Part shown: piece after piece, positions 1 through 64,000 of the stretch | Layout: each line of letters opens with the position of its first letter | How positions within the stretch are numbered: position 1 is the stretch's first letter | Assembly (NCBI RefSeq): GCF_007004665.1 | Contig: NZ_ML660056.1 | Location: 310,001-374,000 of the forward strand | Reading direction: 5' to 3' | Length of the DNA stretch: 64,000 nucleotides | From: Denitrobaculum tricleocarpae | GTDB lineage: Bacteria > Pseudomonadota > Alphaproteobacteria > Kiloniellales > Kiloniellaceae | Notes under the pieces: generated by a model | Told to the model about the DNA's origin: nothing | What the model saw: only the letters and a program-made list of their open reading frames with translations | Database searches by the model: none | Program-made: the position numbers and the translations under genes

Positions 1-178
1 AGGCGAAGCCCGGGCGCCCTTCCATCAAGAGAACGATGAAAAGCACAAACAGTCCCAGATCAACGAAACCATGCAGGTAATTGCGCAGGTAAAAATGATG
101 TAGGCCGATCACGCCAAAGACGCCGCAGAGAATCACCGCGGTGCCGTAGTTTGCCGTTGATTTGTCGGACGCATCCAT
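1..178 (-). CDS. TM2-domain membrane protein (partial, C-terminus outside window)
   Basis: I read this by translating the minus strand from the ATG at 178. The 59 visible residues run open to the window edge. They contain a hydrophobic helix followed by the signature G-V-F-G-x-x-G-L-H-H-F-Y-L-R-N, then a second helix. This is the glycine/HxFYL pattern of the TM2 domain, in which two membrane helices are joined by a short turn. TM2 proteins are small inner-membrane proteins of mostly unknown role. The end of the protein is beyond position 1. Domain call is fairly firm; function is unknown. Confidence 0.7.
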   Translation of the reverse strand, partial: MDASDKSTANYGTAVILCGVFGVIGLHHFYLRNYLHGFVDLGLFVLFIVLLMEGRPGFA

Positions 179-340
179 AGGTCGCCGTCTTCACCAGAGA
201 TATGAAACCGGACGCATCCGACCCTAAAACTGTGAAAAATTCGTGAAGTAATACACCCAGAGTTTAAATGCGCGCTATCGACGTCATCCTGGGCCTATGA
301 AACAAAATATTTATTTTCAACAAATTAGATAACTTTTTTC

Positions 341-1117
341 TTAAACTTCGAGAGTTAAGCCATCGTATCCCGGTTCTACCCCCGCGGGGCAACGCGACTT
401 GAGCTCGTCGTAGTCGATCTGGTGGTTCAGGTGAGTCAGAACGGCCCGTTCCGGCTGAACCCGCTCAATCCATTCAAGGCTTTGCGCGAAGTGTGAATGT
501 GTCGGATGAGGTTCATAGCGCAGGCAGTCGACGACCCAGACTTTGACACCCTTCAGGGCTTCGAAAGCCGCTTCATCGAGGCCGGATGCATCGGTGGAAT
601 AGGCAATGTCGCCAAACCGCAGGCCCAGGCTTGTGGTTCCGCCGTGCTGCTGGGTAAAGGGCAGGACCGGAACCGGCCCGATCTCGAAGGGCCCCTCGAT
701 CAGCCGGTCGTTGAGCATGGGCCGGTAGGGGTTCTTGGGATTGCTGCTCGAGGTAAAGATGTAATCGAAACGCCGGGTCAGGGACTCGCGCGTCATGGCG
801 TCCATATAGGCGTCGATCGGTCCCTGCTTCACATAGGTGAGATAGCGCAGCTCATCGACGCCATGTGTATGGTCCGCATGGTCGTGCGTGTAGACCACCG
901 CATCCAGCGAGGTGATCTCGTTGTCGATCAGCTGAAGCCGTAGATCGGGCGAGGTGTCGACCAACACCCGAGTCCCCTGCTCTTCCACCAGAATGGAAAC
1001 CCGGCGGCGGCGGTTCTTTGGATTACTGGGATCGCAAACGCCCCAGGAGCCACCCGGTTCGCCGCCCGCCAGCGGCACGCCGCCGGACCCGCCGCAGCCG
1101 AGCAGCGTGACCTTCAT
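341..1117 (-). CDS. MBL-fold metal-dependent hydrolase, PhnP-like
   Basis: This 258-residue protein has the metallo-beta-lactamase fold. The metal motif T-H-D-H-A-D-H lies near residue 78, with later metal-ligand candidates in V-V-D-C-L-R-Y and L-T-H-L-N-H. The N-terminus M-K-V-T-L-L-G-C-G-G-S-G-G-V-P is typical of the PhnP/RNase Z-like branch (COG1235), which hydrolyses phosphodiesters such as cyclic ribose phosphates. No carbon-phosphorus lyase genes lie nearby, so a phosphonate role is not implied. Its start overlaps the tatD stop by 4 bases (ATGA), so the two are translationally coupled at the end of the metG operon. This metG-tatD-hydrolase order is common in Alphaproteobacteria. The substrate cannot be told from sequence. 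Confidence 0.9.
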   Translation of the reverse strand: MKVTLLGCGGSGGVPLAGGEPGGSWGVCDPSNPKNRRRRVSILVEEQGTRVLVDTSPDLRLQLIDNEITSLDAVVYTHDHADHTHGVDELRYLTYVKQGPIDAYMDAMTRESLTRRFDYIFTSSSNPKNPYRPMLNDRLIEGPFEIGPVPVLPFTQQHGGTTSLGLRFGDIAYSTDASGLDEAAFEALKGVKVWVVDCLRYEPHPTHSHFAQSLEWIERVQPERAVLTHLNHQIDYDELKSRCPAGVEPGYDGLTLEV

Positions 1118-1923
1118 GCCGCGCCGCCAAAGCCGGGCTGATCGATCGCGCTGCCCGCCCGGGAAAACAAGTTCTTGAAGTTCGCCGTCGTGCTCTCGAT
1201 CAGAAGATCCGTCGATACCTCTTTGATTTCAGAGAGTTTTTCCGCAGTGTGAACGACAAAGGCCGGCTCGTTGGTCTTGCCGCGTTTTGGTACCGGCGCG
1301 AGGTAAGGCGAGTCGGTCTCGACCAATAGCCGATCAAGCGGCACTTTGCTGACGGTCTCGCGCAGGGCTTCGGCACTCTTGAAGGTCACGACCCCCGCCA
1401 GGGAGATGTAAAAGCCCATCTCCAGGGCCGCTTCCGCAAGCTCGGGGCCGGCGGTAAAGCAATGAATAACAGCGGGATAGGCGCCGTTGCGGTATTCGTC
1501 CCGCAGGATTTCGACCGTGTCGTCGTCCGCGTCCCGCGCATGGACGATCAGCGGCAGGCCGGTTTCCCGCGCGGCCGCGATATGAGCGCGGAAGCTGACC
1601 TTCTGCTGTTCCCGCGGTGAGTGCTCGTAGTAGTAATCCAGGCCGGTCTCGCCGATCCCCACCACCTTTGGATGCTGTGCCAGCTCGATCAGGCGGTCCG
1701 GGGTCTCTTGCCCCTCCTCGCCCGCTTCGTGGGGATGAACTCCGACAGAGCAGAAGACCGTCGGGAAGCGCTCGGCAATCTCGAGGACCACCGGAAACTC
1801 GCTCATTTTGGTGCAGATGGTGACCATGGCGCCGACCCCGGCGCGCCCGGCCCGCGCGACGACTTCGCCGATATCTCCGTCGCGCTGCAGGTAGTCGAGG
1901 TGGCAGTGAGAGTCGATCAGCAT
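1114..1923 (-). CDS. tatD: TatD family metal-dependent DNase
   Basis: A 269-residue TIM-barrel hydrolase of the TatD family, which act as 3'-5' exonucleases on DNA and RNA. It begins M-L-I-D-S-H-C-H-L-D, the first metal-binding histidine pair. It carries G-E-T-G-L-D-Y-Y (metal-bridging Glu), I-V-H-A-R-D, I-H-C-F-T-A and L-V-E-T-D-S-P-Y. The frame stays open 57 codons further upstream into metG, but that stretch is arginine-rich, has no family similarity and overlaps metG, so the ATG at 1923 is chosen. It lies 19 bases after the metG stop and overlaps the following hydrolase gene by 4 bases, giving one operon. Confidence 0.95.
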   Translation of the reverse strand: MLIDSHCHLDYLQRDGDIGEVVARAGRAGVGAMVTICTKMSEFPVVLEIAERFPTVFCSVGVHPHEAGEEGQETPDRLIELAQHPKVVGIGETGLDYYYEHSPREQQKVSFRAHIAAARETGLPLIVHARDADDDTVEILRDEYRNGAYPAVIHCFTAGPELAEAALEMGFYISLAGVVTFKSAEALRETVSKVPLDRLLVETDSPYLAPVPKRGKTNEPAFVVHTAEKLSEIKEVSTDLLIESTTANFKNLFSRAGSAIDQPGFGGAA

Positions 1924-1942
1924 ATCATTGAAATCCCTGGCT

Positions 1943-3502
1943 TTATGCCGTCCCGGCCTCTTCTTCGACAAAGCGGGGAAAGATACCTTCCGGCTTGGGC
2001 ACCGGCGAACCCGCCGCAAGCGGCGTCGCCAGGTTTTCGAAGCCACGGGCGTCCGGCGCAATCGAAAGCTGGTCCAGCATCTTGGCCATGGCATCAGGCA
2101 TCACCGGCTGGGTCAGGATCGCCAGGCGGCGCACGGTCTCGGCGAGCACGTAGAGCACCGTCTTCATCCGCTCCGGATCGGTCTTCCTGAGCGTCCAGGG
2201 CGCCTGGTCGTCGACATAGCGGTTTGCGGCCCCGATGACATCCCAGGTGGCTTCCAGAGCCTTGTTAAAGGCCTGTACGCCATATTCCTGGCGCAAGCGG
2301 TCGGGCAGAGCCTCGGATTGAGAGAGCAGAGCCTCGTCCTCGGGCGTGAAGGCTCCGGGCGCCGGAACCGCGTTGTCGCAGTTCTTGGCGATCATGGAAA
2401 GCACCCGTTGTGACAGGTTGCCCAGATCATTGGTCAGGTCGCCGTTCATGCGTCCGACAATCGCCCGTCTGGAGAAATCGCCGTCGTTTCCGAAGGGCAC
2501 TTCCCGCAGCAGGAAGTAGCGAACCGGGTCGAGGCCATAAGTCTCCACCAGCTGCAGCGGGTCGATCACGTTGCCCAGCGACTTCGAGATCTTCTGGCCT
2601 TCGTTGGTCCACCAGCCATGGGCAAAGACCCGTTTGGGCGTCGGCAGGTCCGCGGCCATCAGGAAGGCCGGCCAGTAGACCGCATGAAAGCGCAGGATGT
2701 CCTTGCCCACCATGTGCAGATCGGCGGGCCAGTAGGTCTTGTAGCTCTCGCTCTCCAGGTCCGGGTAGCCTGCGGCTGTCATGTAGTTGGTCAGGGCATC
2801 GAGCCAGACGTACATGATGTGCTCGGCGTCGTCGGGCACCGGCACGCCCCAGGAGAAGGTCGTCCGGCTGATCGAGAGATCCTTCAGGCCGCCTTTGACG
2901 AAGCTGATCACCTCATTGCGCCGGGTTTCCGGGGCGATAAAGTCAGGGTTGGCCTCGTAAAACGCCAGAAGCCGGTCCTGCCAGGCCGAAAGCCGGAAGA
3001 AATAGGAGGGCTCCTCCACCCACTCAACCTCGGCGCCGCTGGCGGTCGCGATGCGTTTGCCGTCGGGCTGCTTGGTGAGCTCGCTCTCGGTATAGAAAGC
3101 CTCGTCGCGGACCGCATACCAGCCGGAGTAGCCGCCCAGATAGATCTCGCCGTTCTCGAGCAGCTTCTTCCACAGCGCCTGACAGGCCTTTTTGTGGCGC
3201 TCTTCGGTCGTGCGGATGAAGTCGTCGTTGCTGAAGTTCAGCGTCCCGGAGAGATTACGGAAGTTCTGCGAGACCCGGTCGGTGAAGGCCTGCGGATCCA
3301 CGCCTGCGGCCTGGGCGGACTTCTCCACCTTCTGGCCGTGTTCGTCGGTTCCGGTCAGAAATTTCACATCCCGGCCGTCCAGGCGCATGAAGCGGGCCAG
3401 AACATCGCATGCCAGGGTCGTATAGGCATGGCCGATGTGCGGCACGTCGTTCACGTAGTAGATCGGCGTCGTAATGTAATAAGGCGTTTTCTGCCCGGGC
3501 AT
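1943..3502 (-). CDS. metG: Methionyl-tRNA synthetase
   Basis: This class I synthetase charges tRNA-Met with methionine for protein synthesis. The 519-residue product has Y-Y-I-T-T-P-I-Y-Y-V-N at the N-terminus, the HIGH box as H-I-G-H-A-Y near residue 22, and the KMSKS loop as K-I-S-K-S near residue 304. The length matches the short bacterial form without a C-terminal tRNA-binding (EMAP-like) domain. I do not see the four-cysteine zinc knuckle of the E. coli type. The C-terminal anticodon-binding helices follow. It is followed by tatD after 19 bases and preceded by holB, 114 bases upstream. Confidence 0.97.
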   Translation of the reverse strand: MPGQKTPYYITTPIYYVNDVPHIGHAYTTLACDVLARFMRLDGRDVKFLTGTDEHGQKVEKSAQAAGVDPQAFTDRVSQNFRNLSGTLNFSNDDFIRTTEERHKKACQALWKKLLENGEIYLGGYSGWYAVRDEAFYTESELTKQPDGKRIATASGAEVEWVEEPSYFFRLSAWQDRLLAFYEANPDFIAPETRRNEVISFVKGGLKDLSISRTTFSWGVPVPDDAEHIMYVWLDALTNYMTAAGYPDLESESYKTYWPADLHMVGKDILRFHAVYWPAFLMAADLPTPKRVFAHGWWTNEGQKISKSLGNVIDPLQLVETYGLDPVRYFLLREVPFGNDGDFSRRAIVGRMNGDLTNDLGNLSQRVLSMIAKNCDNAVPAPGAFTPEDEALLSQSEALPDRLRQEYGVQAFNKALEATWDVIGAANRYVDDQAPWTLRKTDPERMKTVLYVLAETVRRLAILTQPVMPDAMAKMLDQLSIAPDARGFENLATPLAAGSPVPKPEGIFPRFVEEEAGTA

Positions 3503-3616
3503 TTCACTCTCCTGCGGACTGACCGGACGACCTGCTTCTCCGGTAACCGCGTCTGTAACGTCGTAAAGGGCCCTGCGGGTCCCGGCATCTGATCGCTGGA
3601 GACAGAGGAAACGGCT

Positions 3617-4711
3617 CTAAGCCGTGAGCGCCTCAATCTCGGAAAAGACACTGATCACAACATGCTTGCGGTCGAGGTTCGCGCGATCCGCCGCGTTGTA
3701 CAGAGCCGAGGTCTTGTCCCACAGCGTGAGCCACTGCGCAAGAGGGCGGCGGTCCAGGAGCCGCGCCATGATCTCGCCTTCCCCCTCGACCACGGGCGCG
3801 GGCATCTGACCGCGCGCGCCCCCGTTGATCATGCGGGCCAGCCACCAGAGCAGCAGCTCCATGCCGGTGCGGAAGGTCTCTCCCCCGCTGTCCCGGGCAA
3901 GCTGGTCGCCGAAGGCCTGAAGCTTGACCACATCCAGGCGCGGCAGGTGAGAAATCAGGTCCATCAAGGCTTTATAGAGCTCCAGTCCCCCGATCGCATG
4001 AAGCTGCAGCGCGTTGCCGATCGAGCCTTCCGCCAGGCGGGCGAGCGCCTGAGCCTCCGCCGGATCCAGCTCCGGTCGATGCTGCTGCAACAGAGAGAGA
4101 ACGCTATCTTCGGCCAGCGGAGCGAGCGGCAGATGGCAGCAGCGCGAGTGAATGGTCGGCAGCAGGCGCGCGGGCTGATGACTGATCAGCAGCAACAGGA
4201 CGTCGTTGGGTGGTTCCTCAAGGATCTTCAGTAAGGCATTGGTTGCACTGACATTCATATCATCGATGGGATCGACGATCACCACGCGCCAGCCGCCTTC
4301 CGTCGAGGTCTTGCGCAGGAAGGAGACCACGTTGCGGGCATCTTCCACCGGTATTACCGAGCGCATCTTGCCTTTCGGGTCGACGCCGCGCTCGACGGTC
4401 ATGAGATCGCCGTGTCCGCCCGAAGCCACCCGGCGGAAGACTTCGTTGGCGGCGTCCAGGCTGAGGCCGTCCGGCGCACCGCCGAAGAGTCCCGGCGCCG
4501 AACTGCCGCCGTTCAGCACGAAACGGGCAAAGCGGAACGCGAGGGTCGCCTTGCCGATCCCGCGCGGCCCATGGATCAGCCAGGCGTGGGGCAGCCGTTC
4601 GGACTCGTAGGCCGTCAGCAGACGTTGCTCCGCTGCGGGATGGCCGATCAGTTCGGCATTCTCACGCGGGGCAAGGGTTTCGATTTCGGGGGCGGAAGCA
4701 GCGCGGGCCAT
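3617..4711 (-). CDS. holB: DNA polymerase III subunit delta-prime
   Basis: A 364-residue clamp-loader subunit that, with gamma/tau and delta, loads the beta clamp onto primed DNA. The sequence has I-G-H-P-A-A-E-Q-R-L near the N-terminus, a P-loop G-P-R-G-I-G-K-A-T-L, the D-D-M-N-x-x-A-x-N-A-L-L-K-I-L-E-E-P-P segment typical of delta-prime, and I-H-S-R-C. In alphaproteobacteria delta-prime often keeps a near-complete P-loop, as here. Its ATG shares one base with the tmk stop (TAATG), so it is coupled to tmk. The tmk-holB-metG order is conserved in the class. Confidence 0.95.
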   Translation of the reverse strand: MARAASAPEIETLAPRENAELIGHPAAEQRLLTAYESERLPHAWLIHGPRGIGKATLAFRFARFVLNGGSSAPGLFGGAPDGLSLDAANEVFRRVASGGHGDLMTVERGVDPKGKMRSVIPVEDARNVVSFLRKTSTEGGWRVVIVDPIDDMNVSATNALLKILEEPPNDVLLLLISHQPARLLPTIHSRCCHLPLAPLAEDSVLSLLQQHRPELDPAEAQALARLAEGSIGNALQLHAIGGLELYKALMDLISHLPRLDVVKLQAFGDQLARDSGGETFRTGMELLLWWLARMINGGARGQMPAPVVEGEGEIMARLLDRRPLAQWLTLWDKTSALYNAADRANLDRKHVVISVFSEIEALTA

Positions 4712-5349
4712 TATGTCAGATCCAGTTCTAGGCGGTTTCGGAGCAGATCCAAAATTCGGCTCTCGAGGGCTTCGATGCTGTCCCGGGCTGGCACGAGCGC
4801 GCAGCGCTCCGGGGCCCGTTTGGCAATGTCGAGAAAACCCTCGCGAAGCCGCTGGTGAAAGGCCAGATCCATGGACTCATAGCGGTCCTCGCCGCCTGCC
4901 CGGCTGCCGGCACGCCCCAGTCCTTCTTCGGGATCGATATCCATGATGACGGTCAGATCGGGAAAAATGTCATCAACAACAATGGCTTGAAGGCTTTCAA
5001 TGATATCCCGGCCAAGCTCGTGCCCGTAACCCTGATAAGCCATGGTGGAGTCGATAAAGCGGTCGCAGAGCACCCAATGACCGGCGTCCAGGGCCGGGAT
5101 CACCGTCTTTTCCAGGTGGTCCCGGCGGGCCGCAAAATGCAGCAGGGCTTCGGTCGTCGCCGACCAGCGTTCCGCCTCGCCATTGACCAGCAAAGCCCGG
5201 ATTTGTTCCGCACCCGGACTGCCGCCCGGCTCGCGCGTGGTCGTGACCTGCAAGCCTGCCGCGGAGAGCTTTTCGGCGAGCCGCTTGATCTGCGTGGTCT
5301 TACCGGCGCCCTCGCCGCCCTCGAATGTAATGAACTTTCCGCGCACCAT
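4711..5349 (-). CDS. tmk: Thymidylate kinase
   Basis: A 212-residue P-loop kinase that phosphorylates dTMP to dTDP in the dTTP pathway. It opens M-V-R-G-K-F-I-T-F-E-G-G-E-G-A-G-K-T-T-Q, containing the Walker A loop. It also has the T-R-E-P-G-G-S dTMP-binding motif, the D-R-F-I-D-S-T-M-A-Y-Q-G substrate loop, and the lid region with G-R-A-G-S-R-A-G-G-E-D-R-Y-E. Length and motif spacing are normal for the family. It is coupled to holB by a one-base overlap and lies about 175 bases downstream of dacA on the same strand. Confidence 0.97.
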   Translation of the reverse strand: MVRGKFITFEGGEGAGKTTQIKRLAEKLSAAGLQVTTTREPGGSPGAEQIRALLVNGEAERWSATTEALLHFAARRDHLEKTVIPALDAGHWVLCDRFIDSTMAYQGYGHELGRDIIESLQAIVVDDIFPDLTVIMDIDPEEGLGRAGSRAGGEDRYESMDLAFHQRLREGFLDIAKRAPERCALVPARDSIEALESRILDLLRNRLELDLT

Positions 5350-5523
5350 GACCGAACCTTGCCGCTTATCCGAGGGGTCGTTGTGGTTCAGAGTACCAGA
5401 GCAACCCCAAGCGGGCTGTTTTAACTCTCGGGGTGATCACTGGACAAGCGCGCAGGCACTGCAGGTTCAGCAGCCCCCTCGCCCATGAGCCCCCCCGGCT
5501 CATCAGCCTTCGTCTATCCGGCT

Positions 5524-6672
5524 TCAGGGAGCCCCGAAGATGAGGTGCTTTACCCCCGCCGTGATCTTTCCGAACCCGCCGAGTTGACCCACGGCGGCGC
5601 CGGTCACCAGAGGGATCTCGATGGTCTCCACATCCTTGGCTTCGACCCGCAGGGTTGCAAGCTGCGCCCCCTCCTCGATCGGCGCCGAGATCGGACCTTC
5701 GTAGGTCACCGTGACCCGCATGGAGTCCCGGGCCTGACGCGGCAGCGTGATAAGCACGTCTTCGGCGGTCACCAGTGGCACGGTGTTTTCTTCGCCCAGC
5801 CAGACGGAAGCCTCCTCGACGGTTTCGCCTGCCGAGAAGAGCTTGTAGTTGTCGAACTCGCGGAAGCCCCACTGCAGCAGCCGGGCCGATTCCTCACTGC
5901 GGGCTCGAACGCTGGGCAGGCCGTTGACCACCAGAATCAGGCGCCGGTCATCCTTGACCGCCGAGGACGTCAGGCCGTAGCCCGCCTCTTCGGTGTGTCC
6001 CGTCTTCAGGCCGTCGGCGCCGATATTCATGTAAAGCAAAGGGTTACGGTTGCTTTGTTTGATATCGGACCAGGTGAATTCGGTCTGCGAATAATAGTGA
6101 TAGTACTCGGGAAACTCGGTGATCACGTAGTTGGCCAGGGTCGCAAGGTCCCTGGCGGTCATGCGGTGGTTCGGATCGGGCCAGCCGGTCGCATTGGCAA
6201 AGGTGCTGCCGGTCATGCCGATTTCGCGCGCTTTTTCGGTCATGACGTCCGCGAAGGCCTCCTCGGTTCCGGCCAGACCTTCAGCGAGAACGATGCAGGC
6301 ATCGTTGCCCGATTGCACGATCACGCCCTGCAACAGGTTTTCGACGCTAATCTGGTCGCCGACCCGCACGAACATCTTGGAGCCGCCCTTTTTCCAGGCC
6401 TTTTCGCTGACCGGCAGCTTCTCTTCCAACGACAGGCGTCCGTCTTTCAGCCGCTCGAAGACGACCACGGCGGTCATGATCTTGCTCATGGAGGCCGGCG
6501 GCATGGATTCCTCGGCATTCTTTTCCAGCAGGACCGTGCCCGTGGCAACGTCAATCATATAGGCTTCGCGTGCCTGCGTTTCCAGCACCTGAGCGGCGGC
6601 GCCCCACGGGAGAGAGAGGCCGCTGACGAGCGCGAGACTGAGGGTAAAGCGTCGAAGATGTCTCTGTGGCAT
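5524..6672 (-). CDS. dacA: D-alanyl-D-alanine carboxypeptidase (penicillin-binding protein)
   Basis: A periplasmic serine peptidase that trims the terminal D-Ala from peptidoglycan pentapeptides. It carries the three catalytic motifs: S-M-S-K (active Ser and Lys), S-G-N (in V-Q-S-G-N-D-A) and K-T-G (in L-K-T-G-H-T-E). A C-terminal beta domain and an amphipathic tail ending near G-V-K-H-L-I-F follow, as in PBP5/6 types. The frame is open upstream to 6927, but that part has no family resemblance. The ATG at 6672 gives a clean signal peptide (M-P-Q-R-H-L-R-R-F-T then a hydrophobic run to A-A-A-Q) and 382 residues, the expected length. An AAAGGA lies 12 bases before it. An upstream start is possible. 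Confidence 0.93.
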   Translation of the reverse strand: MPQRHLRRFTLSLALVSGLSLPWGAAAQVLETQAREAYMIDVATGTVLLEKNAEESMPPASMSKIMTAVVVFERLKDGRLSLEEKLPVSEKAWKKGGSKMFVRVGDQISVENLLQGVIVQSGNDACIVLAEGLAGTEEAFADVMTEKAREIGMTGSTFANATGWPDPNHRMTARDLATLANYVITEFPEYYHYYSQTEFTWSDIKQSNRNPLLYMNIGADGLKTGHTEEAGYGLTSSAVKDDRRLILVVNGLPSVRARSEESARLLQWGFREFDNYKLFSAGETVEEASVWLGEENTVPLVTAEDVLITLPRQARDSMRVTVTYEGPISAPIEEGAQLATLRVEAKDVETIEIPLVTGAAVGQLGGFGKITAGVKHLIFGAP

Positions 6673-6916
6673 CCTGGGTTCGGGTCCTTTGAAGTCGTCC
6701 GGGGGCATTGCTGTAGCGGAATCGCCGATATCTGGTTTGCTCGTATCCGGGTTGCGGCTGTTTGGGCCGCTCATCAGATGCAGTTCTTGTGAGCGAACCT
6801 GCGGCAGAAATTTGGAGAAAATGAGGCCGCCCTTCATGAACACCGGCCTGTTACCGCATTTGTTCCTGGATCGTGTCCTGGGGCTCGGCCGCCATGGGAG
6901 TGGGCGCATCTCACGG

Positions 6917-7918
6917 TCATTCGACAATAACGCGCGCTTCGTTAAAGCCGTTTCCGTGCAGGGTCGCGAGCAGTCTGTCCGCCTCGGTCACCGAAACCAA
7001 CGGACCGAGCCTGACCCGAAAATACTGCGCGTCGCCGATCTGGGCTGTGGCGATCTGGGCTTGACCCAGTGAAGCGAGCCTCGCGCGCAGCCGTTCTGCG
7101 TTCGCAACCCGAACGAAGGAGCCGGCCTGCACGAAGATGCTGCTGGCACTGACCGGTGCCTGGCTCACGACCCCATCCGGCGTCGGCGCGGTGATCGTCC
7201 TGCGCGCGGCGGGCACGGCCTTATCTGGTGTCGGGGCCGGGCGGGCCGCGACGACGGTGGTGCCGCCGGGAGCTGCCAGCGATTCTTCTGTCACGGTGAC
7301 GGTCGGCGCTGCCTTGACCGGTGATGCGGTCGGTTCGGTCGCAACCTCCCCCGCGCGGCGCGAGGTCTGCGCGATTTGCGTTCCGCCGCGCTGGGCCAGG
7401 GCTGCGAGCTGGCGGCTTTCTTCTTCCAGGATCTCGACCTTGACCTTCGCCGTGCCCTGGATCCGGAAGCCCAGCAGTTCCGCTGAACGGCGCGAGAGAT
7501 CAATGATCCGATTATTCGCGAAGGGGCCCCGGTCGTTCAGCCGCACCACGATGGAGCGTCCGTTCCCGAGATTTGTAACCCGGACCATGCTCGGCAGCGG
7601 CAGAGTCCGGTGGGCGGCGGTCAGGTCGTATTGATCGTAAATCTCACCATTGGCGGTTTTACGCCCATGGAAGCCAGGGCCATACCAGGAGGCGATCCCG
7701 GTCTCGACGTAGTCATAATCGACTTTCGGGTAATACCAGATCCCCCGAATCTCATAGGGCTTGCCGACCTTGTACGTCCCTTGCGATGTCGAGGGGGAGG
7801 TTCCCGGAATACTGACCTGCTTCGCCGTGTGTGAGGCAAGTTCCAGCTCCGCGCAGGACGAGACGATGAGGCCCGCTGCAGCGAGGGCGATCCAGGCCGA
7901 GACACGCCGTTTGATCAT
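6917..7918 (-). CDS. rlpA: RlpA-family septal ring lytic transglycosylase with SPOR domain
   Basis: A 333-residue outer-membrane lipoprotein. The N-terminus has a hydrophobic segment ending in a lipobox L-I-V-S-S-C. The double-psi beta-barrel domain follows, with E-T-G-I-A-S-W-Y-G-P-G-F-H-G-R-K-T-A-N-G-E and L-N-D-R-G-P-F, the RlpA core that cleaves glycan strands lacking stem peptides. After an Ala/Pro/Thr-rich linker, about 75 C-terminal residues (S-I-F-V-Q-A-G-S-F through R-V-R-L-G-P-L) form a SPOR domain that binds denuded glycan at the septum. The ATG at 7918 is preferred; a GTG four codons upstream (7930) is in frame. It lies upstream of dacA, a common alphaproteobacterial order. Confidence 0.93.
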   Translation of the reverse strand: MIKRRVSAWIALAAAGLIVSSCAELELASHTAKQVSIPGTSPSTSQGTYKVGKPYEIRGIWYYPKVDYDYVETGIASWYGPGFHGRKTANGEIYDQYDLTAAHRTLPLPSMVRVTNLGNGRSIVVRLNDRGPFANNRIIDLSRRSAELLGFRIQGTAKVKVEILEEESRQLAALAQRGGTQIAQTSRRAGEVATEPTASPVKAAPTVTVTEESLAAPGGTTVVAARPAPTPDKAVPAARRTITAPTPDGVVSQAPVSASSIFVQAGSFVRVANAERLRARLASLGQAQIATAQIGDAQYFRVRLGPLVSVTEADRLLATLHGNGFNEARVIVE

Positions 7919-8062
7919 TATGATGAGCACCTGAAGGAGGTTAACTATAGAATCGGCAGTTTACTTGGTCTTTCGTGCAACAGCAATCGTCTGCTTTTCA
8001 CCTTAAAACAGAGTAAAAAGAGTGGCCTGAGCGCACCTTTTTCGTCAGTTCGTATCCATCAG

Positions 8063-9406
8063 TCAGTTGGCGACCGCTGCGCGCAAGCGTTCCAGAAGGC
8101 TGATATCGGCATAGCCGTCGGCCGGAATGGTAGACCTGCGCTGGAAGGCTTTGATACCCGATCTCGTTTGCCGTCCCGCGACACCATCAGGCCTGCCGAC
8201 GTCATACCCAAGCCTGTTCAGAAGTGTTTGAATTTCTTGGATTTCAGCGCGCAACAAGGGTTTGTCGTTGGCGGGGGCCTTGGCCAGGAGCCTGCCTTTG
8301 CCTTCGATCCTGTCCGCGAGGTGACCGACGGCGATGGCGTAGAAGATCGAATTGTTCCACTTCAAGGTTGCGCGGAAATTGCCGTAAACCAGGAAAGCCG
8401 GTCCTTTGTGCCCCGCCGGCAGAACCAGCGAGCCCTCGACATTCGCGACCGGGAGGTTGCGGCCGTCGGCCCGCCGTACGCCAAGCGCCTGCCAGTCCCC
8501 GACCGTTTTTTTGGTCTGGAACCCGATCAGTTCGAGATCGAAGCCGGGCGGCAGTTTGACCTCCCTGCCCCAGGTTTCGCTGTCGTTCCAACCCAGATTG
8601 CTCAGGAAGTTGGCCGCCGAAGAGAAGATGTCCGGCATGCTGTTCCAGAGATCCCGCCGGCCGTCGCCATCGGCATCGACCGCATGGCCGAGAAAGGTCG
8701 AGGGAATGAATTGAACCTGCCCCATGGCACCGGCCCAGGATCCGGTCATGCGGGAGGACGCGATATCGCCGTTGTCGATAATCTGAAGCGCGTTGATGAG
8801 CTGGGTGCGGAAGAAGTCGGCGCGGCGGGCGTCGTGGGCCAGGGTCGCCAGCGCCGGGATCACTTTAAAGCCGCCGGTGTTGGAGCCGAAGTTGCTCTCC
8901 AGCCCCCAGAAAGAAACCAGGAAACGCGCCTGCACGCCGTATTTCCTCTCGACTTCGGAAAGAAGCCTCGCATGCTGGACCATCAGTTCCTGGGCTTTTT
9001 TGACTCGGGCATCGTTGACCGAGCGGTTAAGGTACGTCCAGAAGGTCAGGGAGAACTCCGGCTGCCTGCGGTCCAGTTCAATGACCCGCTTGACGGGAGC
9101 GATGTCCTTGAAGGAGCTGTCGAGGATCTCCTGAGAGATCCCCTTTGCCCGGGCCTCCCGCTTGAAAGCCTCCACCCAGTTCAGAAAGTCCTGATCGACC
9201 GCTTCAGCTTGGGCCCCTGCGTTGCCTTGGTCCGGAGTTTGACTGTCCGTTTGGGCAATCGCGTGGGGAATGGCGAACGACAGACCCGCCAATAGCGAGA
9301 GACTTAAGACGGCCCACCTCAACTCTGACGGAATCTTGCCGCGGCAAAAGGCCGGAAATGCCGTATTTGCCTTTAGGAATCGGGAGCTTACGAATCGGAA
9401 TGCCAT
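8063..9406 (-). CDS. Lytic murein transglycosylase (MltB/SLT_2 family) with peptidoglycan-binding domain
   Basis: This secreted enzyme cleaves the MurNAc-GlcNAc bond with formation of 1,6-anhydro-MurNAc. From the ATG at 9406 the protein has 447 residues: a signal peptide, then the SLT_2 domain with the catalytic glutamate in F-W-G-L-E-S-N-F-G, and G-S-W-A-G-A-M-G-Q-V-Q-F-I-P-S-T-F. A C-terminal PG_binding_1 domain follows (I-Q-x-L-L-N-R-L-G-Y-D-V-G-R-P-D-G). An AGAGG 7 bases before the start supports 9406; two further in-frame starts exist upstream (9433, 9499). With rlpA and dacA it makes a peptidoglycan-remodelling cluster. Confidence 0.93.
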   Translation of the reverse strand: MAFRFVSSRFLKANTAFPAFCRGKIPSELRWAVLSLSLLAGLSFAIPHAIAQTDSQTPDQGNAGAQAEAVDQDFLNWVEAFKREARAKGISQEILDSSFKDIAPVKRVIELDRRQPEFSLTFWTYLNRSVNDARVKKAQELMVQHARLLSEVERKYGVQARFLVSFWGLESNFGSNTGGFKVIPALATLAHDARRADFFRTQLINALQIIDNGDIASSRMTGSWAGAMGQVQFIPSTFLGHAVDADGDGRRDLWNSMPDIFSSAANFLSNLGWNDSETWGREVKLPPGFDLELIGFQTKKTVGDWQALGVRRADGRNLPVANVEGSLVLPAGHKGPAFLVYGNFRATLKWNNSIFYAIAVGHLADRIEGKGRLLAKAPANDKPLLRAEIQEIQTLLNRLGYDVGRPDGVAGRQTRSGIKAFQRRSTIPADGYADISLLERLRAAVAN

Positions 9407-9596
9407 CGGAGAACCTCTGATCAGGAGCGTCATGTTTCTTCTGCCACAGAGGGGAACGGCGCGCAATCGGACTGTCAGCCTACGAGCGGAACCTGGCAAG
9501 AAGCTGGTCTATTTGAGAGTGCAATGCGCGGCTTTAAGTCTGAAGCGGCCGGACCTGCGGGAAACGGGCAGCCCGCAGCCAGAAGTCAGCCGGAAG

Positions 9597-10055
9597 TCAG
9601 CCAGGCTCGATCCTGTCGCCGCGGTGGTAGACCCGGCAGCGTGTGGTCCCCTGGCTGCGGAAGACGTAGATGTTGTCCGGCACCGCAAAACCCTGCGGGT
9701 CGGAGAGAGTTTGGCGCGATGCTGTCGCCGCGCCGTAAATCTGACCCTTGAGGACCGCGACGTAACGGCGGTCGCGCTTTTGAACAAACTTGCCGTCGCG
9801 GCACAGCTTGCTCAGCTCTTTATCCAGGTTCCAATTCCCCTCGCCCAAGCTCTCGTCGCTGCGAAAGATAACGCCTGGCCGGATCGGCGGCAGTCTGGTT
9901 TTGCCGTGGGGGATCGCCGCGGGCTGGGTGGTCACACGCTTTGGCGGTGTCGCGTAATGCCGGGGGTGTGTCACCGAGATTTCCGCCGCTGCCGGCGAAA
10001 GCCAAAGCAGTGCAAGAATCGCAACGGCTATCTTGGATGGAAAGGCACTGTGCAT
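9597..10055 (-). CDS. Uncharacterised secreted protein
   Basis: A 152-residue protein whose family I do not recognise. The N-terminus M-H-S-A-F-P-S-K followed by a hydrophobic stretch ending in S-P-A-A-A-E looks like a Sec signal peptide, so it is probably periplasmic. The mature part is basic. It contains two cysteines and a segment N-I-Y-V-F-R-S-Q-G-T-T-R-C-R-V-Y near the end, so a disulfide is possible. An in-frame TTG at 10076 is the only longer start. No clear Shine-Dalgarno sequence is seen. It stands alone, upstream of the transglycosylase gene on the same strand. Confidence 0.65.
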   Translation of the reverse strand: MHSAFPSKIAVAILALLWLSPAAAEISVTHPRHYATPPKRVTTQPAAIPHGKTRLPPIRPGVIFRSDESLGEGNWNLDKELSKLCRDGKFVQKRDRRYVAVLKGQIYGAATASRQTLSDPQGFAVPDNIYVFRSQGTTRCRVYHRGDRIEPG

Positions 10056-10257
10056 CACATATACGTTTTGGTTCAAATCATTGTTTTTTGCAGGTTAGAG
10101 CTTTCTTTATAAGACCGGGTTAACGGAAATTTTGCCGCCCAAGAGAGAGAATTACGCCTCTTGCTGCACGCTTGGGCTGATGGTTTCACTTCGATGTAAC
10201 GAATGACGCACCTCAACCCACCTCCAGGGACGCTCCGGGTGCCGGGGCGGAGAGCCC

Positions 10258-10668
10258 ATGATGAATGAAACCGCATTGCATCCCGGCGAAGACGACACCG
10301 CACCAGATCTGGCCAGCGTTGAAGAGACTGCTGAGGCTGGAACGGCTGAATCGACACAGCGGCGCCGGGAGCTGAGAGATTTTGACGTGACGGGTGAAGT
10401 CACGATTTCCGAGCGGAGCTTTCCGCTCAAAGACTGGAGTTCCAGCGGCTTCGGCATCGATTCCTGTGATCTTGAGTTTGAGGATCATGCCAGGGTGCCC
10501 ATCGATTTCAGCGTGACTCACTCTTCCGGCACGCTCTCCTTCTCCTGCAAAGCGGTGATTGTCAGATCCGATACGGTCGCCTGCGAGGTGGCCGGTGCCT
10601 TTGTCGAGATGGCGCGGGAAGACCGGGTTGCGGTTGCCGCGTATTTCGACGCTTTGGAAGAGGGCTAA
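10258..10668 (+). CDS. PilZ-like domain protein
   Basis: A 136-residue cytoplasmic protein. The first 40 residues are acidic and probably disordered, then R-R-R-E-L-R-D-F leads into a compact beta domain with F-P-L-K-D-W-S-S-S-G-F-G-I. This is the PilZ pattern 'D-x-S-x-x-G' that contacts cyclic di-GMP, though the second glycine of the usual S-x-G-G is replaced by Phe. The arginine-rich patch could serve as the RxxxR ligand arm, but the match is imperfect, so c-di-GMP binding is uncertain. A GGAG 6 bases before the ATG supports the start. It precedes the FliN-type gene on the same strand by 198 bases, which hints at motility control. Confidence 0.75.
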   Translation: MMNETALHPGEDDTAPDLASVEETAEAGTAESTQRRRELRDFDVTGEVTISERSFPLKDWSSSGFGIDSCDLEFEDHARVPIDFSVTHSSGTLSFSCKAVIVRSDTVACEVAGAFVEMAREDRVAVAAYFDALEEG

Positions 10669-10866
10669 AACCGCTTTTTCGCGCGAAAGCCGCCTTGACC
10701 GCCGTCTTGCGGCGCAATTTCCACCATGGTTAACAAATCTTTATCGATTGCAGTCCTTTAATGCCTCGAAGGACTTATACCGCACGCGCGGTCTTCGGGT
10801 TGAGCCACAGTGATGGACTGAAGCAATCCGGAGCAAATCAAGCGATGCCTGGAGCAGGAGTACGAG

Positions 10867-11355
10867 ATGGCGGACGAGGACGAGGGCGAAATGGACATGG
10901 CAGCCGCGATGGCTGCGGATCCTGAGCTCGGCCCCCAGTCTGATGACGACGAAGGCGAGTTGGATATGGCCGCCGCGATGGCGGCGGACCCCGAGCTCGG
11001 CGCGCCTTCCGACGATGACGAGGGGGAGCTCGATATGGCCGCGGCCATGGCTGCGGACGAGTCGCTTGGTCCCCAGTCCGACGGTGCCGATGCCCCGGAC
11101 CTTGGGCCCCTGATCGACGTTCCCGCCATCCATGGTGTTTCTCTTGAGGCTTCGGCGATCCTGGGCACGGCCCTGATGCCGGTCAGTCAGCTTCTCAAGA
11201 TGGGCCGAGGCGCCGTAGTCGAGCTCGATAAATCGATCGGCGACATGATCGATATCAGCATCAACGACCAGATGGTGGCTCGCGGAGAAGTGATGATCAA
11301 AGAAGACCGCCTCTGCATCGAGATTACCGAGATGGTCAAACGAATCAGCAGCTAA
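10867..11355 (+). CDS. fliN: FliN-type flagellar switch protein with acidic N-terminal repeats
   Basis: The last 80 or so residues match the FliN/SpoA domain: M-P-V-S-Q-L-L-K-M-G-R-G-A-V-V-E-L-D, then I-N-D-Q-M-V-A-R-G-E-V and I-E-I-T-E-M-V. FliN proteins form the C-ring of the flagellar motor and bind CheY or regulators. The first 75 residues are unusual: three near-identical 23-residue units with the core E-G-E-L-D-M-A-A-A-M-A-A-D. These are very acidic and likely helical or disordered. An AGGAG 6 bases upstream fixes the start. No other flagellar gene lies nearby, so it could be a stand-alone paralogue rather than the main motor FliN. Confidence 0.85.
   Translation: MADEDEGEMDMAAAMAADPELGPQSDDDEGELDMAAAMAADPELGAPSDDDEGELDMAAAMAADESLGPQSDGADAPDLGPLIDVPAIHGVSLEASAILGTALMPVSQLLKMGRGAVVELDKSIGDMIDISINDQMVARGEVMIKEDRLCIEITEMVKRISS
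10879..11085 (+). repeat. 69-bp in-frame tandem repeat, three copies
   Basis: Three consecutive 69-bp units encode the 23-residue repeats at the N-terminus of the FliN-type protein. Units 1 and 2 differ mainly at Met/Leu and the last few residues; unit 3 changes Pro-Glu to Glu-Ser. The in-phase length means copy-number changes would keep the reading frame. Confidence 0.85.
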
Positions 11356-11373
11356 AGCCAAGCTCTGACCGCT

Positions 11374-11392
11374 GCGGGCCGTTTAGGCCCGC
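11374..11392 (+). terminator. GC-rich stem-loop after fliN (possible terminator)
   Basis: A 7-bp perfect stem (GCGGGCC / GGCCCGC) with a 5-base loop lies 19 bases after the FliN-type gene stop. There is no T tract after it, so it may be a weak terminator or only an mRNA-stabilising hairpin. Confidence 0.35.
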
Positions 11393-11625
11393 CAATGCCC
11401 CTGTTCGCTTAAAATCCCTGCTTTATGGCGCAGCGAAGCCGTCTGAAGCGCGTCTGTCGCCGTGTGTCTCATTATTGCCCGGCATTTGATCCTGTCCGGC
11501 TGAGACCGGCTCATAGCTTCTGTTTCCGCCAATCTGCCCGCGCTCTTCACAACAGCGTGCCTTTGATCTCGCCGGTATCCGGCCACATCTTGGAATAAGA
11601 CCCCAGGCTCAGGTGTTTTCGTTCC

Positions 11626-12690
11626 ATGACATATCTCCCCAAGTTGCTCTCCCTCGCGACGGCGGTTCCGCCTTTCGTTTTGAAACAGACCGAAGTCGCG
11701 GCACAGGCCCGCGACCTCTTTGCCCATAGGGCCAGGGACATCGATCGCCTGATGCCGGTTTTTACCAACGCCGGGATCGAAACCCGCCGCTCCTGCGTGC
11801 CGCTCGAGTGGTATAGGGAAGCCGCGGACTGGAAAGACCGAAATGCGATCTATGTGGAGAGCGCTGTTGAGGTGCTGGCCGATGCGACCCTCAAGTGTCT
11901 GAATCAGGCGGATATGGCGGTTGAGGAGGTCGATGCTATCATAACGGTCTCGACCACCGGTATTGCGACCCCCAGCCTCGACGCCCGCCTGATGAACAAA
12001 CTCGGCCTGCGCAGGGATATCATCAGGCTGCCGGTGTTCGGGCTTGGCTGCGCAGGCGGCGTCCTCGGTCTGTCGCGCGCTGCCTCCTTCGCCGCGGCCA
12101 TGCCGGGTAAGAATGTGCTGCTTCTTGTGGTCGAACTCTGCGCCCTCACCTTCCGGCCCGGTGACCTCTCCAAGAGCAACGTGATTGCCGCGGCCCTTTT
12201 CGGCGATGGCGCTGCGGCGGCTCTTGTGAGCACGCGGGCCCCGGCCGCCTCGCCGCACAGCCAGCCCCTGCTCGCCGCTGCGGGCGAATACACCTGGCCG
12301 GACTCGCTGGATGTGATGGGCTGGCATATCGAAGACGACGGTTTCGGTGTGCTTTTCTCACGGGATATTCCAGCCATTATCGCGGAGCGCTTCGGTCCGG
12401 CGCTCGACGGGTTTCTGGCCAGCAACGCCCTCAGCCGGGCAGATCTCAGTGAATACGTCTGTCATCCCGGTGGAACCAAGGTGTTGGAGGCCCTGGAAAG
12501 CACCCTCACATTGCCGCAGGGAGCGATGCGCGATGCGCGGGATGTGCTCCGCGAGTACGGCAACATGTCCGCAGCGACCGTGCTGTTTGTTCTGGAGCGG
12601 GCCTTGCGCCGCTCCGCTGGCGAACGGCTGCTGATGTCATCGCTCGGGCCCGGCTTCACCGTGGCCTTTCAGGTTTTGGAACAGCCATGA
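11626..12690 (+). CDS. Type III polyketide synthase (chalcone-synthase-like)
   Basis: A 354-residue thiolase-fold enzyme that condenses an acyl-CoA starter with malonyl-CoA. The catalytic triad is visible: Cys142 in G-L-G-C-A-G-G, His280 in C-H-P-G-G-T-K and Asn313 in Y-G-N-M-S-A-A-T. Bacterial members of this type make alkylpyrones, alkylresorcinols or phloroglucinols. The stop overlaps the next gene by 4 bases (ATGA). That gene is an isoprenylcysteine-methyltransferase-like protein, the same pairing as Bacillus subtilis bpsA-bpsB, where alkylpyrones are made and then O-methylated. By analogy the product is probably a membrane-associated methylated alkylpyrone or alkylresorcinol; the chain length is unknown. 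Confidence 0.93.
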   Translation: MTYLPKLLSLATAVPPFVLKQTEVAAQARDLFAHRARDIDRLMPVFTNAGIETRRSCVPLEWYREAADWKDRNAIYVESAVEVLADATLKCLNQADMAVEEVDAIITVSTTGIATPSLDARLMNKLGLRRDIIRLPVFGLGCAGGVLGLSRAASFAAAMPGKNVLLLVVELCALTFRPGDLSKSNVIAAALFGDGAAAALVSTRAPAASPHSQPLLAAAGEYTWPDSLDVMGWHIEDDGFGVLFSRDIPAIIAERFGPALDGFLASNALSRADLSEYVCHPGGTKVLEALESTLTLPQGAMRDARDVLREYGNMSAATVLFVLERALRRSAGERLLMSSLGPGFTVAFQVLEQP

Positions 12691-13205
12691 CGGTCTTTTG
12701 GAGTGTCCTGCTCGCAGTCGCCCTCGCCCGCCTGGCTGAACTGATCTATGCCCGGCGGAACACGCAGAGGCTTCTGGCGGAAGGCGCCCGGGAATATGGG
12801 GCCGGCCATTATCCTGTGATCGTGCTGCTCCACGCGGCCTGGCTGGCCAGCCTCGCCGTCTTTATTCCCGCGGATACGCCGGTCGTTCCCGGCCTGCTCG
12901 TCCTCTTCCTGCTCGTGCAGATCCTGCGGGTCTGGGTGCTTGCAAGCCTTGGCCGCTATTGGACCACCCGGATCATCACGCTCCCGGGCGTGGCCCTGGT
13001 GCGCAGAGGTCCTTACCGCTTCATCCGGCACCCCAATTATCTCGTCGTGGTTCTCGAGATCGCGCTGTTGCCACTCTGTTTCGGCGCCTGGGAGATCGCG
13101 GTTGTCTTCTCACTGCTCAACGCGGCAATGCTGTTTTGGCGCATCCGGGAGGAGAACCTGGCCTTGGCGGATCGGCGCGAGATTGTGCAGGAAAATCACG
13201 GATGA
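12687..13205 (+). CDS. Isoprenylcysteine carboxyl methyltransferase family membrane protein (BpsB-like)
   Basis: A 172-residue integral membrane protein with about five hydrophobic segments. Its C-terminal half has the ICMT/phospholipid-methyltransferase signature L-V-R-R-G-P-Y-R-F-I-R-H-P-N-Y, the SAM-binding region, and R-I-R-E-E-N near the end. It overlaps the polyketide synthase stop by 4 bases, so they form one operon. In Bacillus the equivalent protein methylates the hydroxyl of alkylpyrones, and I infer the same role here. The gene ends 34 bases before the parS-like site. Confidence 0.88.
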   Translation: MTVFWSVLLAVALARLAELIYARRNTQRLLAEGAREYGAGHYPVIVLLHAAWLASLAVFIPADTPVVPGLLVLFLLVQILRVWVLASLGRYWTTRIITLPGVALVRRGPYRFIRHPNYLVVVLEIALLPLCFGAWEIAVVFSLLNAAMLFWRIREENLALADRREIVQENHG

Positions 13206-13980
13206 AATATAAGATCAGAAATCCTGCCTAAGCCTCTATTATTTCACGTGAAACAAATTCCGGATCAATATTTTGTGGTGCAAATCACTATTTTCGCGAA
13301 ATATTGCGGTTAGCTGGTAAATAAAGTCTTTAGATCCTTGTTTTCTTAATTTTTTGATAAAATTTAGACTGTTCAAAACGCTTTTCACATCAGCCTTTTA
13401 CTTCTATTGGAATCAAATAGTTAAAAAATATTTCTAAAGTAACGAAGCTTTAATAGACCTGAGGCTTCTGAAATTCATGATCCTATCGTAACGCTACCGG
13501 GATGCCGCACCAACCCGATCCGGGCTGGCGTAGCACACCTTGTCAGAGTGCGATCATCCGTAAACTTGGCGCCGCACGTGCGCGAGATGAAGGTCACCTC
13601 GCATCCCTGCGGTTCCACCAGAAGCAGCCATGGTGCCGTTGGAGGTGACGACCAGATCGCCGGGGCCGCAGCCATGACGCTGGCCCTTGCCTCTCTCGGT
13701 GCTTCGGGTGCGGTGTGGCAGATCCAGTGAACGTGGGTCTTGATTTCCTGGTTTGTGATCGGTGCGGGCTATCGGCCACGCTCTCGTCATCGCGGCGGAT
13801 GGCATAGGGTGCATCGATTACTCAGACCCTTGAAAAGGCCATCCCGGATCACCCTGCCCGATTCCGGGATATCCCGCATCAAATCGGCCCTGGCACCTGC
13901 TTGATGCGGTGCTAACTATGGGACTGAGTCTGTGGACCCGACAATTCTGCCATTCGTTTCAATGAGATATGCCGGTTTAA
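13206..13980. other. 775-base non-coding island: parS, AT-rich block, hairpins
   Basis: I find no convincing gene here. About 13230-13470 is strongly AT-rich compared with its surroundings. It holds the parS-like site, an 8-bp inverted repeat (13266-13273 with 13299-13306) and a TTTCGCGAAA palindrome inside it. No DnaA boxes of the TTATNCACA form are seen. From about 13480 the composition returns to GC-rich, with short frames on both strands that look non-coding or degraded. Two hairpins without T tracts (13841-13870 with 8-bp arms, 13874-13909 with 9-bp arms) lie 3' of the tRNA-Ser gene and might end its transcript. Confidence 0.6.
13240..13255. other. parS-like ParB binding site
   Basis: The 16 bases TATTTCACGTGAAACA match the bacterial chromosomal parS consensus TGTTTCACGTGAAACA at 15 of 16 positions, with the palindromic core TTTCACGTGAAA intact. 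ParB binds such sites, loads as a CTP-dependent clamp and, with ParA, segregates the origin region. The site lies in non-coding AT-rich DNA. parA and parB themselves are not in the window. Confidence 0.75.
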
Positions 13981-14070
13981 TGGCGGATGGGGTGGGATTC
14001 GAACCCACGAGACGCTCTCACGCCTGCCGGTTTTCAAGACCGGTGCCTTCAACCGCTCGGCCACCCATCC
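13981..14070 (-). tRNA. tRNA-Ser (anticodon UGA)
   Basis: The minus strand folds into a 90-nt class II tRNA. The acceptor stem GGATGGG pairs with CCCATCC, followed by the discriminator G and an encoded CCA. The anticodon stem ACCGG/CCGGC region presents the loop C-T-T-G-A-A-A with anticodon TGA. A long variable arm and the GTTCGAATC T-loop are present. It decodes UCA and other UCN codons by wobble. Confidence 0.97.
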
Positions 14071-14377
14071 GCGAACGGCACCACTTTGGATACCGCCGTT
14101 TTGCTGCCGGAAAGACTGCCGTTTGACAGGCAATTGCGCTCCGGCCACCGCAACACGGGCAACCTTCTAACGCTTTTGCCCGGGCCACGTCCAGCGAAGA
14201 TGCGAGAGAAATCCGGAACCCAGTCAGCGCTCCCGATGACTGGCGCTGCGTGACGCCCGGTGATCGCTCGCAGCCGCCATCATGGTTAAGACTTCGTCTA
14301 AGGCTTGTTTCACTCTATGCGAAGGAGTATCTCAGGCCTTGCTCCCGTTACGCCATAACACAGCTTGAGCCCTCCAG

Positions 14378-14632
14378 ATGAGTGATACCCCCTCTCCTGC
14401 ACTTCCCGAACTTTCAGAGCTGCAAGCTCACCTGGAGCAGGTCAGCCAGGAAATGATAGCCCTGATCCGAGCGTACGATCTCGATGCGACCTCGCCCTTC
14501 GACGTGATTCCGGTCGCGCGGGAAAAAATCACGAAACCTGAGGATTATGTGCGTTTCCTCGAACTTTCTCTTGAGGGACGTATTTACGGCGAGGCGGCGG
14601 CAGCGGTGATGGAAGCGCAGAAGGTCAGTTGA
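14378..14632 (+). CDS. Small uncharacterised acidic protein
   Basis: An 84-residue protein that I cannot place in a family. After a Pro/Ser-rich start it is mostly helical, with an amphipathic segment around L-S-E-L-Q-A-H-L-E-Q-V-S-Q-E-M-I-A-L-I. It then has P-F-D-V-I-P-V-A-R-E-K-I and a final helix. There is no signal peptide or membrane segment. No good Shine-Dalgarno sequence precedes the ATG. A stem-loop followed by T residues starts 6 bases after the stop, which supports it being a real, monocistronic gene. Confidence 0.55.
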   Translation: MSDTPSPALPELSELQAHLEQVSQEMIALIRAYDLDATSPFDVIPVAREKITKPEDYVRFLELSLEGRIYGEAAAAVMEAQKVS

Positions 14633-14637
14633 TCCGG

Positions 14638-14658
14638 CGCGGTCATCACCGCGGTTTT
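14638..14658 (+). terminator. Probable intrinsic terminator of the 84-residue gene
   Basis: A perfect 6-bp stem CGCGGT / ACCGCG with a CATC loop is followed by GTTTT and, a little later, CTTTTT. It starts 6 bases after the stop codon. Confidence 0.55.
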
Positions 14659-14943
14659 CGCTCCTTTTTGACGAACACACTTACTGTGTATTTATCTTGG
14701 GGCTCAAAAAATCATATAATAATCAATATGTTGAATGACTCTCTACGGCTCCTGCGCAACCTGATGTCCGTCCTTTCGGATCAGTAAGGAACGGCTGCAG
14801 GCCTCTCGAATTCGCACGCGATTTTAGTAAAATTACCTTCCCGGGGATATAAGCCTAAAAAGCGAGACAGTAATCGCGCATTAATGAAGCAGGTTCATAA
14901 TTGCCTTCGATTTTCATTAGCTTAGAGGCTGGTAGAGGCACTT
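14659..14943. other. Upstream region of the TPR lipoprotein gene
   Basis: About 285 bases without a gene. The stretch around 14680-14740 is AT-rich and contains a TATAAT hexamer near 14715, but no well-spaced -35 element, so I do not call a promoter. A GAGG 5 bases before the ATG at 14944 is the likely ribosome binding site of the next gene. Confidence 0.4.
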
Positions 14944-17151
14944 ATGATGGGCTCAGAATTCCCGATCAAGACCGCCGCGAAAACAATCCTGACGGGTACG
15001 GCTCTGCTGTTCCTCGGCGCCTGCGCGAGCGTGCCCGTCACGTCCGATCGCGAACAACAGGTTGGATCGGCGCAGATCTTGTCGATCTGTGAAAAACTCG
15101 CCAAGTCGAACGACACGCGCATTGCGATTGGACTCTGCGAGAAGGCCCATATCGACGACCCGGATAATCCGCTGCCCCTCCTGATCCTGGGTGACATGCT
15201 TCAGCAACAGGGTGCACTGGCTCAGGCCGGCCGTGCCTACGGCATGGCCATCGACCTGGATCCCGAAAATGTCGAGGCGCATTATGGACTGGGCAAGGTC
15301 TTCCTGGCCCGCAATCAGTATGAATTGGCCACCGAGCAATTCGAAGTCGCGCGCGAACTGAATGCCAGGGATCACCGGCTCTATAACGCGTTGGGTGTGG
15401 TTCTGGATAATCTTGGCGATCACGTCGCGGCGCAGGAACACTACCGGATTGGTCTCGAGTTGGCGCCCAACAACCGCGCTTTGATGAAGAACCTGACGCT
15501 TTCCCGCCGTCTCGATAATTCGGTCACCACGCCTGCGATTGGCCCGCAGTTCGAAGTGGTGCCGTCACCCGCTTCGACCCCCGGAAACACGCCGAATGGC
15601 GGTGGCGGCCCCGCGGTCGCGCCCCGCTCGACGCCGCAACAGCGCCAGGATCCGGGTGCCCCGGCCGGCCGGCTGGGCCACGAGCCCCTTGCCTATGCCC
15701 CGAATACGCCGCCTCAAAAAGATCCCTACCTGCCCGAAACGAAGTCTGTCGCTGCGCAGACGTCCACGCGCCAGTTCGCCGTGACCGCCCGTCATTCCCC
15801 GTCAGAAGCAGGCCTCACCGGCGCCGATGTCATCGGTCCGAATGAGTTTCCTGTCACGATCCAGGCCCGCCGGACGCCCCCGTCTGTCGCGCAAACCCGG
15901 TCTATTCCGCAGGTCGCCACCACAGCAGAAAGAGAACAGGAAAAACGCCTCCTGATCGCTCAGTCCGAAGCCATCGATCCGCTCCCGGCCGGCGAAGTGA
16001 GGCCCGCCGGCACAGGAAAGTCGCCGACCGCCGGTTCAGAGGCATCAGGTTCAGAGCCCACAGGCCTTAAGACCGAAAAGAGCTCTCTCGCATACTTCCC
16101 GATCGTGGCTCCTGCCCACAACCAGCCCGGGACGATCGCCCAGAATTCGTCGGCTCAAAATTCGTCGGCTCAGATTGACGTGCAGCCAGTCATTGAAGCT
16201 TCCCCCGAAAATTCACGCGAAGGCCTCGCCGTTCTTCACCCTGCCCTTAACTCCATTCGCGTGACCGCGGCGCCGCTGCCCGCGCCCAAAGCACCTGTAA
16301 CAGATGCGGCCGTCGCTGCCGGCCCGAAGATTCTCGCCGCCGGCCTGAAAGCGGAGATCGTTGCTTCTGAGCCTCTGGCAGCCGCAACGGTGGCGCCGCA
16401 GCCCCTCCAAATGGCCGCCCTGCCTCAGGACCCGATCGGGGCTCAGAGCCTGCAACCCAAAGAGCGGATCCGGGCAATTCCCGCCAAGACCCTGGTGCCC
16501 ACCAGCCTTGCCGAAGTCCTGACCGCCGAGACTTCCGCATCGGCCTTGACCCTGGATCTCGACCCGGCCGCTGATGCCGCCGTAAAATCGGCCGCCAAAT
16601 CCGGCGCCGAGCTTGCCGCGAACCCTGCTGCAAACCCTGCCGTTGTAGTGGAGAGCCCTTCGGCGCCTAAGTCGAAACTGGCACTGGGTGCAAACCGCTT
16701 CGGCGTCGAGCGCCCGGAAAAGGCCGTCGCGGCCGCCCGCCCTTCCGATGCCGCTAAGGTAAAAAGCCTGCCTCGCGTGCCCCGTCATCGTTTCGGACGC
16801 GAGCATGAAGACGATCATGAGACGCGCCATGTGGAAGGCGAGTTTTGGGATCTTGTCGACGTAGTCAATCCGATGCAACACATTCCGGTCGTCGCTTCGA
16901 TTTACCGGGACGTGACGGAAGACGAGATCAAACCCGCCGCCAAGATTGCCGGCGGAACTCTGTTCGGCGGTGTCCTGGGCTTCGCGTCTTCGATCTTCGA
17001 CTCTGTGGTGGAAGAGGCCTCCGGACAGGATATGACCCAGACCGCCGTCTCCGCTCTCTCTCAAGATCAGGACGACGATGCGCGTCACGTTGCGGCCCTT
17101 CGCCGGGAAAAGGCCGAAACCGAGCGCCTGCTGCAGGAATCACGCCGTTGA
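14944..17151 (+). CDS. TPR-repeat lipoprotein with long disordered linker and conserved-looking C-terminal domain
   Basis: A 735-residue protein in three parts. Residues 1-30 are a lipoprotein signal ending L-F-L-G-A-C. Residues 45-190 hold about four tetratricopeptide repeats (for example Y-G-M-A-I-D-L-D-P-E-N and Y-R-I-G-L-E-L-A-P-N-N), the kind of scaffold seen in TadD/PilF-like pilotins. A 400-residue Pro/Ala/Ser-rich linker follows, with a duplicated A-Q-N-S-S. The last 110 residues form a distinct domain, W-D-L-V-D-V-V-N-P-M-Q-H-I-P-V-V then I-K-P-A-A-K-I-A-G-G-T-L-F-G-G. That segment resembles short conserved proteins of Alphaproteobacteria (from memory, unverified). It stands alone with its own terminator. 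Function is unknown; a cell-envelope role is likely. Confidence 0.88.
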   Translation: MMGSEFPIKTAAKTILTGTALLFLGACASVPVTSDREQQVGSAQILSICEKLAKSNDTRIAIGLCEKAHIDDPDNPLPLLILGDMLQQQGALAQAGRAYGMAIDLDPENVEAHYGLGKVFLARNQYELATEQFEVARELNARDHRLYNALGVVLDNLGDHVAAQEHYRIGLELAPNNRALMKNLTLSRRLDNSVTTPAIGPQFEVVPSPASTPGNTPNGGGGPAVAPRSTPQQRQDPGAPAGRLGHEPLAYAPNTPPQKDPYLPETKSVAAQTSTRQFAVTARHSPSEAGLTGADVIGPNEFPVTIQARRTPPSVAQTRSIPQVATTAEREQEKRLLIAQSEAIDPLPAGEVRPAGTGKSPTAGSEASGSEPTGLKTEKSSLAYFPIVAPAHNQPGTIAQNSSAQNSSAQIDVQPVIEASPENSREGLAVLHPALNSIRVTAAPLPAPKAPVTDAAVAAGPKILAAGLKAEIVASEPLAAATVAPQPLQMAALPQDPIGAQSLQPKERIRAIPAKTLVPTSLAEVLTAETSASALTLDLDPAADAAVKSAAKSGAELAANPAANPAVVVESPSAPKSKLALGANRFGVERPEKAVAAARPSDAAKVKSLPRVPRHRFGREHEDDHETRHVEGEFWDLVDVVNPMQHIPVVASIYRDVTEDEIKPAAKIAGGTLFGGVLGFASSIFDSVVEEASGQDMTQTAVSALSQDQDDDARHVAALRREKAETERLLQESRR

Positions 17152-17205
17152 GGTGAGGCACGAACACCCCAGAGTCACCGTGTGGATCTGCACCGGGACA
17201 AACAA

Positions 17206-17246
17206 AAACGACGCTTGATCACACCCGGTCAAGCGTCGTTTCTTTT
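17206..17246. terminator. Strong bidirectional intrinsic terminator
   Basis: A 13-bp perfect stem (17206-17218 with 17229-17241) with a 10-base loop, flanked by an A run on the left and TTCTTTT on the right, lies between the convergent TPR lipoprotein gene and the PAS-like gene. The sequence is symmetrical enough to stop transcription from both sides. Confidence 0.92.
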
Positions 17247-17299
17247 GGGGTCAGTCTGCGCCAGACAGACGACGAACCCGCCTCAAGACCGGGCGCCAG

Positions 17300-18199
17300 T
17301 CAGACCACCGAGCTTTGCACCGGCATCAGCGGGATGTCGACGTTTTGGCTGATGAGGGAATTCGTCATCAGGATCGGGTGGTTGTTGTTGTCACGCCAGA
17401 GCGTGCGCAGGCACTTGTAGCGGCTGCGCCGGTATTCACCGTTCGGGCGCCGGATACGGGCGTCCACATGCTCATACTGCGGCATCCCGGATTCCCGGAT
17501 GACGGCAAGCGCTTTGGCCACCCAGATACCATAGCCTGAGTCGAACTGATGCTCGACCGGTTGACCAATCCCCTCTTGTGGCCAGGACTTGCCGTAGACC
17601 GTGAAGTCGTCGCCGATGAAGGTGAACTTACCGCTGCCCTTGCCATCAGACGGCTCGATCAAAAGCGTTCGGGAAAGAAGGCCGAACTCTCTCAGCAAGG
17701 GGATTGTCTTTGCACTGAAGACGCCGGCGGACTCGCGCCAGGTCCGGAGCAGATTGCTGAGACGGCGGGCCTCTTCGCCCTTCTCACGGAACAAAATCTC
17801 CGGGTCTTTCGCCGCTGCGAAAAACTCCGACCTGCGCCGCAGTTGTTCCGCCGATTGTGCAATTTCCATGACCCTCAGGCTCGCCGAGGAGCCGTCGAGA
17901 TGCTTCTCGAAGGTCCAGCCGTGGAAATCGTATTTAAGCACGACGGACTTGAGTTTGGGAATCAGCAGCAGCGCGCAGGCTGCGGTTACCGCCTCCTCGG
18001 CCATGTCCATGGCGCGGAAGGTGAGTTTAATCTCCTCCCGGGCCTCACTGAAATCAACGCCGATCCAGCCCTTCTCCCGCACCGCGTGATCAACGGCATC
18101 GGAAACGGCCCGTCCGCTCCCGCTTGACGAAAAGGCACTGTGGCCAATCACCGGGCAGCGTTTCCCATTATTGGTGATCAGAAAACTCTCGTTATGCAT
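17300..18199 (-). CDS. Uncharacterised protein, possible PAS-like C-terminal sensor
   Basis: A 299-residue soluble protein I do not recognise. Residues 1-100 contain a compact alpha/beta region rich in Ala and Val (A-E-E-A-V-T-A-A-C-A-L-L-L-I-P-K-L-K). A helical middle section follows. The last 130 residues (F-T-F-I-G-D-D-F-T-V-Y-G-K-S-W then A-R-I-R-R-P-N-G-E-Y-R-R-S-R-Y) have the order of strands expected of a PAS-type domain. The tail R-R-P-N-G-E-Y-R in particular resembles the end of many PAS domains. No output domain is visible. It converges on the TPR lipoprotein gene across a shared terminator. The PAS idea is weak inference. Confidence 0.75.
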   Translation of the reverse strand: MHNESFLITNNGKRCPVIGHSAFSSSGSGRAVSDAVDHAVREKGWIGVDFSEAREEIKLTFRAMDMAEEAVTAACALLLIPKLKSVVLKYDFHGWTFEKHLDGSSASLRVMEIAQSAEQLRRRSEFFAAAKDPEILFREKGEEARRLSNLLRTWRESAGVFSAKTIPLLREFGLLSRTLLIEPSDGKGSGKFTFIGDDFTVYGKSWPQEGIGQPVEHQFDSGYGIWVAKALAVIRESGMPQYEHVDARIRRPNGEYRRSRYKCLRTLWRDNNNHPILMTNSLISQNVDIPLMPVQSSVV

Positions 18200-18347
18200 C
18201 GCCGACTTACCGACAGTTTGTCTAGGCGAAGTATAGAAAGTTTGATCAGCGCTTGCTAGTTCCTAATTATATCAACCAGAGCACTATAGTTGCCCTCTTA
18301 TTGCAACAACCATAGCAAGAATTGAATTCTTAATTCATAATCCTGAT

Positions 18348-18644
18348 CTAGTGGATAAAAGGATACCACCACAGAGCATTTAATTTTAGTGCAAGTCTTC
18401 GATATTTTCTTAGTTGTATAGTTTTGGCGGCATCTGTCTTTGGTTGTATTTTGTTTGCCTTAAGCCGCAGGTTTAATTCAAGTTTTCCAAGACTCATCGT
18501 TCCAAAAATACCGTATGACAGGCGTCTGTGAACTCTCTTCTCCTCAAGCGCTTTTTTTCTCAGAAGTTGCATGTTTCCGGTTTTAATTAAACTATGTAAC
18601 CGCAGGATCGGATCGGAGAATGGGCCCCTTTCCGTCCTTTTCAT
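18348..18644 (-). CDS. Doubtful small basic protein
   Basis: A 98-residue frame from the ATG at 18644 (an in-frame GTG lies at 18668). It is very basic, with many Lys, Arg and Leu, and is encoded in DNA that is more AT-rich than the neighbouring genes. No domain, signal peptide or good ribosome binding site is seen. It may be a recently acquired or decaying gene, or not a gene. Confidence 0.25.
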   Translation of the reverse strand: MKRTERGPFSDPILRLHSLIKTGNMQLLRKKALEEKRVHRRLSYGIFGTMSLGKLELNLRLKANKIQPKTDAAKTIQLRKYRRLALKLNALWWYPFIH

Positions 18645-18668
18645 AGGCAGGTCCAAAGGCCTCGGCAC

Positions 18669-19077
18669 CTATCCGCCAGGTTGTGTCAAAAGCTGTCAAT
18701 ATACACTTTTGGAGACTTTGGCCTGATCAGGCTGCGAGAAGCAAAGATGGTCGATTGCGCCTTTGGAACACGCGTTAACAGCGGAAAAGCCGGAACACCC
18801 CGCGGGTCATATGCGGACGTGTTCCAGCCATTCGAGACGTTTCAATGGGGTTGATGGCAGCGACTTTGTTCTGCAAGTCCGTACCTTCAGCCTTCGATCG
18901 TCTCGAGGCCACCACCTCCTCGAGCAACCGCACCCCATCGACGGCCCGAAGGCGATCTATGACCCAACCCCCCTCGACGGAACGATGCAGTGTCTGGCGG
19001 TCCTGCGCGCGCCGCTCATATGCAGCTGTTCTGCTTACCCGAACACCGGGCCGGGTCTCGCGCCGTTCAGCTCGGAC
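18669..19077. other. 409-base stretch without a firm gene; open frame in phase with the gene upstream
   Basis: Several short frames on both strands overlap here, none with a recognisable product. On the minus strand, the frame that continues past the TAG stop of the small membrane protein (19078-19080) stays open for 100 codons to a TAA at 18775-18777. It encodes an Arg-rich sequence including W-V-I-D-R-L-R-A-V-D-G-V and L-L-E-E-V-V-A-S. This could be the severed C-terminus of a longer protein, but random openness in GC-rich DNA cannot be excluded. Confidence 0.35.
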
Positions 19078-19212
19078 CTATCGGGCCATGACCTCGAATG
19101 CCGTGACCCAGCCATAGGTCAGAACAAATAGGAAGAAGCAGAAACTGCCAATCGCCGCGATACTGCTGAGAAGCATGTCGAGATTGTTCGGTTGTTTTTG
19201 GATATGAAGCAT
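19078..19212 (-). CDS. Small single-span membrane protein (44 residues), possibly truncated by an in-frame stop
   Basis: From the ATG at 19212, preceded by the strong ribosome binding site AAAGGGGAC, the product is 44 residues. A short polar N-terminus (M-L-H-I-Q-K-Q-P-N-N) is followed by one hydrophobic helix (I-A-A-I-G-S-F-C-F-F-L-F-V-L-T-Y) and a short tail ending F-E-V-M-A-R. The frame then meets TAG, but stays open for another 100 codons. So either this is a genuine small membrane peptide or the N-terminal part of a larger protein interrupted by a nonsense mutation. No family is recognised. Confidence 0.6.
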   Translation of the reverse strand: MLHIQKQPNNLDMLLSSIAAIGSFCFFLFVLTYGWVTAFEVMAR

Positions 19213-19380
19213 TGTCGTCCCCTTTCTGCATCCTGTTGAAAGCAAGATAGGGGAAGCCGAGTCACGAATCAAGAACAAAACATGAACATTTGATACACAA
19301 GGAACCAGGTCCGTGAAAATTGAGAGAATACGGGCACTTACCGGGCGCCCGACGGGTTGATCATGTAATCTGGGAGCCGG

Positions 19381-20427
19381 TCAGACGACGATATCAATCG
19401 GGTCCGGACGTGCGGCGGGAGGGGCCGCAGGTGTGTCCAAAAGCTGATTGACGCTGAGTTGCTGAGCCGGAGCAGCCTGTTCCGAAACCCGCAGCAGAAT
19501 ATCAAGCCGGAAGCTCTTCAGGGTCTCACTGCTGCTCTCGGTGTTCGCTGCCTGGTCCCCGGAAATCAGAACCAGGGGCTTTGGCTCCGCAGCGTCACCG
19601 GCCTCATCAGCCTTGGCCTGATCCGGATCGTTCCCGACATCGCTGAGACCGTCGTTGTCCGCCTGCGCGGCGATCAGAGCCTTATCCTTTTCGCCGGCTT
19701 CAAGCTGAAGCCCGTTGAAGAAGTTCCCGCCCAACAACTGATCGAGATCGATCTGACCGCCACTGTTGTTCAGAAGGGTGCCTGCACCTACGTCATTCAC
19801 GAAATCACCGGTGCCGATTTCAATTGAGATAGAGACTCTGACGACGCTGGCCGTAAAAGCGCCCGATTCCGCGTCGTAGGAAACCTCAAGCTGTTCCGCA
19901 ACCAGAGAGGCGCCATAGTAGAAGTCGCCGTCGCTCTGCTGCGCCCTGGTTTCCTGCGCGGTGATTTTGCTCATTTCGAGCTGAAAGGACTCGCTCTGCG
20001 TCGCGCCCGTCACTGCATCACGGGCCGCATTTGCCGCACTTGCCGCTTCACTGGCGCTTAAGCCAAGGGCGGTGAAAGCCTCCTCCAGCTGATTGCGCAA
20101 TTCCTGGATGGCACCGGCAACCGCCTGTCCCAGGTTGCCCAACCCGTTGAGCGCGTTGTTCTGGTTTGCGCCGGCCGCGTTTTGTTCTTCGCCGAAAGCC
20201 TGCAGCCGCGCCCGCGGCGAGAGACGCAGTGTGGTCGCATCGCGGTCGAAACGGTTAAACGCGCCGCCGTCCGCATCGCTTTTTTCAAGAGCCGGAACCG
20301 CGCCCGCGGGATTTTTGACACCGCCGCTGGAATCGGCGGAAGCCGGAAGACCAAGAGCATTGGCATTGAGCCGATCCTTGGTTTGCTGCAAGAGATCGGA
20401 AGCCTGGTTCATCAAAGCGGACAGCAT
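19381..20427 (-). CDS. Uncharacterised Ala/Gln-rich protein, probably non-enzymatic
   Basis: A 348-residue protein without a recognised family. The start at 20427 is supported by GAGGAG nine bases upstream; the frame extends 16 codons further without such a site. The N-terminus is helical (M-L-S-A-L-M-N-Q-A-S-D-L-L-Q-Q-T). The middle is rich in Ala, Asn and Gln, and a segment F-T-A-S-V-V-R-V-S-I-S-I-E-I looks like beta strand. The end has F-R-L-D-I-L-L-R-V-S. No signal peptide or membrane helix is seen. The low-complexity composition is reminiscent of flagellar or surface-related accessory proteins, but I have no firm assignment. Confidence 0.75.
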   Translation of the reverse strand: MLSALMNQASDLLQQTKDRLNANALGLPASADSSGGVKNPAGAVPALEKSDADGGAFNRFDRDATTLRLSPRARLQAFGEEQNAAGANQNNALNGLGNLGQAVAGAIQELRNQLEEAFTALGLSASEAASAANAARDAVTGATQSESFQLEMSKITAQETRAQQSDGDFYYGASLVAEQLEVSYDAESGAFTASVVRVSISIEIGTGDFVNDVGAGTLLNNSGGQIDLDQLLGGNFFNGLQLEAGEKDKALIAAQADNDGLSDVGNDPDQAKADEAGDAAEPKPLVLISGDQAANTESSSETLKSFRLDILLRVSEQAAPAQQLSVNQLLDTPAAPPAARPDPIDIVV

Positions 20428-20722
20428 ACCTTGCGTCTCCTCGTCTCGATACGGCCTGTCATCCTGCGATCGCAAGAGGCCGTCGGGATTTGTCTAAAAC
20501 ACCGTTAAGCTGCCTCATTATAAAGCCTGCCCCTTGCAGAAACGTTAATTCCCGCCGCTTACACTTACTCAGGAGTCGCGCGTTATAGCCTTGATTATCG
20601 GCGGGCCTGTGTCATGAAGCTCCAGCGTGGCGGTCGCCGCTTGCCGGCAGCGGTCTCATCCCTGTCTCGTCTCGATCGCACGTGCCTGCCCGCTCGTCCC
20701 TGCTTCCGGAACCCCTGCTTCT

Positions 20723-21961
20723 ATGAGCTATCTCTCGTTCATACTCGCCAATCCGCGCTTTTTGGGCTTTGGGCTCTTCCTGACCTTTTCTTCGAGTTTC
20801 GGACAAACCTTTTTCATCTCCTTGTTCGGAAATGAATTGCGAAATGACTTTGGACTGAGCCACGGCGAATTCGGTGGTGTTTATTCGCTGGCGACCCTGA
20901 GCAGCGGAGTCTTCCTGATCTGGGCCGGGCGCGCGATCGACCGTCTGGATCTGCGGCTTTTCACCGGACTTGTGGTCTTGGGACTGGCGGGCGCCAGTTT
21001 TATCCTGGCAAATGCCACGTCGCTTCTGCTGCTCGGCCTGGCGATCTTCGGGTTGCGTCTCTTCGGTCAGGGGCTACTCGGCCACATTGCCATGGTCTGC
21101 ATGGCCCGTTACTTCGAAAAAGCCCGGGGCAAGGCGGTCAGTCTTGCAACCCTGGGCTATCCGCTCGGTGAGGCCGCCCTGCCCTTCATGGCGGTCGCCG
21201 TGCTGGGGGCCTACGGTTGGCGGGTATCCTGGGAATTCTTCACGGCCGCCATCGTGATTCTGATCTTTCCGATCGCAATGCTGCTGCTGCGCTCCGCGCC
21301 CCATCGGAACGTGACCGAGCCCGACAATCCCGGATCCAGCAGTAAGCGAGCGGCACGCAAGTCTTCCGGCCGGGAGGCTTCTCTAGGTGAGGTGCTGCGC
21401 GACAGCCGTTTTTATCTCATTCTGCCTGCCATCCTGGCGCCCTCTTTCATCACGACCGGGATGTTCTTTCATCAGCGTCATCTGGCGGATGTCAAAGGCT
21501 GGAGCCTGGAGCTCCTGGCCTCCGCCTTCGTGATCTTCGCCATCAGCCAGAGCCTGACCGGTCTCTCGGCCGGACAGGCGATCGACCGTTTCGGCGCGCG
21601 CCGTCTGCTGCCGGTCTTTCTACTGCCCATGGGCACAGCCATGCTGCTCCTCTCTTTTTCGGATGCTTCGCTCAGCGCTCAGCTCTACATGCTGGCGACC
21701 GGAGCCACGGCGGGCGCGGGTGCCGCGCTCTTCGGGGCGCTATGGGCAGAGCTCTACGGCGTGCGGCATCTTGGCGCAATCCGTTCTTTCGTCACCTCGC
21801 TCATGGTCTTTTCAACCGCCCTTTCTCCGCCTTTTATGGGTTTGCTGTTCGACGCCGGTATCGCCTTTGAAAGCCTGACCCTGGGCTATTTTATATACTG
21901 CGTCCTGGTATCCGGCTTTTTGAGCTTGATCCTGCGCCGGAAAGCCTGGTCCGGCGTTTAG
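20723..21961 (+). CDS. MFS transporter
   Basis: A 412-residue integral membrane protein with about 12 hydrophobic segments, split by a basic cytoplasmic loop after helix 6 (S-S-S-K-R-A-A-R-K-S-S-G-R). The motif G-R-A-I-D-R-L-D-L-R between helices 2 and 3 corresponds to the MFS motif A loop, with a related G-Q-A-I-D-R-F-G-A-R-R in the second half. The start at 20723 (M-S-Y-L-S-F-I) places the first helix directly after the N-terminus. The frame is open 32 codons further upstream without hydrophobic character. Substrate is unknown. It is followed on the same strand by the hydroxylase-type gene after 116 bases. Confidence 0.92.
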   Translation: MSYLSFILANPRFLGFGLFLTFSSSFGQTFFISLFGNELRNDFGLSHGEFGGVYSLATLSSGVFLIWAGRAIDRLDLRLFTGLVVLGLAGASFILANATSLLLLGLAIFGLRLFGQGLLGHIAMVCMARYFEKARGKAVSLATLGYPLGEAALPFMAVAVLGAYGWRVSWEFFTAAIVILIFPIAMLLLRSAPHRNVTEPDNPGSSSKRAARKSSGREASLGEVLRDSRFYLILPAILAPSFITTGMFFHQRHLADVKGWSLELLASAFVIFAISQSLTGLSAGQAIDRFGARRLLPVFLLPMGTAMLLLSFSDASLSAQLYMLATGATAGAGAALFGALWAELYGVRHLGAIRSFVTSLMVFSTALSPPFMGLLFDAGIAFESLTLGYFIYCVLVSGFLSLILRRKAWSGV

Positions 21962-22077
21962 AACCTATCCCGCCATCCCCTCACGATTTCGCTACCGGCA
22001 AGAGAATGGAAAGCTTTTGCAATTACAAAGGCTTTGTTTACCATGTCGCGATTCTTGAGGGGGACTCCGGAAAACAT

Positions 22078-22962
22078 ATGATTCGTGTTGTTTTTTCTTA
22101 CCTTTTGTGGCCGCTGCTGCTCGCCGTCTGCATTGGATTAACACAGTTTGGCATGCAGAACGGGCATGGAGTTCTGACCTTCAATTTCGTATATCTGGGG
22201 CTCGCGGTAACGCTGTTCCTGCTGGAGCGGGCCATGCCGCACGAAGCCAGCTGGCTGCGCAATGACGGGCAGATGCTGCCTGACCTTTCGCACACGCTGC
22301 TGAACAAGGGCCTGGTGCAGATCCTGGTCGTGACTGCGACGACCATGGGCGCTGCCGAGGCTCTGGCACCTGAGGGCGGCGGCATCTGGCCCACCGACTG
22401 GCCTCTCGCCCTACAGATCGCTCTGGGCCTCATCGTGGCTGAGTTCGGCCTCTACTGGGCGCACCGCCTGTCGCATGAAATTCCCTATCTCTGGCGCTTT
22501 CACGCGGTGCATCACAGTGTCAAGCGGCTCTGGTTCTTCAACACGGGCCGCTTCCACTTTGTCGACACCGCCATCAGCATCGTCCTGAGCCAGCCTCTGC
22601 TGTTCCTGGCCGGCGCGCCCAAGGAAGTCTTCATCTGGGTCAGCGGAATTACCGCCTTCATCGGCATTCTGACCCACTGCAATATTCAAATGCGCTTTGG
22701 TGTGCTGAACTACATCTTCAATACGCCGGGCCTGCACCGCTGGCATCATTCGATGGACCTGCGCGAGGGCAACAAGAATTACGGCGAGAATCTCATGCTG
22801 TGGGATCAGCTTTTCGGAACCTATTTCGACGCCGATCGGCGGCCGCCAGCGGTGATCGGCATCAAGGATCATATGCCCGAGAGCTTTGCCGGACAGCTGG
22901 TACAGCCCTTCAGTCCGCGCAAACCCGACCTGCCCGTTTCCGCGGAGAGCGAGAAGGCCTGA
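22078..22962 (+). CDS. Sterol desaturase / fatty acid hydroxylase family protein
   Basis: A 294-residue membrane-bound di-iron oxygenase. Several transmembrane segments occupy the first half. The histidine clusters are H-R-L-S-H, H-A-V-H-H and H-R-W-H-H, the eight-histidine arrangement of the fatty acid hydroxylase superfamily. Bacterial members hydroxylate carotenoids, sterol-like lipids or fatty acids, and the substrate here is open. The ATG at 22078 follows CCGGA by 6 bases; a longer start at 22006 is in frame but has a weak ribosome binding site. It is downstream of the MFS gene on the same strand. Confidence 0.92.
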   Translation: MIRVVFSYLLWPLLLAVCIGLTQFGMQNGHGVLTFNFVYLGLAVTLFLLERAMPHEASWLRNDGQMLPDLSHTLLNKGLVQILVVTATTMGAAEALAPEGGGIWPTDWPLALQIALGLIVAEFGLYWAHRLSHEIPYLWRFHAVHHSVKRLWFFNTGRFHFVDTAISIVLSQPLLFLAGAPKEVFIWVSGITAFIGILTHCNIQMRFGVLNYIFNTPGLHRWHHSMDLREGNKNYGENLMLWDQLFGTYFDADRRPPAVIGIKDHMPESFAGQLVQPFSPRKPDLPVSAESEKA

Positions 22963-23043
22963 GCGGTCTTTGACGCGCTGATTTCTCCGCCGGCATCCAC
23001 GATGTCGAATCGAACCGTCACTCCGCGAGACGCAAAATGCCTC

Positions 23044-23631
23044 TCAGGCCTGCCTGGTGGCCTGCTGGTGCATTGGTGGTTCTATCGTGAATAGAGCGAT
23101 TGGTTCGATGTGGTTTGGTTCGGTCAGCCAGATCGGACGTGCGGTCGGCACCGTCTTGTCCCTCACCTGTCCGACCAGAAGCATCGGTGGCCCCTCACCC
23201 TGCCCATCGAGGGGCAGAAAAATACGATTGACCTTCTTTGGCCCTTCTTCCTCGGTGTAGCCATAGCAGAAGGCGCTGTATACGCCGTCCTCGCTGATCG
23301 CGCCGATCCGGTAAAGTTCGCTGAGGTGCTCCAAGTAGGGCGTTCTGGGACCGCGTTCGTGCAGGTAACGCCCGGTCAGATCCGAGCCCTGAACAAATGC
23401 GATGTCCGATCCGGTCAGGCGAAACTTGATCCGCTGTCCCGCATCGTAGCACTCGGCGAGAATGATATACGGCAGCAGGTGCGGTATATCGATCGGATCG
23501 ATATCGCTGCGGGACACGCGCTTTCCCGCAACGCGCAAACCGGACCAATAGCCATAGAGCTCACGCAAAATCTGATCGTCGATCTGATCCGGCGAGCTTA
23601 TCGGCAAGCTATGGTCTGGCAGGACACTCAT
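23044..23631 (-). CDS. PAS_5-family protein
   Basis: A 195-residue soluble protein. It shows the Rhodospirillales-type PAS_5 pattern: L-Y-G-Y-W-S-G-L-R near the N-terminus, R-S-D-I-D-P-I-D-I-P-H-L-L-P-Y-I-I-L, R-F-K-like strand I-K-F-R-L-T-G-S-D-I, and L-T-G-R-Y-L. A central part follows with Y-S-A-F-C-Y-G-Y-T and I-F-L-P-L-D-G-Q-G. These single-domain proteins probably sense small ligands or membrane-associated signals; their partners are mostly unknown. It is monocistronic and converges with the hydroxylase gene. Confidence 0.88.
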   Translation of the reverse strand: MSVLPDHSLPISSPDQIDDQILRELYGYWSGLRVAGKRVSRSDIDPIDIPHLLPYIILAECYDAGQRIKFRLTGSDIAFVQGSDLTGRYLHERGPRTPYLEHLSELYRIGAISEDGVYSAFCYGYTEEEGPKKVNRIFLPLDGQGEGPPMLLVGQVRDKTVPTARPIWLTEPNHIEPIALFTIEPPMHQQATRQA

Positions 23632-23898
23632 CGGAACAGTCTACAATAGATGTCTTTAGATAGTCTTGACTAACTATTGCGCGAAAAAGTAGATGCTTTT
23701 CGAAAACTGTAATGAACTTGGTTCGACGACATCATCTTCTTTTATTACTTTGTTTCATCAGATGTTTATCCAAATTCTTCGCGCTTCAAAAGTCGCATGG
23801 ACAGCGCGTTTCTGACCACGCGCAACGATCTCAGGTGGTAAGCCTGCAGATACGACCGCAAGATGTATTCTGACGGTCTTCCGCCTGCTGTATTCCTG

Positions 23899-25374
23899 TT
23901 ACCTCTTTTCCATCTCGAGTGCGCGCGAGATTGCTTCAAGCAACTCCAACTGCGGTGCCGTTTCGTTATCCGTTAGCCCAAATGAAACCGGCAGGCCGTC
24001 GGAGTCGGTGTCTGTCTGCCAGGTCGACTCCGACCTCGGTTGCAAATCGCCAAGGACGCACTCCAGAGCGTCACGGATCATACGGCCGTTTTCTGACTGT
24101 TCGGGAGTAAGTGAGGGTATGATTTCATCCCGGAACAGCGTGACCGCGCTGGCGAGAAGACGCGCAGTCGCTTCAGTTTCCAGCGCTTTAACCAAGTCCT
24201 CCGGCGCGCGTGTTGATTGAGCCTGCGCAGCTTTGGGTGTGATATCTGCCACGGAGTCTCTCCTTTTTGACGGGACCTCCGGGGCAATCATCTCCAGGAG
24301 ATGCCGCTCTATCTGGGCCGGCCGCAAGCGTCCCGTGAGGCCCAGGTCGAGACTGCTTTCCCCACCTTCGAAAAACCGCTGCCCCTGTTGGCAGGCGATG
24401 ACGGCCCAGCGGACGTGGGCCAGAACCTCCCAGAATCGGACGCTTTCAGAATTGACCTGCCGCCCTGAGGCCTGCTCGTAGGCCCGGTAGAACGCCGAAC
24501 GCGTGCCGACACCGCCGGCCTCCAGATCAGGCCGGTCAAAGCGCCAGCAGGCCGCGCAGAACCAGCCGATATCGCTCATGGGATCGCCCCACTGTGCGAA
24601 CTCCCAATCGAGGATTGCCTGCAAGCGCCCCGAAGGTGCCGCTTCCGGATCGACCATATAATTGCCGGTGCGAAAGTCGCCGTGCAGGAGACAAGGCTCC
24701 TCGGGTGGCGCAGGCAGATGGTCCGCGCACCACTGTAAACCCCACTCCAGAGCTGTGCGGGTTTCGACGAGTTCAGCCAACTCCTGCCGCCAGTGACGCA
24801 CGGCGTTCTCCGCGGGGCTCTCGCCAGACGGTTCCAGAAACGAAAGGTCAGCCGGTAAAGCCTTGATCGAGTGTATTTTTGCGAGCTGCTGGCCGAGCTG
24901 TTCCACAAGCGACGGATTGCCTCGCTCAGGCTGATTGAGTTCCATGACCTGATGGCCTAGAGCCGTGCCGGGAACGTCGCGGCAGAGAAAGAAATCCGCC
25001 CCAATGACCTCCGGCGTCGTGCAGAGCCACAGCGGTTCCGGGACCAGGACGCCGGCATTCCAGGCCGTCCGTAGAAGTGCGAATTCCTCGGCTTTCGGGC
25101 GGCTGTCCGGCAGGCAGGTTTTCGCCGAGGTCCGGAGCACGTAATGCTCGGTTTGCGCAGCGGTGTTGTCCTTTGAGCCAGTGCTCTCGCCAAGACTGAC
25201 GACGATCCGCCAGTTTTCCTGAACGGCGCCGCCCTCCAGGCGTGTGCAGGACAGGAGGCGGACATCGTCGCGTCCGAGATTTTGCGCGATGAAGTCTCTC
25301 AGGCCGGAGGCCGGATCCGTACGTCGGCTGTCAGCTCTGACCTTTTGGGATGCTTCTTCTAATGCCAGGACCAA
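23899..25374 (-). CDS. Phosphotransferase (APH/ACAD10-like kinase) fused to a DUF6285-like domain; LvaA-LvaB-like
   Basis: A 491-residue protein. The first 360 residues are an aminoglycoside-phosphotransferase-fold kinase with the catalytic loop H-G-D-F-R-T-G-N and the metal-binding D-W-E-F-A-Q-W-G-D-P. This is the branch found next to acyl-CoA dehydrogenases, which phosphorylates 4-hydroxyacyl-CoA intermediates. The C-terminal 110 residues carry R-L-L-A-S-A-V-T-L-F-R-D-E-I-I-P-S-L and M-I-R-D-A-L-E-C-V-L-G-D-L, matching my memory of DUF6285, normally a separate small protein. Its start overlaps the acyl-CoA dehydrogenase stop by 16 bases. It is the last gene of a four-gene operon resembling lvaEDC plus a fused AB. 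The pathway assignment is inference. Confidence 0.88.
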   Translation of the reverse strand: MVLALEEASQKVRADSRRTDPASGLRDFIAQNLGRDDVRLLSCTRLEGGAVQENWRIVVSLGESTGSKDNTAAQTEHYVLRTSAKTCLPDSRPKAEEFALLRTAWNAGVLVPEPLWLCTTPEVIGADFFLCRDVPGTALGHQVMELNQPERGNPSLVEQLGQQLAKIHSIKALPADLSFLEPSGESPAENAVRHWRQELAELVETRTALEWGLQWCADHLPAPPEEPCLLHGDFRTGNYMVDPEAAPSGRLQAILDWEFAQWGDPMSDIGWFCAACWRFDRPDLEAGGVGTRSAFYRAYEQASGRQVNSESVRFWEVLAHVRWAVIACQQGQRFFEGGESSLDLGLTGRLRPAQIERHLLEMIAPEVPSKRRDSVADITPKAAQAQSTRAPEDLVKALETEATARLLASAVTLFRDEIIPSLTPEQSENGRMIRDALECVLGDLQPRSESTWQTDTDSDGLPVSFGLTDNETAPQLELLEAISRALEMEKR

Positions 25375-26555
25375 AAACCCGAGCCTTCTTTCATATAGTT
25401 GCGGGCCAGAACCATCTTATGGACTTCGGATGCGCCGTCCACCAGACGGGCCTGCCGGGCATAGCGGTACATCCATTCCAGCCGGGTATCCTTGGAATAG
25501 CCCCGGGCGCCGCAAAGCTGGATCGCCGTGTCGATGGCTTTATGCAGGGTTTCGGAGACCGCCACTTTGGCCATTGAGACCTCTTTGCGCGCAAAATCGC
25601 CCGAATCGAGTGTGGCAGCGGCCTTCATGGTCAGCAAGCGGCCGATTTCGATCTCCATGGCGACCTCGCCGAGCATCCATTGCACACCCTCATGCTCGGC
25701 CAGCGTGGCGCCGAAGCTCTTACGCTCGCGGACGTAGGGGGCGGCAATTTCCACGGCGCGTTTCGCCATGCCCAGCCAGCGCATGCAGTGGGTCAGACGC
25801 GCCGTGCCCAGGCGGATCTGGGTCAGCTTCAGGCCATCGCCGACCTCCATCAGCCGGTCTTCGTCGGGAATTTCCAGGTTCTCGAGGTGAACCTCGCAGT
25901 GTCCGCCGTGCTCCTCGGGACCCATGATCGGAATCCGGCGTCCGACCCGGAATCCGGGCTGGTCATGGGCGACCAGGAAAGCGGTCAGGCCCTTGCGCGG
26001 ATCGTCCGAGGTTTTTGCCAGCAGGATAAAGTGCTTGGCTTCCCCGGCGCCGGTGATGAACCACTTATGCCCATTGACGATCCAGCGGTCGTTCCGGCGC
26101 TCTGCGCGGGTCAGCATGGCGGAAGGGTCCGATCCGGATCCGGGCGCGGGTTCGGTCATGGCGAAGGCTGAACGGACTTTCCCGTCGATGATCGGTTGCA
26201 GCCAGCGTTCTTTCTGAGCTTCGGTCGCGACCCGGTTCAAAACAAACATATTTCCGTCATCGGGTGCGGCGGAGTTGAACACCACGGGTCCGAAGATCGA
26301 GCGGGCCATCTCTTCGTAACAGGCAGCCATAGCGACCGTGTTCAGTCCGCCGCCGCCCCGCTCCTTGGGCATCTGCAGCGACCAGAGCCCTTCCGCCTTG
26401 GCTTTGCTCCGAACCCTCTCCAGGACATCCAGGCAGATATTTTCGTGCGCATCGTAGTTGGCGGGATCCTCCTCCAGCGGCAGGACCTCCGCGGCGACGA
26501 AGTGTCGGATGCGGTCACAGAGTGCGGCGGTTTCGGAACTGAGAGCAAAATCCAT
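25359..26555 (-). CDS. Acyl-CoA dehydrogenase (LvaC/ACAD10-11-like)
   Basis: A 398-residue FAD enzyme of the acyl-CoA dehydrogenase family. It shows F-A-M-T-E-P-A-P-G-S-G-S-D-P (FAD and substrate loop), W-I-V-N-G-H-K-W-F-I-T-G-A, and the C-terminal Q-L-C-G-A-R-G-Y-S-K-D-T-R-L-E-W-M-Y-R-Y-A-R. The G-x-G-S-D-P version of the loop is typical of the clade paired with APH-type kinases (mammalian ACAD10/11, bacterial LvaC). In that clade the enzyme helps move a phosphorylated 4-hydroxy group to give a 3-hydroxyacyl-CoA. It overlaps the kinase gene by 16 bases and follows the dehydrogenase gene after 68 bases. Confidence 0.93.
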   Translation of the reverse strand: MDFALSSETAALCDRIRHFVAAEVLPLEEDPANYDAHENICLDVLERVRSKAKAEGLWSLQMPKERGGGGLNTVAMAACYEEMARSIFGPVVFNSAAPDDGNMFVLNRVATEAQKERWLQPIIDGKVRSAFAMTEPAPGSGSDPSAMLTRAERRNDRWIVNGHKWFITGAGEAKHFILLAKTSDDPRKGLTAFLVAHDQPGFRVGRRIPIMGPEEHGGHCEVHLENLEIPDEDRLMEVGDGLKLTQIRLGTARLTHCMRWLGMAKRAVEIAAPYVRERKSFGATLAEHEGVQWMLGEVAMEIEIGRLLTMKAAATLDSGDFARKEVSMAKVAVSETLHKAIDTAIQLCGARGYSKDTRLEWMYRYARQARLVDGASEVHKMVLARNYMKEGSGFWSWH

Positions 26556-26623
26556 GGGTTAGGCCTTCGGGTTCATACGGTTTAGCATTTAAGGTCTTCA
26601 ATTGGCTTCTCGAACTGGCGGTT

Positions 26624-27388
26624 CTATACGGCGGCGGACTGCCCGCCATCGATCGTGATGACACTGCCGGTCATGTAACGCGATGCGTCGGAGGCCATCA
26701 ACAGGAGAGCGCCGTCGAGATCGCGCTCCTGACCGAAGCCGCGCTGCGGGATCTTTTTCTTCAGCTTCTCGCCCATCGGGCCGGTGAGAAAGTCCCGATT
26801 GATGTCGGTCTCGATGTAGCCCGGCGCCAGGGCATTGACCCGGATGTTGTAGCGGGCCAGCTCGATCGAGAGGGCGCGGGTCAGGTTCACGACCGCTGCC
26901 TTGGTGGCGCAGTAGCCCGCCAGCTGGCCGGTCGCCCGTTCTCCCAGCACCGACGCGACATTGATGATGGAGCCGCCATGACCCAGGCGCACCATATGCT
27001 GGGCAACCTGCTGCGCCATATGCCAGACGCCGTTCAGGTTGGTGTCGATCACCCGGTCCCACTCTTCGCGCTCCAGCTCCAGGGCCGGTTTCGAGATGGC
27101 GATGCCGGCGTTGTTGACCAGGATCGTGATCGGGCCCAACTCGGTCTCGGCCGTGTCGATACAGGCGCTGATGGAGTTCGGATCCGTAACGTCGAGCCGG
27201 ATCGGGATTGCCCGGCCGTCCTCCGCGCTGATCTTGCGCGCCAGATCGCTGAGGGATTCGGTTCGCCGGGCCGCGATAGCGACCTTGGCCCCCGCGGTGG
27301 CAAGGGTTTGCGCGAAATGGCGGCCCAGGCCGCTGGAAGCGCCGGTGACCAGTGCGACCTGGCCTTCGAGATTGAAGAGAGAATTCAT
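26624..27388 (-). CDS. SDR family oxidoreductase (LvaD-like)
   Basis: A 254-residue classical short-chain dehydrogenase. It has the cofactor motif T-G-A-S-S-G-L-G, the N-N-A-G motif, and the catalytic Ser/Tyr/Lys as S-V-L-G-E-R with Y-C-A-T-K-A. A late glycine-rich ending V-I-T-I-D-G-G is typical of the family. The T-G-A-S-S-G-L-G loop followed by a basic A-A-R-R-T at the end of the second strand suggests NADP(H). It overlaps the upstream ligase stop by 4 bases (ATGA). In the context of ligase, acyl-CoA dehydrogenase and kinase it probably interconverts a keto- and hydroxyacyl-CoA, as LvaD does with levulinyl-CoA. Confidence 0.92.
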   Translation of the reverse strand: MNSLFNLEGQVALVTGASSGLGRHFAQTLATAGAKVAIAARRTESLSDLARKISAEDGRAIPIRLDVTDPNSISACIDTAETELGPITILVNNAGIAISKPALELEREEWDRVIDTNLNGVWHMAQQVAQHMVRLGHGGSIINVASVLGERATGQLAGYCATKAAVVNLTRALSIELARYNIRVNALAPGYIETDINRDFLTGPMGEKLKKKIPQRGFGQERDLDGALLLMASDASRYMTGSVITIDGGQSAAV

Positions 27389-29073
27389 GCGTCTGCGTCC
27401 CCGGTCCGCTGTCTGAGGAGGAATTTTTGAATCTTACCGGTCGAGGTTTTCGGCAAGGGGCCGAAGATCACGGTTTTCGGCAGCTTGAAGCCTGCCATGT
27501 TTTCCCGGCAGAAGGCGATGATCTCGGCTTCGTCGGCAGCTTCGCCGTCTTTCAGGGTCACGAAGGCGCAGGGCGTTTCACCCCAGGTCGCATCGCTCTT
27601 GGCCACCACCGCGGCTTCCAGGACCTTTGGATGCCGGTAGAGCGTGTCCTCGATCTCCAGGCTGGAGATATTCTCGCCGCCCGAAATGATCACGTCCTTG
27701 GCCCGGTCCTTGATCTCGATGTAACCGTCTGGGTGCCGGACCGCCAGATCGCCGCTGTGGAACCAGCCGCCGGAGAGGGCCGCATCGCTGGCCTCGGGGT
27801 TTTTCAGGTAGCCCTTCATCACCGTATTGCCCCGCAGCATCAGCTCGCCCATCGCCTCTCCATCCCAGGCGCATTCTTCCATCGTCTCGGGGTCGGCGAT
27901 CATGATGTCTTCCAGGGTCACCAGGCTCACACCCTGGCGGGCCATCTTGGCCGCCCGGCCCTGCAGGTCCAAGCCGTCCCAGGACTCCTGCCAGGCGCAA
28001 AGGGTGGCGGGACCATAGGTTTCCGTCAGGCCGTAGAGGTGAAGAACCCGGAAACCGTCCTTCTCCATGGCTTCGATCACAGCACTTGGCGGCGCGGCCC
28101 CGCCGGTTGCGATCTCAACCTCGTGATCGAAAGCGACTTTGACGTCCTCAGGCGCATTGGAAAGCATGTTGAGCACGATCGGCGCGCCACACATCTGAGT
28201 CACGCGATGTTCGCGGATCATCGGAAAAATCAGGGCCGGATCAACCTTGCGCAGGCAGACATGGGTGCCGCAGGCCGCGGTCACCGCCCAGGTAAAGGTC
28301 CAGCCGTTGCAGTGAAACATGGGCAGCGTCCAGAGGTAGACGCTTTTGTGCGAGAGACCGAAGGTCACCAGGTTCCCCATGGCGTTCAGGTAAGCGCCCC
28401 GGTGGTGATAAACGACGCCCTTGGGGTTACCGGTCGTGCCCGAAGTATAGAGCAGCGAAATCGCCTGCCATTCGTCTTGGGGCTGCCGGGCGCTAAACTC
28501 AGGATCGCCCTCTGCCAGCAGGGCCTCGTAGGTCACTTCGCCGATCAGCTCGCCGGACTCCGCCAGCGGATCGTCGATGTCGATGACCAGGATCTCGTCC
28601 TCTAAGTCCGCAAGAGCTTCCGAGATCACCGGCGAGAACTCCCGGTCGGTGATCAGGGCTTTCGCTTCCCCGTGTTTGAGCATGAACGCGATCGTCGCCG
28701 CGTCCAGGCGGACGTTCAGCGCATTGAGCACTGCGCCCGACATCGGAATACCATAGTGTGCTTCCAGCATGGCCGGCACGTTCGGTGCCATGATCGCGAC
28801 CGTGTCGCCGGGACCGATACCCCGCTGTGACAAAGATGAGGCAAGTCGACAGGATCGCCGGTAAAAATCCCGGTAATTGACCCGTTGTTCGCCATGAATG
28901 ACGGCAACCTTCTCGGGATAAACCTGCGCGGCGCGCTTCAGGAAGCTGATCGGGGATAATGGCTCATAGTTGGCCGGATTCGCCGTCAGGCCCTGTTCGA
29001 AAATGCAGCCCTGAGCAGTTTGCGTCTTGGCGCCTGCCCTCGTCTCTCCCAAAGATCCTGCCGAACCCGACAT
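27385..29073 (-). CDS. Acyl-CoA synthetase, AMP-dependent (LvaE-like)
   Basis: A 562-residue adenylate-forming ligase that activates a carboxylic acid to its CoA thioester. Motifs seen: Y-T-S-G-T-T-G-N-P-K-G-V (ATP loop), L-Y-G-L-T-E-T-Y-G-P, W-F-H-S-G-D-L-A-V, I-K-D-R-A-K-D-V-I-I-S-G-G-E-N-I-S, and the catalytic lysine in T-S-T-G-K-I-Q-K. The sequence is of the medium/long-chain AlkK type; length and motif order are normal. It is the first gene of the operon. A roughly 260-base gap separates it from the divergent DsbA-like gene, which should contain both promoters. Confidence 0.94.
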   Translation of the reverse strand: MSGSAGSLGETRAGAKTQTAQGCIFEQGLTANPANYEPLSPISFLKRAAQVYPEKVAVIHGEQRVNYRDFYRRSCRLASSLSQRGIGPGDTVAIMAPNVPAMLEAHYGIPMSGAVLNALNVRLDAATIAFMLKHGEAKALITDREFSPVISEALADLEDEILVIDIDDPLAESGELIGEVTYEALLAEGDPEFSARQPQDEWQAISLLYTSGTTGNPKGVVYHHRGAYLNAMGNLVTFGLSHKSVYLWTLPMFHCNGWTFTWAVTAACGTHVCLRKVDPALIFPMIREHRVTQMCGAPIVLNMLSNAPEDVKVAFDHEVEIATGGAAPPSAVIEAMEKDGFRVLHLYGLTETYGPATLCAWQESWDGLDLQGRAAKMARQGVSLVTLEDIMIADPETMEECAWDGEAMGELMLRGNTVMKGYLKNPEASDAALSGGWFHSGDLAVRHPDGYIEIKDRAKDVIISGGENISSLEIEDTLYRHPKVLEAAVVAKSDATWGETPCAFVTLKDGEAADEAEIIAFCRENMAGFKLPKTVIFGPLPKTSTGKIQKFLLRQRTGDADA

Positions 29074-29332
29074 GACGCTTCCAACCCTGACATCGCTTGT
29101 TTTTATACAACCCGTGAAGATTCATGAGCTTCCGGGCCGCGATTAGAGGCCTATGCTTGAATGCTCGGGGTGGAAAGGTCAAGTTTATCCAAGCCATGCC
29201 GGCGTGAATGCGGGGTGGCCTGGAACCATCGAGAATGTGAATGGCCCTCCCGCGTCGCGAATGCGAAACTGCAGAATCCTCGGCGGTCGGCCGAATTCAA
29301 CAGCCAATCTGTAAGCTCAAGGATCTAACACC

Positions 29333-29974
29333 ATGGAACTGGACATCTTTTCGGACACGATCTGCCCCTGGTGTTTGATCGGCAAGCGCCGTCTGGAGCG
29401 CGCCTTGGCGGAGCGGCCGCAACCCGGCCTGAAGATCCGCTGGCGGGCCTTTCAGCTCAATCCCGATATGCCAACCGGCGGCATGGACCGGACGCTCTAT
29501 CTGGAAACCAAGTTCGGCGGTCCGGAAAATGCGCGCAGCGTCTACGACCGTATCCGCGAGGCCGGCGCGAGTGAGAACATCGATTTCAATTTCGACGGCA
29601 TCAGCCACACCCCGAACACGGTCGATTCGCACCGCCTGATCCGCTACGCCGAGCGCCATGACTGCCAGGACGCGGTAGTTGAGGCCCTGTTCCAGGCCTA
29701 CTTCATCGACGGTCAAAACATCGGCGATCACGGGGTTCTGGCTTCCGTGGCTAGTGCCAGCGGCCTGGACGAGGAAACCGTCCGTGCCTATCTGGCCTCC
29801 GGCGAAGATGCCGAAGCCATCCGCGCCGAAGATGCCGAGGCGCGCGCGGTCGGGATCAACGGCGTCCCCTGCTTCATCTTCAACGGCCGCCACGCCCTGC
29901 CCGGAGCGCAATCGCCGGAGGTCTTCTATCAGCTCTTCGATTTGGCACGGGAAGAGGCGCAACCCGTGACCTGA
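29333..29974 (+). CDS. DsbA-family oxidoreductase, FrnE-like
   Basis: A 213-residue thioredoxin-fold protein without a signal peptide, hence cytoplasmic. The active site is C-P-W-C at residues 11-14 (I-C-P-W-C-L-I-G-K). The helical insertion and the late N-G-V-P-C-F-I-F cis-proline loop match the FrnE/2-hydroxychromene-carboxylate isomerase branch of the DsbA family. An AAGGA 9 bases before the ATG supports the start. Such proteins act in cytoplasmic disulfide exchange or in polyketide-like isomerisation. The exact reaction cannot be decided. It is divergent from the acyl-CoA ligase operon. Confidence 0.92.
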   Translation: MELDIFSDTICPWCLIGKRRLERALAERPQPGLKIRWRAFQLNPDMPTGGMDRTLYLETKFGGPENARSVYDRIREAGASENIDFNFDGISHTPNTVDSHRLIRYAERHDCQDAVVEALFQAYFIDGQNIGDHGVLASVASASGLDEETVRAYLASGEDAEAIRAEDAEARAVGINGVPCFIFNGRHALPGAQSPEVFYQLFDLAREEAQPVT

Positions 29975-29985
29975 ACGGTGGCGGG

Positions 29986-30873
29986 TTAGAGTTCAGCCCT
30001 CAGAAAATCGATGAAGGCCCTGACCCGTGGGATCTTTTGCCTGCCGGGCGCGACCAGTGCCGTGATGGGTTGCGGGTCGGGGTCGTGATGACCTTCGAGC
30101 AAGGAGACAAGCCGGCCATCGGCAAGAGCGTCCGCACCCAGAAAGTCGCCCAGGCGGATGATCCCGGCGCCGGCGATCGCCATGCGCAACAGGCTTTCGG
30201 CGCTGTCCGACCTCACGCTGCCTGAAACCGCCAGATCGATCCTTCGGGCGTCCTGATACATCGGCCAGACCGCCTGTCGGGAAAAGCCCCTCAGGAGCAA
30301 GCAGTTATGCTGCGTGAGTTCTTGTGCCGTTTCGGGTTTCCCATGCTTTGCGAGGTAATCGGGACTGGCGGCGATAACTCGCCTTACAGTGCCGATCCTG
30401 ACCGCAATGAGGTCGCTGTCGTTCAAGGGGCCGACCCGGATGGTGACATCGTTCTGCGCTGCGATCGGATCGATACGTTGGTCACTCACCGAGACGTCGA
30501 GCGCGATTTCGGGATATCGCTCCAGCAACCGAGGCAGCAGCGGCGAGAGCTTATGGTTGGCGAATGCTGTCCCGGAGTTTATCCGAAGCTCTCCGCGCGG
30601 CCGGCCAAGCGTGCTGGAAACCTCGGCCTCTGCCGCCTCTGCGAGTGCGAGCATATCCCGTGCATAGCCGAGAAAGGCCTCTCCTTCCGGGGTGAGGACC
30701 AGGCTGCGCGTTGAACGCTGCAAGAGCTTTACGCGGAGCCGGTCCTCAAGACGGGACACGACCCGGGACACCCCGGAGGCTGTGAATCCGGTTTCCTCCG
30801 CAACTGCGGCGAAGCTCCCAAGCTCCACCACCCGAAGGAAGGTTGCGATTTCAGGAGTGAGTGATTGCTTCAT
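29986..30873 (-). CDS. LysR family transcriptional regulator
   Basis: A 295-residue regulator. The N-terminal winged helix-turn-helix (F-L-R-V-V-E-L-G-S-F-A-A-V-A-E-E-T-G-F-T-A-S-G-V) is followed by a linker helix and a periplasmic-binding-protein-like effector domain. The latter has G-E-L-R-I-N-S-G, D-V-S-V-S-D, D-V-T-I-R-V-G-P-L and the C-terminal A-L-V-A-P-G. It is close to the subfamily that often controls adjacent oxidoreductases. It is divergent from the tautomerase gene, with 107 bases between the starts, the usual position for a LysR regulator and its target. Confidence 0.94.
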   Translation of the reverse strand: MKQSLTPEIATFLRVVELGSFAAVAEETGFTASGVSRVVSRLEDRLRVKLLQRSTRSLVLTPEGEAFLGYARDMLALAEAAEAEVSSTLGRPRGELRINSGTAFANHKLSPLLPRLLERYPEIALDVSVSDQRIDPIAAQNDVTIRVGPLNDSDLIAVRIGTVRRVIAASPDYLAKHGKPETAQELTQHNCLLLRGFSRQAVWPMYQDARRIDLAVSGSVRSDSAESLLRMAIAGAGIIRLGDFLGADALADGRLVSLLEGHHDPDPQPITALVAPGRQKIPRVRAFIDFLRAEL

Positions 30874-30980
30874 TCAAGACAATTCAGCAAGACAAAAACG
30901 TAAAATGACGATTTTTCATCAAAATAGTCTGGAATAGAAAGATGGTCTTGTCGTTAAAATTCGTCAAAAGGGAAACAGCT

Positions 30981-31406
30981 ATGCCTCTCGTTCGATTTTC
31001 TGTCCCCGCTGCGCTCTCCGCTGCTAAAACCCGCGCTCTGGCGGATGCCGTGCACGACGGACTGGTGGCGACCTGCGCCGTGCCGGTGAAGGACCGCTTT
31101 CACCTGATTTCCGTCTTTCCCCCGGAACGGATGGACCTCGACCCGTCCTTCCCCGACGTCAAGCGCACGACAGAGGCGTCGGTCGTGGACATTCTCTTCC
31201 TGGAGGGCCGGACGAATGCGCAGCGCGCAGACCTCTTCCGGCATATCGCGGCGGGCGCAATGGCGGCGGGTTTTCAGGGTGACGACATCATGATCGCGCT
31301 GACGGAAAACGCGACGACCGATTGGTCGTTGGGCTATGGGCGCAGTTACGGCGACGCTCATGGCGCGTCAGATGAACTTTTACCTGCATCGACAGCAGAA
31401 AAGTAA
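30981..31406 (+). CDS. Tautomerase family protein (4-OT-like superfamily)
   Basis: A 141-residue protein beginning M-P-L-V-R-F. After removal of Met the N-terminal proline (Pro2) would be the catalytic base of the tautomerase superfamily. The single chain holds two beta-alpha-beta units: residues 2-60 and a second unit around V-V-D-I-L-F-L-E-G-R-T. The length matches the YrdN-type two-unit tautomerases. The longer frame from 30942 is rejected because it would bury Pro2; AAGGGAA lies 9 bases before the chosen start. Divergent from the LysR gene and likely under its control. Substrate is not known. Confidence 0.85.
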   Translation: MPLVRFSVPAALSAAKTRALADAVHDGLVATCAVPVKDRFHLISVFPPERMDLDPSFPDVKRTTEASVVDILFLEGRTNAQRADLFRHIAAGAMAAGFQGDDIMIALTENATTDWSLGYGRSYGDAHGASDELLPASTAEK

Positions 31407-31430
31407 AGCGTGATAAGAGGTTAAAGAGAG

Positions 31431-34400
31431 CTATGCGCGCGCGGCCTTCACCAGACTGGTCAGCATCATGCGCACGCCCTTAACCCGCGCCTTGGCGTCG
31501 GTCCAGGCGCGTTTGTAGACCAGCTTATGGTCCGGGCGCAGGTTGACGATCCCAGCCTGGGACTGGATATAGCCGATCAGCTTGGCCGGATTGGCGAACT
31601 GATCGTTGTGGAAGGCGACCACGGCGCCCTTGGGGCCGGCGTCGACCTTGATCACGCCGGCATCCCGGCAGAGCTGTTTGATGGCCATGATATCCAGCAG
31701 GTTCTCGACCTCTTCCGGCAAATCGCCGAAGCGGTCGATGAGTTCGGCGGCAAAACCCTCGATTTCCGTTCGGGTGACCAGCTCCGACAGGCGGCGGTAG
31801 AGGCCGAGACGCACGTTGAGGTCGGTGACGTAACGCTCTGGAATCAGGACCGAAGTGCCAACATTGATCTGCGGCGTCCAGCCTTTGGCTTCCTGCTCCT
31901 CGTCCGCCCGGCCCCCGCTTTTGGCCACCGCGACCGCCTCCTCGAGCATCTGCTGGTAAAGCTCGATCCCGACCTCGCGGATGTGGCCGGACTGTTCCTC
32001 GCCCAGCAAGTTTCCGGCACCGCGAATATCCATGTCGTGGCTGGCAAGGGTGAAGCCCGCCCCAAGGCTATCAAGGGTCTGCATGACATTCAGGCGCTTC
32101 TCCGCGGCTGTGCTCAGCAGGCGGCCTGGCGGCAGGGTGAGATAGGCGTAGCCACGGGTCTTGGAGCGCCCGATGCGACCGCGGATCTGATAAAGCTGGG
32201 CCAACCCGAACATGTCGGCCCGATGGACGATCATGGTGTTAGCGCTCGGTATATCCAGGCCGGATTCGATGATGTTGGTGGAAAGCAGCACATCGTACTG
32301 ATGGTCGTAGAAGGCGGTCATGACTGCCTCCAGCTCGCTTGGAGCAAGCTGACCATGCGCCACCGCCACCTTCACTTCGGGCACCAGTTTCGCCAGGCGT
32401 TCCTTCAGCTCGGCGATGTCGGCCAGGCGGGGACAGACGTAGAAGGTCTGGCCGCCGCGGTAGTGCTCGCGCAGGATCGCCTCGCGCACAATGACCGGGT
32501 CATAGGGGAGAACGAAGGTGCGGACGGCCAGGCGGTCGACCGGCGGCGTCGCGATCAGGCTCATTTCCTTCACGCCAGACATGGCCAGCTGAAGGGTGCG
32601 CGGAATCGGGGTCGCGGTCAGGGTCAGGACGTGCACGTCCTCGCGGATCTGTTTCAGACGTTCCTTCTGCTTCACGCCGAAATGCTGCTCCTCGTCGACG
32701 ATCAAGAGACCGAGGTCGCGGAAGCGTACGCTTTTGCCCAGAAGCGCATGGGTGCCGACCACGATCTCGACGGTGCCCTTCTCCAGGCCCGCCCGGGCGT
32801 CGCTGGCGTCCTTGGCGGTCACCAGCCGGGAAAGCTGTACCACGCGTACAGGCAGGCCGTTGAAGCGGTCTGCGAAGGTCTTGTAGTGCTGTCGGGCCAG
32901 GAGCGTTGTCGGCACCACGACGGCCACCTGTTTGCCGGCCATCACAGCGATAAAGGCCGCGCGCAGGGCGACTTCCGTCTTGCCGAAGCCCACATCACCG
33001 CACACGAGCCGGTCCATGGGTTTGCCCGATCCCAGATCATCCAGGATATCTTCGATCGCCCGCAACTGATCTTCGGTTTCAGGAAACGGGAAACGGGCGG
33101 CGAACTCGTCGTAGATGCCTTCCGGCGGCACCAGGGAGTCAGCAGTTCTAAGGGCACGAGCCGCGGCGATCTTGATCAGTTCGTCGGCGATCGCCTTTAT
33201 GCGCTGTTTGACCCGGGCCTTACGGGATTGCCAGCCGCCGCCGCCGAGGCGGTCCAGCTCGACCGAGCTGTCTTCCGAACCGAAGCGCGACAGCACCTCG
33301 ATGTTTTCCACAGGCACGAAGAGCTTGTCGCCACCGTGATAGATCACCTTCAGGCAATCATGCGGCGCACCGCCGACCTCAATGGTCTCTAGCCCTTCGT
33401 AGCGGCCGATCCCGTGATCGACGTGAACCACCAGATCCTGCGCCTGCAGGGTCGAAACCTCGGTCAGGAAGTTTTCAGACCGCCGCCGTTTCTTCTGCTG
33501 GCGCCCGATACGCTCGCCCAAAATGTCCTGCTCGGTGACCAGGGTGAATTCGGGCGTGGCGAAGCCGTGATCGATCTCCAGGGTAATCAGCGCAACTGAT
33601 GCAGCGTCCAGAGCGAGAGCGCCGGACCAGGTCTCGGCAGGGGTCAGTCCGCCCTGCCCGTGCTCACGCAGCAGGTTCCCGAGGCGGTCGCGGGCGCCGT
33701 CGCTGAAGGCCGCCACGATCACCCGCCGGTTCTGCGACTGCTCCTGGACGATAAACTTACGGACGGCATCGAAGACATTGACGTCGTCCTGAGCCCGAGC
33801 TTCAGAAAAATTCTCTCCCGCCCTGGCCTCTGCATCGACGATACCGGGCAGGTCTTCAGGCAATGCAAAGGGCGTAAAGTGGCCGCCCCTGACCCGCGCC
33901 AGGTTCTTGTCCCACTCATCCGCGCTCAGATAGAGCTGCGTGGGCGGCAGCGGTTTATAGGGTGCGCCTCCGGCATCGCGGACCGATGCCATGGTTTTTC
34001 TGGCACCATAGAAATCGTCGATGGCTTCCCAGCGCGCATCCCGTGCTTCCGTCGCCTGATGATCCAGCAGGACGATGGGATCGGGCAGGTAATCGAGCAG
34101 GGTCTCGAGCTCGGCGTGAAAGAGCGGCAGCCAATGCTCCATGCCGGGGTGAATCCGGCCATCGGAAATGGATTCGTACAACGGATCGTCACGCGACACG
34201 GCACCGAAGCTCTCCCGGTAGCCGGAACGGAAGCGCTCCACCGCGTCGGGTGTCAGGGTGATTTCCCCCACCGGCTTCAGGCTGGCGCGCTCCAGGCGCC
34301 CGGTGGTCAACTGCGTGAGAGGGTCAAACCGGCGAATGCTCTCGATTTCGTCGCCGAAAAAGTCGAGGCGAACCGGCTGTTCGGCGCCTGGTGGGAAGAT

Positions 34401-34949
34401 GTCGACGATCCCGCCGCGGATAGCGAACTCTCCGGCCTCGCCGACCGTCTCCGTCCGGATGTAGCCATTGGAGGCAAGAAATGACTGAAGATCGGCGGTC
34501 TCGATCCTGGTTCCCGCTGCGATCTCCTTGAGCCGGCCGGTGAAGGTCGCACGCGGCGGGACTCGCTGCATCAGGGCATTAACCGTGGTCGCGATGACAC
34601 GTGCCGGCCCTGTCGCGCTCTCCGGGTTCTCGCCAGCGGTCACGATATCGGTCAGAACATCGACCCGCCGCGCCAGGATATCCCGGTGCGGACTGACCCG
34701 GTCGTACGGCAGGCAATCCCAGGCCGGAAAACTGCGGATTTCGGCGTCGGGCGCGAAAAAGCCGAGCACGGACTCCATTTTGGCCATACGGGTGTCGTCG
34801 CGTGCCACAAATATGATGGTTCCACCGGGATTGGACGCACAAAGCTGCGCAACGGTCAGGGCATCGACACCCTCCGGGGCATTCGCGATCTGATGACGGA
34901 GCGGAGGGTTTTGATCGGCGGAATCAAGAAGAGACTTTAAAAACTTCAA
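31431..34949 (-). CDS. mfd: Transcription-repair coupling factor
   Basis: A 1172-residue SF2 translocase that removes RNA polymerase stalled at lesions and recruits UvrA. The N-terminal UvrB-homology region (S-F-P-A-W-D-C-L-P-Y-D-R-V-S-P-H) is followed by the RNA polymerase interaction domain (D-L-V-V-H-V-D-H-G-I-G-R-Y-E-G-L). The helicase motor has Walker A G-D-V-G-F-G-K-T-E, Walker B D-E-E-Q-H-F-G-V, T-A-T-P-I-P-R-T-L and the motif VI region Q-I-R-G-R-I-G-R-S. A C-terminal TRCF domain closes the protein. Length and order are standard. The start overlaps the sdhE stop by 4 bases. Confidence 0.97.
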   Translation of the reverse strand: MKFLKSLLDSADQNPPLRHQIANAPEGVDALTVAQLCASNPGGTIIFVARDDTRMAKMESVLGFFAPDAEIRSFPAWDCLPYDRVSPHRDILARRVDVLTDIVTAGENPESATGPARVIATTVNALMQRVPPRATFTGRLKEIAAGTRIETADLQSFLASNGYIRTETVGEAGEFAIRGGIVDIFPPGAEQPVRLDFFGDEIESIRRFDPLTQLTTGRLERASLKPVGEITLTPDAVERFRSGYRESFGAVSRDDPLYESISDGRIHPGMEHWLPLFHAELETLLDYLPDPIVLLDHQATEARDARWEAIDDFYGARKTMASVRDAGGAPYKPLPPTQLYLSADEWDKNLARVRGGHFTPFALPEDLPGIVDAEARAGENFSEARAQDDVNVFDAVRKFIVQEQSQNRRVIVAAFSDGARDRLGNLLREHGQGGLTPAETWSGALALDAASVALITLEIDHGFATPEFTLVTEQDILGERIGRQQKKRRRSENFLTEVSTLQAQDLVVHVDHGIGRYEGLETIEVGGAPHDCLKVIYHGGDKLFVPVENIEVLSRFGSEDSSVELDRLGGGGWQSRKARVKQRIKAIADELIKIAAARALRTADSLVPPEGIYDEFAARFPFPETEDQLRAIEDILDDLGSGKPMDRLVCGDVGFGKTEVALRAAFIAVMAGKQVAVVVPTTLLARQHYKTFADRFNGLPVRVVQLSRLVTAKDASDARAGLEKGTVEIVVGTHALLGKSVRFRDLGLLIVDEEQHFGVKQKERLKQIREDVHVLTLTATPIPRTLQLAMSGVKEMSLIATPPVDRLAVRTFVLPYDPVIVREAILREHYRGGQTFYVCPRLADIAELKERLAKLVPEVKVAVAHGQLAPSELEAVMTAFYDHQYDVLLSTNIIESGLDIPSANTMIVHRADMFGLAQLYQIRGRIGRSKTRGYAYLTLPPGRLLSTAAEKRLNVMQTLDSLGAGFTLASHDMDIRGAGNLLGEEQSGHIREVGIELYQQMLEEAVAVAKSGGRADEEQEAKGWTPQINVGTSVLIPERYVTDLNVRLGLYRRLSELVTRTEIEGFAAELIDRFGDLPEEVENLLDIMAIKQLCRDAGVIKVDAGPKGAVVAFHNDQFANPAKLIGYIQSQAGIVNLRPDHKLVYKRAWTDAKARVKGVRMMLTSLVKAARA

Positions 34950-35218
34950 GGCTTTTCAGGTGTGTAACGAAAGTTCAGGAGAAGTTCGGTGACGTCGCTC
35001 AGCAGGTCTTCGGGCGGCTGCGACTCACCGGTGAACCACTGATAGAGCACAGGATCGGGTTGATCCAGGATAACTTCGTAGCGATCGAGTTGAGCGCTAT
35101 CCATAGCGTCCAGATGCTGTTCGGCGAAGTTCCCGAGCAGCAGATCGGTTTCCTTGGTTCCCCGATGCCAGCTTCTGAATTTCAGTTGCTTACGGCGTTT
35201 GGTTAAGTCGTCACTCAT
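34946..35218 (-). CDS. sdhE: Succinate dehydrogenase assembly factor 2 (FAD assembly factor)
   Basis: A 90-residue protein of the SdhE/Sdh5 family that assists covalent FAD attachment to SdhA. It has the diagnostic R-S-W-H-R-G-T-K-E-T-D-L-L-L-G near the N-terminus, usually written R-x-x-R-R-G-x-x-E-x-D, here with His in place of Arg. It also has the helix F-A-E-Q-H-L-D-A-M and L-D-Q-P-D-P-V-L-Y-Q-W. The frame stays open 27 codons upstream, but ATG 35218 gives the family length. It overlaps mfd by 4 bases, a common alphaproteobacterial arrangement. Confidence 0.93.
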   Translation of the reverse strand: MSDDLTKRRKQLKFRSWHRGTKETDLLLGNFAEQHLDAMDSAQLDRYEVILDQPDPVLYQWFTGESQPPEDLLSDVTELLLNFRYTPEKP

Positions 35219-35332
35219 GGCTTCACCGATCGTTACACGTGGGTTGGTCGCTGGACTTAGCGGGTGTGAGGTGAGAACTGTACGCTCGTCAGGCTGCATT
35301 CAAGCAGTGATTTGAGCACAGGCCTGATCCCG

Positions 35333-36388
35333 CTACTTGTAACGCTTCACCGCGGCCTCGATTTCCTGAAGCAACGCCGTACCGACGTCGCCGCCGTGTC
35401 CCACGATCTTATTCTTGAAAACCGTGCGGATGGTATCGATGTGCGCCCCGATCAGCTTGATCCGGTCCTGCGTCGGCGGCTGGCCTGTGGGCTTGGTGAC
35501 CTTGTAGAGCGATTTGCCAACGTCCGTCACCAGTGGGTAGTCGAAGATGCCGCCCTGTCCGCGAAGCTCGTGCGCCACCTCGTTGATCTTGGCCAGATTC
35601 TGGTCCTGGTCGCCCTTACCGCTGATCAGGGCCTCCTGGGCCGTGCTGATGGCTGTTACGTAGCGTTCCATCCAGTCGCCGTAGTCGCCGACCAGTTTCT
35701 GAATCCGCCGCTCGGCGGCCTGAATCAACGCCGGGTCAAAAGCGACCGGTATGTTGCGGGCGTTGGGGCCAAGCTTGTCGCGCAGGCGGTCATCCAGATT
35801 GAAATGGATGGCGCGCACGTCGTCACGCAGGGTCCGCTCGGACGATGGCCCCCGGATAAATTGGATCTGTTCCTTCTTCGTAACCCGGCGATCCTCCGCG
35901 ACCGGCATTTGGGCACGCCGCCGGTCCGGCCCAAAATAGCCTTCCGCCAGAACAAAATGGCGCGGCGAATTCACCAGCATCAGAAGGCGCTCGGCAATGG
36001 TTTTCGAAGCAAAGGGCTTGGCAAGGAATTCGGTGACACCGCCATCCCGCGCAGCTTCCACCACTTCGCGGTCGGCAGCGCCTGAAACCATGATAAAGGG
36101 CACGAAGCGGTCGGGAACATTCGGGCCGGTCCGGATCCAGCGCAGGAACAGCCGTCCATCTACCTGAGGCATCACGCAGTCGGAGATAATCAGATCGACG
36201 GTGCCGATGCCGGCACCGATCGGATCTTCAAGGCTCATCTTCAGGCGTTCGATGGCCGCCGCGCCGTCGATATCGGCAACGACTTTCCCGACGCCCAGCG
36301 TTTTCAGAACCGATGTCAGCAGCTCCCGAATAAAGCGATTGTCGTCGACAATCAGAACCGTCAAACGATCCCAACGAAGATCTTGCAT
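35333..36388 (-). CDS. Response regulator with Hpt-like C-terminal domain
   Basis: A 351-residue signalling protein. The first 140 residues are a receiver domain: V-D-D-N-R-F acidic pair, the phosphoacceptor Asp in I-I-S-D-C-V-M-P-Q-V-D-G, a Ser in V-S-G-A-A-D, and the conserved Lys in A-K-P-F. A basic linker (G-P-D-R-R-R-A-Q) follows. The C-terminal region is helical with N-E-V-A-H-E-L-R-G-Q-G-G, which resembles the histidine-containing helix of Hpt phosphotransfer domains. It could act as a phosphorelay intermediate. No DNA-binding domain and no adjacent kinase are seen. It is monocistronic and divergent from recG. Confidence 0.85.
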   Translation of the reverse strand: MQDLRWDRLTVLIVDDNRFIRELLTSVLKTLGVGKVVADIDGAAAIERLKMSLEDPIGAGIGTVDLIISDCVMPQVDGRLFLRWIRTGPNVPDRFVPFIMVSGAADREVVEAARDGGVTEFLAKPFASKTIAERLLMLVNSPRHFVLAEGYFGPDRRRAQMPVAEDRRVTKKEQIQFIRGPSSERTLRDDVRAIHFNLDDRLRDKLGPNARNIPVAFDPALIQAAERRIQKLVGDYGDWMERYVTAISTAQEALISGKGDQDQNLAKINEVAHELRGQGGIFDYPLVTDVGKSLYKVTKPTGQPPTQDRIKLIGAHIDTIRTVFKNKIVGHGGDVGTALLQEIEAAVKRYK

Positions 36389-36589
36389 AGCTCACCAAAT
36401 GTCTCAAACCGCCCGAATGTCTTGGACGGCGATCCCGGTCGCGAATTGCCTTGGTGCAAATTGTCTCGTCATTATCAGGCTATTCGTGACCCGGCCGAAT
36501 AATCCTATACGATAACGATTATATGATAGCTCCGATTCCGCGATAGGTGCAGTCTCAGAGTCTCGCACCCTTTTCAGGCTTGTAGACAG

Positions 36590-38683
36590 TTGCGACCCGA
36601 GATTCTATTTCCCCTCTTTGCTCCGATTACCAGTATTTCCGGCATCGGTCCACGTTTCGCTGCGCTTTTTGAGCGTCTGGTGGGCGCGCATGTCCTCGAT
36701 CTTTGCTGGCATCTGCCCAATGGGTTGATTGACCGGCGCTATAGTCCGCGTATTGCGGAAGCGCAACCGGGCCGCATCGCCACAATCTCGGCGCGCGTTC
36801 TGCGGCATCATCCGGCACCGGCACGTGGCCGTCCCTACCGGGTTGTGGTCGGCGACGACTCCGGTGAGTTGCAGCTGGTGTTCTTCCATGCCCGTGCCGA
36901 CTATCTGGAAAAAATACTGCCGGAGGGTGAGATCCGGGTGGTCAGCGGTAAGCTCGAGGTCTTCGGTGGCGGTTTGCAGATGTCACACCCGGATCATATC
37001 GTGCCGGAGAGTGAGCGCGCCGACATTCAGACCGTGCAACCGGTGTATCCCCTGACTGCCGGCTTGCCCCAAAAGGTCGTGGCGAAAGCGGTCACCAAGG
37101 CGGTTGAAACGGCCCTGGCCCATACGGCAGACTTTCCCGAGTGGCTGGATCCCGCCCTGCAACGCCAGCGCGGTTGGCCCGGCTGGTATGAGGCCCTTCG
37201 TGATGTCCATCGGCCTCAGGAAGCGCAGGATCTCGAAGCGACAACCCCGGTCCGCAGCCGACTGGCCTACGACGAACTCCTGGCCAATCAGCTGGCGCTG
37301 GCCCTGATCCGCCGCAACCAGACCCGGCACAAGGGGCGCCGGATCACGGGGGATTCAAGCCTGCGCGCGCGGGTCCTGGACGCCCTGCCCTTTGCCCTGA
37401 CCAATTCCCAGCACCTGGTTTTAAGCGAGATCGACGGCGATATGGCGAGTGACTCGCGCATGCTCCGCCTGGTCCAGGGCGATGTGGGCAGCGGAAAGAC
37501 CGTGGTCGCCCTGCTGGCCATGATGGCCGCGGTCGAATCCGGAGCCCAGGCGGCCATCATGGCGCCGACCGAGATCCTGGCCCGCCAGCATCATAAGACG
37601 ATCGAACCCCTCGCCCGGGCCGCCGGGGTCGCGGTCGAGCTTCTGACCGGCCGGGATAAGGGCAAGGGCCGCGCCGCGGTGCTGGCGCGGATCGCCTCCG
37701 GAGAATCGGCCATTGTCATTGGCACCCATGCCTTGTTTCAACAGGATGTGGCCTTCAACGACCTAGCGCTAGCAGTCATCGACGAGCAACATCGTTTCGG
37801 TGTGCACCAGCGCCTCACCCTCGCTGAAAAAGGCCGGGGTGTCGACATGCTGGTGATGACCGCGACCCCGATACCGCGCACCCTGATGCTGACCGCCTAT
37901 GGCGATATGGACGTTTCCAAAATCACCGAGAAGCCCGCCGGCCGGCAGCCGATCGACACCCGTACCCTCCCCACGGACCGTCTGCCCGAAGTGGTCGATG
38001 GAATCGGCCGGGCGCTCCGCAGCGGGACGCGGGTCTACTGGGTTTGCCCGCTGGTTGAGGAGTCTGAGCTCAGTGACCTTGCTGCTGCGGAGGACCGCTA
38101 CAGGGAACTTCAGATGCACTTCGGCGAGCGTGTCGGCCTGGTGCACGGCAAGATGAAAGCCAAGGAGAAGGATGCCGCGATGGCGGCCTTCGTCGCGGGC
38201 GATACCTCGCTGCTGGTTGCCACCACCGTCATCGAGGTTGGTGTCGATGTGCCCGAAGCCTCAATCATGGTGATCGAGCACGCGGAACGTTTCGGATTGG
38301 CACAACTTCATCAACTTCGCGGCCGGATCGGCCGGGGCTCGCAGAAATCGAGCTGTCTGCTGCTGTATCAGGGTCCGCTAGGCGAGATCTCCAGGGCGCG
38401 ATTGAACATCATGCGAGAGACCGATGATGGCTTTCGTATCGCCGAAGAAGATCTGCGTCTGCGCGGTGCCGGCGAGCTGCTGGGTACCCGTCAAAGCGGC
38501 TTCCCGGAATTCCGGCTGGCTGACCTGCAGGTACATGGCGATCTGCTCGCGGTCGCGCGGGACGACGCGCAACTGATCCTGAACAAGGACCCCGATCTCG
38601 ACTCAGAACGCGGTCAGGCGCTCAGAGTTTTACTTTATCTTTTCGAGCGGGATGCCGCCGTGAAGTACCTGAGATCCGGTTAA
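36590..38683 (+). CDS. recG: ATP-dependent DNA helicase RecG
   Basis: A 697-residue SF2 helicase that reverses stalled forks and remodels branched DNA. It opens M-R-P-E-I-L-F-P-L-F-A-P-I-T-S (start codon TTG), then the wedge domain. The motor has Walker A G-D-V-G-S-G-K-T-V near residue 297, the DEQH box V-I-D-E-Q-H-R-F-G near 397, T-A-T-P-I-P-R-T-L and Q-L-R-G-R-I-G-R-G. The TTG start is inferred from the typical N-terminus; no ATG upstream fits. The gene overlaps the convergent RidA gene by 4 bases at its 3' end. Confidence 0.96.
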   Translation: MRPEILFPLFAPITSISGIGPRFAALFERLVGAHVLDLCWHLPNGLIDRRYSPRIAEAQPGRIATISARVLRHHPAPARGRPYRVVVGDDSGELQLVFFHARADYLEKILPEGEIRVVSGKLEVFGGGLQMSHPDHIVPESERADIQTVQPVYPLTAGLPQKVVAKAVTKAVETALAHTADFPEWLDPALQRQRGWPGWYEALRDVHRPQEAQDLEATTPVRSRLAYDELLANQLALALIRRNQTRHKGRRITGDSSLRARVLDALPFALTNSQHLVLSEIDGDMASDSRMLRLVQGDVGSGKTVVALLAMMAAVESGAQAAIMAPTEILARQHHKTIEPLARAAGVAVELLTGRDKGKGRAAVLARIASGESAIVIGTHALFQQDVAFNDLALAVIDEQHRFGVHQRLTLAEKGRGVDMLVMTATPIPRTLMLTAYGDMDVSKITEKPAGRQPIDTRTLPTDRLPEVVDGIGRALRSGTRVYWVCPLVEESELSDLAAAEDRYRELQMHFGERVGLVHGKMKAKEKDAAMAAFVAGDTSLLVATTVIEVGVDVPEASIMVIEHAERFGLAQLHQLRGRIGRGSQKSSCLLLYQGPLGEISRARLNIMRETDDGFRIAEEDLRLRGAGELLGTRQSGFPEFRLADLQVHGDLLAVARDDAQLILNKDPDLDSERGQALRVLLYLFERDAAVKYLRSG

Positions 38684-39102
38684 ACTGCCGGATCACGGTA
38701 TCTCGCGTGCGGAATAACGGCGATTGGCACCAACTCAACCAACAACTCCGGACTCACCAGTCCGGGCGTTTGAATCAGAATACTGGCGGGCGCGTTTTCC
38801 GACGTGAAGCGTTCGGCACGAACTTTTTGGATGGCCGGAAGATCTGCCGGGTTCAGAAAGAAGATCGTTAGAGACACGATGTCTTCCAGGCGCCCGCCGA
38901 CGGACGCAAGAATGCTCTCCACGTTATCGAAACACTGCCGGATTTGAGCCTCGCACTCACCCTTGCCGACGAGAAGGCCGTAGCCATCCCAGGCAACCTG
39001 GCCCGTTATGTACAGCGTGCGGCCTTCCGGCGCGACAATTCCATGATTGAAGGCCCGGCCATTTTGCGGCCAGCCCGAAGCAGGATTAAAGCGAACGGTC
39101 AT
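38680..39102 (-). CDS. RidA family protein
   Basis: A 140-residue protein of the YjgF/YER057c/UK114 (Rid) family, whose members deaminate reactive enamine/imine intermediates. The sequence has L-Y-I-T-G-Q-V-A-W-D-G, Q-I-R-Q-C-F-D-N-V-E-S-I-L-A-S-V-G, and I-Q-T-P-G-L-V-S-P-E-L-L-V-E-L-V-P-I-A-V. The arginine of the classical RidA catalytic motif (R-x-x-V after 'P') is not visible in its usual form: here A-P-A-S-I-L-I replaces R-(S/T)-x-V. So this may be one of the Rid1-7 subgroups without imine deaminase activity. It converges on recG. Confidence 0.88.
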   Translation of the reverse strand: MTVRFNPASGWPQNGRAFNHGIVAPEGRTLYITGQVAWDGYGLLVGKGECEAQIRQCFDNVESILASVGGRLEDIVSLTIFFLNPADLPAIQKVRAERFTSENAPASILIQTPGLVSPELLVELVPIAVIPHARYRDPAV

Positions 39103-39249
39103 CGACTGATCTCCATGGGCTATTGCGCAGCATCAAATGGCTGCTGAGCAGGGTTGAGGCTCCCGAGGTGGCAGGTTCGCAGGCAAAAAGCGGACAGCGC
39201 CTAAACTCGCTGGTTTGAGCAGTGAAGCGAGGGGGACTTGGCTTGCGCG

Positions 39250-40725
39250 TCAGCCCGCCTTGGCGACGGGCTCCACACCTTCAGGAGGCCTGCCAGGATC
39301 GTCGGGGTCTGAAGCTTTACCGCCACCGGCTTCGGGTCGCCGGTCCGGAGGCGTGACGATACCGCCCGACACGACCATCTTGATGCCTTCTTCGATCGTC
39401 ATGCTGAGCTTTCGGGTTTCCTCTCGCGGCACGAAGAGCAAAAAGCCGGACGTCGGGTTCGGTGTGGTCGGCAGGAAAATGTTCACGGCATCTTTCGGGC
39501 CCGCCTCGGTGATCCGGTAGTTCGATCCGCCGGTCAAAAAGCCGATGGCCCAACTTTCCTTGCGGGGATACTGCACCAGTACGACATCGCGAAAAGCATT
39601 GGACTGCTGCTGGAAGACGGCTTCGAAAATCTGCTTGAGAGCGCCGTAGAGGCCTCTGATGACCGGCATACGGTCCAGCAGGTTCTCGCCGAAGCGCACA
39701 ATGCTGCGTCCCACCAGCCCGGCGGTTAGAAAGCCGATCAGGGTAAGGGAGATGACCAATGCGAGGACGCCGAGGCCGGGAATACTGAAAGGCAGATAGG
39801 TTTCGGGGTTCCATCTGGCCGGAATCAGCGGCGTGACCCGATCGTCGATGAACGTCACGATCTCAAGGGCGAGCCAACAGGTGATGCCGATGGGAGCGGT
39901 GATCAGCACACCGGTGAAAAAACGGTTTCTGAGGCGGCCGATGAAACCGAGCTGATGTGAGCTGTGCGCCTCCGGTTCAGGCTCCTTTTTCTTGCCGGTG
40001 CCGTTTCCGTTGCTGCGCTCCAGGGCGCGACCGTCTGCGGTTCCATTCTCCGGCGGGATTACGATACCGCTTGAGATCACGAGCTTGATGCCCTCTTCCA
40101 CCGTCAGATCAAGGTGGTGCACGTCCCGTTCCGGGATGAACAGCAGGAACCCGGTCGTTGGGTTGGGCGTTGCGGGTACGAAGACATTCACCACCGTCTC
40201 ACTGGTCAGTTCCTGGACCTCGCCCTCGGTCCTGCCGGTTATGAAGCCGACAGCCCAGGTTCCCCGGTTGGGGTACTCGACCAGCACCACCTCCCGGAAG
40301 GCGGTCGATTTCTGCGAGAGCACGGTCTCGAAAACCTGCCTGGTCCAGCTGTAAACGCTGCGCACGATCGGGAGCTGCGAAATTGCGCCTTCGCTCACTC
40401 GTGTGATGAGGCGTCCGAGATAGCCTCTTGTCACCGCGCCGACAGCTGTAAGCACGATCAGAACGACCACCAGGCCCAAGCCGGGCAGCGCGAAGGGCAG
40501 ATAGGTCTCGGGATTCCACTTAACCGGGATCAAGGGGCGTACGGTATTGTCGACGAAGGAAATGAATTTCCAGGCCAGCCAGAACGTGATGCTGACGGGT
40601 GCCGCGACCAGCAGACCTGCGAGAAAATAGTTGCGCAGGCGCCCGGCAAAGCTCAAGGCATGGACCGGTTTGTGCCTGCCTGGCTCATGTTTGCCGCCCG
40701 TTTTCCGATCGTTCTTGATCGTCAT
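39250..40725 (-). CDS. Tandem DUF502 membrane protein (two copies in one chain)
   Basis: A 491-residue membrane protein built from two homologous halves. Residues about 20-245 and 265-480 each contain two transmembrane helices, then W-N-P-E-T-Y-L-P-F, P-I-V-R-S-V-Y (P-V-I-R-G-L-Y in the second), V-V-L-V-E-Y-P, A-V-G-F-I-T-G, P-A-T-P-N-P-T-T-G-F-L-L-F, and E-E-G-I-K-L-V-I-S-G. This is the complete DUF502 domain twice, joined by a Lys/Glu-rich linker. Single-copy members are around 200-230 residues. DUF502 proteins are inner-membrane proteins of unknown function with plant homologues linked to intracellular trafficking. The second half ends with a Pro/Gly-rich tail. Confidence 0.92.
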   Translation of the reverse strand: MTIKNDRKTGGKHEPGRHKPVHALSFAGRLRNYFLAGLLVAAPVSITFWLAWKFISFVDNTVRPLIPVKWNPETYLPFALPGLGLVVVLIVLTAVGAVTRGYLGRLITRVSEGAISQLPIVRSVYSWTRQVFETVLSQKSTAFREVVLVEYPNRGTWAVGFITGRTEGEVQELTSETVVNVFVPATPNPTTGFLLFIPERDVHHLDLTVEEGIKLVISSGIVIPPENGTADGRALERSNGNGTGKKKEPEPEAHSSHQLGFIGRLRNRFFTGVLITAPIGITCWLALEIVTFIDDRVTPLIPARWNPETYLPFSIPGLGVLALVISLTLIGFLTAGLVGRSIVRFGENLLDRMPVIRGLYGALKQIFEAVFQQQSNAFRDVVLVQYPRKESWAIGFLTGGSNYRITEAGPKDAVNIFLPTTPNPTSGFLLFVPREETRKLSMTIEEGIKMVVSGGIVTPPDRRPEAGGGKASDPDDPGRPPEGVEPVAKAG

Positions 40726-41087
40726 CCCTGTTTTATCCCTGTTGCCGCGTCAGTTCGTAAAACCATGGAAATGCATACTCAGACGAGAGCCCAATCCCGG
40801 GTTGCGTCACATATGGGCATCCGCCGTAATCTATGCCAGTGCGAAACCACGCGATGTTGTGACTGCAGTGCAGCGTTTTCACACCAATTAGCGCCCGAAC
40901 AGACAGCCCAATCCCATACCCTATTGAAGTCAGCTCTTATGAGCCAGCGCCAGCTTGAAATGTCGCTGTGAATTCGGCGCCATCCAAATGGCGAACTGGA
41001 AAAACACGGTCGCAGACGTTGCCGCCATCCTGTCATTTTGGGTGATTTGGGAGCTATCCCAGGCTCCCGGGGTTCTTCCGGGTCAGG

Positions 41088-41174
41088 TGGTGCGGATGAG
41101 AGGACTTGAACCTCCACTCCCTTTCGGGAACATGCACCTGAAGCATGCGCGTCTACCAATTCCGCCACATCCGC
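41088..41174 (-). tRNA. tRNA-Leu (anticodon CAG)
   Basis: Class II tRNA of 87 nt. The acceptor GCGGATG pairs with CATCCGC, followed by discriminator A and encoded CCA. The anticodon stem CATGC/GCATG encloses the loop T-T-C-A-G-G-T with anticodon CAG. A long variable arm and GTTCAAGTC T-loop are present. Decodes CUG. Confidence 0.96.
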
Positions 41175-41251
41175 ATCAGTCGGTCAGGCTCTAAACTCAA
41201 ACCCGATCCTGTCTCGTGACATCCATAGCGTCCGGCCCAATGGTCCGAACT

Positions 41252-41338
41252 TGGTGCGGCTGAGAGGACTTGAACCTCCACCCCGTTTCCAGGACAACGA
41301 CCTCAACGTTGCGCGTCTACCGATTCCGCCACAGCCGC
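41252..41338 (-). tRNA. tRNA-Leu (anticodon GAG)
   Basis: Class II tRNA of 87 nt, 77 bases upstream of the CAG tRNA on the same strand. The acceptor GCGGCTG pairs with CAGCCGC, then discriminator A and encoded CCA. The anticodon stem CAACG/CGTTG encloses T-T-G-A-G-G-T, anticodon GAG. Decodes CUC and CUU. The two tRNA genes share most of their body and may be co-transcribed. Confidence 0.96.
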
Positions 41339-41640
41339 ATGCATGGATCGGGCCGATGGCCCGGTGTCACGGAGCGGGAGTTATAACCTTCTAATCCGAA
41401 AGGGCAACGGAAATTTACATCGAATATGATTTATTCTTCGCCTGCCGCTTTTCACGTCGTTTAAACGGCCTCCGGATCCGCATTTTCGCGTCAATGCGGC
41501 CCTAGACATGCGCTCGGCAGGTTTTTTGCCTGTGAGTGAGGGGCGATTCGCTTGCAGAAAACGGGAATAAGAAAGGAGTATAGCGACCAAGAATTGCATT
41601 GCGCCGGTTGCGTGGTTGAGCACGGTTTTAGGAGAAATAT

Positions 41641-41694
41641 ATGTCTACACTATACGGACGGCTGATTTTGCTGCTATCCTGCGGGTTCCTGTGA
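41641..41694 (+). CDS. 17-codon leader peptide coupled to the DksA-like gene
   Basis: ATG at 41641 is preceded by the strong ribosome binding site TTTAGGAGAAATAT and encodes M-S-T-L-Y-G-R-L-I-L-L-L-S-C-G-F-L, then TGA at 41692-41694. That TGA overlaps the GTG start of the DksA-like gene by 4 bases (GTGA). The only good ribosome binding site in the area serves this small frame, while the downstream GTG has none of its own, so translation of the larger gene probably depends on it. No homologue is known to me. Confidence 0.5.
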   Translation: MSTLYGRLILLLSCGFL

Positions 41695-42053
41695 CCGATC
41701 GAACCGATATCGATATTCCTGCCATGACCAAGCGACTGCACGATCGACGTGCTGAGCTTCAGGGGCTGACAGCCAGCAGTGAAGATCAGCGACGGCCCGT
41801 TGAACTCGACCAGACACGTGTCGGTCGCTTGTCACGTATGGACGCTTTGCAGGTTCAAGCTATGTCACTCGAGACGGAACGCCGCCGTTCCATCGAACTC
41901 AATCGCATCGAAGCTGCCCTGGACCGCATTGCTGAGGGCGATTACGGTTATTGCCTGCTCTGCGGCGACGACATCGCGGTCAAGCGCCTCGAATTCGATC
42001 CGACCGCGACGACTTGTATTTCCTGTGCCCGTGAGACCGAGCACAAAAACTAA
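41691..42053 (+). CDS. DksA/TraR family zinc-finger protein
   Basis: From the GTG at 41691 the product has 120 residues. The N-terminal half is a coiled-coil hairpin (M-T-K-R-L-H-D-R-R-A-E-L through R-R-S-I-E-L-N-R-I-E-A-A-L-D-R-I). The C-terminal zinc finger is C-L-L-C-x17-C-I-S-C, preceded by E-G-D-Y-G-Y as in DksA. DksA proteins enter the RNA polymerase secondary channel and, with ppGpp, alter promoter choice. The D-x-x-D-A type acidic tip of canonical DksA appears here as S-R-M-D-A in the coiled-coil tip, so some activity may remain. A TTG at 41616 and an ATG at 41724 are alternative starts. Confidence 0.85.
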   Translation: MTDRTDIDIPAMTKRLHDRRAELQGLTASSEDQRRPVELDQTRVGRLSRMDALQVQAMSLETERRRSIELNRIEAALDRIAEGDYGYCLLCGDDIAVKRLEFDPTATTCISCARETEHKN

Positions 42054-42169
42054 CCGCAAAACCAGGGGAATTTCAGGTGGCCGGCACTGCGTCGTCCAGA
42101 ACCGTGGCGATGTGAAGCGGCTCTGGACCTAAACGGACTCCGGAGGTGTCAGATAAGTTTGCGGGCAGG

Positions 42170-42388
42170 TCAGTTTGCGGGCGGAAGATCGATGTCGAGA
42201 ATGGCCATATTGAAGGCATAAGAGGTTTCGCCTTCGTCTTCGTCCTTGTAGATAACACCGATAAACTCACCACCGATACTGACCTCAATCGAATCGCTCT
42301 TTTTGGTCTTCATGTCGAGCGTGATCCGGTCGGTGTTGAATTTTTCACGCAGATAGCTCTGGATGCGCAGGATTTCTGATGTCTCCAC
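42170..42388 (-). CDS. DUF3126 family protein
   Basis: A 72-residue protein matching the alphaproteobacterial DUF3126 family: I-L-R-I-Q-S-Y-L-R-E-K-F, then S-I-E-V-S-I-G-G-E-F-I-G-V-I-Y-K-D-E-D-E-G, and Y-A-F-N-M-A-I-L-D-I-D-L at the end. The family is uncharacterised, small and soluble. It is monocistronic and convergent with the DksA-like gene. Confidence 0.9.
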   Translation of the reverse strand: METSEILRIQSYLREKFNTDRITLDMKTKKSDSIEVSIGGEFIGVIYKDEDEGETSYAFNMAILDIDLPPAN

Positions 42389-42821
42389 GATGGACTCCGT
42401 TCACCTAGAGTGCGCTCCCTCTTGCCGAACCCGGTCAAGAGCGCGAATCGCCCTCAAAAATTATGATGTAGAACCTGGGTCCTTTTTTCATTTCAACAAT
42501 GAAAACGCTCAGGTCCTTTGATTTTACTGCCGCTTTCGCCTGAATGCAGCAACATACCGGGCAGCACTAAAGCGGAAACGAACAACAACACATTGGCTGT
42601 TTTGACGGTTTTTTAAATGAGGCAATGCCTCGTTCCGCAGAAACGACAGCCAACACCCTAAGGGGTAGCAGGCGGCGTCGGGACACTGCAATGATCATTT
42701 TTGCTTTTCAAACAGACGCCTAGTTTGGTCATCAAAACTCCGGCGATTGAAATAAATAAAAATTTATTCAAATTAGTCGAAAAATTAGTAAGTAAAAAAA
42801 TAGTAAAGAAATAATAATTTC
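42389..42821. other. 433-base AT-rich intergenic region before the small leaderless gene
   Basis: Between the divergent DUF3126 gene and the small 72-residue gene there is no convincing frame. The last 120 bases are strongly AT-rich, with many A and T runs (about 42740-42821) that could act as an UP element or a bent promoter region. A short GAGGC/GCCTC hairpin lies near 42620. Confidence 0.5.
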
Positions 42822-42850
42822 TTGACATTTTCGGAATTGAACAATATATA
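42822..42850 (+). promoter_or_regulatory. Consensus sigma-70 promoter
   Basis: TTGACA (42822-42827) and TATATA (42845-42850) are separated by exactly 17 bases, immediately downstream of an A/T-rich block. The expected transcription start falls on or within one or two bases of the ATG at 42857, which would make a leaderless mRNA. Confidence 0.75.
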
Positions 42851-42856
42851 CGCTCT

Positions 42857-43075
42857 ATGATTATTCAGAGCTCCATAACGCCGGCAGCAGTGCGCGATGG
42901 CGATACTTCTGCGGCTCCGTCCCTCGTCGCAAACCAACCGAGGATTTCCCAGTCAACAGCGCCTGAGACGACACGGCCGGTTGAGGCCAGTGATCGTTCT
43001 GAGGTTGTTCGGAATGAAGATCCTGCGCCAGCTGAAGCTTCGGGTCGCGGCAGCTTAGTGGACGTATCGGTTTAA
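42857..43075 (+). CDS. Small hydrophilic protein, probably translated from a leaderless mRNA
   Basis: A 72-residue low-complexity protein rich in Ala, Ser, Pro and Arg, ending R-G-S-L-V-D-V-S-V. No signal peptide or membrane segment is seen, and it is likely disordered except for the last residues. There is no Shine-Dalgarno sequence. A consensus promoter ends 6 bases before the ATG, so the transcript should start at or beside the start codon. The promoter quality supports a real gene even though I recognise no family. Confidence 0.6.
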   Translation: MIIQSSITPAAVRDGDTSAAPSLVANQPRISQSTAPETTRPVEASDRSEVVRNEDPAPAEASGRGSLVDVSV

Positions 43076-43391
43076 GCGGACAGTTCGGTACCTGAATTCA
43101 CCTGCGCCTACGCAGACAACCCGGGTTTTAGCGTCGACGACCATTTAGTTGGTTGCCGGCGCTAGGACCTGTTGCGCATACCAGCTTATTTTCACAGCCG
43201 ATCACGACACCACTCGGGCCTTCTCCGGTCGTCTAGGAGAGTTCCGAAACTTCTCCATACAGTACCCCAGCCCGCTCACCTGCGGTTCCGGCGAGCCGTT
43301 TTGGGATCACCCGGCCTGCGTCCGCAAGAAAGAGCTGCATTCAGCGTGACAAAGGCTGGATAGGGATCGAGCGCTTGAGTAAAGATGGGGC
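43076..43391. other. 316-base intergenic region
   Basis: No convincing gene. Two overlapping short plus-strand frames (43149-43349 and 43172-43363) lack ribosome binding sites and resemble no family. The final bases GATGGGGC just before 43392 provide the ribosome binding site of the oxidoreductase gene. Confidence 0.4.
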
Positions 43392-44438
43392 ATGAGCACA
43401 GCAAGCAAACCCCCGCCTGCCCGGCTTGCAATTGCCGGCGTCGGCCTCGTCGGAAAACGCCACGCGGAAATCCTTGCGAACGAAGGCACGCTGGCGGCTA
43501 TCGCCGACCCCTCGCCCTCTGCGGCTGCTGTAGCGGCGGAGCTGGGGGTTCCGATCTATCCGAACCTGAGAGACCTGCTATCGTCCGAAAGACCAGATGG
43601 TGTAGTTGCCGCTACCCCCAATCAGAGTCACGAGGCCGACGGCCTGGCATGTATTGCGGCTGATGTGCCGGTGCTGATCGAAAAACCGCTGGCCAGTGAC
43701 GTCGCGGGCGCAGAACGGCTCGTTGCCGCAGCAAAGGCGTCCCAAGTCCCGCTTCTGGTCGGACACCACCGCAGATACAACCCGCTGATAACAAAAGCCA
43801 AAACCGAGATTCTCTCAGGACGTCTTGGAGATCTCGTCGCCGTCAACGCACTCTGCTGGCTCTACAAACCTGACGGTTATTTCGATGTAGCCTGGCGGCG
43901 GGAGCCCGGTGCCGGTCCGGTCTTCATTAACCTGATCCACGACGTCGAACTCTTACTGCACTTATGTGGGGACGTTGCCGCTGTTCAGTCCGCGGAGTCG
44001 AATGCTGTCCGGGCTAATAATGTCGAGGACACCGCAGTCGTCATCCTGCGCTTTAAAAGCGGTGTTCTGGGGACCATTACCGTGTCCGATACCGTGACGT
44101 CGCCCTGGAGTTGGGAGCTGACCGCCGCCGAAAACCCTTCCTACCCGGCGACAGGCGCTTTCTCCTACATGATCGGCGGCACACGCGGGTCGCTCTCCAT
44201 TCCGGATCTGAGTCTTTGGGCGAACCCTGACGAACAGGGGTGGCACGCACCTCTTGATCGCAATCTGTTGGAGGCTGAAACCGCCGATCCCCTCATCCTC
44301 CAGCTTCGTCACTTCGCAGAGGTCGCGCGAGGGACGGCGCAGCCTCATGTCACCGGAGCGGACGGCTTAAGAGCGCTCAAGGTCATCGCAGCGATTAAAG
44401 AGGCCGCGAGGAGCGGCAGGGTCGTTGAGATAGACTAA
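43392..44438 (+). CDS. Gfo/Idh/MocA family oxidoreductase
   Basis: A 348-residue NAD(P)-dependent dehydrogenase. The N-terminal Rossmann domain has I-A-G-V-G-L-V-G-K-R-H-A-E-I-L, then V-V-A-A-T-P-N-Q-S-H and the conserved catalytic lysine region L-I-E-K-P-L-A. The C-terminal domain has F-I-N-L-I-H-D-V-E-L-L, the His/Asp region characteristic of inositol or sugar dehydrogenases. Members oxidise or reduce sugars, inositols and related compounds; substrate is unknown. It stands alone, convergent with the VOC gene. Confidence 0.93.
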   Translation: MSTASKPPPARLAIAGVGLVGKRHAEILANEGTLAAIADPSPSAAAVAAELGVPIYPNLRDLLSSERPDGVVAATPNQSHEADGLACIAADVPVLIEKPLASDVAGAERLVAAAKASQVPLLVGHHRRYNPLITKAKTEILSGRLGDLVAVNALCWLYKPDGYFDVAWRREPGAGPVFINLIHDVELLLHLCGDVAAVQSAESNAVRANNVEDTAVVILRFKSGVLGTITVSDTVTSPWSWELTAAENPSYPATGAFSYMIGGTRGSLSIPDLSLWANPDEQGWHAPLDRNLLEAETADPLILQLRHFAEVARGTAQPHVTGADGLRALKVIAAIKEAARSGRVVEID

Positions 44439-44478
44439 CGCTCTCTTTGAATCGGTACAGGCAATCCAGCAGAGGCAA

Positions 44479-44889
44479 TCAGCGCGGATCGTAGGCGAAC
44501 TCGACCCGGACACCCCCTGGATCCTTGATCATCGCGTGGATCTTTGGCCCCGCGCCGGAGGGTTCCGGGGCGAACTCGACCGTCACGCCGGGCCAGGCTG
44601 AGACGCTCTCGAACAAAGCGTTGAGAGCGGCCTCATCCGCGACCTTGAGCGCCAGATGGTGCAGTCCGACGTTCTGTCTGCGGTCAAAGGTTACGCAGCT
44701 GTCGGGGTCTTCCACCTGCCAGAGCGTCAGCACCGAAGTGCCGTCCGAGACAAAAGCAGAGGGATAATCCGGCTTGCCGCCGACCTTCTTCCAGCCCAGG
44801 CAGTTGACAAAGAAGCCTTCGGAAGCTTCGAGGTTCTGGACGGCAAGGCCAATATGGTCGACGCCGAGCGTCATTGGAGTGTCGGGCAC
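44479..44889 (-). CDS. VOC family protein (glyoxalase/dioxygenase fold)
   Basis: A 136-residue vicinal-oxygen-chelate protein with two beta-alpha-beta-beta-beta units: L-G-V-D-H-I-G-L-A-V-Q-N-L-E-A-S-E-G-F-F (first metal-site His) and V-G-L-H-H-L-A-L-K-V-A-D (second). The terminal part I-K-D-P-G-G-V-R-V-E-F holds the last metal-ligand Glu. It starts with GTG, supported by AGGAG 7 bases upstream. The gene follows mtnN by 22 bases on the same strand, so the two are probably co-transcribed. The reaction cannot be inferred. Confidence 0.9.
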   Translation of the reverse strand: MPDTPMTLGVDHIGLAVQNLEASEGFFVNCLGWKKVGGKPDYPSAFVSDGTSVLTLWQVEDPDSCVTFDRRQNVGLHHLALKVADEAALNALFESVSAWPGVTVEFAPEPSGAGPKIHAMIKDPGGVRVEFAYDPR

Positions 44890-44911
44890 GCACTATCTCC
44901 TGTGAGGTCGG

Positions 44912-45712
44912 TCATAAAACGCGGATCAGGCGCCGCAGCACAATGGCGGCACCGGCGGCGGTTTCGTGGAGGAATTTGATGAAGTCCATCCCGCTTTCCT
45001 CACCAGCCAGATCGCTGAGTGAGCGGACAACAATCCAGTCAATGCCAAAGCGTTCGGCAACCTGGGCGACCGCGGCGCCTTCCATCTCGACCGCCTGCCC
45101 GCCCAGCTCGTTGTGCAAACGGTTGCGGGTCGCGGTGCAGTTCACGAACTGATCTCCGGTCAGGATCGTGCCGAATTGAAGCTTTGGCGTCCGTGCCTCG
45201 CCACCGCCCGCCTCGGCTGAGAGCATTGGGAGTTCGAAGCCCTCCAATGCCGTCCCGATCCGGGAGGCCAGGCCTTCGTCCAGGTAATAACCGAAGCGTT
45301 CACTGGGCGCGAAGATCGGCAGGTGACCCGGGTGGTAGCTCTCGGTCACTCCATTGTTGATGATGCCGTAGTCATGCTGAATCAGGTGTTTGCCGACGAT
45401 GACGTCGCCGACCCCTAATGCGGGGTCCAATCCCCCCGCGACCCCGGAGAAAAGCAGGCTTTTACAGGCAAATTCCTGAGCCAGGATTGTCGCGACCACA
45501 GCGGCATTGACCTTGCCCATGCCCGCCTCGACCAAAATACAGTGTTTTCCCTCCAGCTCCCCCTCGGCGAACGCGAAACCGCCATGGCTCGTGACCTTTT
45601 CCTGCTTGAAAGCGCTGCCGAACTGGGCGATTTCATCTGGGATCGCGCAGATAATACCGATGACGGGAGATGGATTTTCGGACACGGCCGACTCCTGATT
45701 GACGGCGGGCAT
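44912..45712 (-). CDS. mtnN: 5'-methylthioadenosine/S-adenosylhomocysteine nucleosidase
   Basis: A 266-residue nucleosidase that splits adenine from MTA and SAH, feeding methionine salvage and removing methyltransferase inhibition. It has V-I-G-I-I-C-A-I-P-D-E-I near the N-terminus, L-F-S-G-V-A-G-G-L-D-P, then the substrate-binding V-E-M-E-G-A-A-V-A-Q-V-A and the catalytic Asp in V-R-S-L-S-D-L-A-G. It is slightly longer than the E. coli enzyme. AGGGTC precedes the ATG. It is divergent from the MoxR gene and followed by the VOC gene. Confidence 0.92.
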   Translation of the reverse strand: MPAVNQESAVSENPSPVIGIICAIPDEIAQFGSAFKQEKVTSHGGFAFAEGELEGKHCILVEAGMGKVNAAVVATILAQEFACKSLLFSGVAGGLDPALGVGDVIVGKHLIQHDYGIINNGVTESYHPGHLPIFAPSERFGYYLDEGLASRIGTALEGFELPMLSAEAGGGEARTPKLQFGTILTGDQFVNCTATRNRLHNELGGQAVEMEGAAVAQVAERFGIDWIVVRSLSDLAGEESGMDFIKFLHETAAGAAIVLRRLIRVL

Positions 45713-45877
45713 GACCCTGCCCGGACAAGACCCTAATGCTATACGGTTTTGCGGCGCATCAGTTCAAGCTGTGATTCACGTCTTTTACAATGGGCGATCA
45801 AACTCTAATCTGCGGCGTGTTTGTGCGGCGCACCCAAAAGTGGGCGCCGGATATTGTCGTCTCCGAGGAGGAACAGC

Positions 45878-46723
45878 GTGCAGTTTCAAGGCACCGATGC
45901 TTACGTCGCGACTGAGGATTTGAAGGTGGGCGTGAATGCGGCCATCACACTCGAGAGGCCCTTGTTGGTCAAAGGGGAACCGGGAACGGGAAAGACCGTG
46001 CTCGCCGAACAGATCGCGCAGTCGTTGGGCCGGAACCTGATTGAATGGAATATCAAGTCGACCACCAAGGCACAGCACGGCCTCTACGAATACGATGCCG
46101 TCGCGCGGCTTCGTGACGGCCAATTGGGTGATGACCGGGTCAACGACATCGCGAACTACATCATCAAAGGCAAACTCTGGGAGGCTTTTGAGGCCGATGT
46201 GGCGCCGGTTCTTCTGATCGATGAGATCGACAAGGCAGATATCGAATTCCCAAACGATCTGCTGCAGGAACTGGACCGGATGGAGTTCTATGTCCATGAG
46301 ACCCAGCAGTTGGTCAAGGCGCGCAACCGTCCGATCGTGCTGATTACCTCCAATAATGAGAAGGAACTGCCGGATGCCTTCCTGCGCCGCTGCTTCTTTC
46401 ACTACATCCGCTTCCCGGACCGGGAGACCATGGAAAAGATTGTTCAGGTTCATTATCCCGATGTAAAACAGCAGCTTCTGCGGGATGCTTTGACCGTTTT
46501 CTACGAGGTCCGCGAGGTCACCGGCCTGCGCAAAAAACCCTCGACCTCCGAGCTCCTCGATTGGCTTAAGCTGCTGATGTCCGAGGATATGCCCGAGGAT
46601 ATCCTGCGGTCTCATGACCGTTCGAGCATGATCCCGCCGCTCTACGGTGCTTTGCTCAAGTCGGAACAGGATGTCCACCTCTTCGAGCGTCTCGCATTTC
46701 TGAACCGCCGGGAGCGGACCTGA
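45878..46723 (+). CDS. MoxR-type AAA ATPase (CoxD-like)
   Basis: A 281-residue AAA+ ATPase from a GTG start at 45878, directly after the strong site GAGGAGGAAC. It has Walker A G-E-P-G-T-G-K-T and Walker B V-L-L-I-D-E-I-D-K-A-D, the sensor I-T-S-N-N-E-K-E-L-P-D-A-F-L-R-R-C region and a helical lid. The MoxR group works with VWA proteins as a metal-cofactor insertion or complex-remodelling chaperone. The VWA gene follows after 43 bases. An upstream extension of the frame to 45821 lacks a ribosome binding site. Which complex it serves is not shown by neighbours. Confidence 0.92.
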   Translation: MQFQGTDAYVATEDLKVGVNAAITLERPLLVKGEPGTGKTVLAEQIAQSLGRNLIEWNIKSTTKAQHGLYEYDAVARLRDGQLGDDRVNDIANYIIKGKLWEAFEADVAPVLLIDEIDKADIEFPNDLLQELDRMEFYVHETQQLVKARNRPIVLITSNNEKELPDAFLRRCFFHYIRFPDRETMEKIVQVHYPDVKQQLLRDALTVFYEVREVTGLRKKPSTSELLDWLKLLMSEDMPEDILRSHDRSSMIPPLYGALLKSEQDVHLFERLAFLNRRERT

Positions 46724-46766
46724 TCGCCAAAGAGAGACAGACCACCTCCATTAGGGCTGCGAAGCG

Positions 46767-47951
46767 ATGTTCCTGAAACTCTTCTTTGAACTGCGCGATG
46801 CCGAAGTGCCGGTGACCCTGCGCGAATACCTCGATCTGCTGAATGGGGTGGTCTCCGGGGTCGCGGACTTCCGGGTCGATGACTTCTATTACCTGGCGCG
46901 CACGGTTCTGGTGAAGGATGAACGCTATCTGGACCGCTTCGACCAGGTCTTTGGTCATGTCTTCAAGGGCCTGGAGAAGGCCGAGGGCTCAGGGGATGAA
47001 GCGGAAATCCCCGAGGAATGGCTGCGCAAACTAACCGAACTGAACCTGACTGACGAGGAAAAGGCCAAGATCAAGGCCATGGGCGGCTGGGACGCCCTGA
47101 TGGAAACCCTGAAAAAGCGGCTGGAAGAACAGAAAGGCCGGCATCAGGGCGGCAGCAAGTGGATCGGCACCGGCGGAACCTCGCCTTACGGCGCCTACGG
47201 CTATAATCCGGAGGGCGTGCGCATCGGCCAGGACGGCAACCGGAATTTCAGCGCGGTCAAGGTCTGGGACAAGCGCGAGTTCAAGGATTTGGATTCAAAC
47301 GTCGAACTCGGCACCCGCAACATCAAGATGGCTCTGCGCCGCTTGCGCAGCTTCGCCCGCGAGGGAGCGGCCACAGAGCTCGATATTGACGACACCATTT
47401 CCTCCACGGCGCGCAACGGCGGCTGGCTGGACGTGAAGCTGGTGCCAGAACGGCACAACGCCGTGAAGCTGCTGCTGATGCTCGATGTGGGCGGCTCTAT
47501 GGATCCGCACGTGAAGACCTGTGAAGAGCTCTTCTCGGCCGCGCGCAGCGAGTTCAAGCACCTGGAATACTATTACTTCCACAACTGCCCTTACGAAGCA
47601 CTGTGGCGCGAGAACCGCCGCCGCTGGAACGACACCACCGACACCTGGGAAGTACTGCACACCTACCCATCCGACTATAAGCTTGTCTTTGTCGGCGACG
47701 CCTCCATGAGTCCCTACGAGATCACCTATCCGGGCGGCAGCGTGGAGCATATGAACAAGGAAGCCGGCGCCGTCTGGATCCAACGCCTTCTCCAGGCTTA
47801 TCCCTCGGCAGTGTGGCTGAACCCCATGAAAGAAGCCTATTGGGGTTACACCACCTCGATCGGCATTATTCAGCAGCTTATGGAAGGCCGGATGTTCCCC
47901 ATGACCCTTGAGGGCTTGGATGCCGCCATGCGGGAACTGACGAAGAAGTGA
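46767..47951 (+). CDS. VWA-domain protein, CoxE-like partner of MoxR
   Basis: A 394-residue protein. The N-terminal 100 residues (F-F-E-L-R-D-A-E-V-P-V-T-L-R-E-Y-L-D-L-L) match the CoxE-type start. A basic linker follows, and the VWA domain has the MIDAS-like D-V-G-G-S-M-D around residue 240 (canonical D-x-S-x-S, here with Gly in place of the first Ser) and F-V-G-D-A-S-M-S-P-Y later. In CO dehydrogenase systems CoxD/CoxE mature the Mo-Cu site, but no such enzyme is in the window. Paired with the MoxR gene and likely co-transcribed. Confidence 0.9.
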   Translation: MFLKLFFELRDAEVPVTLREYLDLLNGVVSGVADFRVDDFYYLARTVLVKDERYLDRFDQVFGHVFKGLEKAEGSGDEAEIPEEWLRKLTELNLTDEEKAKIKAMGGWDALMETLKKRLEEQKGRHQGGSKWIGTGGTSPYGAYGYNPEGVRIGQDGNRNFSAVKVWDKREFKDLDSNVELGTRNIKMALRRLRSFAREGAATELDIDDTISSTARNGGWLDVKLVPERHNAVKLLLMLDVGGSMDPHVKTCEELFSAARSEFKHLEYYYFHNCPYEALWRENRRRWNDTTDTWEVLHTYPSDYKLVFVGDASMSPYEITYPGGSVEHMNKEAGAVWIQRLLQAYPSAVWLNPMKEAYWGYTTSIGIIQQLMEGRMFPMTLEGLDAAMRELTKK

Positions 47952-47990
47952 ACACTTCTGGCGGGCTCAAAATGCACTTGTGAACTGGCA

Positions 47991-48004
47991 TGACAGCGCT
48001 GTCA
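47991..48004. repeat. Perfect 14-bp palindrome between convergent genes
   Basis: TGACAGCGCTGTCA reads the same on both strands and lies between the VWA gene stop (47951) and the convergent hypothetical gene stop (48028). It has no spacer, so it cannot form a normal terminator hairpin; it could be a protein binding site or chance. Confidence 0.5.
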
Positions 48005-48027
48005 CTGTACCTTACTACGATTCGGTA

Positions 48028-48834
48028 TCAGACTCTCCTACTGAGCTGAAAGGTCACGATTCCGGAAGCCCCGTATTCGAGATAATAAGTAAACAAGCCC
48101 GCTTTTTGGCGTTCCGGGTATCGGGCCGCTCTGTAGTTCTCTGATGTGTAGAGTTTCCACTTTTGAATGTAGTCGATAACATCGTCAAGCTCAGGGTCGT
48201 CCTTGTTGCTGAAAAGACTCTCGAATTCAAACCTGCTCATGATAAAGCCACCGGCTTCAGTCGAGCCGATGAAGGGATTGTTGAGATAAAAAACGAAAAC
48301 GAGAGGTTCTGTTTCCGACTCTTTGGGGTTCATTGGCGCATTTGTTTTATAGACCGTGACCCCCTCAACGCCGGCGCCGCTCGAGCTCATAACGTAAGTT
48401 GGCGCGTTGTATCCCGACAGGTCTTTGCTCTTCTCAATCCATTGTGCCAGCAACTTTGCAAGCGCAGACGTGAGGTCCTTAAACTCTATGTCTTTGGCAC
48501 TTGCTGGTGAGTCCGGGGAGCGCTGCCATATCTGGAACGCTTCTGCGGGTGCGGGAATTGAAGCGGCATCATTCGGCAGCGGTCCGCGATACTTACCCGA
48601 CGCAGGCTCCGCGCCGATATCCTTCTTCAAAGCGCTATGGCAATTGTTTGAAATGATAGCAGCTTGATTTATCGCGCTGGTTGAAAACCGGATGACCTTT
48701 TCAGCATCACTTCGGGCACGCGATGCAGCTTTGAATTGGAAGCCAGTCAGCGCTTGAACAACAATTGCCATAACCGGTTCCGGCGGAGATGGTGGCGCTA
48801 TCTCATTGCTGGCGGCCTTCATTGGATCAGTCAT
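48028..48834 (-). CDS. Uncharacterised protein, 268 residues
   Basis: I recognise no family. The protein is soluble-looking with a Pro/Ala-rich start, a helical section (R-A-R-S-D-A-E-K-V-I-R-F-S-T-S-A-I-N-Q-A) and a beta-rich second half containing V-F-V-F-Y-L-N-N-P-F-I-G and L-F-T-Y-Y-L-E-Y-G. No signal peptide or membrane segment is seen. GGGAA immediately before the ATG is the likely ribosome binding site. Neighbours give no functional hint. It converges on the VWA gene. Confidence 0.7.
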   Translation of the reverse strand: MTDPMKAASNEIAPPSPPEPVMAIVVQALTGFQFKAASRARSDAEKVIRFSTSAINQAAIISNNCHSALKKDIGAEPASGKYRGPLPNDAASIPAPAEAFQIWQRSPDSPASAKDIEFKDLTSALAKLLAQWIEKSKDLSGYNAPTYVMSSSGAGVEGVTVYKTNAPMNPKESETEPLVFVFYLNNPFIGSTEAGGFIMSRFEFESLFSNKDDPELDDVIDYIQKWKLYTSENYRAARYPERQKAGLFTYYLEYGASGIVTFQLSRRV

Positions 48835-49270
48835 TTCCCAGATGCCCCTTGAACGAGTTTTAGCCTCAAGACTTTGGAGCCAGACTCACAAAAAAAAACA
48901 GGGGAGGCGCCGGGTGATTGACTTCTGCATACGGCGATCTTTTTGAGTTGCTTGAGTAACCCGCATTTTACCGAGCATAACGCGGCAACCTTTACGCAAA
49001 GTGCTAAGGCAGAAAAACTGCTCTCAAATTCCTCCGTTCACTCAAAATGATAGGTCTTTCAGCGAGAAAACGAAGAGAAATTGAGTTTCTGTCCCGTTTG
49101 TGGGCAAGTTTGTCTAAAATATACAACACTGCTTCTATGTGTATTTACTCTATCCGCTAATGTCTGAAGAAACACTCGGTTCGGGTCGCATAGAAAAACC
49201 CGCTCACCGCTGTACGCGATCCCAATCCAAAATGTCCTGAACGGCAGTGTCAAATCGAAAAACTATGGCT
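48835..49270. other. 436-base intergenic region
   Basis: No convincing gene. It lies upstream of the minus-strand 268-residue gene and 3' of the PEP-CTERM gene, and is more AT-rich than its neighbours, with an A run at 48890-48898. A 64-codon minus-strand frame (49059-49253) has no ribosome binding site and no known family. Confidence 0.4.
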
Positions 49271-49957
49271 TCAGATGCAGCGAAAATGGTCTCTCGCTGA
49301 CATCCTTGAGGCCATTGAGTTTCGCCGGCGCAAACCCGCTGCCGAAAGGCCGATCAAACCGAGACCAAACAAACTGAGAGTTGCAGGCTCGGGAACGGCA
49401 ACCGGATTGCTGTTGAGCGAGAAGAAGAGGTTCAGGTTCGAATTGCTGAAAACGCCGTTGTTGTTCCTGGAGAGACTGGATCCCCCCTGGTCCGCCAGCC
49501 AACCCCAGACCCGAAGATCATCGGAAACATCAGTGATCGATAGCCAGTAGCGTGTGTCCGCCTCAAGAAACAAGCCGGCGCCCAAGTCCGCCTCATAGTG
49601 GTAGACGAAGGAAAAATCACTATCCTGGGTTATCACGGGATCCAACGTGATTTGAAACAGCGGCGTGCTGGCCGGCCTCGATCCGCTGTGCGCATAAAAG
49701 CCGATTTCAAAGGTGGTACTGGGGAACACCTTGCCCATCCAGGTGAGCGAAGTCACCGTTGAGGCGGATGACAGGCGGAAGTCATCGAAAGCGGTTCTTT
49801 CGAAGTTGCTGTTAAAAGCCTTACCATCACTCGTGGCTGCATTCGTGTTTTTGGTTCCCGACGGGCCCTGTTCGTAAATGACGGTTGCCTTGGCATTTGA
49901 GATCGCAAGGGTCCCGACTAACATCAGGCCGGCCAGTACGGCCGAGAATAATTTCAT
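49271..49957 (-). CDS. PEP-CTERM sorting-domain protein
   Basis: A 228-residue exported protein. The N-terminal signal peptide (M-K-L-F-S-A-V-L-A-G-L-M-L-V-G-T-L-A) ends near A-K-A. The mature part is beta-rich, with Y-H-Y-E-A-D-L-G-A-G-L-F-L-E-A-D-T-R-Y-W. The C-terminus has V-P-E-P-A-T-L-S, a hydrophobic helix G-L-G-L-I-G-L-S-A-A-G and L-R-R-R, the PEP-CTERM signal recognised by an exosortase (EpsH). About 15 further residues follow the Arg cluster, which is longer than usual. No exosortase gene is in the window. ATG 49957 is preferred over the longer frame to 50047. Such proteins are usually linked to exopolysaccharide and cell aggregation. Confidence 0.9.
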   Translation of the reverse strand: MKLFSAVLAGLMLVGTLAISNAKATVIYEQGPSGTKNTNAATSDGKAFNSNFERTAFDDFRLSSASTVTSLTWMGKVFPSTTFEIGFYAHSGSRPASTPLFQITLDPVITQDSDFSFVYHYEADLGAGLFLEADTRYWLSITDVSDDLRVWGWLADQGGSSLSRNNNGVFSNSNLNLFFSLNSNPVAVPEPATLSLFGLGLIGLSAAGLRRRNSMASRMSARDHFRCI

Positions 49958-50113
49958 TACACCGATTCCCCATGGAGAAGTATTGTGTCGGCTCAAGTTG
50001 CGGCCGCATGCTATCGGGAATAGGCACGACACCCGTCGTGAAAGCACTGGAAATTTGTGGAAATCTTTACGGGGGGTTAGTCCTTGCGAGACAGGATTTG
50101 TCAGAGCAAAACC

Positions 50114-51121
50114 TCACTCGACCTTCCGTTCCGTGACTGTTGCGACGTTGTTCCGTGGCCTGCCTTTGGTGCATCTGCCACCCAGAATCTTGTTTAAGCG
50201 CTTACTGTCTTGAATGCTCAACCGGTCAACAGAGTTCATGCGGGCTCCGCTCAGCGTATCCATCAGCGTCCGCTCCAGAGCTTGCGACGGCGCGATATCC
50301 AGGCCGGCCAAAATGAGGTCTTCGACGATAGAACCCTCAAGTGGACTTGAGAGAGGTGCCGCTTTAACCGCCGTCCCTTTTGCTCCTGCGGCCGGCAGAC
50401 GTATCATCAAAACCCGGCTGATACTGGGATGAGGCATGTCCTCCTCCAATGACGCGCCAGCTTTGTGTCCGAACATAAAGTTCGCCGGCGTGTCCGGAGA
50501 ATAGAGATTAAAGTAAAGGTCGCTGCGCTGATCACGCTCACTGACGTCGATCCCGATCAAGCGGTTGCGCCGGGTCACCGCGCCGAAATACCGAAGTGGG
50601 ACCCTGTGAATGGACTCAATGTAGTGCGCGCGCATGGCTGAGTGCAGTTGCGCGCCGAGATCGAGCTGTAAGACGCCGCGGATCACCGGGTGACGGTCCT
50701 GGAAGGTCAGTGCGTGGCTGTAGCAGAGGTAAGTACCTTTCATGGTCTCCTGCCATCCCAGGCTGACTGTGCCTTCCTCGCCCGCATTCGGGTTTGCCCC
50801 CGGCTCGGCCCACTGCTGCAAGAAGCTGTCGACAGAGGCCCGATCGAGACGGTGGCCCGTCACGATCAAATCGGCAAACTGCTCAAGGCTGCAGGCCCCC
50901 AGAAATGCGGGCGACGCATCGAGCTCAAGCAACTGCGCCCAGGAAACATAGACCTGAGAAGCGCGCGGCGTACTTTTGCCCTGCATCCACTTGTAAAAGC
51001 TCTGCAGCTCAAAGCTGAGGCCCGTGCCATGCGCTCGAAGCTTCTGGTAAAGCTCCTTCGCTGTCCGGCAACGCAGAGCTATCCCAGTCAGCTTCAGCTT
51101 TTTGTCAAAGTCACGAACCAT
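50114..51121 (-). CDS. Uncharacterised protein with possible N-terminal helix-turn-helix
   Basis: A 335-residue protein from the ATG at 51121, supported by GAGGAAAG. The N-terminal 80 residues are helical. K-E-L-Y-Q-K-L-R-A-H-G followed by F-Y-K-W-M-Q-G-K-S-T-P-R resembles an XRE-type DNA-binding helix-turn-helix, though I am not certain. A beta-rich middle section carries the signal-like L-Q-L-D-L-G-A-Q-L and I-G-I-D-V-S-E-R-D-Q-R-S. No membrane helix is seen. The end is basic (G-R-C-T-K-G-R-P-R-N-N). It lies just upstream of the PEP-CTERM gene on the same strand, so a regulatory role for that gene is plausible but unproven. Confidence 0.7.
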   Translation of the reverse strand: MVRDFDKKLKLTGIALRCRTAKELYQKLRAHGTGLSFELQSFYKWMQGKSTPRASQVYVSWAQLLELDASPAFLGACSLEQFADLIVTGHRLDRASVDSFLQQWAEPGANPNAGEEGTVSLGWQETMKGTYLCYSHALTFQDRHPVIRGVLQLDLGAQLHSAMRAHYIESIHRVPLRYFGAVTRRNRLIGIDVSERDQRSDLYFNLYSPDTPANFMFGHKAGASLEEDMPHPSISRVLMIRLPAAGAKGTAVKAAPLSSPLEGSIVEDLILAGLDIAPSQALERTLMDTLSGARMNSVDRLSIQDSKRLNKILGGRCTKGRPRNNVATVTERKVE

Positions 51122-51660
51122 CTTTCCTCGATCTGCCTGGAGCAGTACCGGCAAGGCCGTCCGGCCTGCCCGTTTCTGAAGAAAGACAGTCGAGAGCTCA
51201 AATTTGAAGAGGAAACGGGTGTTTGTCCCTTATAGATGCGATTTTGTCCAAAACGTTATAACACCGGTTCGGTGTAAATCCCGGCACCATCACTCAAGCA
51301 TCGAATCGCCTGCCAGAATCGGACTGCCCTCCCCCGCGCATTTCTCGATGAGTGGTCGCTTGCATCTGTGCGGGGATCGGGTAGAGAGGCGATACATCGC
51401 GTCAGACCTGAAGTCTTACCTTTCGCTTTCACGAATACTTTATACACAACCCCCATAAGAACTGGGTTCTTCAGAACACACTATGATATGTTTATTTTCT
51501 GGTAATCAGTGGCGGGGGCCTGATTCGTCCTTTTGTGAAGCAGAAGCAGTGATGCTTCCGCCAAATAACGGCATATCCCAAAAAGCCAACGGTGAGAGAA
51601 AAAAACATCCCCATGCTGGGCAGGGTAGAAGCGTTTCGGCAGCGGTTTTGGAATAAAGTG
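51122..51660. other. Intergenic region upstream of the DISM-AraC gene
   Basis: No firm gene. AAGAAC-TGG-GTTCTT (51457-51471) is a small perfect inverted repeat followed by a further GAAC, a possible regulatory site. The start of the next gene is uncertain here: GTG 51592, ATG 51613 and ATG 51661 are all in frame. Confidence 0.45.
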
Positions 51661-53418
51661 ATGCCCGGGAAGGTCCTCTTCCTGGCAGCTTTTGTGTGTT
51701 TTTGTAGTGGGGTTTCCGGGGTTTGGGCGGATAACGGCCGTCCGGTCTGCCCTCCCGCAGAAGTTTCGGATTCGGCAGCAGGCGAACGGAACACACTGAC
51801 CCAGAAGCTCCAGGACCGGCTGAAGCCCCTATCGGCGGACTTTTTTCTGGATCCATCGGGACGCGTTCGACCTGACGATGTAACAGACCAGACTTTTGTT
51901 CCGGGCCACTGCATCGCCATTTTCGAAGCCCCGCTTCCGGATCAGGCTCTGTGGCTTCGGTTTACGCTCACGAATGAAGAGGACGAGGCAAAAACCTGGT
52001 TTGTTGCGTTCTTGGAATTCATCTACGACAGAGTCGTCTTGTTCGAAGAAAACGCCGACGGACTTGTGGAAAGGGCGTTGAACGGCCGCAGTCTTCCTGT
52101 AGAGGAGCGCGTAAACACTGCGGTCAAAACGGGCCTGCCGATCACCATCGGTCCAGATGTTACGAAAACCTTCTATCTTCAGATTACAGGGACATTCGCG
52201 CCAAGAATAACACCGGTCATCATGACGCCGGAACTCTTCCAGGACTGGACGATCCTGACGCTTATCATGACAGCCGTGTTCCTGGGGTATGTCGGCGCCA
52301 TTACGCTTTTCTGCGTCATTCTGTTTCGCCACGTCGAGGCACGCTTTTACCAATTCTACGCCATAAACATGGCCTGCTTTTTCATATTTTCCTTCATCTA
52401 CGATGGATGGCTCAGCCGTTTCCTGGATGTGACTCTGCCAGTGACGAGCGTCATGCCGTTTGCAGAGTCCATCGCCGGACTGGGCGTTCTGGCCAATATT
52501 CAGTACTGCCGCGTGCTCTTGAAGATCGACAGAAGTAGACCTGGTGAGTGGCGCCTTTTGTGGCTTTTGTCGGGTCTGACGCTCGTGACGACATGTCTGT
52601 CGGCAATTGATCCCTGGAGGTTATCCACGCCCCTGCATCTGACTTATTTTGTCTGCCCTCTGGCTCTTCTCGCCGTAGCGCTCAAAAGGGTCCGTGAAGG
52701 CCTGCCGCAGGCGACAGCCGTATCCGGTGCGCTCCTGTCACTCACCCTTGGCCTTTCGGTAGCCGTCTATTTCTTTGCCTTTCCGCTTGAGATCACGCGG
52801 GCCGCTTTTGCTTATGAGCTTATTCTGCTGCGGCCTATCACCTGGGGTTACTATCTCGCGATCATGGGAGAGACCACGTTTATGATGCTGGCGATTTCGA
52901 CCATGGTGAGGGCGACCCGAGAACAGGAGCAGGCGGCTTTGGCGGAGTCCGCGCTGCTGCGGCGTGACGTCACCGCGGCCGAGGCCAAACACGAGGAAAT
53001 TCTGAAGGTCGCCAACACACAGATTGAGGCTCTCAAAGCCAGTTTGCGCGACAACCCGGAACGAAAAACGATGCCGTCCGCGGAGCAACGCATGGCGGAC
53101 CAGGCGACCGAGTGTGTTCTTGATCATGTCTCCGAGGAGGGGTTTGGCGCCCGGGAACTGGCAGAAGCTCTGGGTATGAGCCAGAAAACTCTGGGCCGAC
53201 GCCTCAAGGAGACCCACGGATTGACGACGGCCGCATTTGTCCGCTCGATCCGCTTGAAATTTGCCCGCGATCTCATTCTGCTGCGTCAACATCATACGAT
53301 TACGGAAATCGCCTACGCGGCCGGTTTTTCCAGCGGAGGGCATTTCGCCAAGGTTTACCGCGAAGAGTTCGGCGAGACGCCGAGCGAAACCTTCAAGCTT
53401 CAACAGGAAGAGCAGTAG
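51661..53418 (+). CDS. Membrane-bound AraC-family regulator with 7TMR-DISM sensor
   Basis: A 585-residue protein from the ATG at 51661, which gives a clean signal peptide (M-P-G-K-V-L-F-L-A-A-F). A periplasmic beta-rich domain of about 130 residues (A-L-W-L-R-F-T-L-T-N-E-E-D-E-A-K-T-W) fits 7TMR-DISMED2. Seven membrane helices follow (V-F-L-G-Y-V-G-A-I-T-L-F through F-M-M-L-A-I-S-T-M), then a coiled coil (E-Q-E-Q-A-A-L-A-E-S through I-E-A-L-K-A-S-L). A C-terminal AraC helix-turn-helix is complete: L-A-E-A-L-G-M-S-Q-K-T-L-G-R-R, then I-T-E-I-A-Y-A-A-G-F-S-S-G-G-H-F-A-K-V-Y-R. Such DISM proteins usually end in a kinase or GGDEF domain. Starts at 51613 and 51592 (GTG) are also possible. Confidence 0.93.
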   Translation: MPGKVLFLAAFVCFCSGVSGVWADNGRPVCPPAEVSDSAAGERNTLTQKLQDRLKPLSADFFLDPSGRVRPDDVTDQTFVPGHCIAIFEAPLPDQALWLRFTLTNEEDEAKTWFVAFLEFIYDRVVLFEENADGLVERALNGRSLPVEERVNTAVKTGLPITIGPDVTKTFYLQITGTFAPRITPVIMTPELFQDWTILTLIMTAVFLGYVGAITLFCVILFRHVEARFYQFYAINMACFFIFSFIYDGWLSRFLDVTLPVTSVMPFAESIAGLGVLANIQYCRVLLKIDRSRPGEWRLLWLLSGLTLVTTCLSAIDPWRLSTPLHLTYFVCPLALLAVALKRVREGLPQATAVSGALLSLTLGLSVAVYFFAFPLEITRAAFAYELILLRPITWGYYLAIMGETTFMMLAISTMVRATREQEQAALAESALLRRDVTAAEAKHEEILKVANTQIEALKASLRDNPERKTMPSAEQRMADQATECVLDHVSEEGFGARELAEALGMSQKTLGRRLKETHGLTTAAFVRSIRLKFARDLILLRQHHTITEIAYAAGFSSGGHFAKVYREEFGETPSETFKLQQEEQ

Positions 53419-53437
53419 CAGTTCCTGCGGCTGGGAG

Positions 53438-53944
53438 TCAGGGCTGCCGGGCCGTCAGATCGAGTGACATGAGGTGGTATTTCCTGCGCGCTTGAAAGCG
53501 ATGCCGTTCATAAAACCGCTGTGCACCGAAATTGTGGTTGTCGACTTCCAGGTGAAGGGCGGCGATGCCTGTACTCGCAAGCTGGGTGGTGACCTCGCGG
53601 ATCACAAGACTGCCGATCCCCCTGCCCCGCACGGTCTCTTTTAAGAACAGCTCATCGATGAAAGCATCACGTCCGGCAAACTCGATCGAGTAACCAAAAC
53701 AGATCGCGATGTAACCGATCCGTTCTTCCAGGTCATGGACGAACCAGACTTCACCGAGGGAGCGATCTGCGAGCAGTCGTGATAATGCGCTACGCCTGCG
53801 GTCTTCCGGCATATCGATCCGCTCGAAAGCATGGTACTCGGCCACCAGGCTGCTGAGCGCATCCAGATCATCAGGGCCGGCCCTGATCAGGTCGATGGCC
53901 TCTGGGACGACCCGTTCGGCTCCACCGAGCGGAACTTCAGGCAC
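53438..53944 (-). CDS. GNAT family N-acetyltransferase
   Basis: About 168 residues from the GTG at 53944; the frame is open further to 54016, inside the previous gene. It has the acetyl-CoA motif R-G-R-G-I-G-S-L-V-I-R preceded by the strand D-A-F-I-D-E-L-F-L, and L-H-L-E-V-D-N-H-N-F-G-A-Q-R-F-Y-E-R-H-R-F near the C-terminus. This is a typical GNAT domain. The GTG is chosen because GGAAG lies 6 bases before it and it overlaps the preceding stop by 8 bases, giving coupling. Substrate is unknown. Confidence 0.88.
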   Translation of the reverse strand: MPEVPLGGAERVVPEAIDLIRAGPDDLDALSSLVAEYHAFERIDMPEDRRRSALSRLLADRSLGEVWFVHDLEERIGYIAICFGYSIEFAGRDAFIDELFLKETVRGRGIGSLVIREVTTQLASTGIAALHLEVDNHNFGAQRFYERHRFQARRKYHLMSLDLTARQP

Positions 53945-54554
53945 AGCCGGCTTCCAGTCTGGCCTGGTCAATGAAAGCCTCGAAGCTGGCGATACCCGGT
54001 GGCAGTTCGGGATCATGCTCGGGACGCCGCGTTTTCTCGGCCCTGTAGGCGGTTAAACTGCGGTCAAACGCCGAACAGGCCTCGCGCGTGCGGTTTGATA
54101 GGGCGTAGTTCACACCGATGTTGTACTCCAGGTGACTCACCAAGGCATAGTCTTCCAACTCCTGCTGTATAGCACGAGCGCGTTCGAAATAGGCACTGGA
54201 CTTGTCCGCGGTTGTGACGTCCAGTTTTCTTTCTTCGGTGTTTTGTCTGCCGAGAATTGTACCGTCGCCGTAAATCCGAATCAGAAAAGCCGTTCGGCGA
54301 TAGGCTTCTGCAACGCCCTCTTGATCCTTTTCTGCAGAAAAGAGTTCTGCCGCCTCGCTCATAAGCTGCCGCGCTTTTGCAATGCGGCCTGAAGACTGCA
54401 TGTCTTCTGCCTGTGCGAGCTTTTTATTTGGATCCGAAGTCGCGACGACCCCCACACCCGAACAGGCGGAAAGCATCATCAGGAATGAAACACAAAGGGC
54501 AATCAGGCGCGATGTGTGAACGGCGGTGTAAGGCCGATGAAGTCTGCGGAACAT
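53937..54554 (-). CDS. Uncharacterised lipoprotein with helical, TPR-like body
   Basis: A 205-residue protein. The N-terminus R-L-I-A-L-C-V-S-F-L-M-M-L-S-A-C is a lipoprotein signal with lipobox L-S-A-C. The body is mostly helical, with repeated A/E-rich helices (A-K-A-R-Q-L-M-S-E-A-A-E-L-F, A-Y-F-E-R-A-R-A-I-Q-Q-E) and N-I-G-V-N-Y-A-L-S-N-R-T-R-E-A-C, spaced as in tetratricopeptide repeats. Likely a periplasmic scaffold protein; no family name is certain. It overlaps the GNAT gene start by 8 bases, so both are in one operon. Confidence 0.75.
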   Translation of the reverse strand: MFRRLHRPYTAVHTSRLIALCVSFLMMLSACSGVGVVATSDPNKKLAQAEDMQSSGRIAKARQLMSEAAELFSAEKDQEGVAEAYRRTAFLIRIYGDGTILGRQNTEERKLDVTTADKSSAYFERARAIQQELEDYALVSHLEYNIGVNYALSNRTREACSAFDRSLTAYRAEKTRRPEHDPELPPGIASFEAFIDQARLEAGCA

Positions 54555-54628
54555 CACGACAGTATTCTCAAAGCCCGAGGCGATTACAACCTCAAGGAGA
54601 TACGCCGAGCAGTTATTTCTTAAAAAAG

Positions 54629-55093
54629 TTAAAGCGAGGTGACCCGGACTTCATTGTGAAGGATCATACTGATCAGGCGCAGCAGATAGGTACGCCGATT
54701 ATCGTCTTCCATCATATGAATCCCGATATCACCACCCGTTTGCCAAGCCAGTTTGCCGCGCATGGTGCCGGCGGTCGGATGATCTATGGCAACTTCACTT
54801 CCGGGCGGCAGGTCATGGTCAAAGTGCAGGCGGAAACCGCCCAGAGAGACGTCAACAAGCTCAACATCTTCGAAATTATCGTGTCCGGAAACCTGAAGAG
54901 TAATACTGGCTGGGGATTCGAGCATGAATCGCTGCCAGGAACGCCGGTCATCAATGGAGCTGTCTTCGGCAGAGCTGTCGTGCGCAGAGCTGTCGTGCGC
55001 AGAACTGCCACGCGGGCCGGGTTTTTCGGATGCCAGATCTTTCGACGCGGCATTACTGAAACGCATGTCGGCTGCGGAATTGACCTGTGCCAT
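54629..55093 (-). CDS. PilZ-domain protein with Ser/Asp-rich repeat linker
   Basis: A 154-residue protein. A low-complexity linker with the five-residue repeat S-S-A-H-D precedes a PilZ domain. That domain has the arginine-containing D-D-R-R-S-W-Q-R-F-M and V-D-V-S-L-G-G-F-R-L, matching R-x-x-x-R and D-x-S-x-x-G, the cyclic di-GMP ligands. These residues look intact here, in contrast to the PilZ-like protein at 10258. GGGGAAAATCC gives a good ribosome binding site. It is monocistronic between lipoprotein genes. Confidence 0.88.
   Translation of the reverse strand: MAQVNSAADMRFSNAASKDLASEKPGPRGSSAHDSSAHDSSAEDSSIDDRRSWQRFMLESPASITLQVSGHDNFEDVELVDVSLGGFRLHFDHDLPPGSEVAIDHPTAGTMRGKLAWQTGGDIGIHMMEDDNRRTYLLRLISMILHNEVRVTSL
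54958..55002 (-). repeat. 15-bp tandem repeat, three copies plus a degenerate fourth
   Basis: Three 15-bp units (54958-54972, 54973-54987, 54988-55002) encode the S-S-A-(H/E)-D repeats of the PilZ protein linker. Copies 2 and 3 are identical. Because the unit is a multiple of three, gain or loss of copies keeps the frame. Confidence 0.8.
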
Positions 55094-55243
55094 GGATTTT
55101 CCCCAAAAAGCCTAAAAAGCTCCAGGAAGACCTTGGCAGAATGTGGTTAATCAATAGTTAACAAGTCTGATTGCACCGTAACAACTTGTAAACACGAGAT
55201 TTTGTATCCGAACTTTGTCAGAATCGACGTCTCGTCCGCTTTT

Positions 55244-55825
55244 TCAATTTCCCGACTGCAGCCTGGTCAAAAGGGCTTCGAAGGTCGTTTGATCGCGCTT
55301 GAGGACAAATGGCAAAGTGTCACTGGACAGATCGAAACTGTCCTCCTGCCGGATTTCGGTGATGGTTTCCGCATAATTGGACAACAGATCACAGGTCAGG
55401 TTATCGCCGGTTGCGCCGGTGACGAAATCGCGGCTCGCGCGGCTGTAGCTGAAACAGATTTCATACTTTTCGCGCCACCGGCGGACTGTCCAGCTTCCAG
55501 ACACAAGGCGCCGGTTTCCGGGAAACCACAAATACGTGCGCCCGTTTTCCGCCAGATATTCGACCTGCGTGCCCGGACCGGGCGTTTCGTTGCAGACCGG
55601 GTAATAGTACTGACCGGTCTGATGAAGAGTGCAATCCCTGTAGACGTCGACGAATGTCATCACCGTTCGTCCCGCCAGATGACTGCGCGCTTCTTCGACA
55701 GGCATCTTGTAGATGGCATAAATCGGCGGTCCGAAGACTTCACTTTGATAGCTGCAGGCGCCGAGAAGCAGGCCAAGTCCGACAAACGAAGATAATACTC
55801 TGATCATGTCAGTTCTCGAGTACAT
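55244..55825 (-). CDS. Uncharacterised lipoprotein
   Basis: A 193-residue protein. The signal M-I-R-V-L-S-S-F-V-G-L-G-L-L-L-G-A-C ends in a lipobox. The mature part has four further cysteines (in R-D-C-T-L, P-V-C-N-E, E-I-C-F-S and L-T-C-D-L), so two disulfides are possible. W-F-P-G-N-R-R-L-V-S-G-S-W resembles sections of small envelope lipoproteins. ATG 55825, preceded by GAGG, is preferred; a second in-frame ATG lies at 55807. No family is recognised. Confidence 0.75.
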   Translation of the reverse strand: MYSRTDMIRVLSSFVGLGLLLGACSYQSEVFGPPIYAIYKMPVEEARSHLAGRTVMTFVDVYRDCTLHQTGQYYYPVCNETPGPGTQVEYLAENGRTYLWFPGNRRLVSGSWTVRRWREKYEICFSYSRASRDFVTGATGDNLTCDLLSNYAETITEIRQEDSFDLSSDTLPFVLKRDQTTFEALLTRLQSGN

Positions 55826-55867
55826 CAATCCTCAGGGTAGCATCGAAAATTCCAAGAAACGGGAGCT

Positions 55868-56452
55868 CTAGTCTGCATTGGCGACAGCGATCTCGATGGC
55901 TTCGATCCAAGCGGCAATCCGGTTTTGGTTCACGCCGAAGTCCTTACGTCCGTAAACCGCCCGACCATAGATCGCGAGGGTCGAGCTTCCTTCGCCGGTT
56001 TCAATAATGCGGAGCGTGACCAGATCAGGAAACTTCAGATGACGGGTGGTTGCAATGTAATCCCATTGCATCGCCGGTTCGGCGGCCAGGCCCGCGGACT
56101 CGGAAGGCTGAAGTATTGCGGGCCGCTCGCGATCGTCCGGGCGCACACCTTCCGTAGCTTCAACGATCCGGCGGACAATGGGAGCGAGTTGAGCTGCGGG
56201 AATTTCATAGCGCGGACTCTCTCTATCAAAGGCCCGTTTTTCACAAAACCCTTCCGGACAGAGAAGAAAACTGTTTGGCTTATCGCGCGGCTCAAGTGCC
56301 GCGAAATCTATACGCTCCAGGGGTGGAGCTCCGAATAACACAGCCCAGGTATTTTCACGGCCGATAATGGCCATCACAATTGCCAAAGCGAGAACCGAGG
56401 CCGCCAAGATGCCGAGCAGCCACTTGAGGCCGGTTACGAGAATGTTGATCAT
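55868..56452 (-). CDS. DUF1499 family membrane-anchored protein
   Basis: A 194-residue protein from the ATG at 56452, which has AAGGACAG just before it. A hydrophobic helix near the N-terminus (L-K-W-L-L-G-I-L-A-A-S-V-L-A-L-A) anchors it. The soluble part has the DUF1499 pattern P-N-S-F-L-L-C-P-E-G-F-C, then L-K-F-P-D-L-V-T-L-R-I-I-E, S-T-L-A-I-Y-G-R-A-V-Y-G and D-F-G-V-N-Q-N-R-I-A-A-W. DUF1499 is an uncharacterised proteobacterial family. It is divergent from the small gene and protease. Confidence 0.88.
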   Translation of the reverse strand: MINILVTGLKWLLGILAASVLALAIVMAIIGRENTWAVLFGAPPLERIDFAALEPRDKPNSFLLCPEGFCEKRAFDRESPRYEIPAAQLAPIVRRIVEATEGVRPDDRERPAILQPSESAGLAAEPAMQWDYIATTRHLKFPDLVTLRIIETGEGSSTLAIYGRAVYGRKDFGVNQNRIAAWIEAIEIAVANAD

Positions 56453-56736
56453 CTGTCCTTGTTCGCCGTCGGGTCTATTCAGCGTCGTCGTATTCTGCCG
56501 AATGCGGTTGTTTTGATGGTTTACAGCAGGCTGGCACCGCTCACGCAAGCCCGAAGCCGTGGACTCCCTGGTCGCGCTTGTAACAAGAATGAGGCGGGAC
56601 GCTTTATTCCTTTGATTTTACTTAAAAATATTCGCACTTTGTTAAAAAAATTTGTTTGCTTACAAATTATGGTTAAGGCCTTTGAAGCTGTTTGCATAAG
56701 ACTCTGGGATGTGTCGAGGCCTCATTGGATTCCATC
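56453..56736. other. Divergent intergenic region
   Basis: About 280 bases between DUF1499 (minus) and the short upstream frame of the protease gene (plus). The middle is AT-rich with runs of A and T near 56630-56665 and must hold both promoters, but I could not pick a clear pair of boxes. Confidence 0.35.
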
Positions 56737-56898
56737 ATGGGTTTATCGAGTCTTGCGGACTTGACGGAAGGGACGTCTGTCCAAATCTGTTGTAGGGTGA
56801 GGCCTGCTGACATGCCGGATCCGGTGCCGGACAGTCTAATTGTCAGTTTGAAACTCGCGTATAAACGATGTAACAGCGGCAAGTCAGAGACGTTATGA
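56737..56898 (+). CDS. Possible small gene overlapping the protease start
   Basis: From the ATG at 56737 a 53-residue frame (M-G-L-S-S-L-A-D-L-T-E-G) ends at TGA 56896-56898, overlapping the protease ATG by 4 bases. The last part D-P-V-P-D-S-L-I-V-S-L-K-L-A-Y-K-R is helical and basic. No family is recognised and no good ribosome binding site is seen, so only the tight overlap supports it. Confidence 0.35.
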   Translation: MGLSSLADLTEGTSVQICCRVRPADMPDPVPDSLIVSLKLAYKRCNSGKSETL

Positions 56899-57662
56899 GC
56901 GCACCTCAACCCAATCGCCATGAGGATCAGGAACCGCCGCGGCGTGGTCTGTCCGGGCTTGCGATCATCCTTATTGTCGTGCTTGGCGGCGCGCTGGCGC
57001 TTTACTATCTGACCCAGAGCTTCCCCGGGGCCCTTTCAAACCAGGATGAGCAGATCTCCCTGGTTTATCTCTCGGCACTGGGCCTCGCGATCCTGGTTTC
57101 CGCATTCAGCGTCCGGCGCCTTGGGAAATCCGATCTGGCCCGCTATCTGCGTTATGCAGTGCTTTGGGGCGTTATCTTTATCGTCCTGGCCGGCGGTTAT
57201 AGTTATCGCTACGAACTCCAATCCTTTGGACAGCGGATCATGAGCGGCCTCGTGCCGGGCTATGGCAGTGAGACCGGCCCCAATGAAGTCACTTACAGCC
57301 GAGCCCGTGACGGTCACTTTTACGTTGATGCGGAGTCCCGCCGGGTCCCCATTCGCTTCCTTGTCGATACAGGTGCTTCGCTCGTTGTGCTGAGCCCGGG
57401 CGATGCGCAGAGACTCGGGTTCGATTTGACCAAAGTGAGATTCGACCAGATTTTCGAGACAGCCAATGGAACTGTCAGAGGTGCCAGCGCTGTATTGAAC
57501 GAACTTTGGATCGGCGACCGGAGGCTCCGGAACGTGCGGGTCTCGATCAACGAAGCCCCGATGTCCAACTCTTTGCTGGGCATGAGCTTTCTTCGACAGC
57601 TCGAGAGTTACGAGGTCCGCGGCGATCTCCTCTATCTCCGCTGGGCGCCAAACCCCGGCTAA
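56895..57662 (+). CDS. Membrane-anchored retropepsin-like aspartic protease (TIGR02281 type)
   Basis: A 255-residue protein. Two hydrophobic helices at residues 20-42 and 57-75 and a third near 90-110 anchor it. A soluble C-terminal domain carries F-L-V-D-T-G-A-S-L-V-V, the aspartic protease D-T-G-A-S motif, and later S-N-S-L-L-G-M-S-F-L-R-Q, the family hallmark. Single-domain retropepsin-like proteases of this type act as homodimers. Targets are unknown. Convergent with the metallophosphoesterase gene. Confidence 0.9.
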   Translation: MSAPQPNRHEDQEPPRRGLSGLAIILIVVLGGALALYYLTQSFPGALSNQDEQISLVYLSALGLAILVSAFSVRRLGKSDLARYLRYAVLWGVIFIVLAGGYSYRYELQSFGQRIMSGLVPGYGSETGPNEVTYSRARDGHFYVDAESRRVPIRFLVDTGASLVVLSPGDAQRLGFDLTKVRFDQIFETANGTVRGASAVLNELWIGDRRLRNVRVSINEAPMSNSLLGMSFLRQLESYEVRGDLLYLRWAPNPG

Positions 57663-57719
57663 TGAACTCGTCGAAGAAAATGCTGTTGCCGTTCAGTTTC
57701 AGCCCCTTGTCAGCTCCAT

Positions 57720-58529
57720 TTATTGATGTCCGGTGAAGGGGTACGGCCCCTCATACCGTCCGACAGGAATCATGTGGGAGACGAAGCCGTCACGCCATTC
57801 GTGCAGCATGAAACCACCGGGCTCTATGGTCAGACTGTTCGCTGCATCAGGGATCTGGTTCAAAGTTACGGCATGGGAGGTTCCGGGAGCGATCTGGCAC
57901 ATCACGCCACCGAGCATCGCCGTCACGCTGCGATGCAGATGACCGCAGATCACCCTGACTTCATCTTCGTGTGCGTTGAGGATCTCTCTCAAGGGGCCGC
58001 TCTCCCGCAGGTTTTGTCTGTCCATCGCGTCTACTCCGGCCTTGACCGGCGGATGATGGAGCCCGACGAGAGCGGGTTTTTTCCCGAGCTCTGAAAGCGC
58101 GGCCTGCAAAAACCGCAGGGTTTTCGCGCTGAGATCGCCGTAGGGGCGCCCCTCGACCTGGCTGTCCAGTCCAATAAGGGCGAAGTCCTCGAAATCGCTG
58201 ATCCAGTTCATCGGACCGCTCTCGGAAATCCAGCTGCGGTCAGGAAAACAGCGGCGTATGTTGTCTGCGCAGTCGTGGTTGCCGGGGATGACCCGGTAGG
58301 GAGTTTTCAGCGCGGACATGATTCTCAAAAAATGCCGGTACTCCGCCTCCCCGCCGGCGTCGGTTAGATCCCCGGTGACAATGGTCATGTCCACGGGACC
58401 AATGACGGGGAGCATCCGATTAATGGTTTCGATCGTTGCGGCCAGTGCGGCTGCGGTATCGACTTTTCCATAGGCGAGAGAGCCTTCGGGAATGATGTGC
58501 GTGTCGGTAAACTGGATGATCTTGGTCAT
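57720..58529 (-). CDS. Metallophosphoesterase (CpdA/GpdQ-like phosphodiesterase)
   Basis: A 269-residue calcineurin-type metal enzyme. Its metal-binding motifs are F-T-D-T-H-I, V-T-G-D-L-T-D-A-G-G, I-P-G-N-H-D, V-G-L-H-H-P-P and I-C-G-H-L-H-R. The group includes cAMP phosphodiesterase CpdA and glycerophosphodiesterase GpdQ. Its start overlaps the ABC ATPase stop by 4 bases, so it is the last gene of the importer operon. That makes hydrolysis of an imported phosphodiester the likely job, but the substrate is inferred only from context. Confidence 0.92.
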   Translation of the reverse strand: MTKIIQFTDTHIIPEGSLAYGKVDTAAALAATIETINRMLPVIGPVDMTIVTGDLTDAGGEAEYRHFLRIMSALKTPYRVIPGNHDCADNIRRCFPDRSWISESGPMNWISDFEDFALIGLDSQVEGRPYGDLSAKTLRFLQAALSELGKKPALVGLHHPPVKAGVDAMDRQNLRESGPLREILNAHEDEVRVICGHLHRSVTAMLGGVMCQIAPGTSHAVTLNQIPDAANSLTIEPGGFMLHEWRDGFVSHMIPVGRYEGPYPFTGHQ

Positions 58530-59560
58530 GGATGGGCTGTATCTTCCGTTAATAGCATCAAGGCTTCGGGTGCAATTCTCAGCTTGACGCGCTCGCCAGG
58601 CTTCGGTGCGCTCGCGCCGGGGTGGAGTGAAAACAGAAGTGTGCCGGTCACACCACTCAAACCGATTCGATAGTGGGTTCCCAGAAAAGTCACGCTTTCG
58701 ACCCGGCCGGAGAGTTGACCGTCATCGGCAATACAAACGTCCTCCGCACGCACATAGACCGCTCGGCCTGTACCATCATCAGGCAACGAAAGCTGGCCGC
58801 CCTCGAGGCTTAGCGTCCTCCCCTGCTCGACCTTGCCCAGACGCATGGCGTTACCCACAAATCTGGCCACGAACGGTGAACCCGCATTCCGGTAGAGGTT
58901 TTCCGGGCTCCCGATCTGCTCGATCCGGCCATCCGACATCACCGCGACCCGGTCCGCTATAGCCATCGCCTCGTTCTGGTCATGCGTTACAAAAATGGCG
59001 GTTATCCCAAATCTGCGGAGAAGATCGGACAGCTCGTCGCGCAGACTGTCACGAAGCGCGGCGTCCAGGGCAGACAACGGTTCATCCAGCAAAAGCAGTC
59101 GTGGCCGGGGGGCAAAGGCCCGGGCCAGGGCCACCCGCTGCCGCTGGCCGCCGGACAAGGCGGTTACGGCGCGATTGGCCAGAGGAGTGAGACGGCAGAG
59201 CGTCAGCACTTCCTCCACTCTTTGGTCAATCTCCGCTCTGGGCCGCTTCTGCATTTTCAGCCCGTAGGCAATGTTGGTGCGAACCGACATATTGGGAAAG
59301 AGCGCGTAGGACTGGAACACCATACCAACGTTGCGTTTTTCGACAGGCAGACGGGTGACATTGTCGCTGCCGAACCAGACCTCGGTCCCTTCATCAGGTT
59401 TTTCCAGGCCCGCGATGATCCGCAACAGAGTTGTCTTGCCGCAGCCGGACGGCCCTAACAGAGAGACGATCTCGCCGGTTTCGATGACGAGATCGCTGGG
59501 CAGCAGCGCCCTTGTTCCGTCGGGGTAGGTTTTCGACGCGTTCTTCAAACTGAGTGTCAT
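58526..59560 (-). CDS. ABC transporter ATP-binding protein
   Basis: A 344-residue nucleotide-binding subunit. It has Walker A G-P-S-G-C-G-K-T-T-L, the signature L-S-G-G-Q-R-Q-R-V-A-L-A-R-A, Walker B L-L-L-L-D-E-P-L-S-A-L-D-A and the H-loop F-V-T-H-D-Q-N-E-A-M-A. A C-terminal TOBE-type regulatory domain follows. This is the PotA/MalK/AfuC-like importer type. The start at 59560 overlaps the permease stop by 4 bases (ATGA); the frame is open upstream to 59593 inside the permease gene. Confidence 0.94.
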   Translation of the reverse strand: MTLSLKNASKTYPDGTRALLPSDLVIETGEIVSLLGPSGCGKTTLLRIIAGLEKPDEGTEVWFGSDNVTRLPVEKRNVGMVFQSYALFPNMSVRTNIAYGLKMQKRPRAEIDQRVEEVLTLCRLTPLANRAVTALSGGQRQRVALARAFAPRPRLLLLDEPLSALDAALRDSLRDELSDLLRRFGITAIFVTHDQNEAMAIADRVAVMSDGRIEQIGSPENLYRNAGSPFVARFVGNAMRLGKVEQGRTLSLEGGQLSLPDDGTGRAVYVRAEDVCIADDGQLSGRVESVTFLGTHYRIGLSGVTGTLLFSLHPGASAPKPGERVKLRIAPEALMLLTEDTAHP

Positions 59561-60348
59561 GCCGAAATCCTCTGCGCACGATTGGAGGCCCATTGCATAG
59601 CCGTCAGCAGCGGCACGATCATGACGAAGAATATGAGCGTGTAGGCCGAGGCAATTTCCAACCGCATCGAGGCGTAGCTGTCTGCCAGCCCGACCGGTAA
59701 GGTTTTCAGATAGGGCGTATGAAGCATCCAGGTGAGATTGAATTCACCGATCGAGAGCGTGACCACCGTCAAAGCGCCGGCCAGAATGCCGGGCATGGCG
59801 TTGGGCACGACAACATCGCAAAACCGCCGCAGAGATCCCGCTCCAAGAGTCGCAGCCCCCTCCTCCAGGGTTTTGAGATCGATCGCGGCCAGCACGGCGA
59901 GCACCGAACGCACCATGAAGGGCAGCGTGTAAAGGACGTGACCCACGAGAATAAAACTCCAGGACGTCCGGAAGCCCTGCATGGTGCCGTAGAGTTGCAG
60001 CAGCGCAAGTGCGAGCGCGAGCCCGGGAACAGCCAAAGGCAGGGAGATGAATTCCTCCAGAATTCGTGAGATCCAGCCCGGATTCTTTGCCAGCGCGTAG
60101 GCCGCCGGCACACCGATGATGATGGTGCAGACCAGACAGGAGAGCGCTAGCCAGATCGAGAGAAAGACGCTGTCGGCATAAAGCTCCCAGACCTTCCAGA
60201 GCCACTTCAAGGTCAGTCCGGAAGACACCCCTTTAAAGTAATTGACCGTCAGGCCCGCAAGAACCGACTGGATGGCCGGTACAAGCAAAAAGGCACAAGC
60301 CAAAAGAGTAATCGCAAGCTGAAGGACCTTGATGATGGAAAACCGCAT
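59557..60348 (-). CDS. ABC transporter permease
   Basis: A 263-residue inner-membrane protein with about six helices. It carries the conserved E-E-G-A-A-T-L-G-A-G-S-L-R-R-F-C-D-V-V-V-P loop, the EAA motif that contacts the ATPase. The family is that of spermidine/putrescine, iron or phosphonate-type importers. Coupled to the ATPase by 4-base overlap and 6 bases after the other permease. Confidence 0.93.
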   Translation of the reverse strand: MRFSIIKVLQLAITLLACAFLLVPAIQSVLAGLTVNYFKGVSSGLTLKWLWKVWELYADSVFLSIWLALSCLVCTIIIGVPAAYALAKNPGWISRILEEFISLPLAVPGLALALALLQLYGTMQGFRTSWSFILVGHVLYTLPFMVRSVLAVLAAIDLKTLEEGAATLGAGSLRRFCDVVVPNAMPGILAGALTVVTLSIGEFNLTWMLHTPYLKTLPVGLADSYASMRLEIASAYTLIFFVMIVPLLTAMQWASNRAQRISA

Positions 60349-60354
60349 GCGCTT

Positions 60355-61158
60355 CTAACCTCCCGCCGCGACAGTGGTGCCGGAAAGGCTGCGCGCGATC
60401 AGCAGAAGCGCCCAGGTCACAAGGCCTAAGACAATCGACAACGCGGAAGCCATCGCGATATTGGCTGAGAGTGTGAACTCCGTGTAAATCACCATCGGCA
60501 GGACGTCGATATTGGTCGCGAGGGTAAAGGCAGTGCCGAAAGCACCCATGGCGGTGGCGAAGGCAATGGCGCCCGCCGCGACCAGCGAAGGCCCCAGACC
60601 GGGCAGAATGACATCACGGACCACCGTGAAGGGGCTTGCACCCAGTGATCGGGCGGCTTCCTCCAGTTCACGGTCGAGCTTTTCCGTAGCGGCCATCACC
60701 GTCAGCAATACGCGCGGGATGGAAAAGTAAAGGTATCCCAGAAAGAGGCCGAAGGTTGAGTAGGCGAAAACCACGTGCCCCGGGGTCAATTGGTTGACCA
60801 GACCCTGCCGGCCACCCAGAAGAATAATCAGGAAACCCACGACCACCCCCGGAAACGCCAGAGGAAGCGTCAGAATAGATAAAAGAACGCCGCGGCCGGC
60901 AAACCGGTTTCGCGCCAGGAAGAGGCCCGCTGTCGTCGAGATGACAAGCGCGGTGGCCGTAACGGCGAGAGATACCAGAACCGTCTGCATCAGGGCGCTG
61001 AGATAGCGGGGTTTCTGGATGATTTCCAGATAGACGGCCCAGCCCGACGCGCCTTCGACCGAAGCCAGAAACAGGCGCATGAGCGGCAGCGCCAGAAATG
61101 CCAGGGAAAAGATGAGCAGCGGCAAAAGGCAGATGAGTAGGAAACGTTGATTTGTCAT
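60355..61158 (-). CDS. ABC transporter permease
   Basis: A 267-residue inner-membrane protein with about six helices. Its EAA loop is L-E-E-A-A-R-S-L-G-A-S-P-F-T-V-V-R-D-V-I-L-P-G. The ATG at 61158 (M-T-N-Q-R-F-L-L-I-C) leads straight into the first helix; an in-frame TTG lies at 61203. A stem-loop separates it from the binding-protein gene. It forms the heterodimeric channel with the second permease. Confidence 0.93.
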   Translation of the reverse strand: MTNQRFLLICLLPLLIFSLAFLALPLMRLFLASVEGASGWAVYLEIIQKPRYLSALMQTVLVSLAVTATALVISTTAGLFLARNRFAGRGVLLSILTLPLAFPGVVVGFLIILLGGRQGLVNQLTPGHVVFAYSTFGLFLGYLYFSIPRVLLTVMAATEKLDRELEEAARSLGASPFTVVRDVILPGLGPSLVAAGAIAFATAMGAFGTAFTLATNIDVLPMVIYTEFTLSANIAMASALSIVLGLVTWALLLIARSLSGTTVAAGG

Positions 61159-61171
61159 ATCTAAATGAAGA

Positions 61172-61195
61172 GAGGGGCGGACCGACCCGCCCCTC
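61172..61195 (-). promoter_or_regulatory. Intercistronic stem-loop between binding protein and permease genes
   Basis: A 9-bp perfect GC-rich stem (61172-61180 with 61187-61195) with a 6-base loop lies 17 bases after the binding-protein stop and 13 bases before the permease ATG. It has no T tract. In ABC operons such hairpins often stabilise the upstream binding-protein mRNA or reduce permease expression. Confidence 0.7.
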
Positions 61196-61212
61196 CTGTC
61201 CAATTCGCCGCT

Positions 61213-62229
61213 TTATTTGACTTCCGAGAGATAACGCTCGCCGAAACCGGCCTGCGCCTTTTCCATTGCCGCGTAGTCGACAGCCGCCGCGCGAGCGTAA
61301 TCGCTTGCCGGCAGGAACTTGGCGGCAACCTCGGCCGGGAGCTCGACCGGGCGGGACGGCTGCAGATAGGCGTTGGTCCAGATTGCCTGCCCTGCGTCGG
61401 ACAGAATGAAATCCAGGACGCGCTTACCCAACTCCGGGTTCGGACCGTTCTTCACCAGGCTCATTACGTAGGGAACGCGGACGGAACCTTCGCATGGCAA
61501 CACGAACTCGAAATTGCCATCCTCTTCATATTTGCCACGATAAGCATTGAAGTCGTAGTCGAACAGGATCGGGATTTCACCGGAAACGACGCGCGCGTAG
61601 GACGTCTGCTTGGGCACGATAGGATCGTTTTTCGCGAGATCCTTAAAGTATGCGATCGCCGGGTCGAAGTTGTTCAAATCGCCACCGAAGGCCATGTTGG
61701 CCGCGACAGCGCCCGCATATCCGACAAACGCGGACGACGGATCGAGATAACCAACCATCCCCTGGTATTCGGGTTTCTTCAAATCTGCAAAGCACTGTGG
61801 AACGGCGGCACCGCCCAGGGCATCAACATTCACAAAGAACCCCAATGTCCCGTAATGAATGGCGAACCACTTGCCTTCAGGATCTTTCAAGCCGTCGGGA
61901 ATGTCGTCAAAACCAGCGGGCTTGTACGGTTCGACAACACCTTCATTACCGGCCTTGATACCTGTCGTCACGCCATAGTAAGCGACGTCGGCCACAGGGC
62001 TTTTCCGCTCTGCCAGAAGCTGGCTGAGAGTCTGCCCGGAATTCTTGTTGTCGTGCGGCATCTGGACATCGATGTTTTCATCGATTGCCTTAAGCATCGA
62101 AGCCCAATCCGCCCATTGCGGCGGGCAGTTATAGCAAACCGCGTCTGCAGCGCTCGCGGGAGTGGTCACAAGGCTTGCAGGTGCAGCCAGAGCGGTTGCC
62201 AAGAGAACGGCGGGTAGAATATGTTTCAC
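61213..62229 (-). CDS. ABC transporter substrate-binding protein
   Basis: A 338-residue periplasmic binding protein. From the GTG at 62229, preceded by AAAGGATTG, it has a signal peptide (M-K-H-I-L-P-A-V-L-L-A-T-A-L-A-A-P) ending P-A-S-A-A-D. The mature part begins with V-C-Y-N-C-P-P-Q-W-A-D-W, a Cys-x-x-Cys near the binding cleft. Later parts (L-D-P-S-S-A-F-V-G-Y, I-L-F-D-Y-D-F-N-A-Y-R) are typical of extracellular solute-binding proteins family 1. The frame continues upstream to 62436 inside lacI, but only the GTG gives a signal peptide. It lies 4 bases after lacI. The substrate is not known. Confidence 0.92.
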   Translation of the reverse strand: MKHILPAVLLATALAAPASLVTTPASAADAVCYNCPPQWADWASMLKAIDENIDVQMPHDNKNSGQTLSQLLAERKSPVADVAYYGVTTGIKAGNEGVVEPYKPAGFDDIPDGLKDPEGKWFAIHYGTLGFFVNVDALGGAAVPQCFADLKKPEYQGMVGYLDPSSAFVGYAGAVAANMAFGGDLNNFDPAIAYFKDLAKNDPIVPKQTSYARVVSGEIPILFDYDFNAYRGKYEEDGNFEFVLPCEGSVRVPYVMSLVKNGPNPELGKRVLDFILSDAGQAIWTNAYLQPSRPVELPAEVAAKFLPASDYARAAAVDYAAMEKAQAGFGERYLSEVK

Positions 62230-62233
62230 AAGG

Positions 62234-63334
62234 TCAATCCTTTGTCTTGTCATCACATGATTTGCGGAGAGTTGGCGAAGACGACGGAGAGGCGGGCACC
62301 TTTCCGTCGTCGTTTTTTTCCGCCTTACGAGGGGGAGCCAGGCTGCCGCCCTCACGGAAATTGAATGAGAGACTTTTATTCTGCGGATCCGGTGGCGGGT
62401 TGCCGGTGAGCACGGCAAGAACCGTTTCGGCGGCACCTCGCCCCATCAGCTTCGGCCTGGTGACGATCGTTGCCAGGCTTGGCTCCATCATGGTGCCGAT
62501 TTCCAAGCCGTCGAACCCGACGATAGAGAGATCGGCGGGCACTTTGCGTCCGAGTTGGCGGGCGGCGCGGATCGCCGCGATCGCGAGAAAATCGTTTGAT
62601 GCAAATATGGCGCTCAGTTTCGAGTGTGCGGTCAACATGTCCGCCAGAAGCGCCGAGAGATTATCGCCGTCTTCATCGATCTCGAGCAGCACCGGAGGCG
62701 CCATGCCGAAATCGCGGCACCCGCTGACGAATCCTTCGAAGCGCTGCCGCGAACGGTCCGAGCTGCCGAACCTCAAGGCCAGGAAGCCGGTATCCCTATG
62801 CCCGGCAGCGGCAAATTCCTTCGCAACACAACGGGCGGCCTCGAAGTTATTCACGAAGCAAGCTGCCAGGTCTTTTGTCGGTTGATTGAACATCAGACAG
62901 CAGGGTAAGCCGCGCTGCCCGGCAAAGCGCAGGCCTTCACTCTTGCCTGCATCACAGACCGTCAGAACCAGTCCGTCGACCTGTTTGGCAAGAAGGGTGC
63001 GGATAGCCGCGGTTTCGCTGTCGGGGTCATAGTTCGAACAGGTCAAAAGCAGCTGATAACCTGCCTGCTGGAGTTTTTCCTGCAGGCCCTGCACCGCATC
63101 CGCAAAGACCGGGTTTGCCAGCGATGGCACCACGCAGCCAATAGTGCGCGTTGTGCTGCTTTGCAGGGCACGGCCTATGTCGCTGAATTCGAAACCCAGT
63201 TCTTTCGCCGCGTCCCAGACCCTCCGTCGTGCCGCTGGACTGGCCGAACCACTGTCGTTCAGGACACGGCTGACCGTCGCGACCCCGCAGTTCGCGCGAA
63301 GAGCAACATCCTTTATGGTAACGGTCCGGCTCAC
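62234..63334 (-). CDS. LacI family transcriptional regulator
   Basis: A 366-residue repressor. The N-terminal helix-turn-helix T-I-K-D-V-A-L-R-A-N-C-G-V-A-T-V-S-R-V-L-N is followed by the hinge helix and a periplasmic-binding-like effector domain (T-I-G-C-V-V-P-S-L-A-N-P-V-F-A-D, later L-S-I-V-G-F-D-G-L). A perfect LacI-type operator lies 13 bases before its start. It is the first gene of the importer operon and so probably represses itself together with the transporter until an inducer, most likely the transported compound, binds. Confidence 0.94.
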   Translation of the reverse strand: MSRTVTIKDVALRANCGVATVSRVLNDSGSASPAARRRVWDAAKELGFEFSDIGRALQSSTTRTIGCVVPSLANPVFADAVQGLQEKLQQAGYQLLLTCSNYDPDSETAAIRTLLAKQVDGLVLTVCDAGKSEGLRFAGQRGLPCCLMFNQPTKDLAACFVNNFEAARCVAKEFAAAGHRDTGFLALRFGSSDRSRQRFEGFVSGCRDFGMAPPVLLEIDEDGDNLSALLADMLTAHSKLSAIFASNDFLAIAAIRAARQLGRKVPADLSIVGFDGLEIGTMMEPSLATIVTRPKLMGRGAAETVLAVLTGNPPPDPQNKSLSFNFREGGSLAPPRKAEKNDDGKVPASPSSSPTLRKSCDDKTKD

Positions 63335-63347
63335 CTGTTAGCTCCGT

Positions 63348-63361
63348 TGGAAACGTTTCCA
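63348..63361 (-). promoter_or_regulatory. LacI-family operator
   Basis: TGGAAACGTTTCCA is a perfect 14-bp palindrome with the central CG of LacI-family operators. It lies just upstream of lacI, the first gene of the ABC importer operon, in a position that would block its promoter or transcription start. Autoregulation is therefore likely. Confidence 0.85.
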
Positions 63362-63498
63362 GTAAACCATAACGCAACTCGATGTAGCTTTGATGACAGC
63401 TTCGCCGCCGCAGTGGATTTCCCTGTTTCTCAAAAACTGCGCCATCTGCCGCAAAGCCGGACTATACTGCGGGCAAGGAAAAGAGGTGGGAGGACGTC

Positions 63499-63798
63499 AT
63501 GTGTCACATTTTTGCCGGACAGGATCCTGAAAGCTACGCCTGCCAGACTCGCTCGATGCGGCTGAACGGGCAGAGTACGAGTATTCGACTGGAAGAAACC
63601 TTTTGGGTGCTCCTGGAAGAGATCGCCGCGTCCCAAGACATGACCGTACCGAAGTTTGTCTCGACGCTTCATGATGAAGTCCTGGAGATTCACGGCGAAG
63701 TCAGGAATTTTACATCGCTGCTGCGCTGCGCCTGCACCGTTTATCTGGACAAGGTGAAAGCCGAGAGCACCGGCAGCGTCGATAGCGCTGCCGCGTAG
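63499..63798 (+). CDS. Ribbon-helix-helix domain protein (RHH_4)
   Basis: A 99-residue protein, start supported by GGAGG 5 bases upstream. The centre matches the RHH_4 family: R-S-M-R-L-N-G-Q-S-T-S-I-R-L-E-E-T-F-W then L-L-E-E-I-A-A-S-Q and F-V-S-T-L-H-D-E-V. The C-terminal F-T-S-L-L-R-C-A-C-T-V-Y-L is the usual family ending. These alphaproteobacterial proteins are thought to bind DNA as dimers; target and function are unknown. It is divergent from lacI. Confidence 0.88.
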   Translation: MCHIFAGQDPESYACQTRSMRLNGQSTSIRLEETFWVLLEEIAASQDMTVPKFVSTLHDEVLEIHGEVRNFTSLLRCACTVYLDKVKAESTGSVDSAAA

Positions 63799-63969
63799 TA
63801 TCCGGATAACACCCGACAAGCCTCCTGCCCGGTTAGACTTCCTGTAACAGAGCGGCGCGGATCCTATTTCTGATCCCCACGCACAGAAGTCAGAAGTGCT
63901 TGGCGACTCAGATAACTCCGCGCCCTGACACTGCCCGCGCCATGCCCGGGTGAAACAGGGAAGCATGTG

Positions 63970-64000
63970 ATGGCGAAAGCAATTCACACAATGATTCGTG
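63970..64000 (+). CDS. VOC-family / lactoylglutathione-lyase-like protein (partial, N-terminus only)
   Basis: The last 31 bases encode M-A-K-A-I-H-T-M-I-R and continue past the window edge. This start closely resembles the N-terminus of lactoylglutathione-lyase-like VOC proteins of alphaproteobacteria, where it would supply the first metal-binding histidine. AGGGAAG lies about 6 bases before the ATG. Only ten residues are visible, so the call rests on a short match. Confidence 0.5.
   Translation, partial: MAKAIHTMIR

Follow-up and report, generated by a model that had tools for sequence, protein, structure and literature searches.

A DISM receptor joined to an AraC DNA-binding domain in Denitrobaculum tricleocarpae, a predicted membrane-tethered activator of exosortase-sorted surface-protein genes

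The window (the whole 64,000-nucleotide stretch of the Denitrobaculum tricleocarpae genome analysed here) encodes a protein in which a DISM sensor, a seven-helix membrane domain and an AraC-type DNA-binding domain follow one another in a single chain. The gene and its parts are as follows.

51661..53418, forward strand: gene of the DISM-AraC regulator, 585 aa; the longest reading, from a GTG at 51592, has 608 aa
51661..51729, forward strand: signal peptide region MPGKVLFLAAFVCFCSGVSGVWA, predicted from a hydropathy peak of 2.1 and from conservation among orthologues
51838..52197, forward strand: 7TMR-DISMED2 periplasmic sensor domain with a RetS-like fold (Pfam PF07696, E 3e-14; RetS 3jyb, Z 13.2)
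52267..52785, forward strand: 7TMR-DISM_7TM membrane domain (Pfam PF07695 profile match, E 2e-9), with a last helix that extends to ~52908
52909..53049, forward strand: long cytoplasmic helix that continues the last membrane helix, a probable dimeric coiled coil (AlphaFold2 model, alignment)
53158..53397, forward strand: AraC-type DNA-binding domain, HTH_18, with two HTH units (Pfam, structure match, invariance of KTLGRR)

The ATG at 51661 is a likelier start than the GTG because it begins right at the signal peptide. In the numbering of the 608-aa reading, the sensor domain (PF07696) was identified at residues 83-202 (53.5 bits against a cut-off of 22), the membrane domain (PF07695) at residues 226-398 (38 bits against 29; 41 bits and E 5e-10 in a whole-genome profile search of its own genome) and HTH_18 at residues 523-602 (E 7e-22, 77.9 bits against 33.6). 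The HTH_AraC profile also exceeds its curated Pfam cut-off (E 3e-10). An AlphaFold2 model (10-sequence alignment, mean pLDDT 71.5, pTM 0.54) shows a beta sensor domain and membrane helices, then one unbroken helix (392-463) that is followed by a pair of HTH units. The modelled sensor aligns structurally with the periplasmic domain of RetS (Z 13.2 over 134 residues, rmsd 2.8), and the modelled C-terminus matches AraC-type structures with Z 14-15. A first-pass annotation, made from the sequence without database searches, had placed the DISM sensor, the membrane helices and the AraC domain in this order, with DISM coupled directly to a complete AraC helix-turn-helix. Profiles, model and structure matches all bear this out: the three Pfam domains that it named for a search (7TMR-DISMED2, 7TMR-DISM_7TM and HTH_18) score above their curated cut-offs, and the modelled helix runs towards the HTH units.

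DISM receptors are recognised by a 7TM domain and a DISMED extracellular domain, both of which are present here; a catalytic module is usual, not required. No Pfam match to a kinase, GGDEF, cyclase or phosphatase module was found in the regulator, and AraC HTH_18 stands in that place. We regard the protein as a variant of the DISM family rather than an outsider, because the family is named for its diverse modules. It also has the C-terminal two-HTH DNA-binding domain that defines AraC/XylS proteins, in which the recognition-helix segment KTLGRR is invariant among 14 relatives. Two periplasmic cysteines, Cys30 (51748) and Cys84 (51910), are found at matching alignment positions in 12 of the 14 relatives and are both missing in Roseobacter; they are a possible disulfide pair. 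The predicted 7TM region (52267-52785) aligns with the folds of human TMEM87A, WLS and SIDT (Z 8-11), which could reflect a shared fold or merely a common helical arrangement.

DISM-AraC genes were found in about 12 alphaproteobacterial genomes, from Kiloniellaceae/Pelagibius, a Minwuiaceae MAG, other MAGs and one Roseobacter. Full-length relatives of the window protein (type A) occur in three congeners, two of which have both types, in three Pelagibius-group genomes, the Minwuiaceae MAG, the MH-Pat MAG, Roseobacter sp. MH60115 and the alphaproteobacterial MAG bin.12. The Denitrobaculum tricleocarpae genome itself also has a paralogue on contig C7, type B, with 40% identity to type A. Orthologues at 90 to ~39% identity keep the architecture, and the fusion is therefore genuine; an assembly, reading-frame or frameshift artefact is ruled out. 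Alignment searches of 384 other sampled Alphaproteobacteria identified no further full-length relative, and none of 50 DISM proteins sampled from Pseudomonadota, a sample that leans to high-scoring ones, has an AraC domain (the commonest C-terminal end is GGDEF). As a positive control, the AraC profile used on this sample detects all ten members of the DISM-AraC family. The combination is thus uncommon, as the first-pass annotation had supposed, and the literature searched contains no study of a DISM-AraC protein. The architecture may exist in Bacteroidota and Spirochaetes, phyla outside the sampling. Plasmid carriage was considered and rejected, with no match among 72,556 plasmids. Also present in one congener (G001, L034:4543-4914, forward strand) is the remnant of another DISM-AraC gene, in which a signal peptide is fused to a partial AraC domain, followed by a stop; it has lost the sensor and the 7TM domain and has a short, divergently oriented PEP-CTERM remnant beside it.

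Comparison of the regions upstream of the regulators revealed a candidate operator, TTTGTCC-N14-TTTGTCC, or GGACAAA-N14-GGACAAA on the other strand. Within the window it lies among the following features.

51222..51249, reverse strand: predicted operator GGACAAA-N14-GGACAAA, an exact match, conserved upstream of orthologues and facing the divergent operon 51154-49271
51206..51208, reverse strand: promoter-like element, 14-16 nt past the operator when read towards the divergent operon, with the T at +42 invariant
50114..51154, reverse strand: gene for a conserved 346-aa protein, function unassigned, the first gene behind the operator, without a Pfam or NCBIfam match
49271..50047, reverse strand: gene for a PEP-CTERM (exosortase-sorted) protein, a predicted target in the same operon as the 346-aa gene
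49088..49115, reverse strand: second, degenerate operator-like site with two mismatches, facing the gene 48834-48028; its score alone is compatible with chance

This direct repeat has a 21-bp period and stays beside orthologues down to ~40% identity. It is exact upstream of type A in the window genome (G000), in the three congeners (G001, G002 and G003) and in the Minwuiaceae MAG, and upstream of the operon of a SulP gene and the DISM-AraC gene (SulP-DISM-AraC) in Roseobacter MH60115 (G662). The regulator copies of BBD, PL25a and MH-Pat adjoin a repeat with one or two mismatches. No recognisable repeat was found beside the bin.12 orthologue (L053), and the 400 bp upstream of the type-B gene in G000 contain no half-site. 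Read towards the target gene, the 37 sites collected give the consensus TGttcCATATTGGACAAA and then TTGCGCgCATATTGGACAAA, in which one half-site of ~17 bp (TGnnnCATATTGGACAAA) recurs at 21 bp. All 37 have a T at +42; the set includes orthologous sites, and its members are not all independent. Direct repeats of ~17-bp half-sites at 21 bp are the usual format of AraC-family sites. The repeat and the invariant T would fit an AraC-type activator site held at a fixed distance from the promoter. In column conservation downstream of the 37 operators, no GG/GC pair stands out at the sigma-54 -24/-12 spacing (GG-N10-GC).

The gene divergent to type A is a PEP-CTERM gene in G000, G002 and G003. One conserved gene, that of the 346-aa protein, intervenes in G000 and G002 (where the copy is 81% identical); it is missing from the G003 locus, and there the PEP-CTERM gene directly adjoins the operator. 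The Minwuiaceae MAG has two PEP-CTERM genes divergent to the regulator, and in MH-Pat the homologue there ends in a VPAPP-type tail. PEP-CTERM genes were not detectable in the three Pelagibius-group genomes, where the divergent neighbour codes for an RTX-repeat protein of very large size that includes a PPC domain (L044:1-7692, reverse strand; L045; L046), possibly the local target where PEP-CTERM is missing. In Roseobacter MH60115 and bin.12, a SulP-STAS-cNMP transporter gene precedes the regulator on the same strand. The GNAT and TPR genes neighbouring the regulator in the window were rejected as targets: they are convergent to it and lack a site.

A genome-wide search of G000 identified nine exact operators, against an expectation of ~0.02 at 60% GC; a control search with the reversed pattern returned none. 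Seven of the nine lie directly upstream of PEP-CTERM genes in the correct orientation (P ~1e-16), with the sorting motif 529-774 bp away, a placement that chance would give at 0.3% of positions. The window operator, before the 346-aa gene and the PEP-CTERM gene, is the eighth; the ninth stands before a gene homologous to the SulP gene adjoining DISM-AraC in Roseobacter. Exact sites facing PEP-CTERM genes number 5 of 9 in G001, 7 of 10 in G002 and 5 of 8 in G003, so that 24 of 36 sites pooled over the four genomes directly face such genes; of the remainder, two precede the 346-aa-PEP operon, three the SulP gene, and seven other genes or no clear gene. Only about a third of the 35 PEP-CTERM genes in G000 sit behind an exact site. 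Matches with two mismatches were as numerous genome-wide for the reversed-pattern control as for the true pattern, and counts were therefore restricted to exact sites or sites with conserved spacers. The first-pass annotation gave no target genes; a specific candidate regulon can now be offered.

SulP homologues far from the regulator carry the same operator in G000, G002 and G003. The SulP-STAS-cNMP transporter is thus found behind this operator in two distant lineages (L106, L138, L139, L052:5135-7546), which suggests that anion transport belongs to the regulon. A small conserved protein of ~80-95 aa (RYPSYKGPFSVRAVKIARVVSATG...) is also encoded behind the operator in G000 (L121, where the site has one to two mismatches) and in G003 (L144).

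Four exact sites were identified in Roseobacter MH60115, one before SulP-DISM-AraC and three before genes for VPLPA-CTERM-like secreted proteins (one tail above the NCBIfam cut-off, two below). Because these sorting tails differ from PEP-CTERM, the Roseobacter sites are a largely independent confirmation. Relatives that have PEP-CTERM genes and lack DISM-AraC (G016 with 5 such genes, G046 with 11, G047 with 6 and G054 with 6) contain no exact site. Thus, the motif follows the regulator and not the presence of PEP-CTERM. Among 54 other relatives there is a single exact match, in G053, with a spacer that does not fit, and among 384 other genomes of the class 15 have one or two matches and none has more than two. 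G660 and G661, with ~45-50 PEP-CTERM genes and a diverged DISM-AraC, have the operator essentially only beside the regulator. With hardly any distant sites in these two genomes, a broad regulon is not universal.

We consider it likely that the protein is a membrane-tethered one-component regulator with a RetS/NicD-like sensor, and predict that it activates promoters of exosortase-sorted surface proteins. The periplasmic DISMED2 domain would sense a signal, probably a glycan or sugar, and its state would pass through the 7TM domain and the dimeric helix to the cytoplasmic AraC domain. The two AraC domains of the dimer would then bind the two ~17-bp half-sites repeated at 21 bp, and the bound dimer would activate promoters of PEP-CTERM genes, or of VPLPA-CTERM-type genes in Roseobacter. 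A SulP-STAS-cNMP transporter and the divergent operon next to the regulator gene may be further activated targets. We infer activation rather than repression because the operator lies upstream of the fixed promoter-like element and not over it. A sugar ligand is favoured because NicD has a carbohydrate-binding DISMED2 domain (PMC8544897) and mucin glycans activate RetS, although LadS is activated by calcium, which it binds (PMC7695008). The names of several carriers point to algal, sponge or coral-associated isolates or MAGs, and glycan sensing would suit such organisms.

The operator may have another owner. Some other regulator could bind the GGACAAA repeat and run the PEP-CTERM regulon, with the DISM-AraC gene a mere member that binds elsewhere: the motif evidence is correlative and the true binder could be a different factor restricted to these genomes, the site beside the regulator is oriented to the divergent gene and not to the regulator, and betaproteobacterial PEP-CTERM regulation uses RpoN with PrsK/PrsR (PMC9850573). 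Such a binder seems rather unlikely, however, given that the repeat accompanies the regulator in Pelagibius relatives with the RTX neighbour in place of PEP-CTERM, precedes SulP-DISM-AraC in Roseobacter and is missing from PEP-CTERM-bearing relatives without DISM-AraC. The 21-bp spacing of ~17-bp half-sites also has the form generally known for AraC-family proteins. Ownership within the family could be divided differently, with type B on contig C7 running the PEP-CTERM regulon and type A controlling only its divergent operon. A pair of PEP-CTERM genes ~3 kb away from type B has two exact operators, and the least typical spacer belongs to the window operator. We consider this division unlikely, as the congener G001, with type A and without an intact type B, still has its nine exact sites, five of them before PEP-CTERM genes, and KTLGRR is invariant in both types. 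Because G001 keeps the full site set, type A is favoured as sufficient there; in G000, type B may share or divide the regulon with it.

A further question is whether the AraC part acts only once regulated proteolysis frees it from the membrane, for which there is general precedent among membrane transcription factors and, in the AlphaFold2 model, a low-confidence linker at residues 464-471. The modelled helix runs unbroken from the last transmembrane segment towards the AraC domain, as expected for a signal passed along it, and we consider release by proteolysis improbable. A tethered DISM-AraC protein that binds and activates is the reading that we prefer. In its widest form, which we put forward tentatively and at somewhat less than even confidence, a glycan-sensing DISM receptor would directly activate an exosortase regulon through an operator code common to PEP-CTERM genes of Kiloniellaceae and VPLPA-CTERM-type genes of Roseobacter. 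In that case, the cell could sense host glycans or the extracellular matrix and assemble its surface coat with neither kinase nor second messenger. The literature searched appears to contain no description of how exosortase (PEP-CTERM) genes are controlled in Alphaproteobacteria; the present prediction names a specific regulator, its operator and a list of targets. DISM receptors wired straight to DNA by a standard AraC domain would be a modular membrane-to-promoter sensor.

The protein has the DISMED2 sensor and DISM 7TM domain in common with RetS, LadS and NicD, and its predicted sensor fold matches that of RetS; the output of those proteins is a histidine kinase or GGDEF, whereas here it is an AraC DNA-binding domain. 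The unusual output pointed out in the first-pass annotation stands, with two qualifications: 7TMR-DISM with a C-terminal ChiS-family DNA-binding domain has been catalogued as an architecture, though not studied there (PMC8092284), and TfoS of Vibrio is membrane-bound, described as AraC-family and responsive to extracellular chitin oligosaccharides (PMC7564644). ChiS-family DISM proteins resemble the window protein in joining DISM to a C-terminal DNA-binding domain, but theirs is a cryptic HTH variant and not the canonical AraC HTH_18. TfoS, which governs chitin use and competence, has an HTCS-related periplasmic domain and no DISM module, whereas Pfam detected DISMED2 alone in the periplasmic part of the window protein and no HTCS-like sensor was found there. 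PEP-CTERM genes in some betaproteobacteria are controlled through RpoN, probably by PrsK/PrsR (PMC9850573). Both systems control PEP-CTERM genes (here by prediction), but that one combines two components with sigma-54, and this one is a one-component AraC protein with a GGACAAA direct repeat. AraC itself occupies araI1-I2, a pair of ~17-bp half-sites in direct repeat, spaced with a 21-bp period and located upstream of the promoter. The predicted operator has the same format with a different half-site sequence, and whereas AraC senses arabinose with a cytoplasmic domain, the sensor of the window regulator is a membrane receptor.
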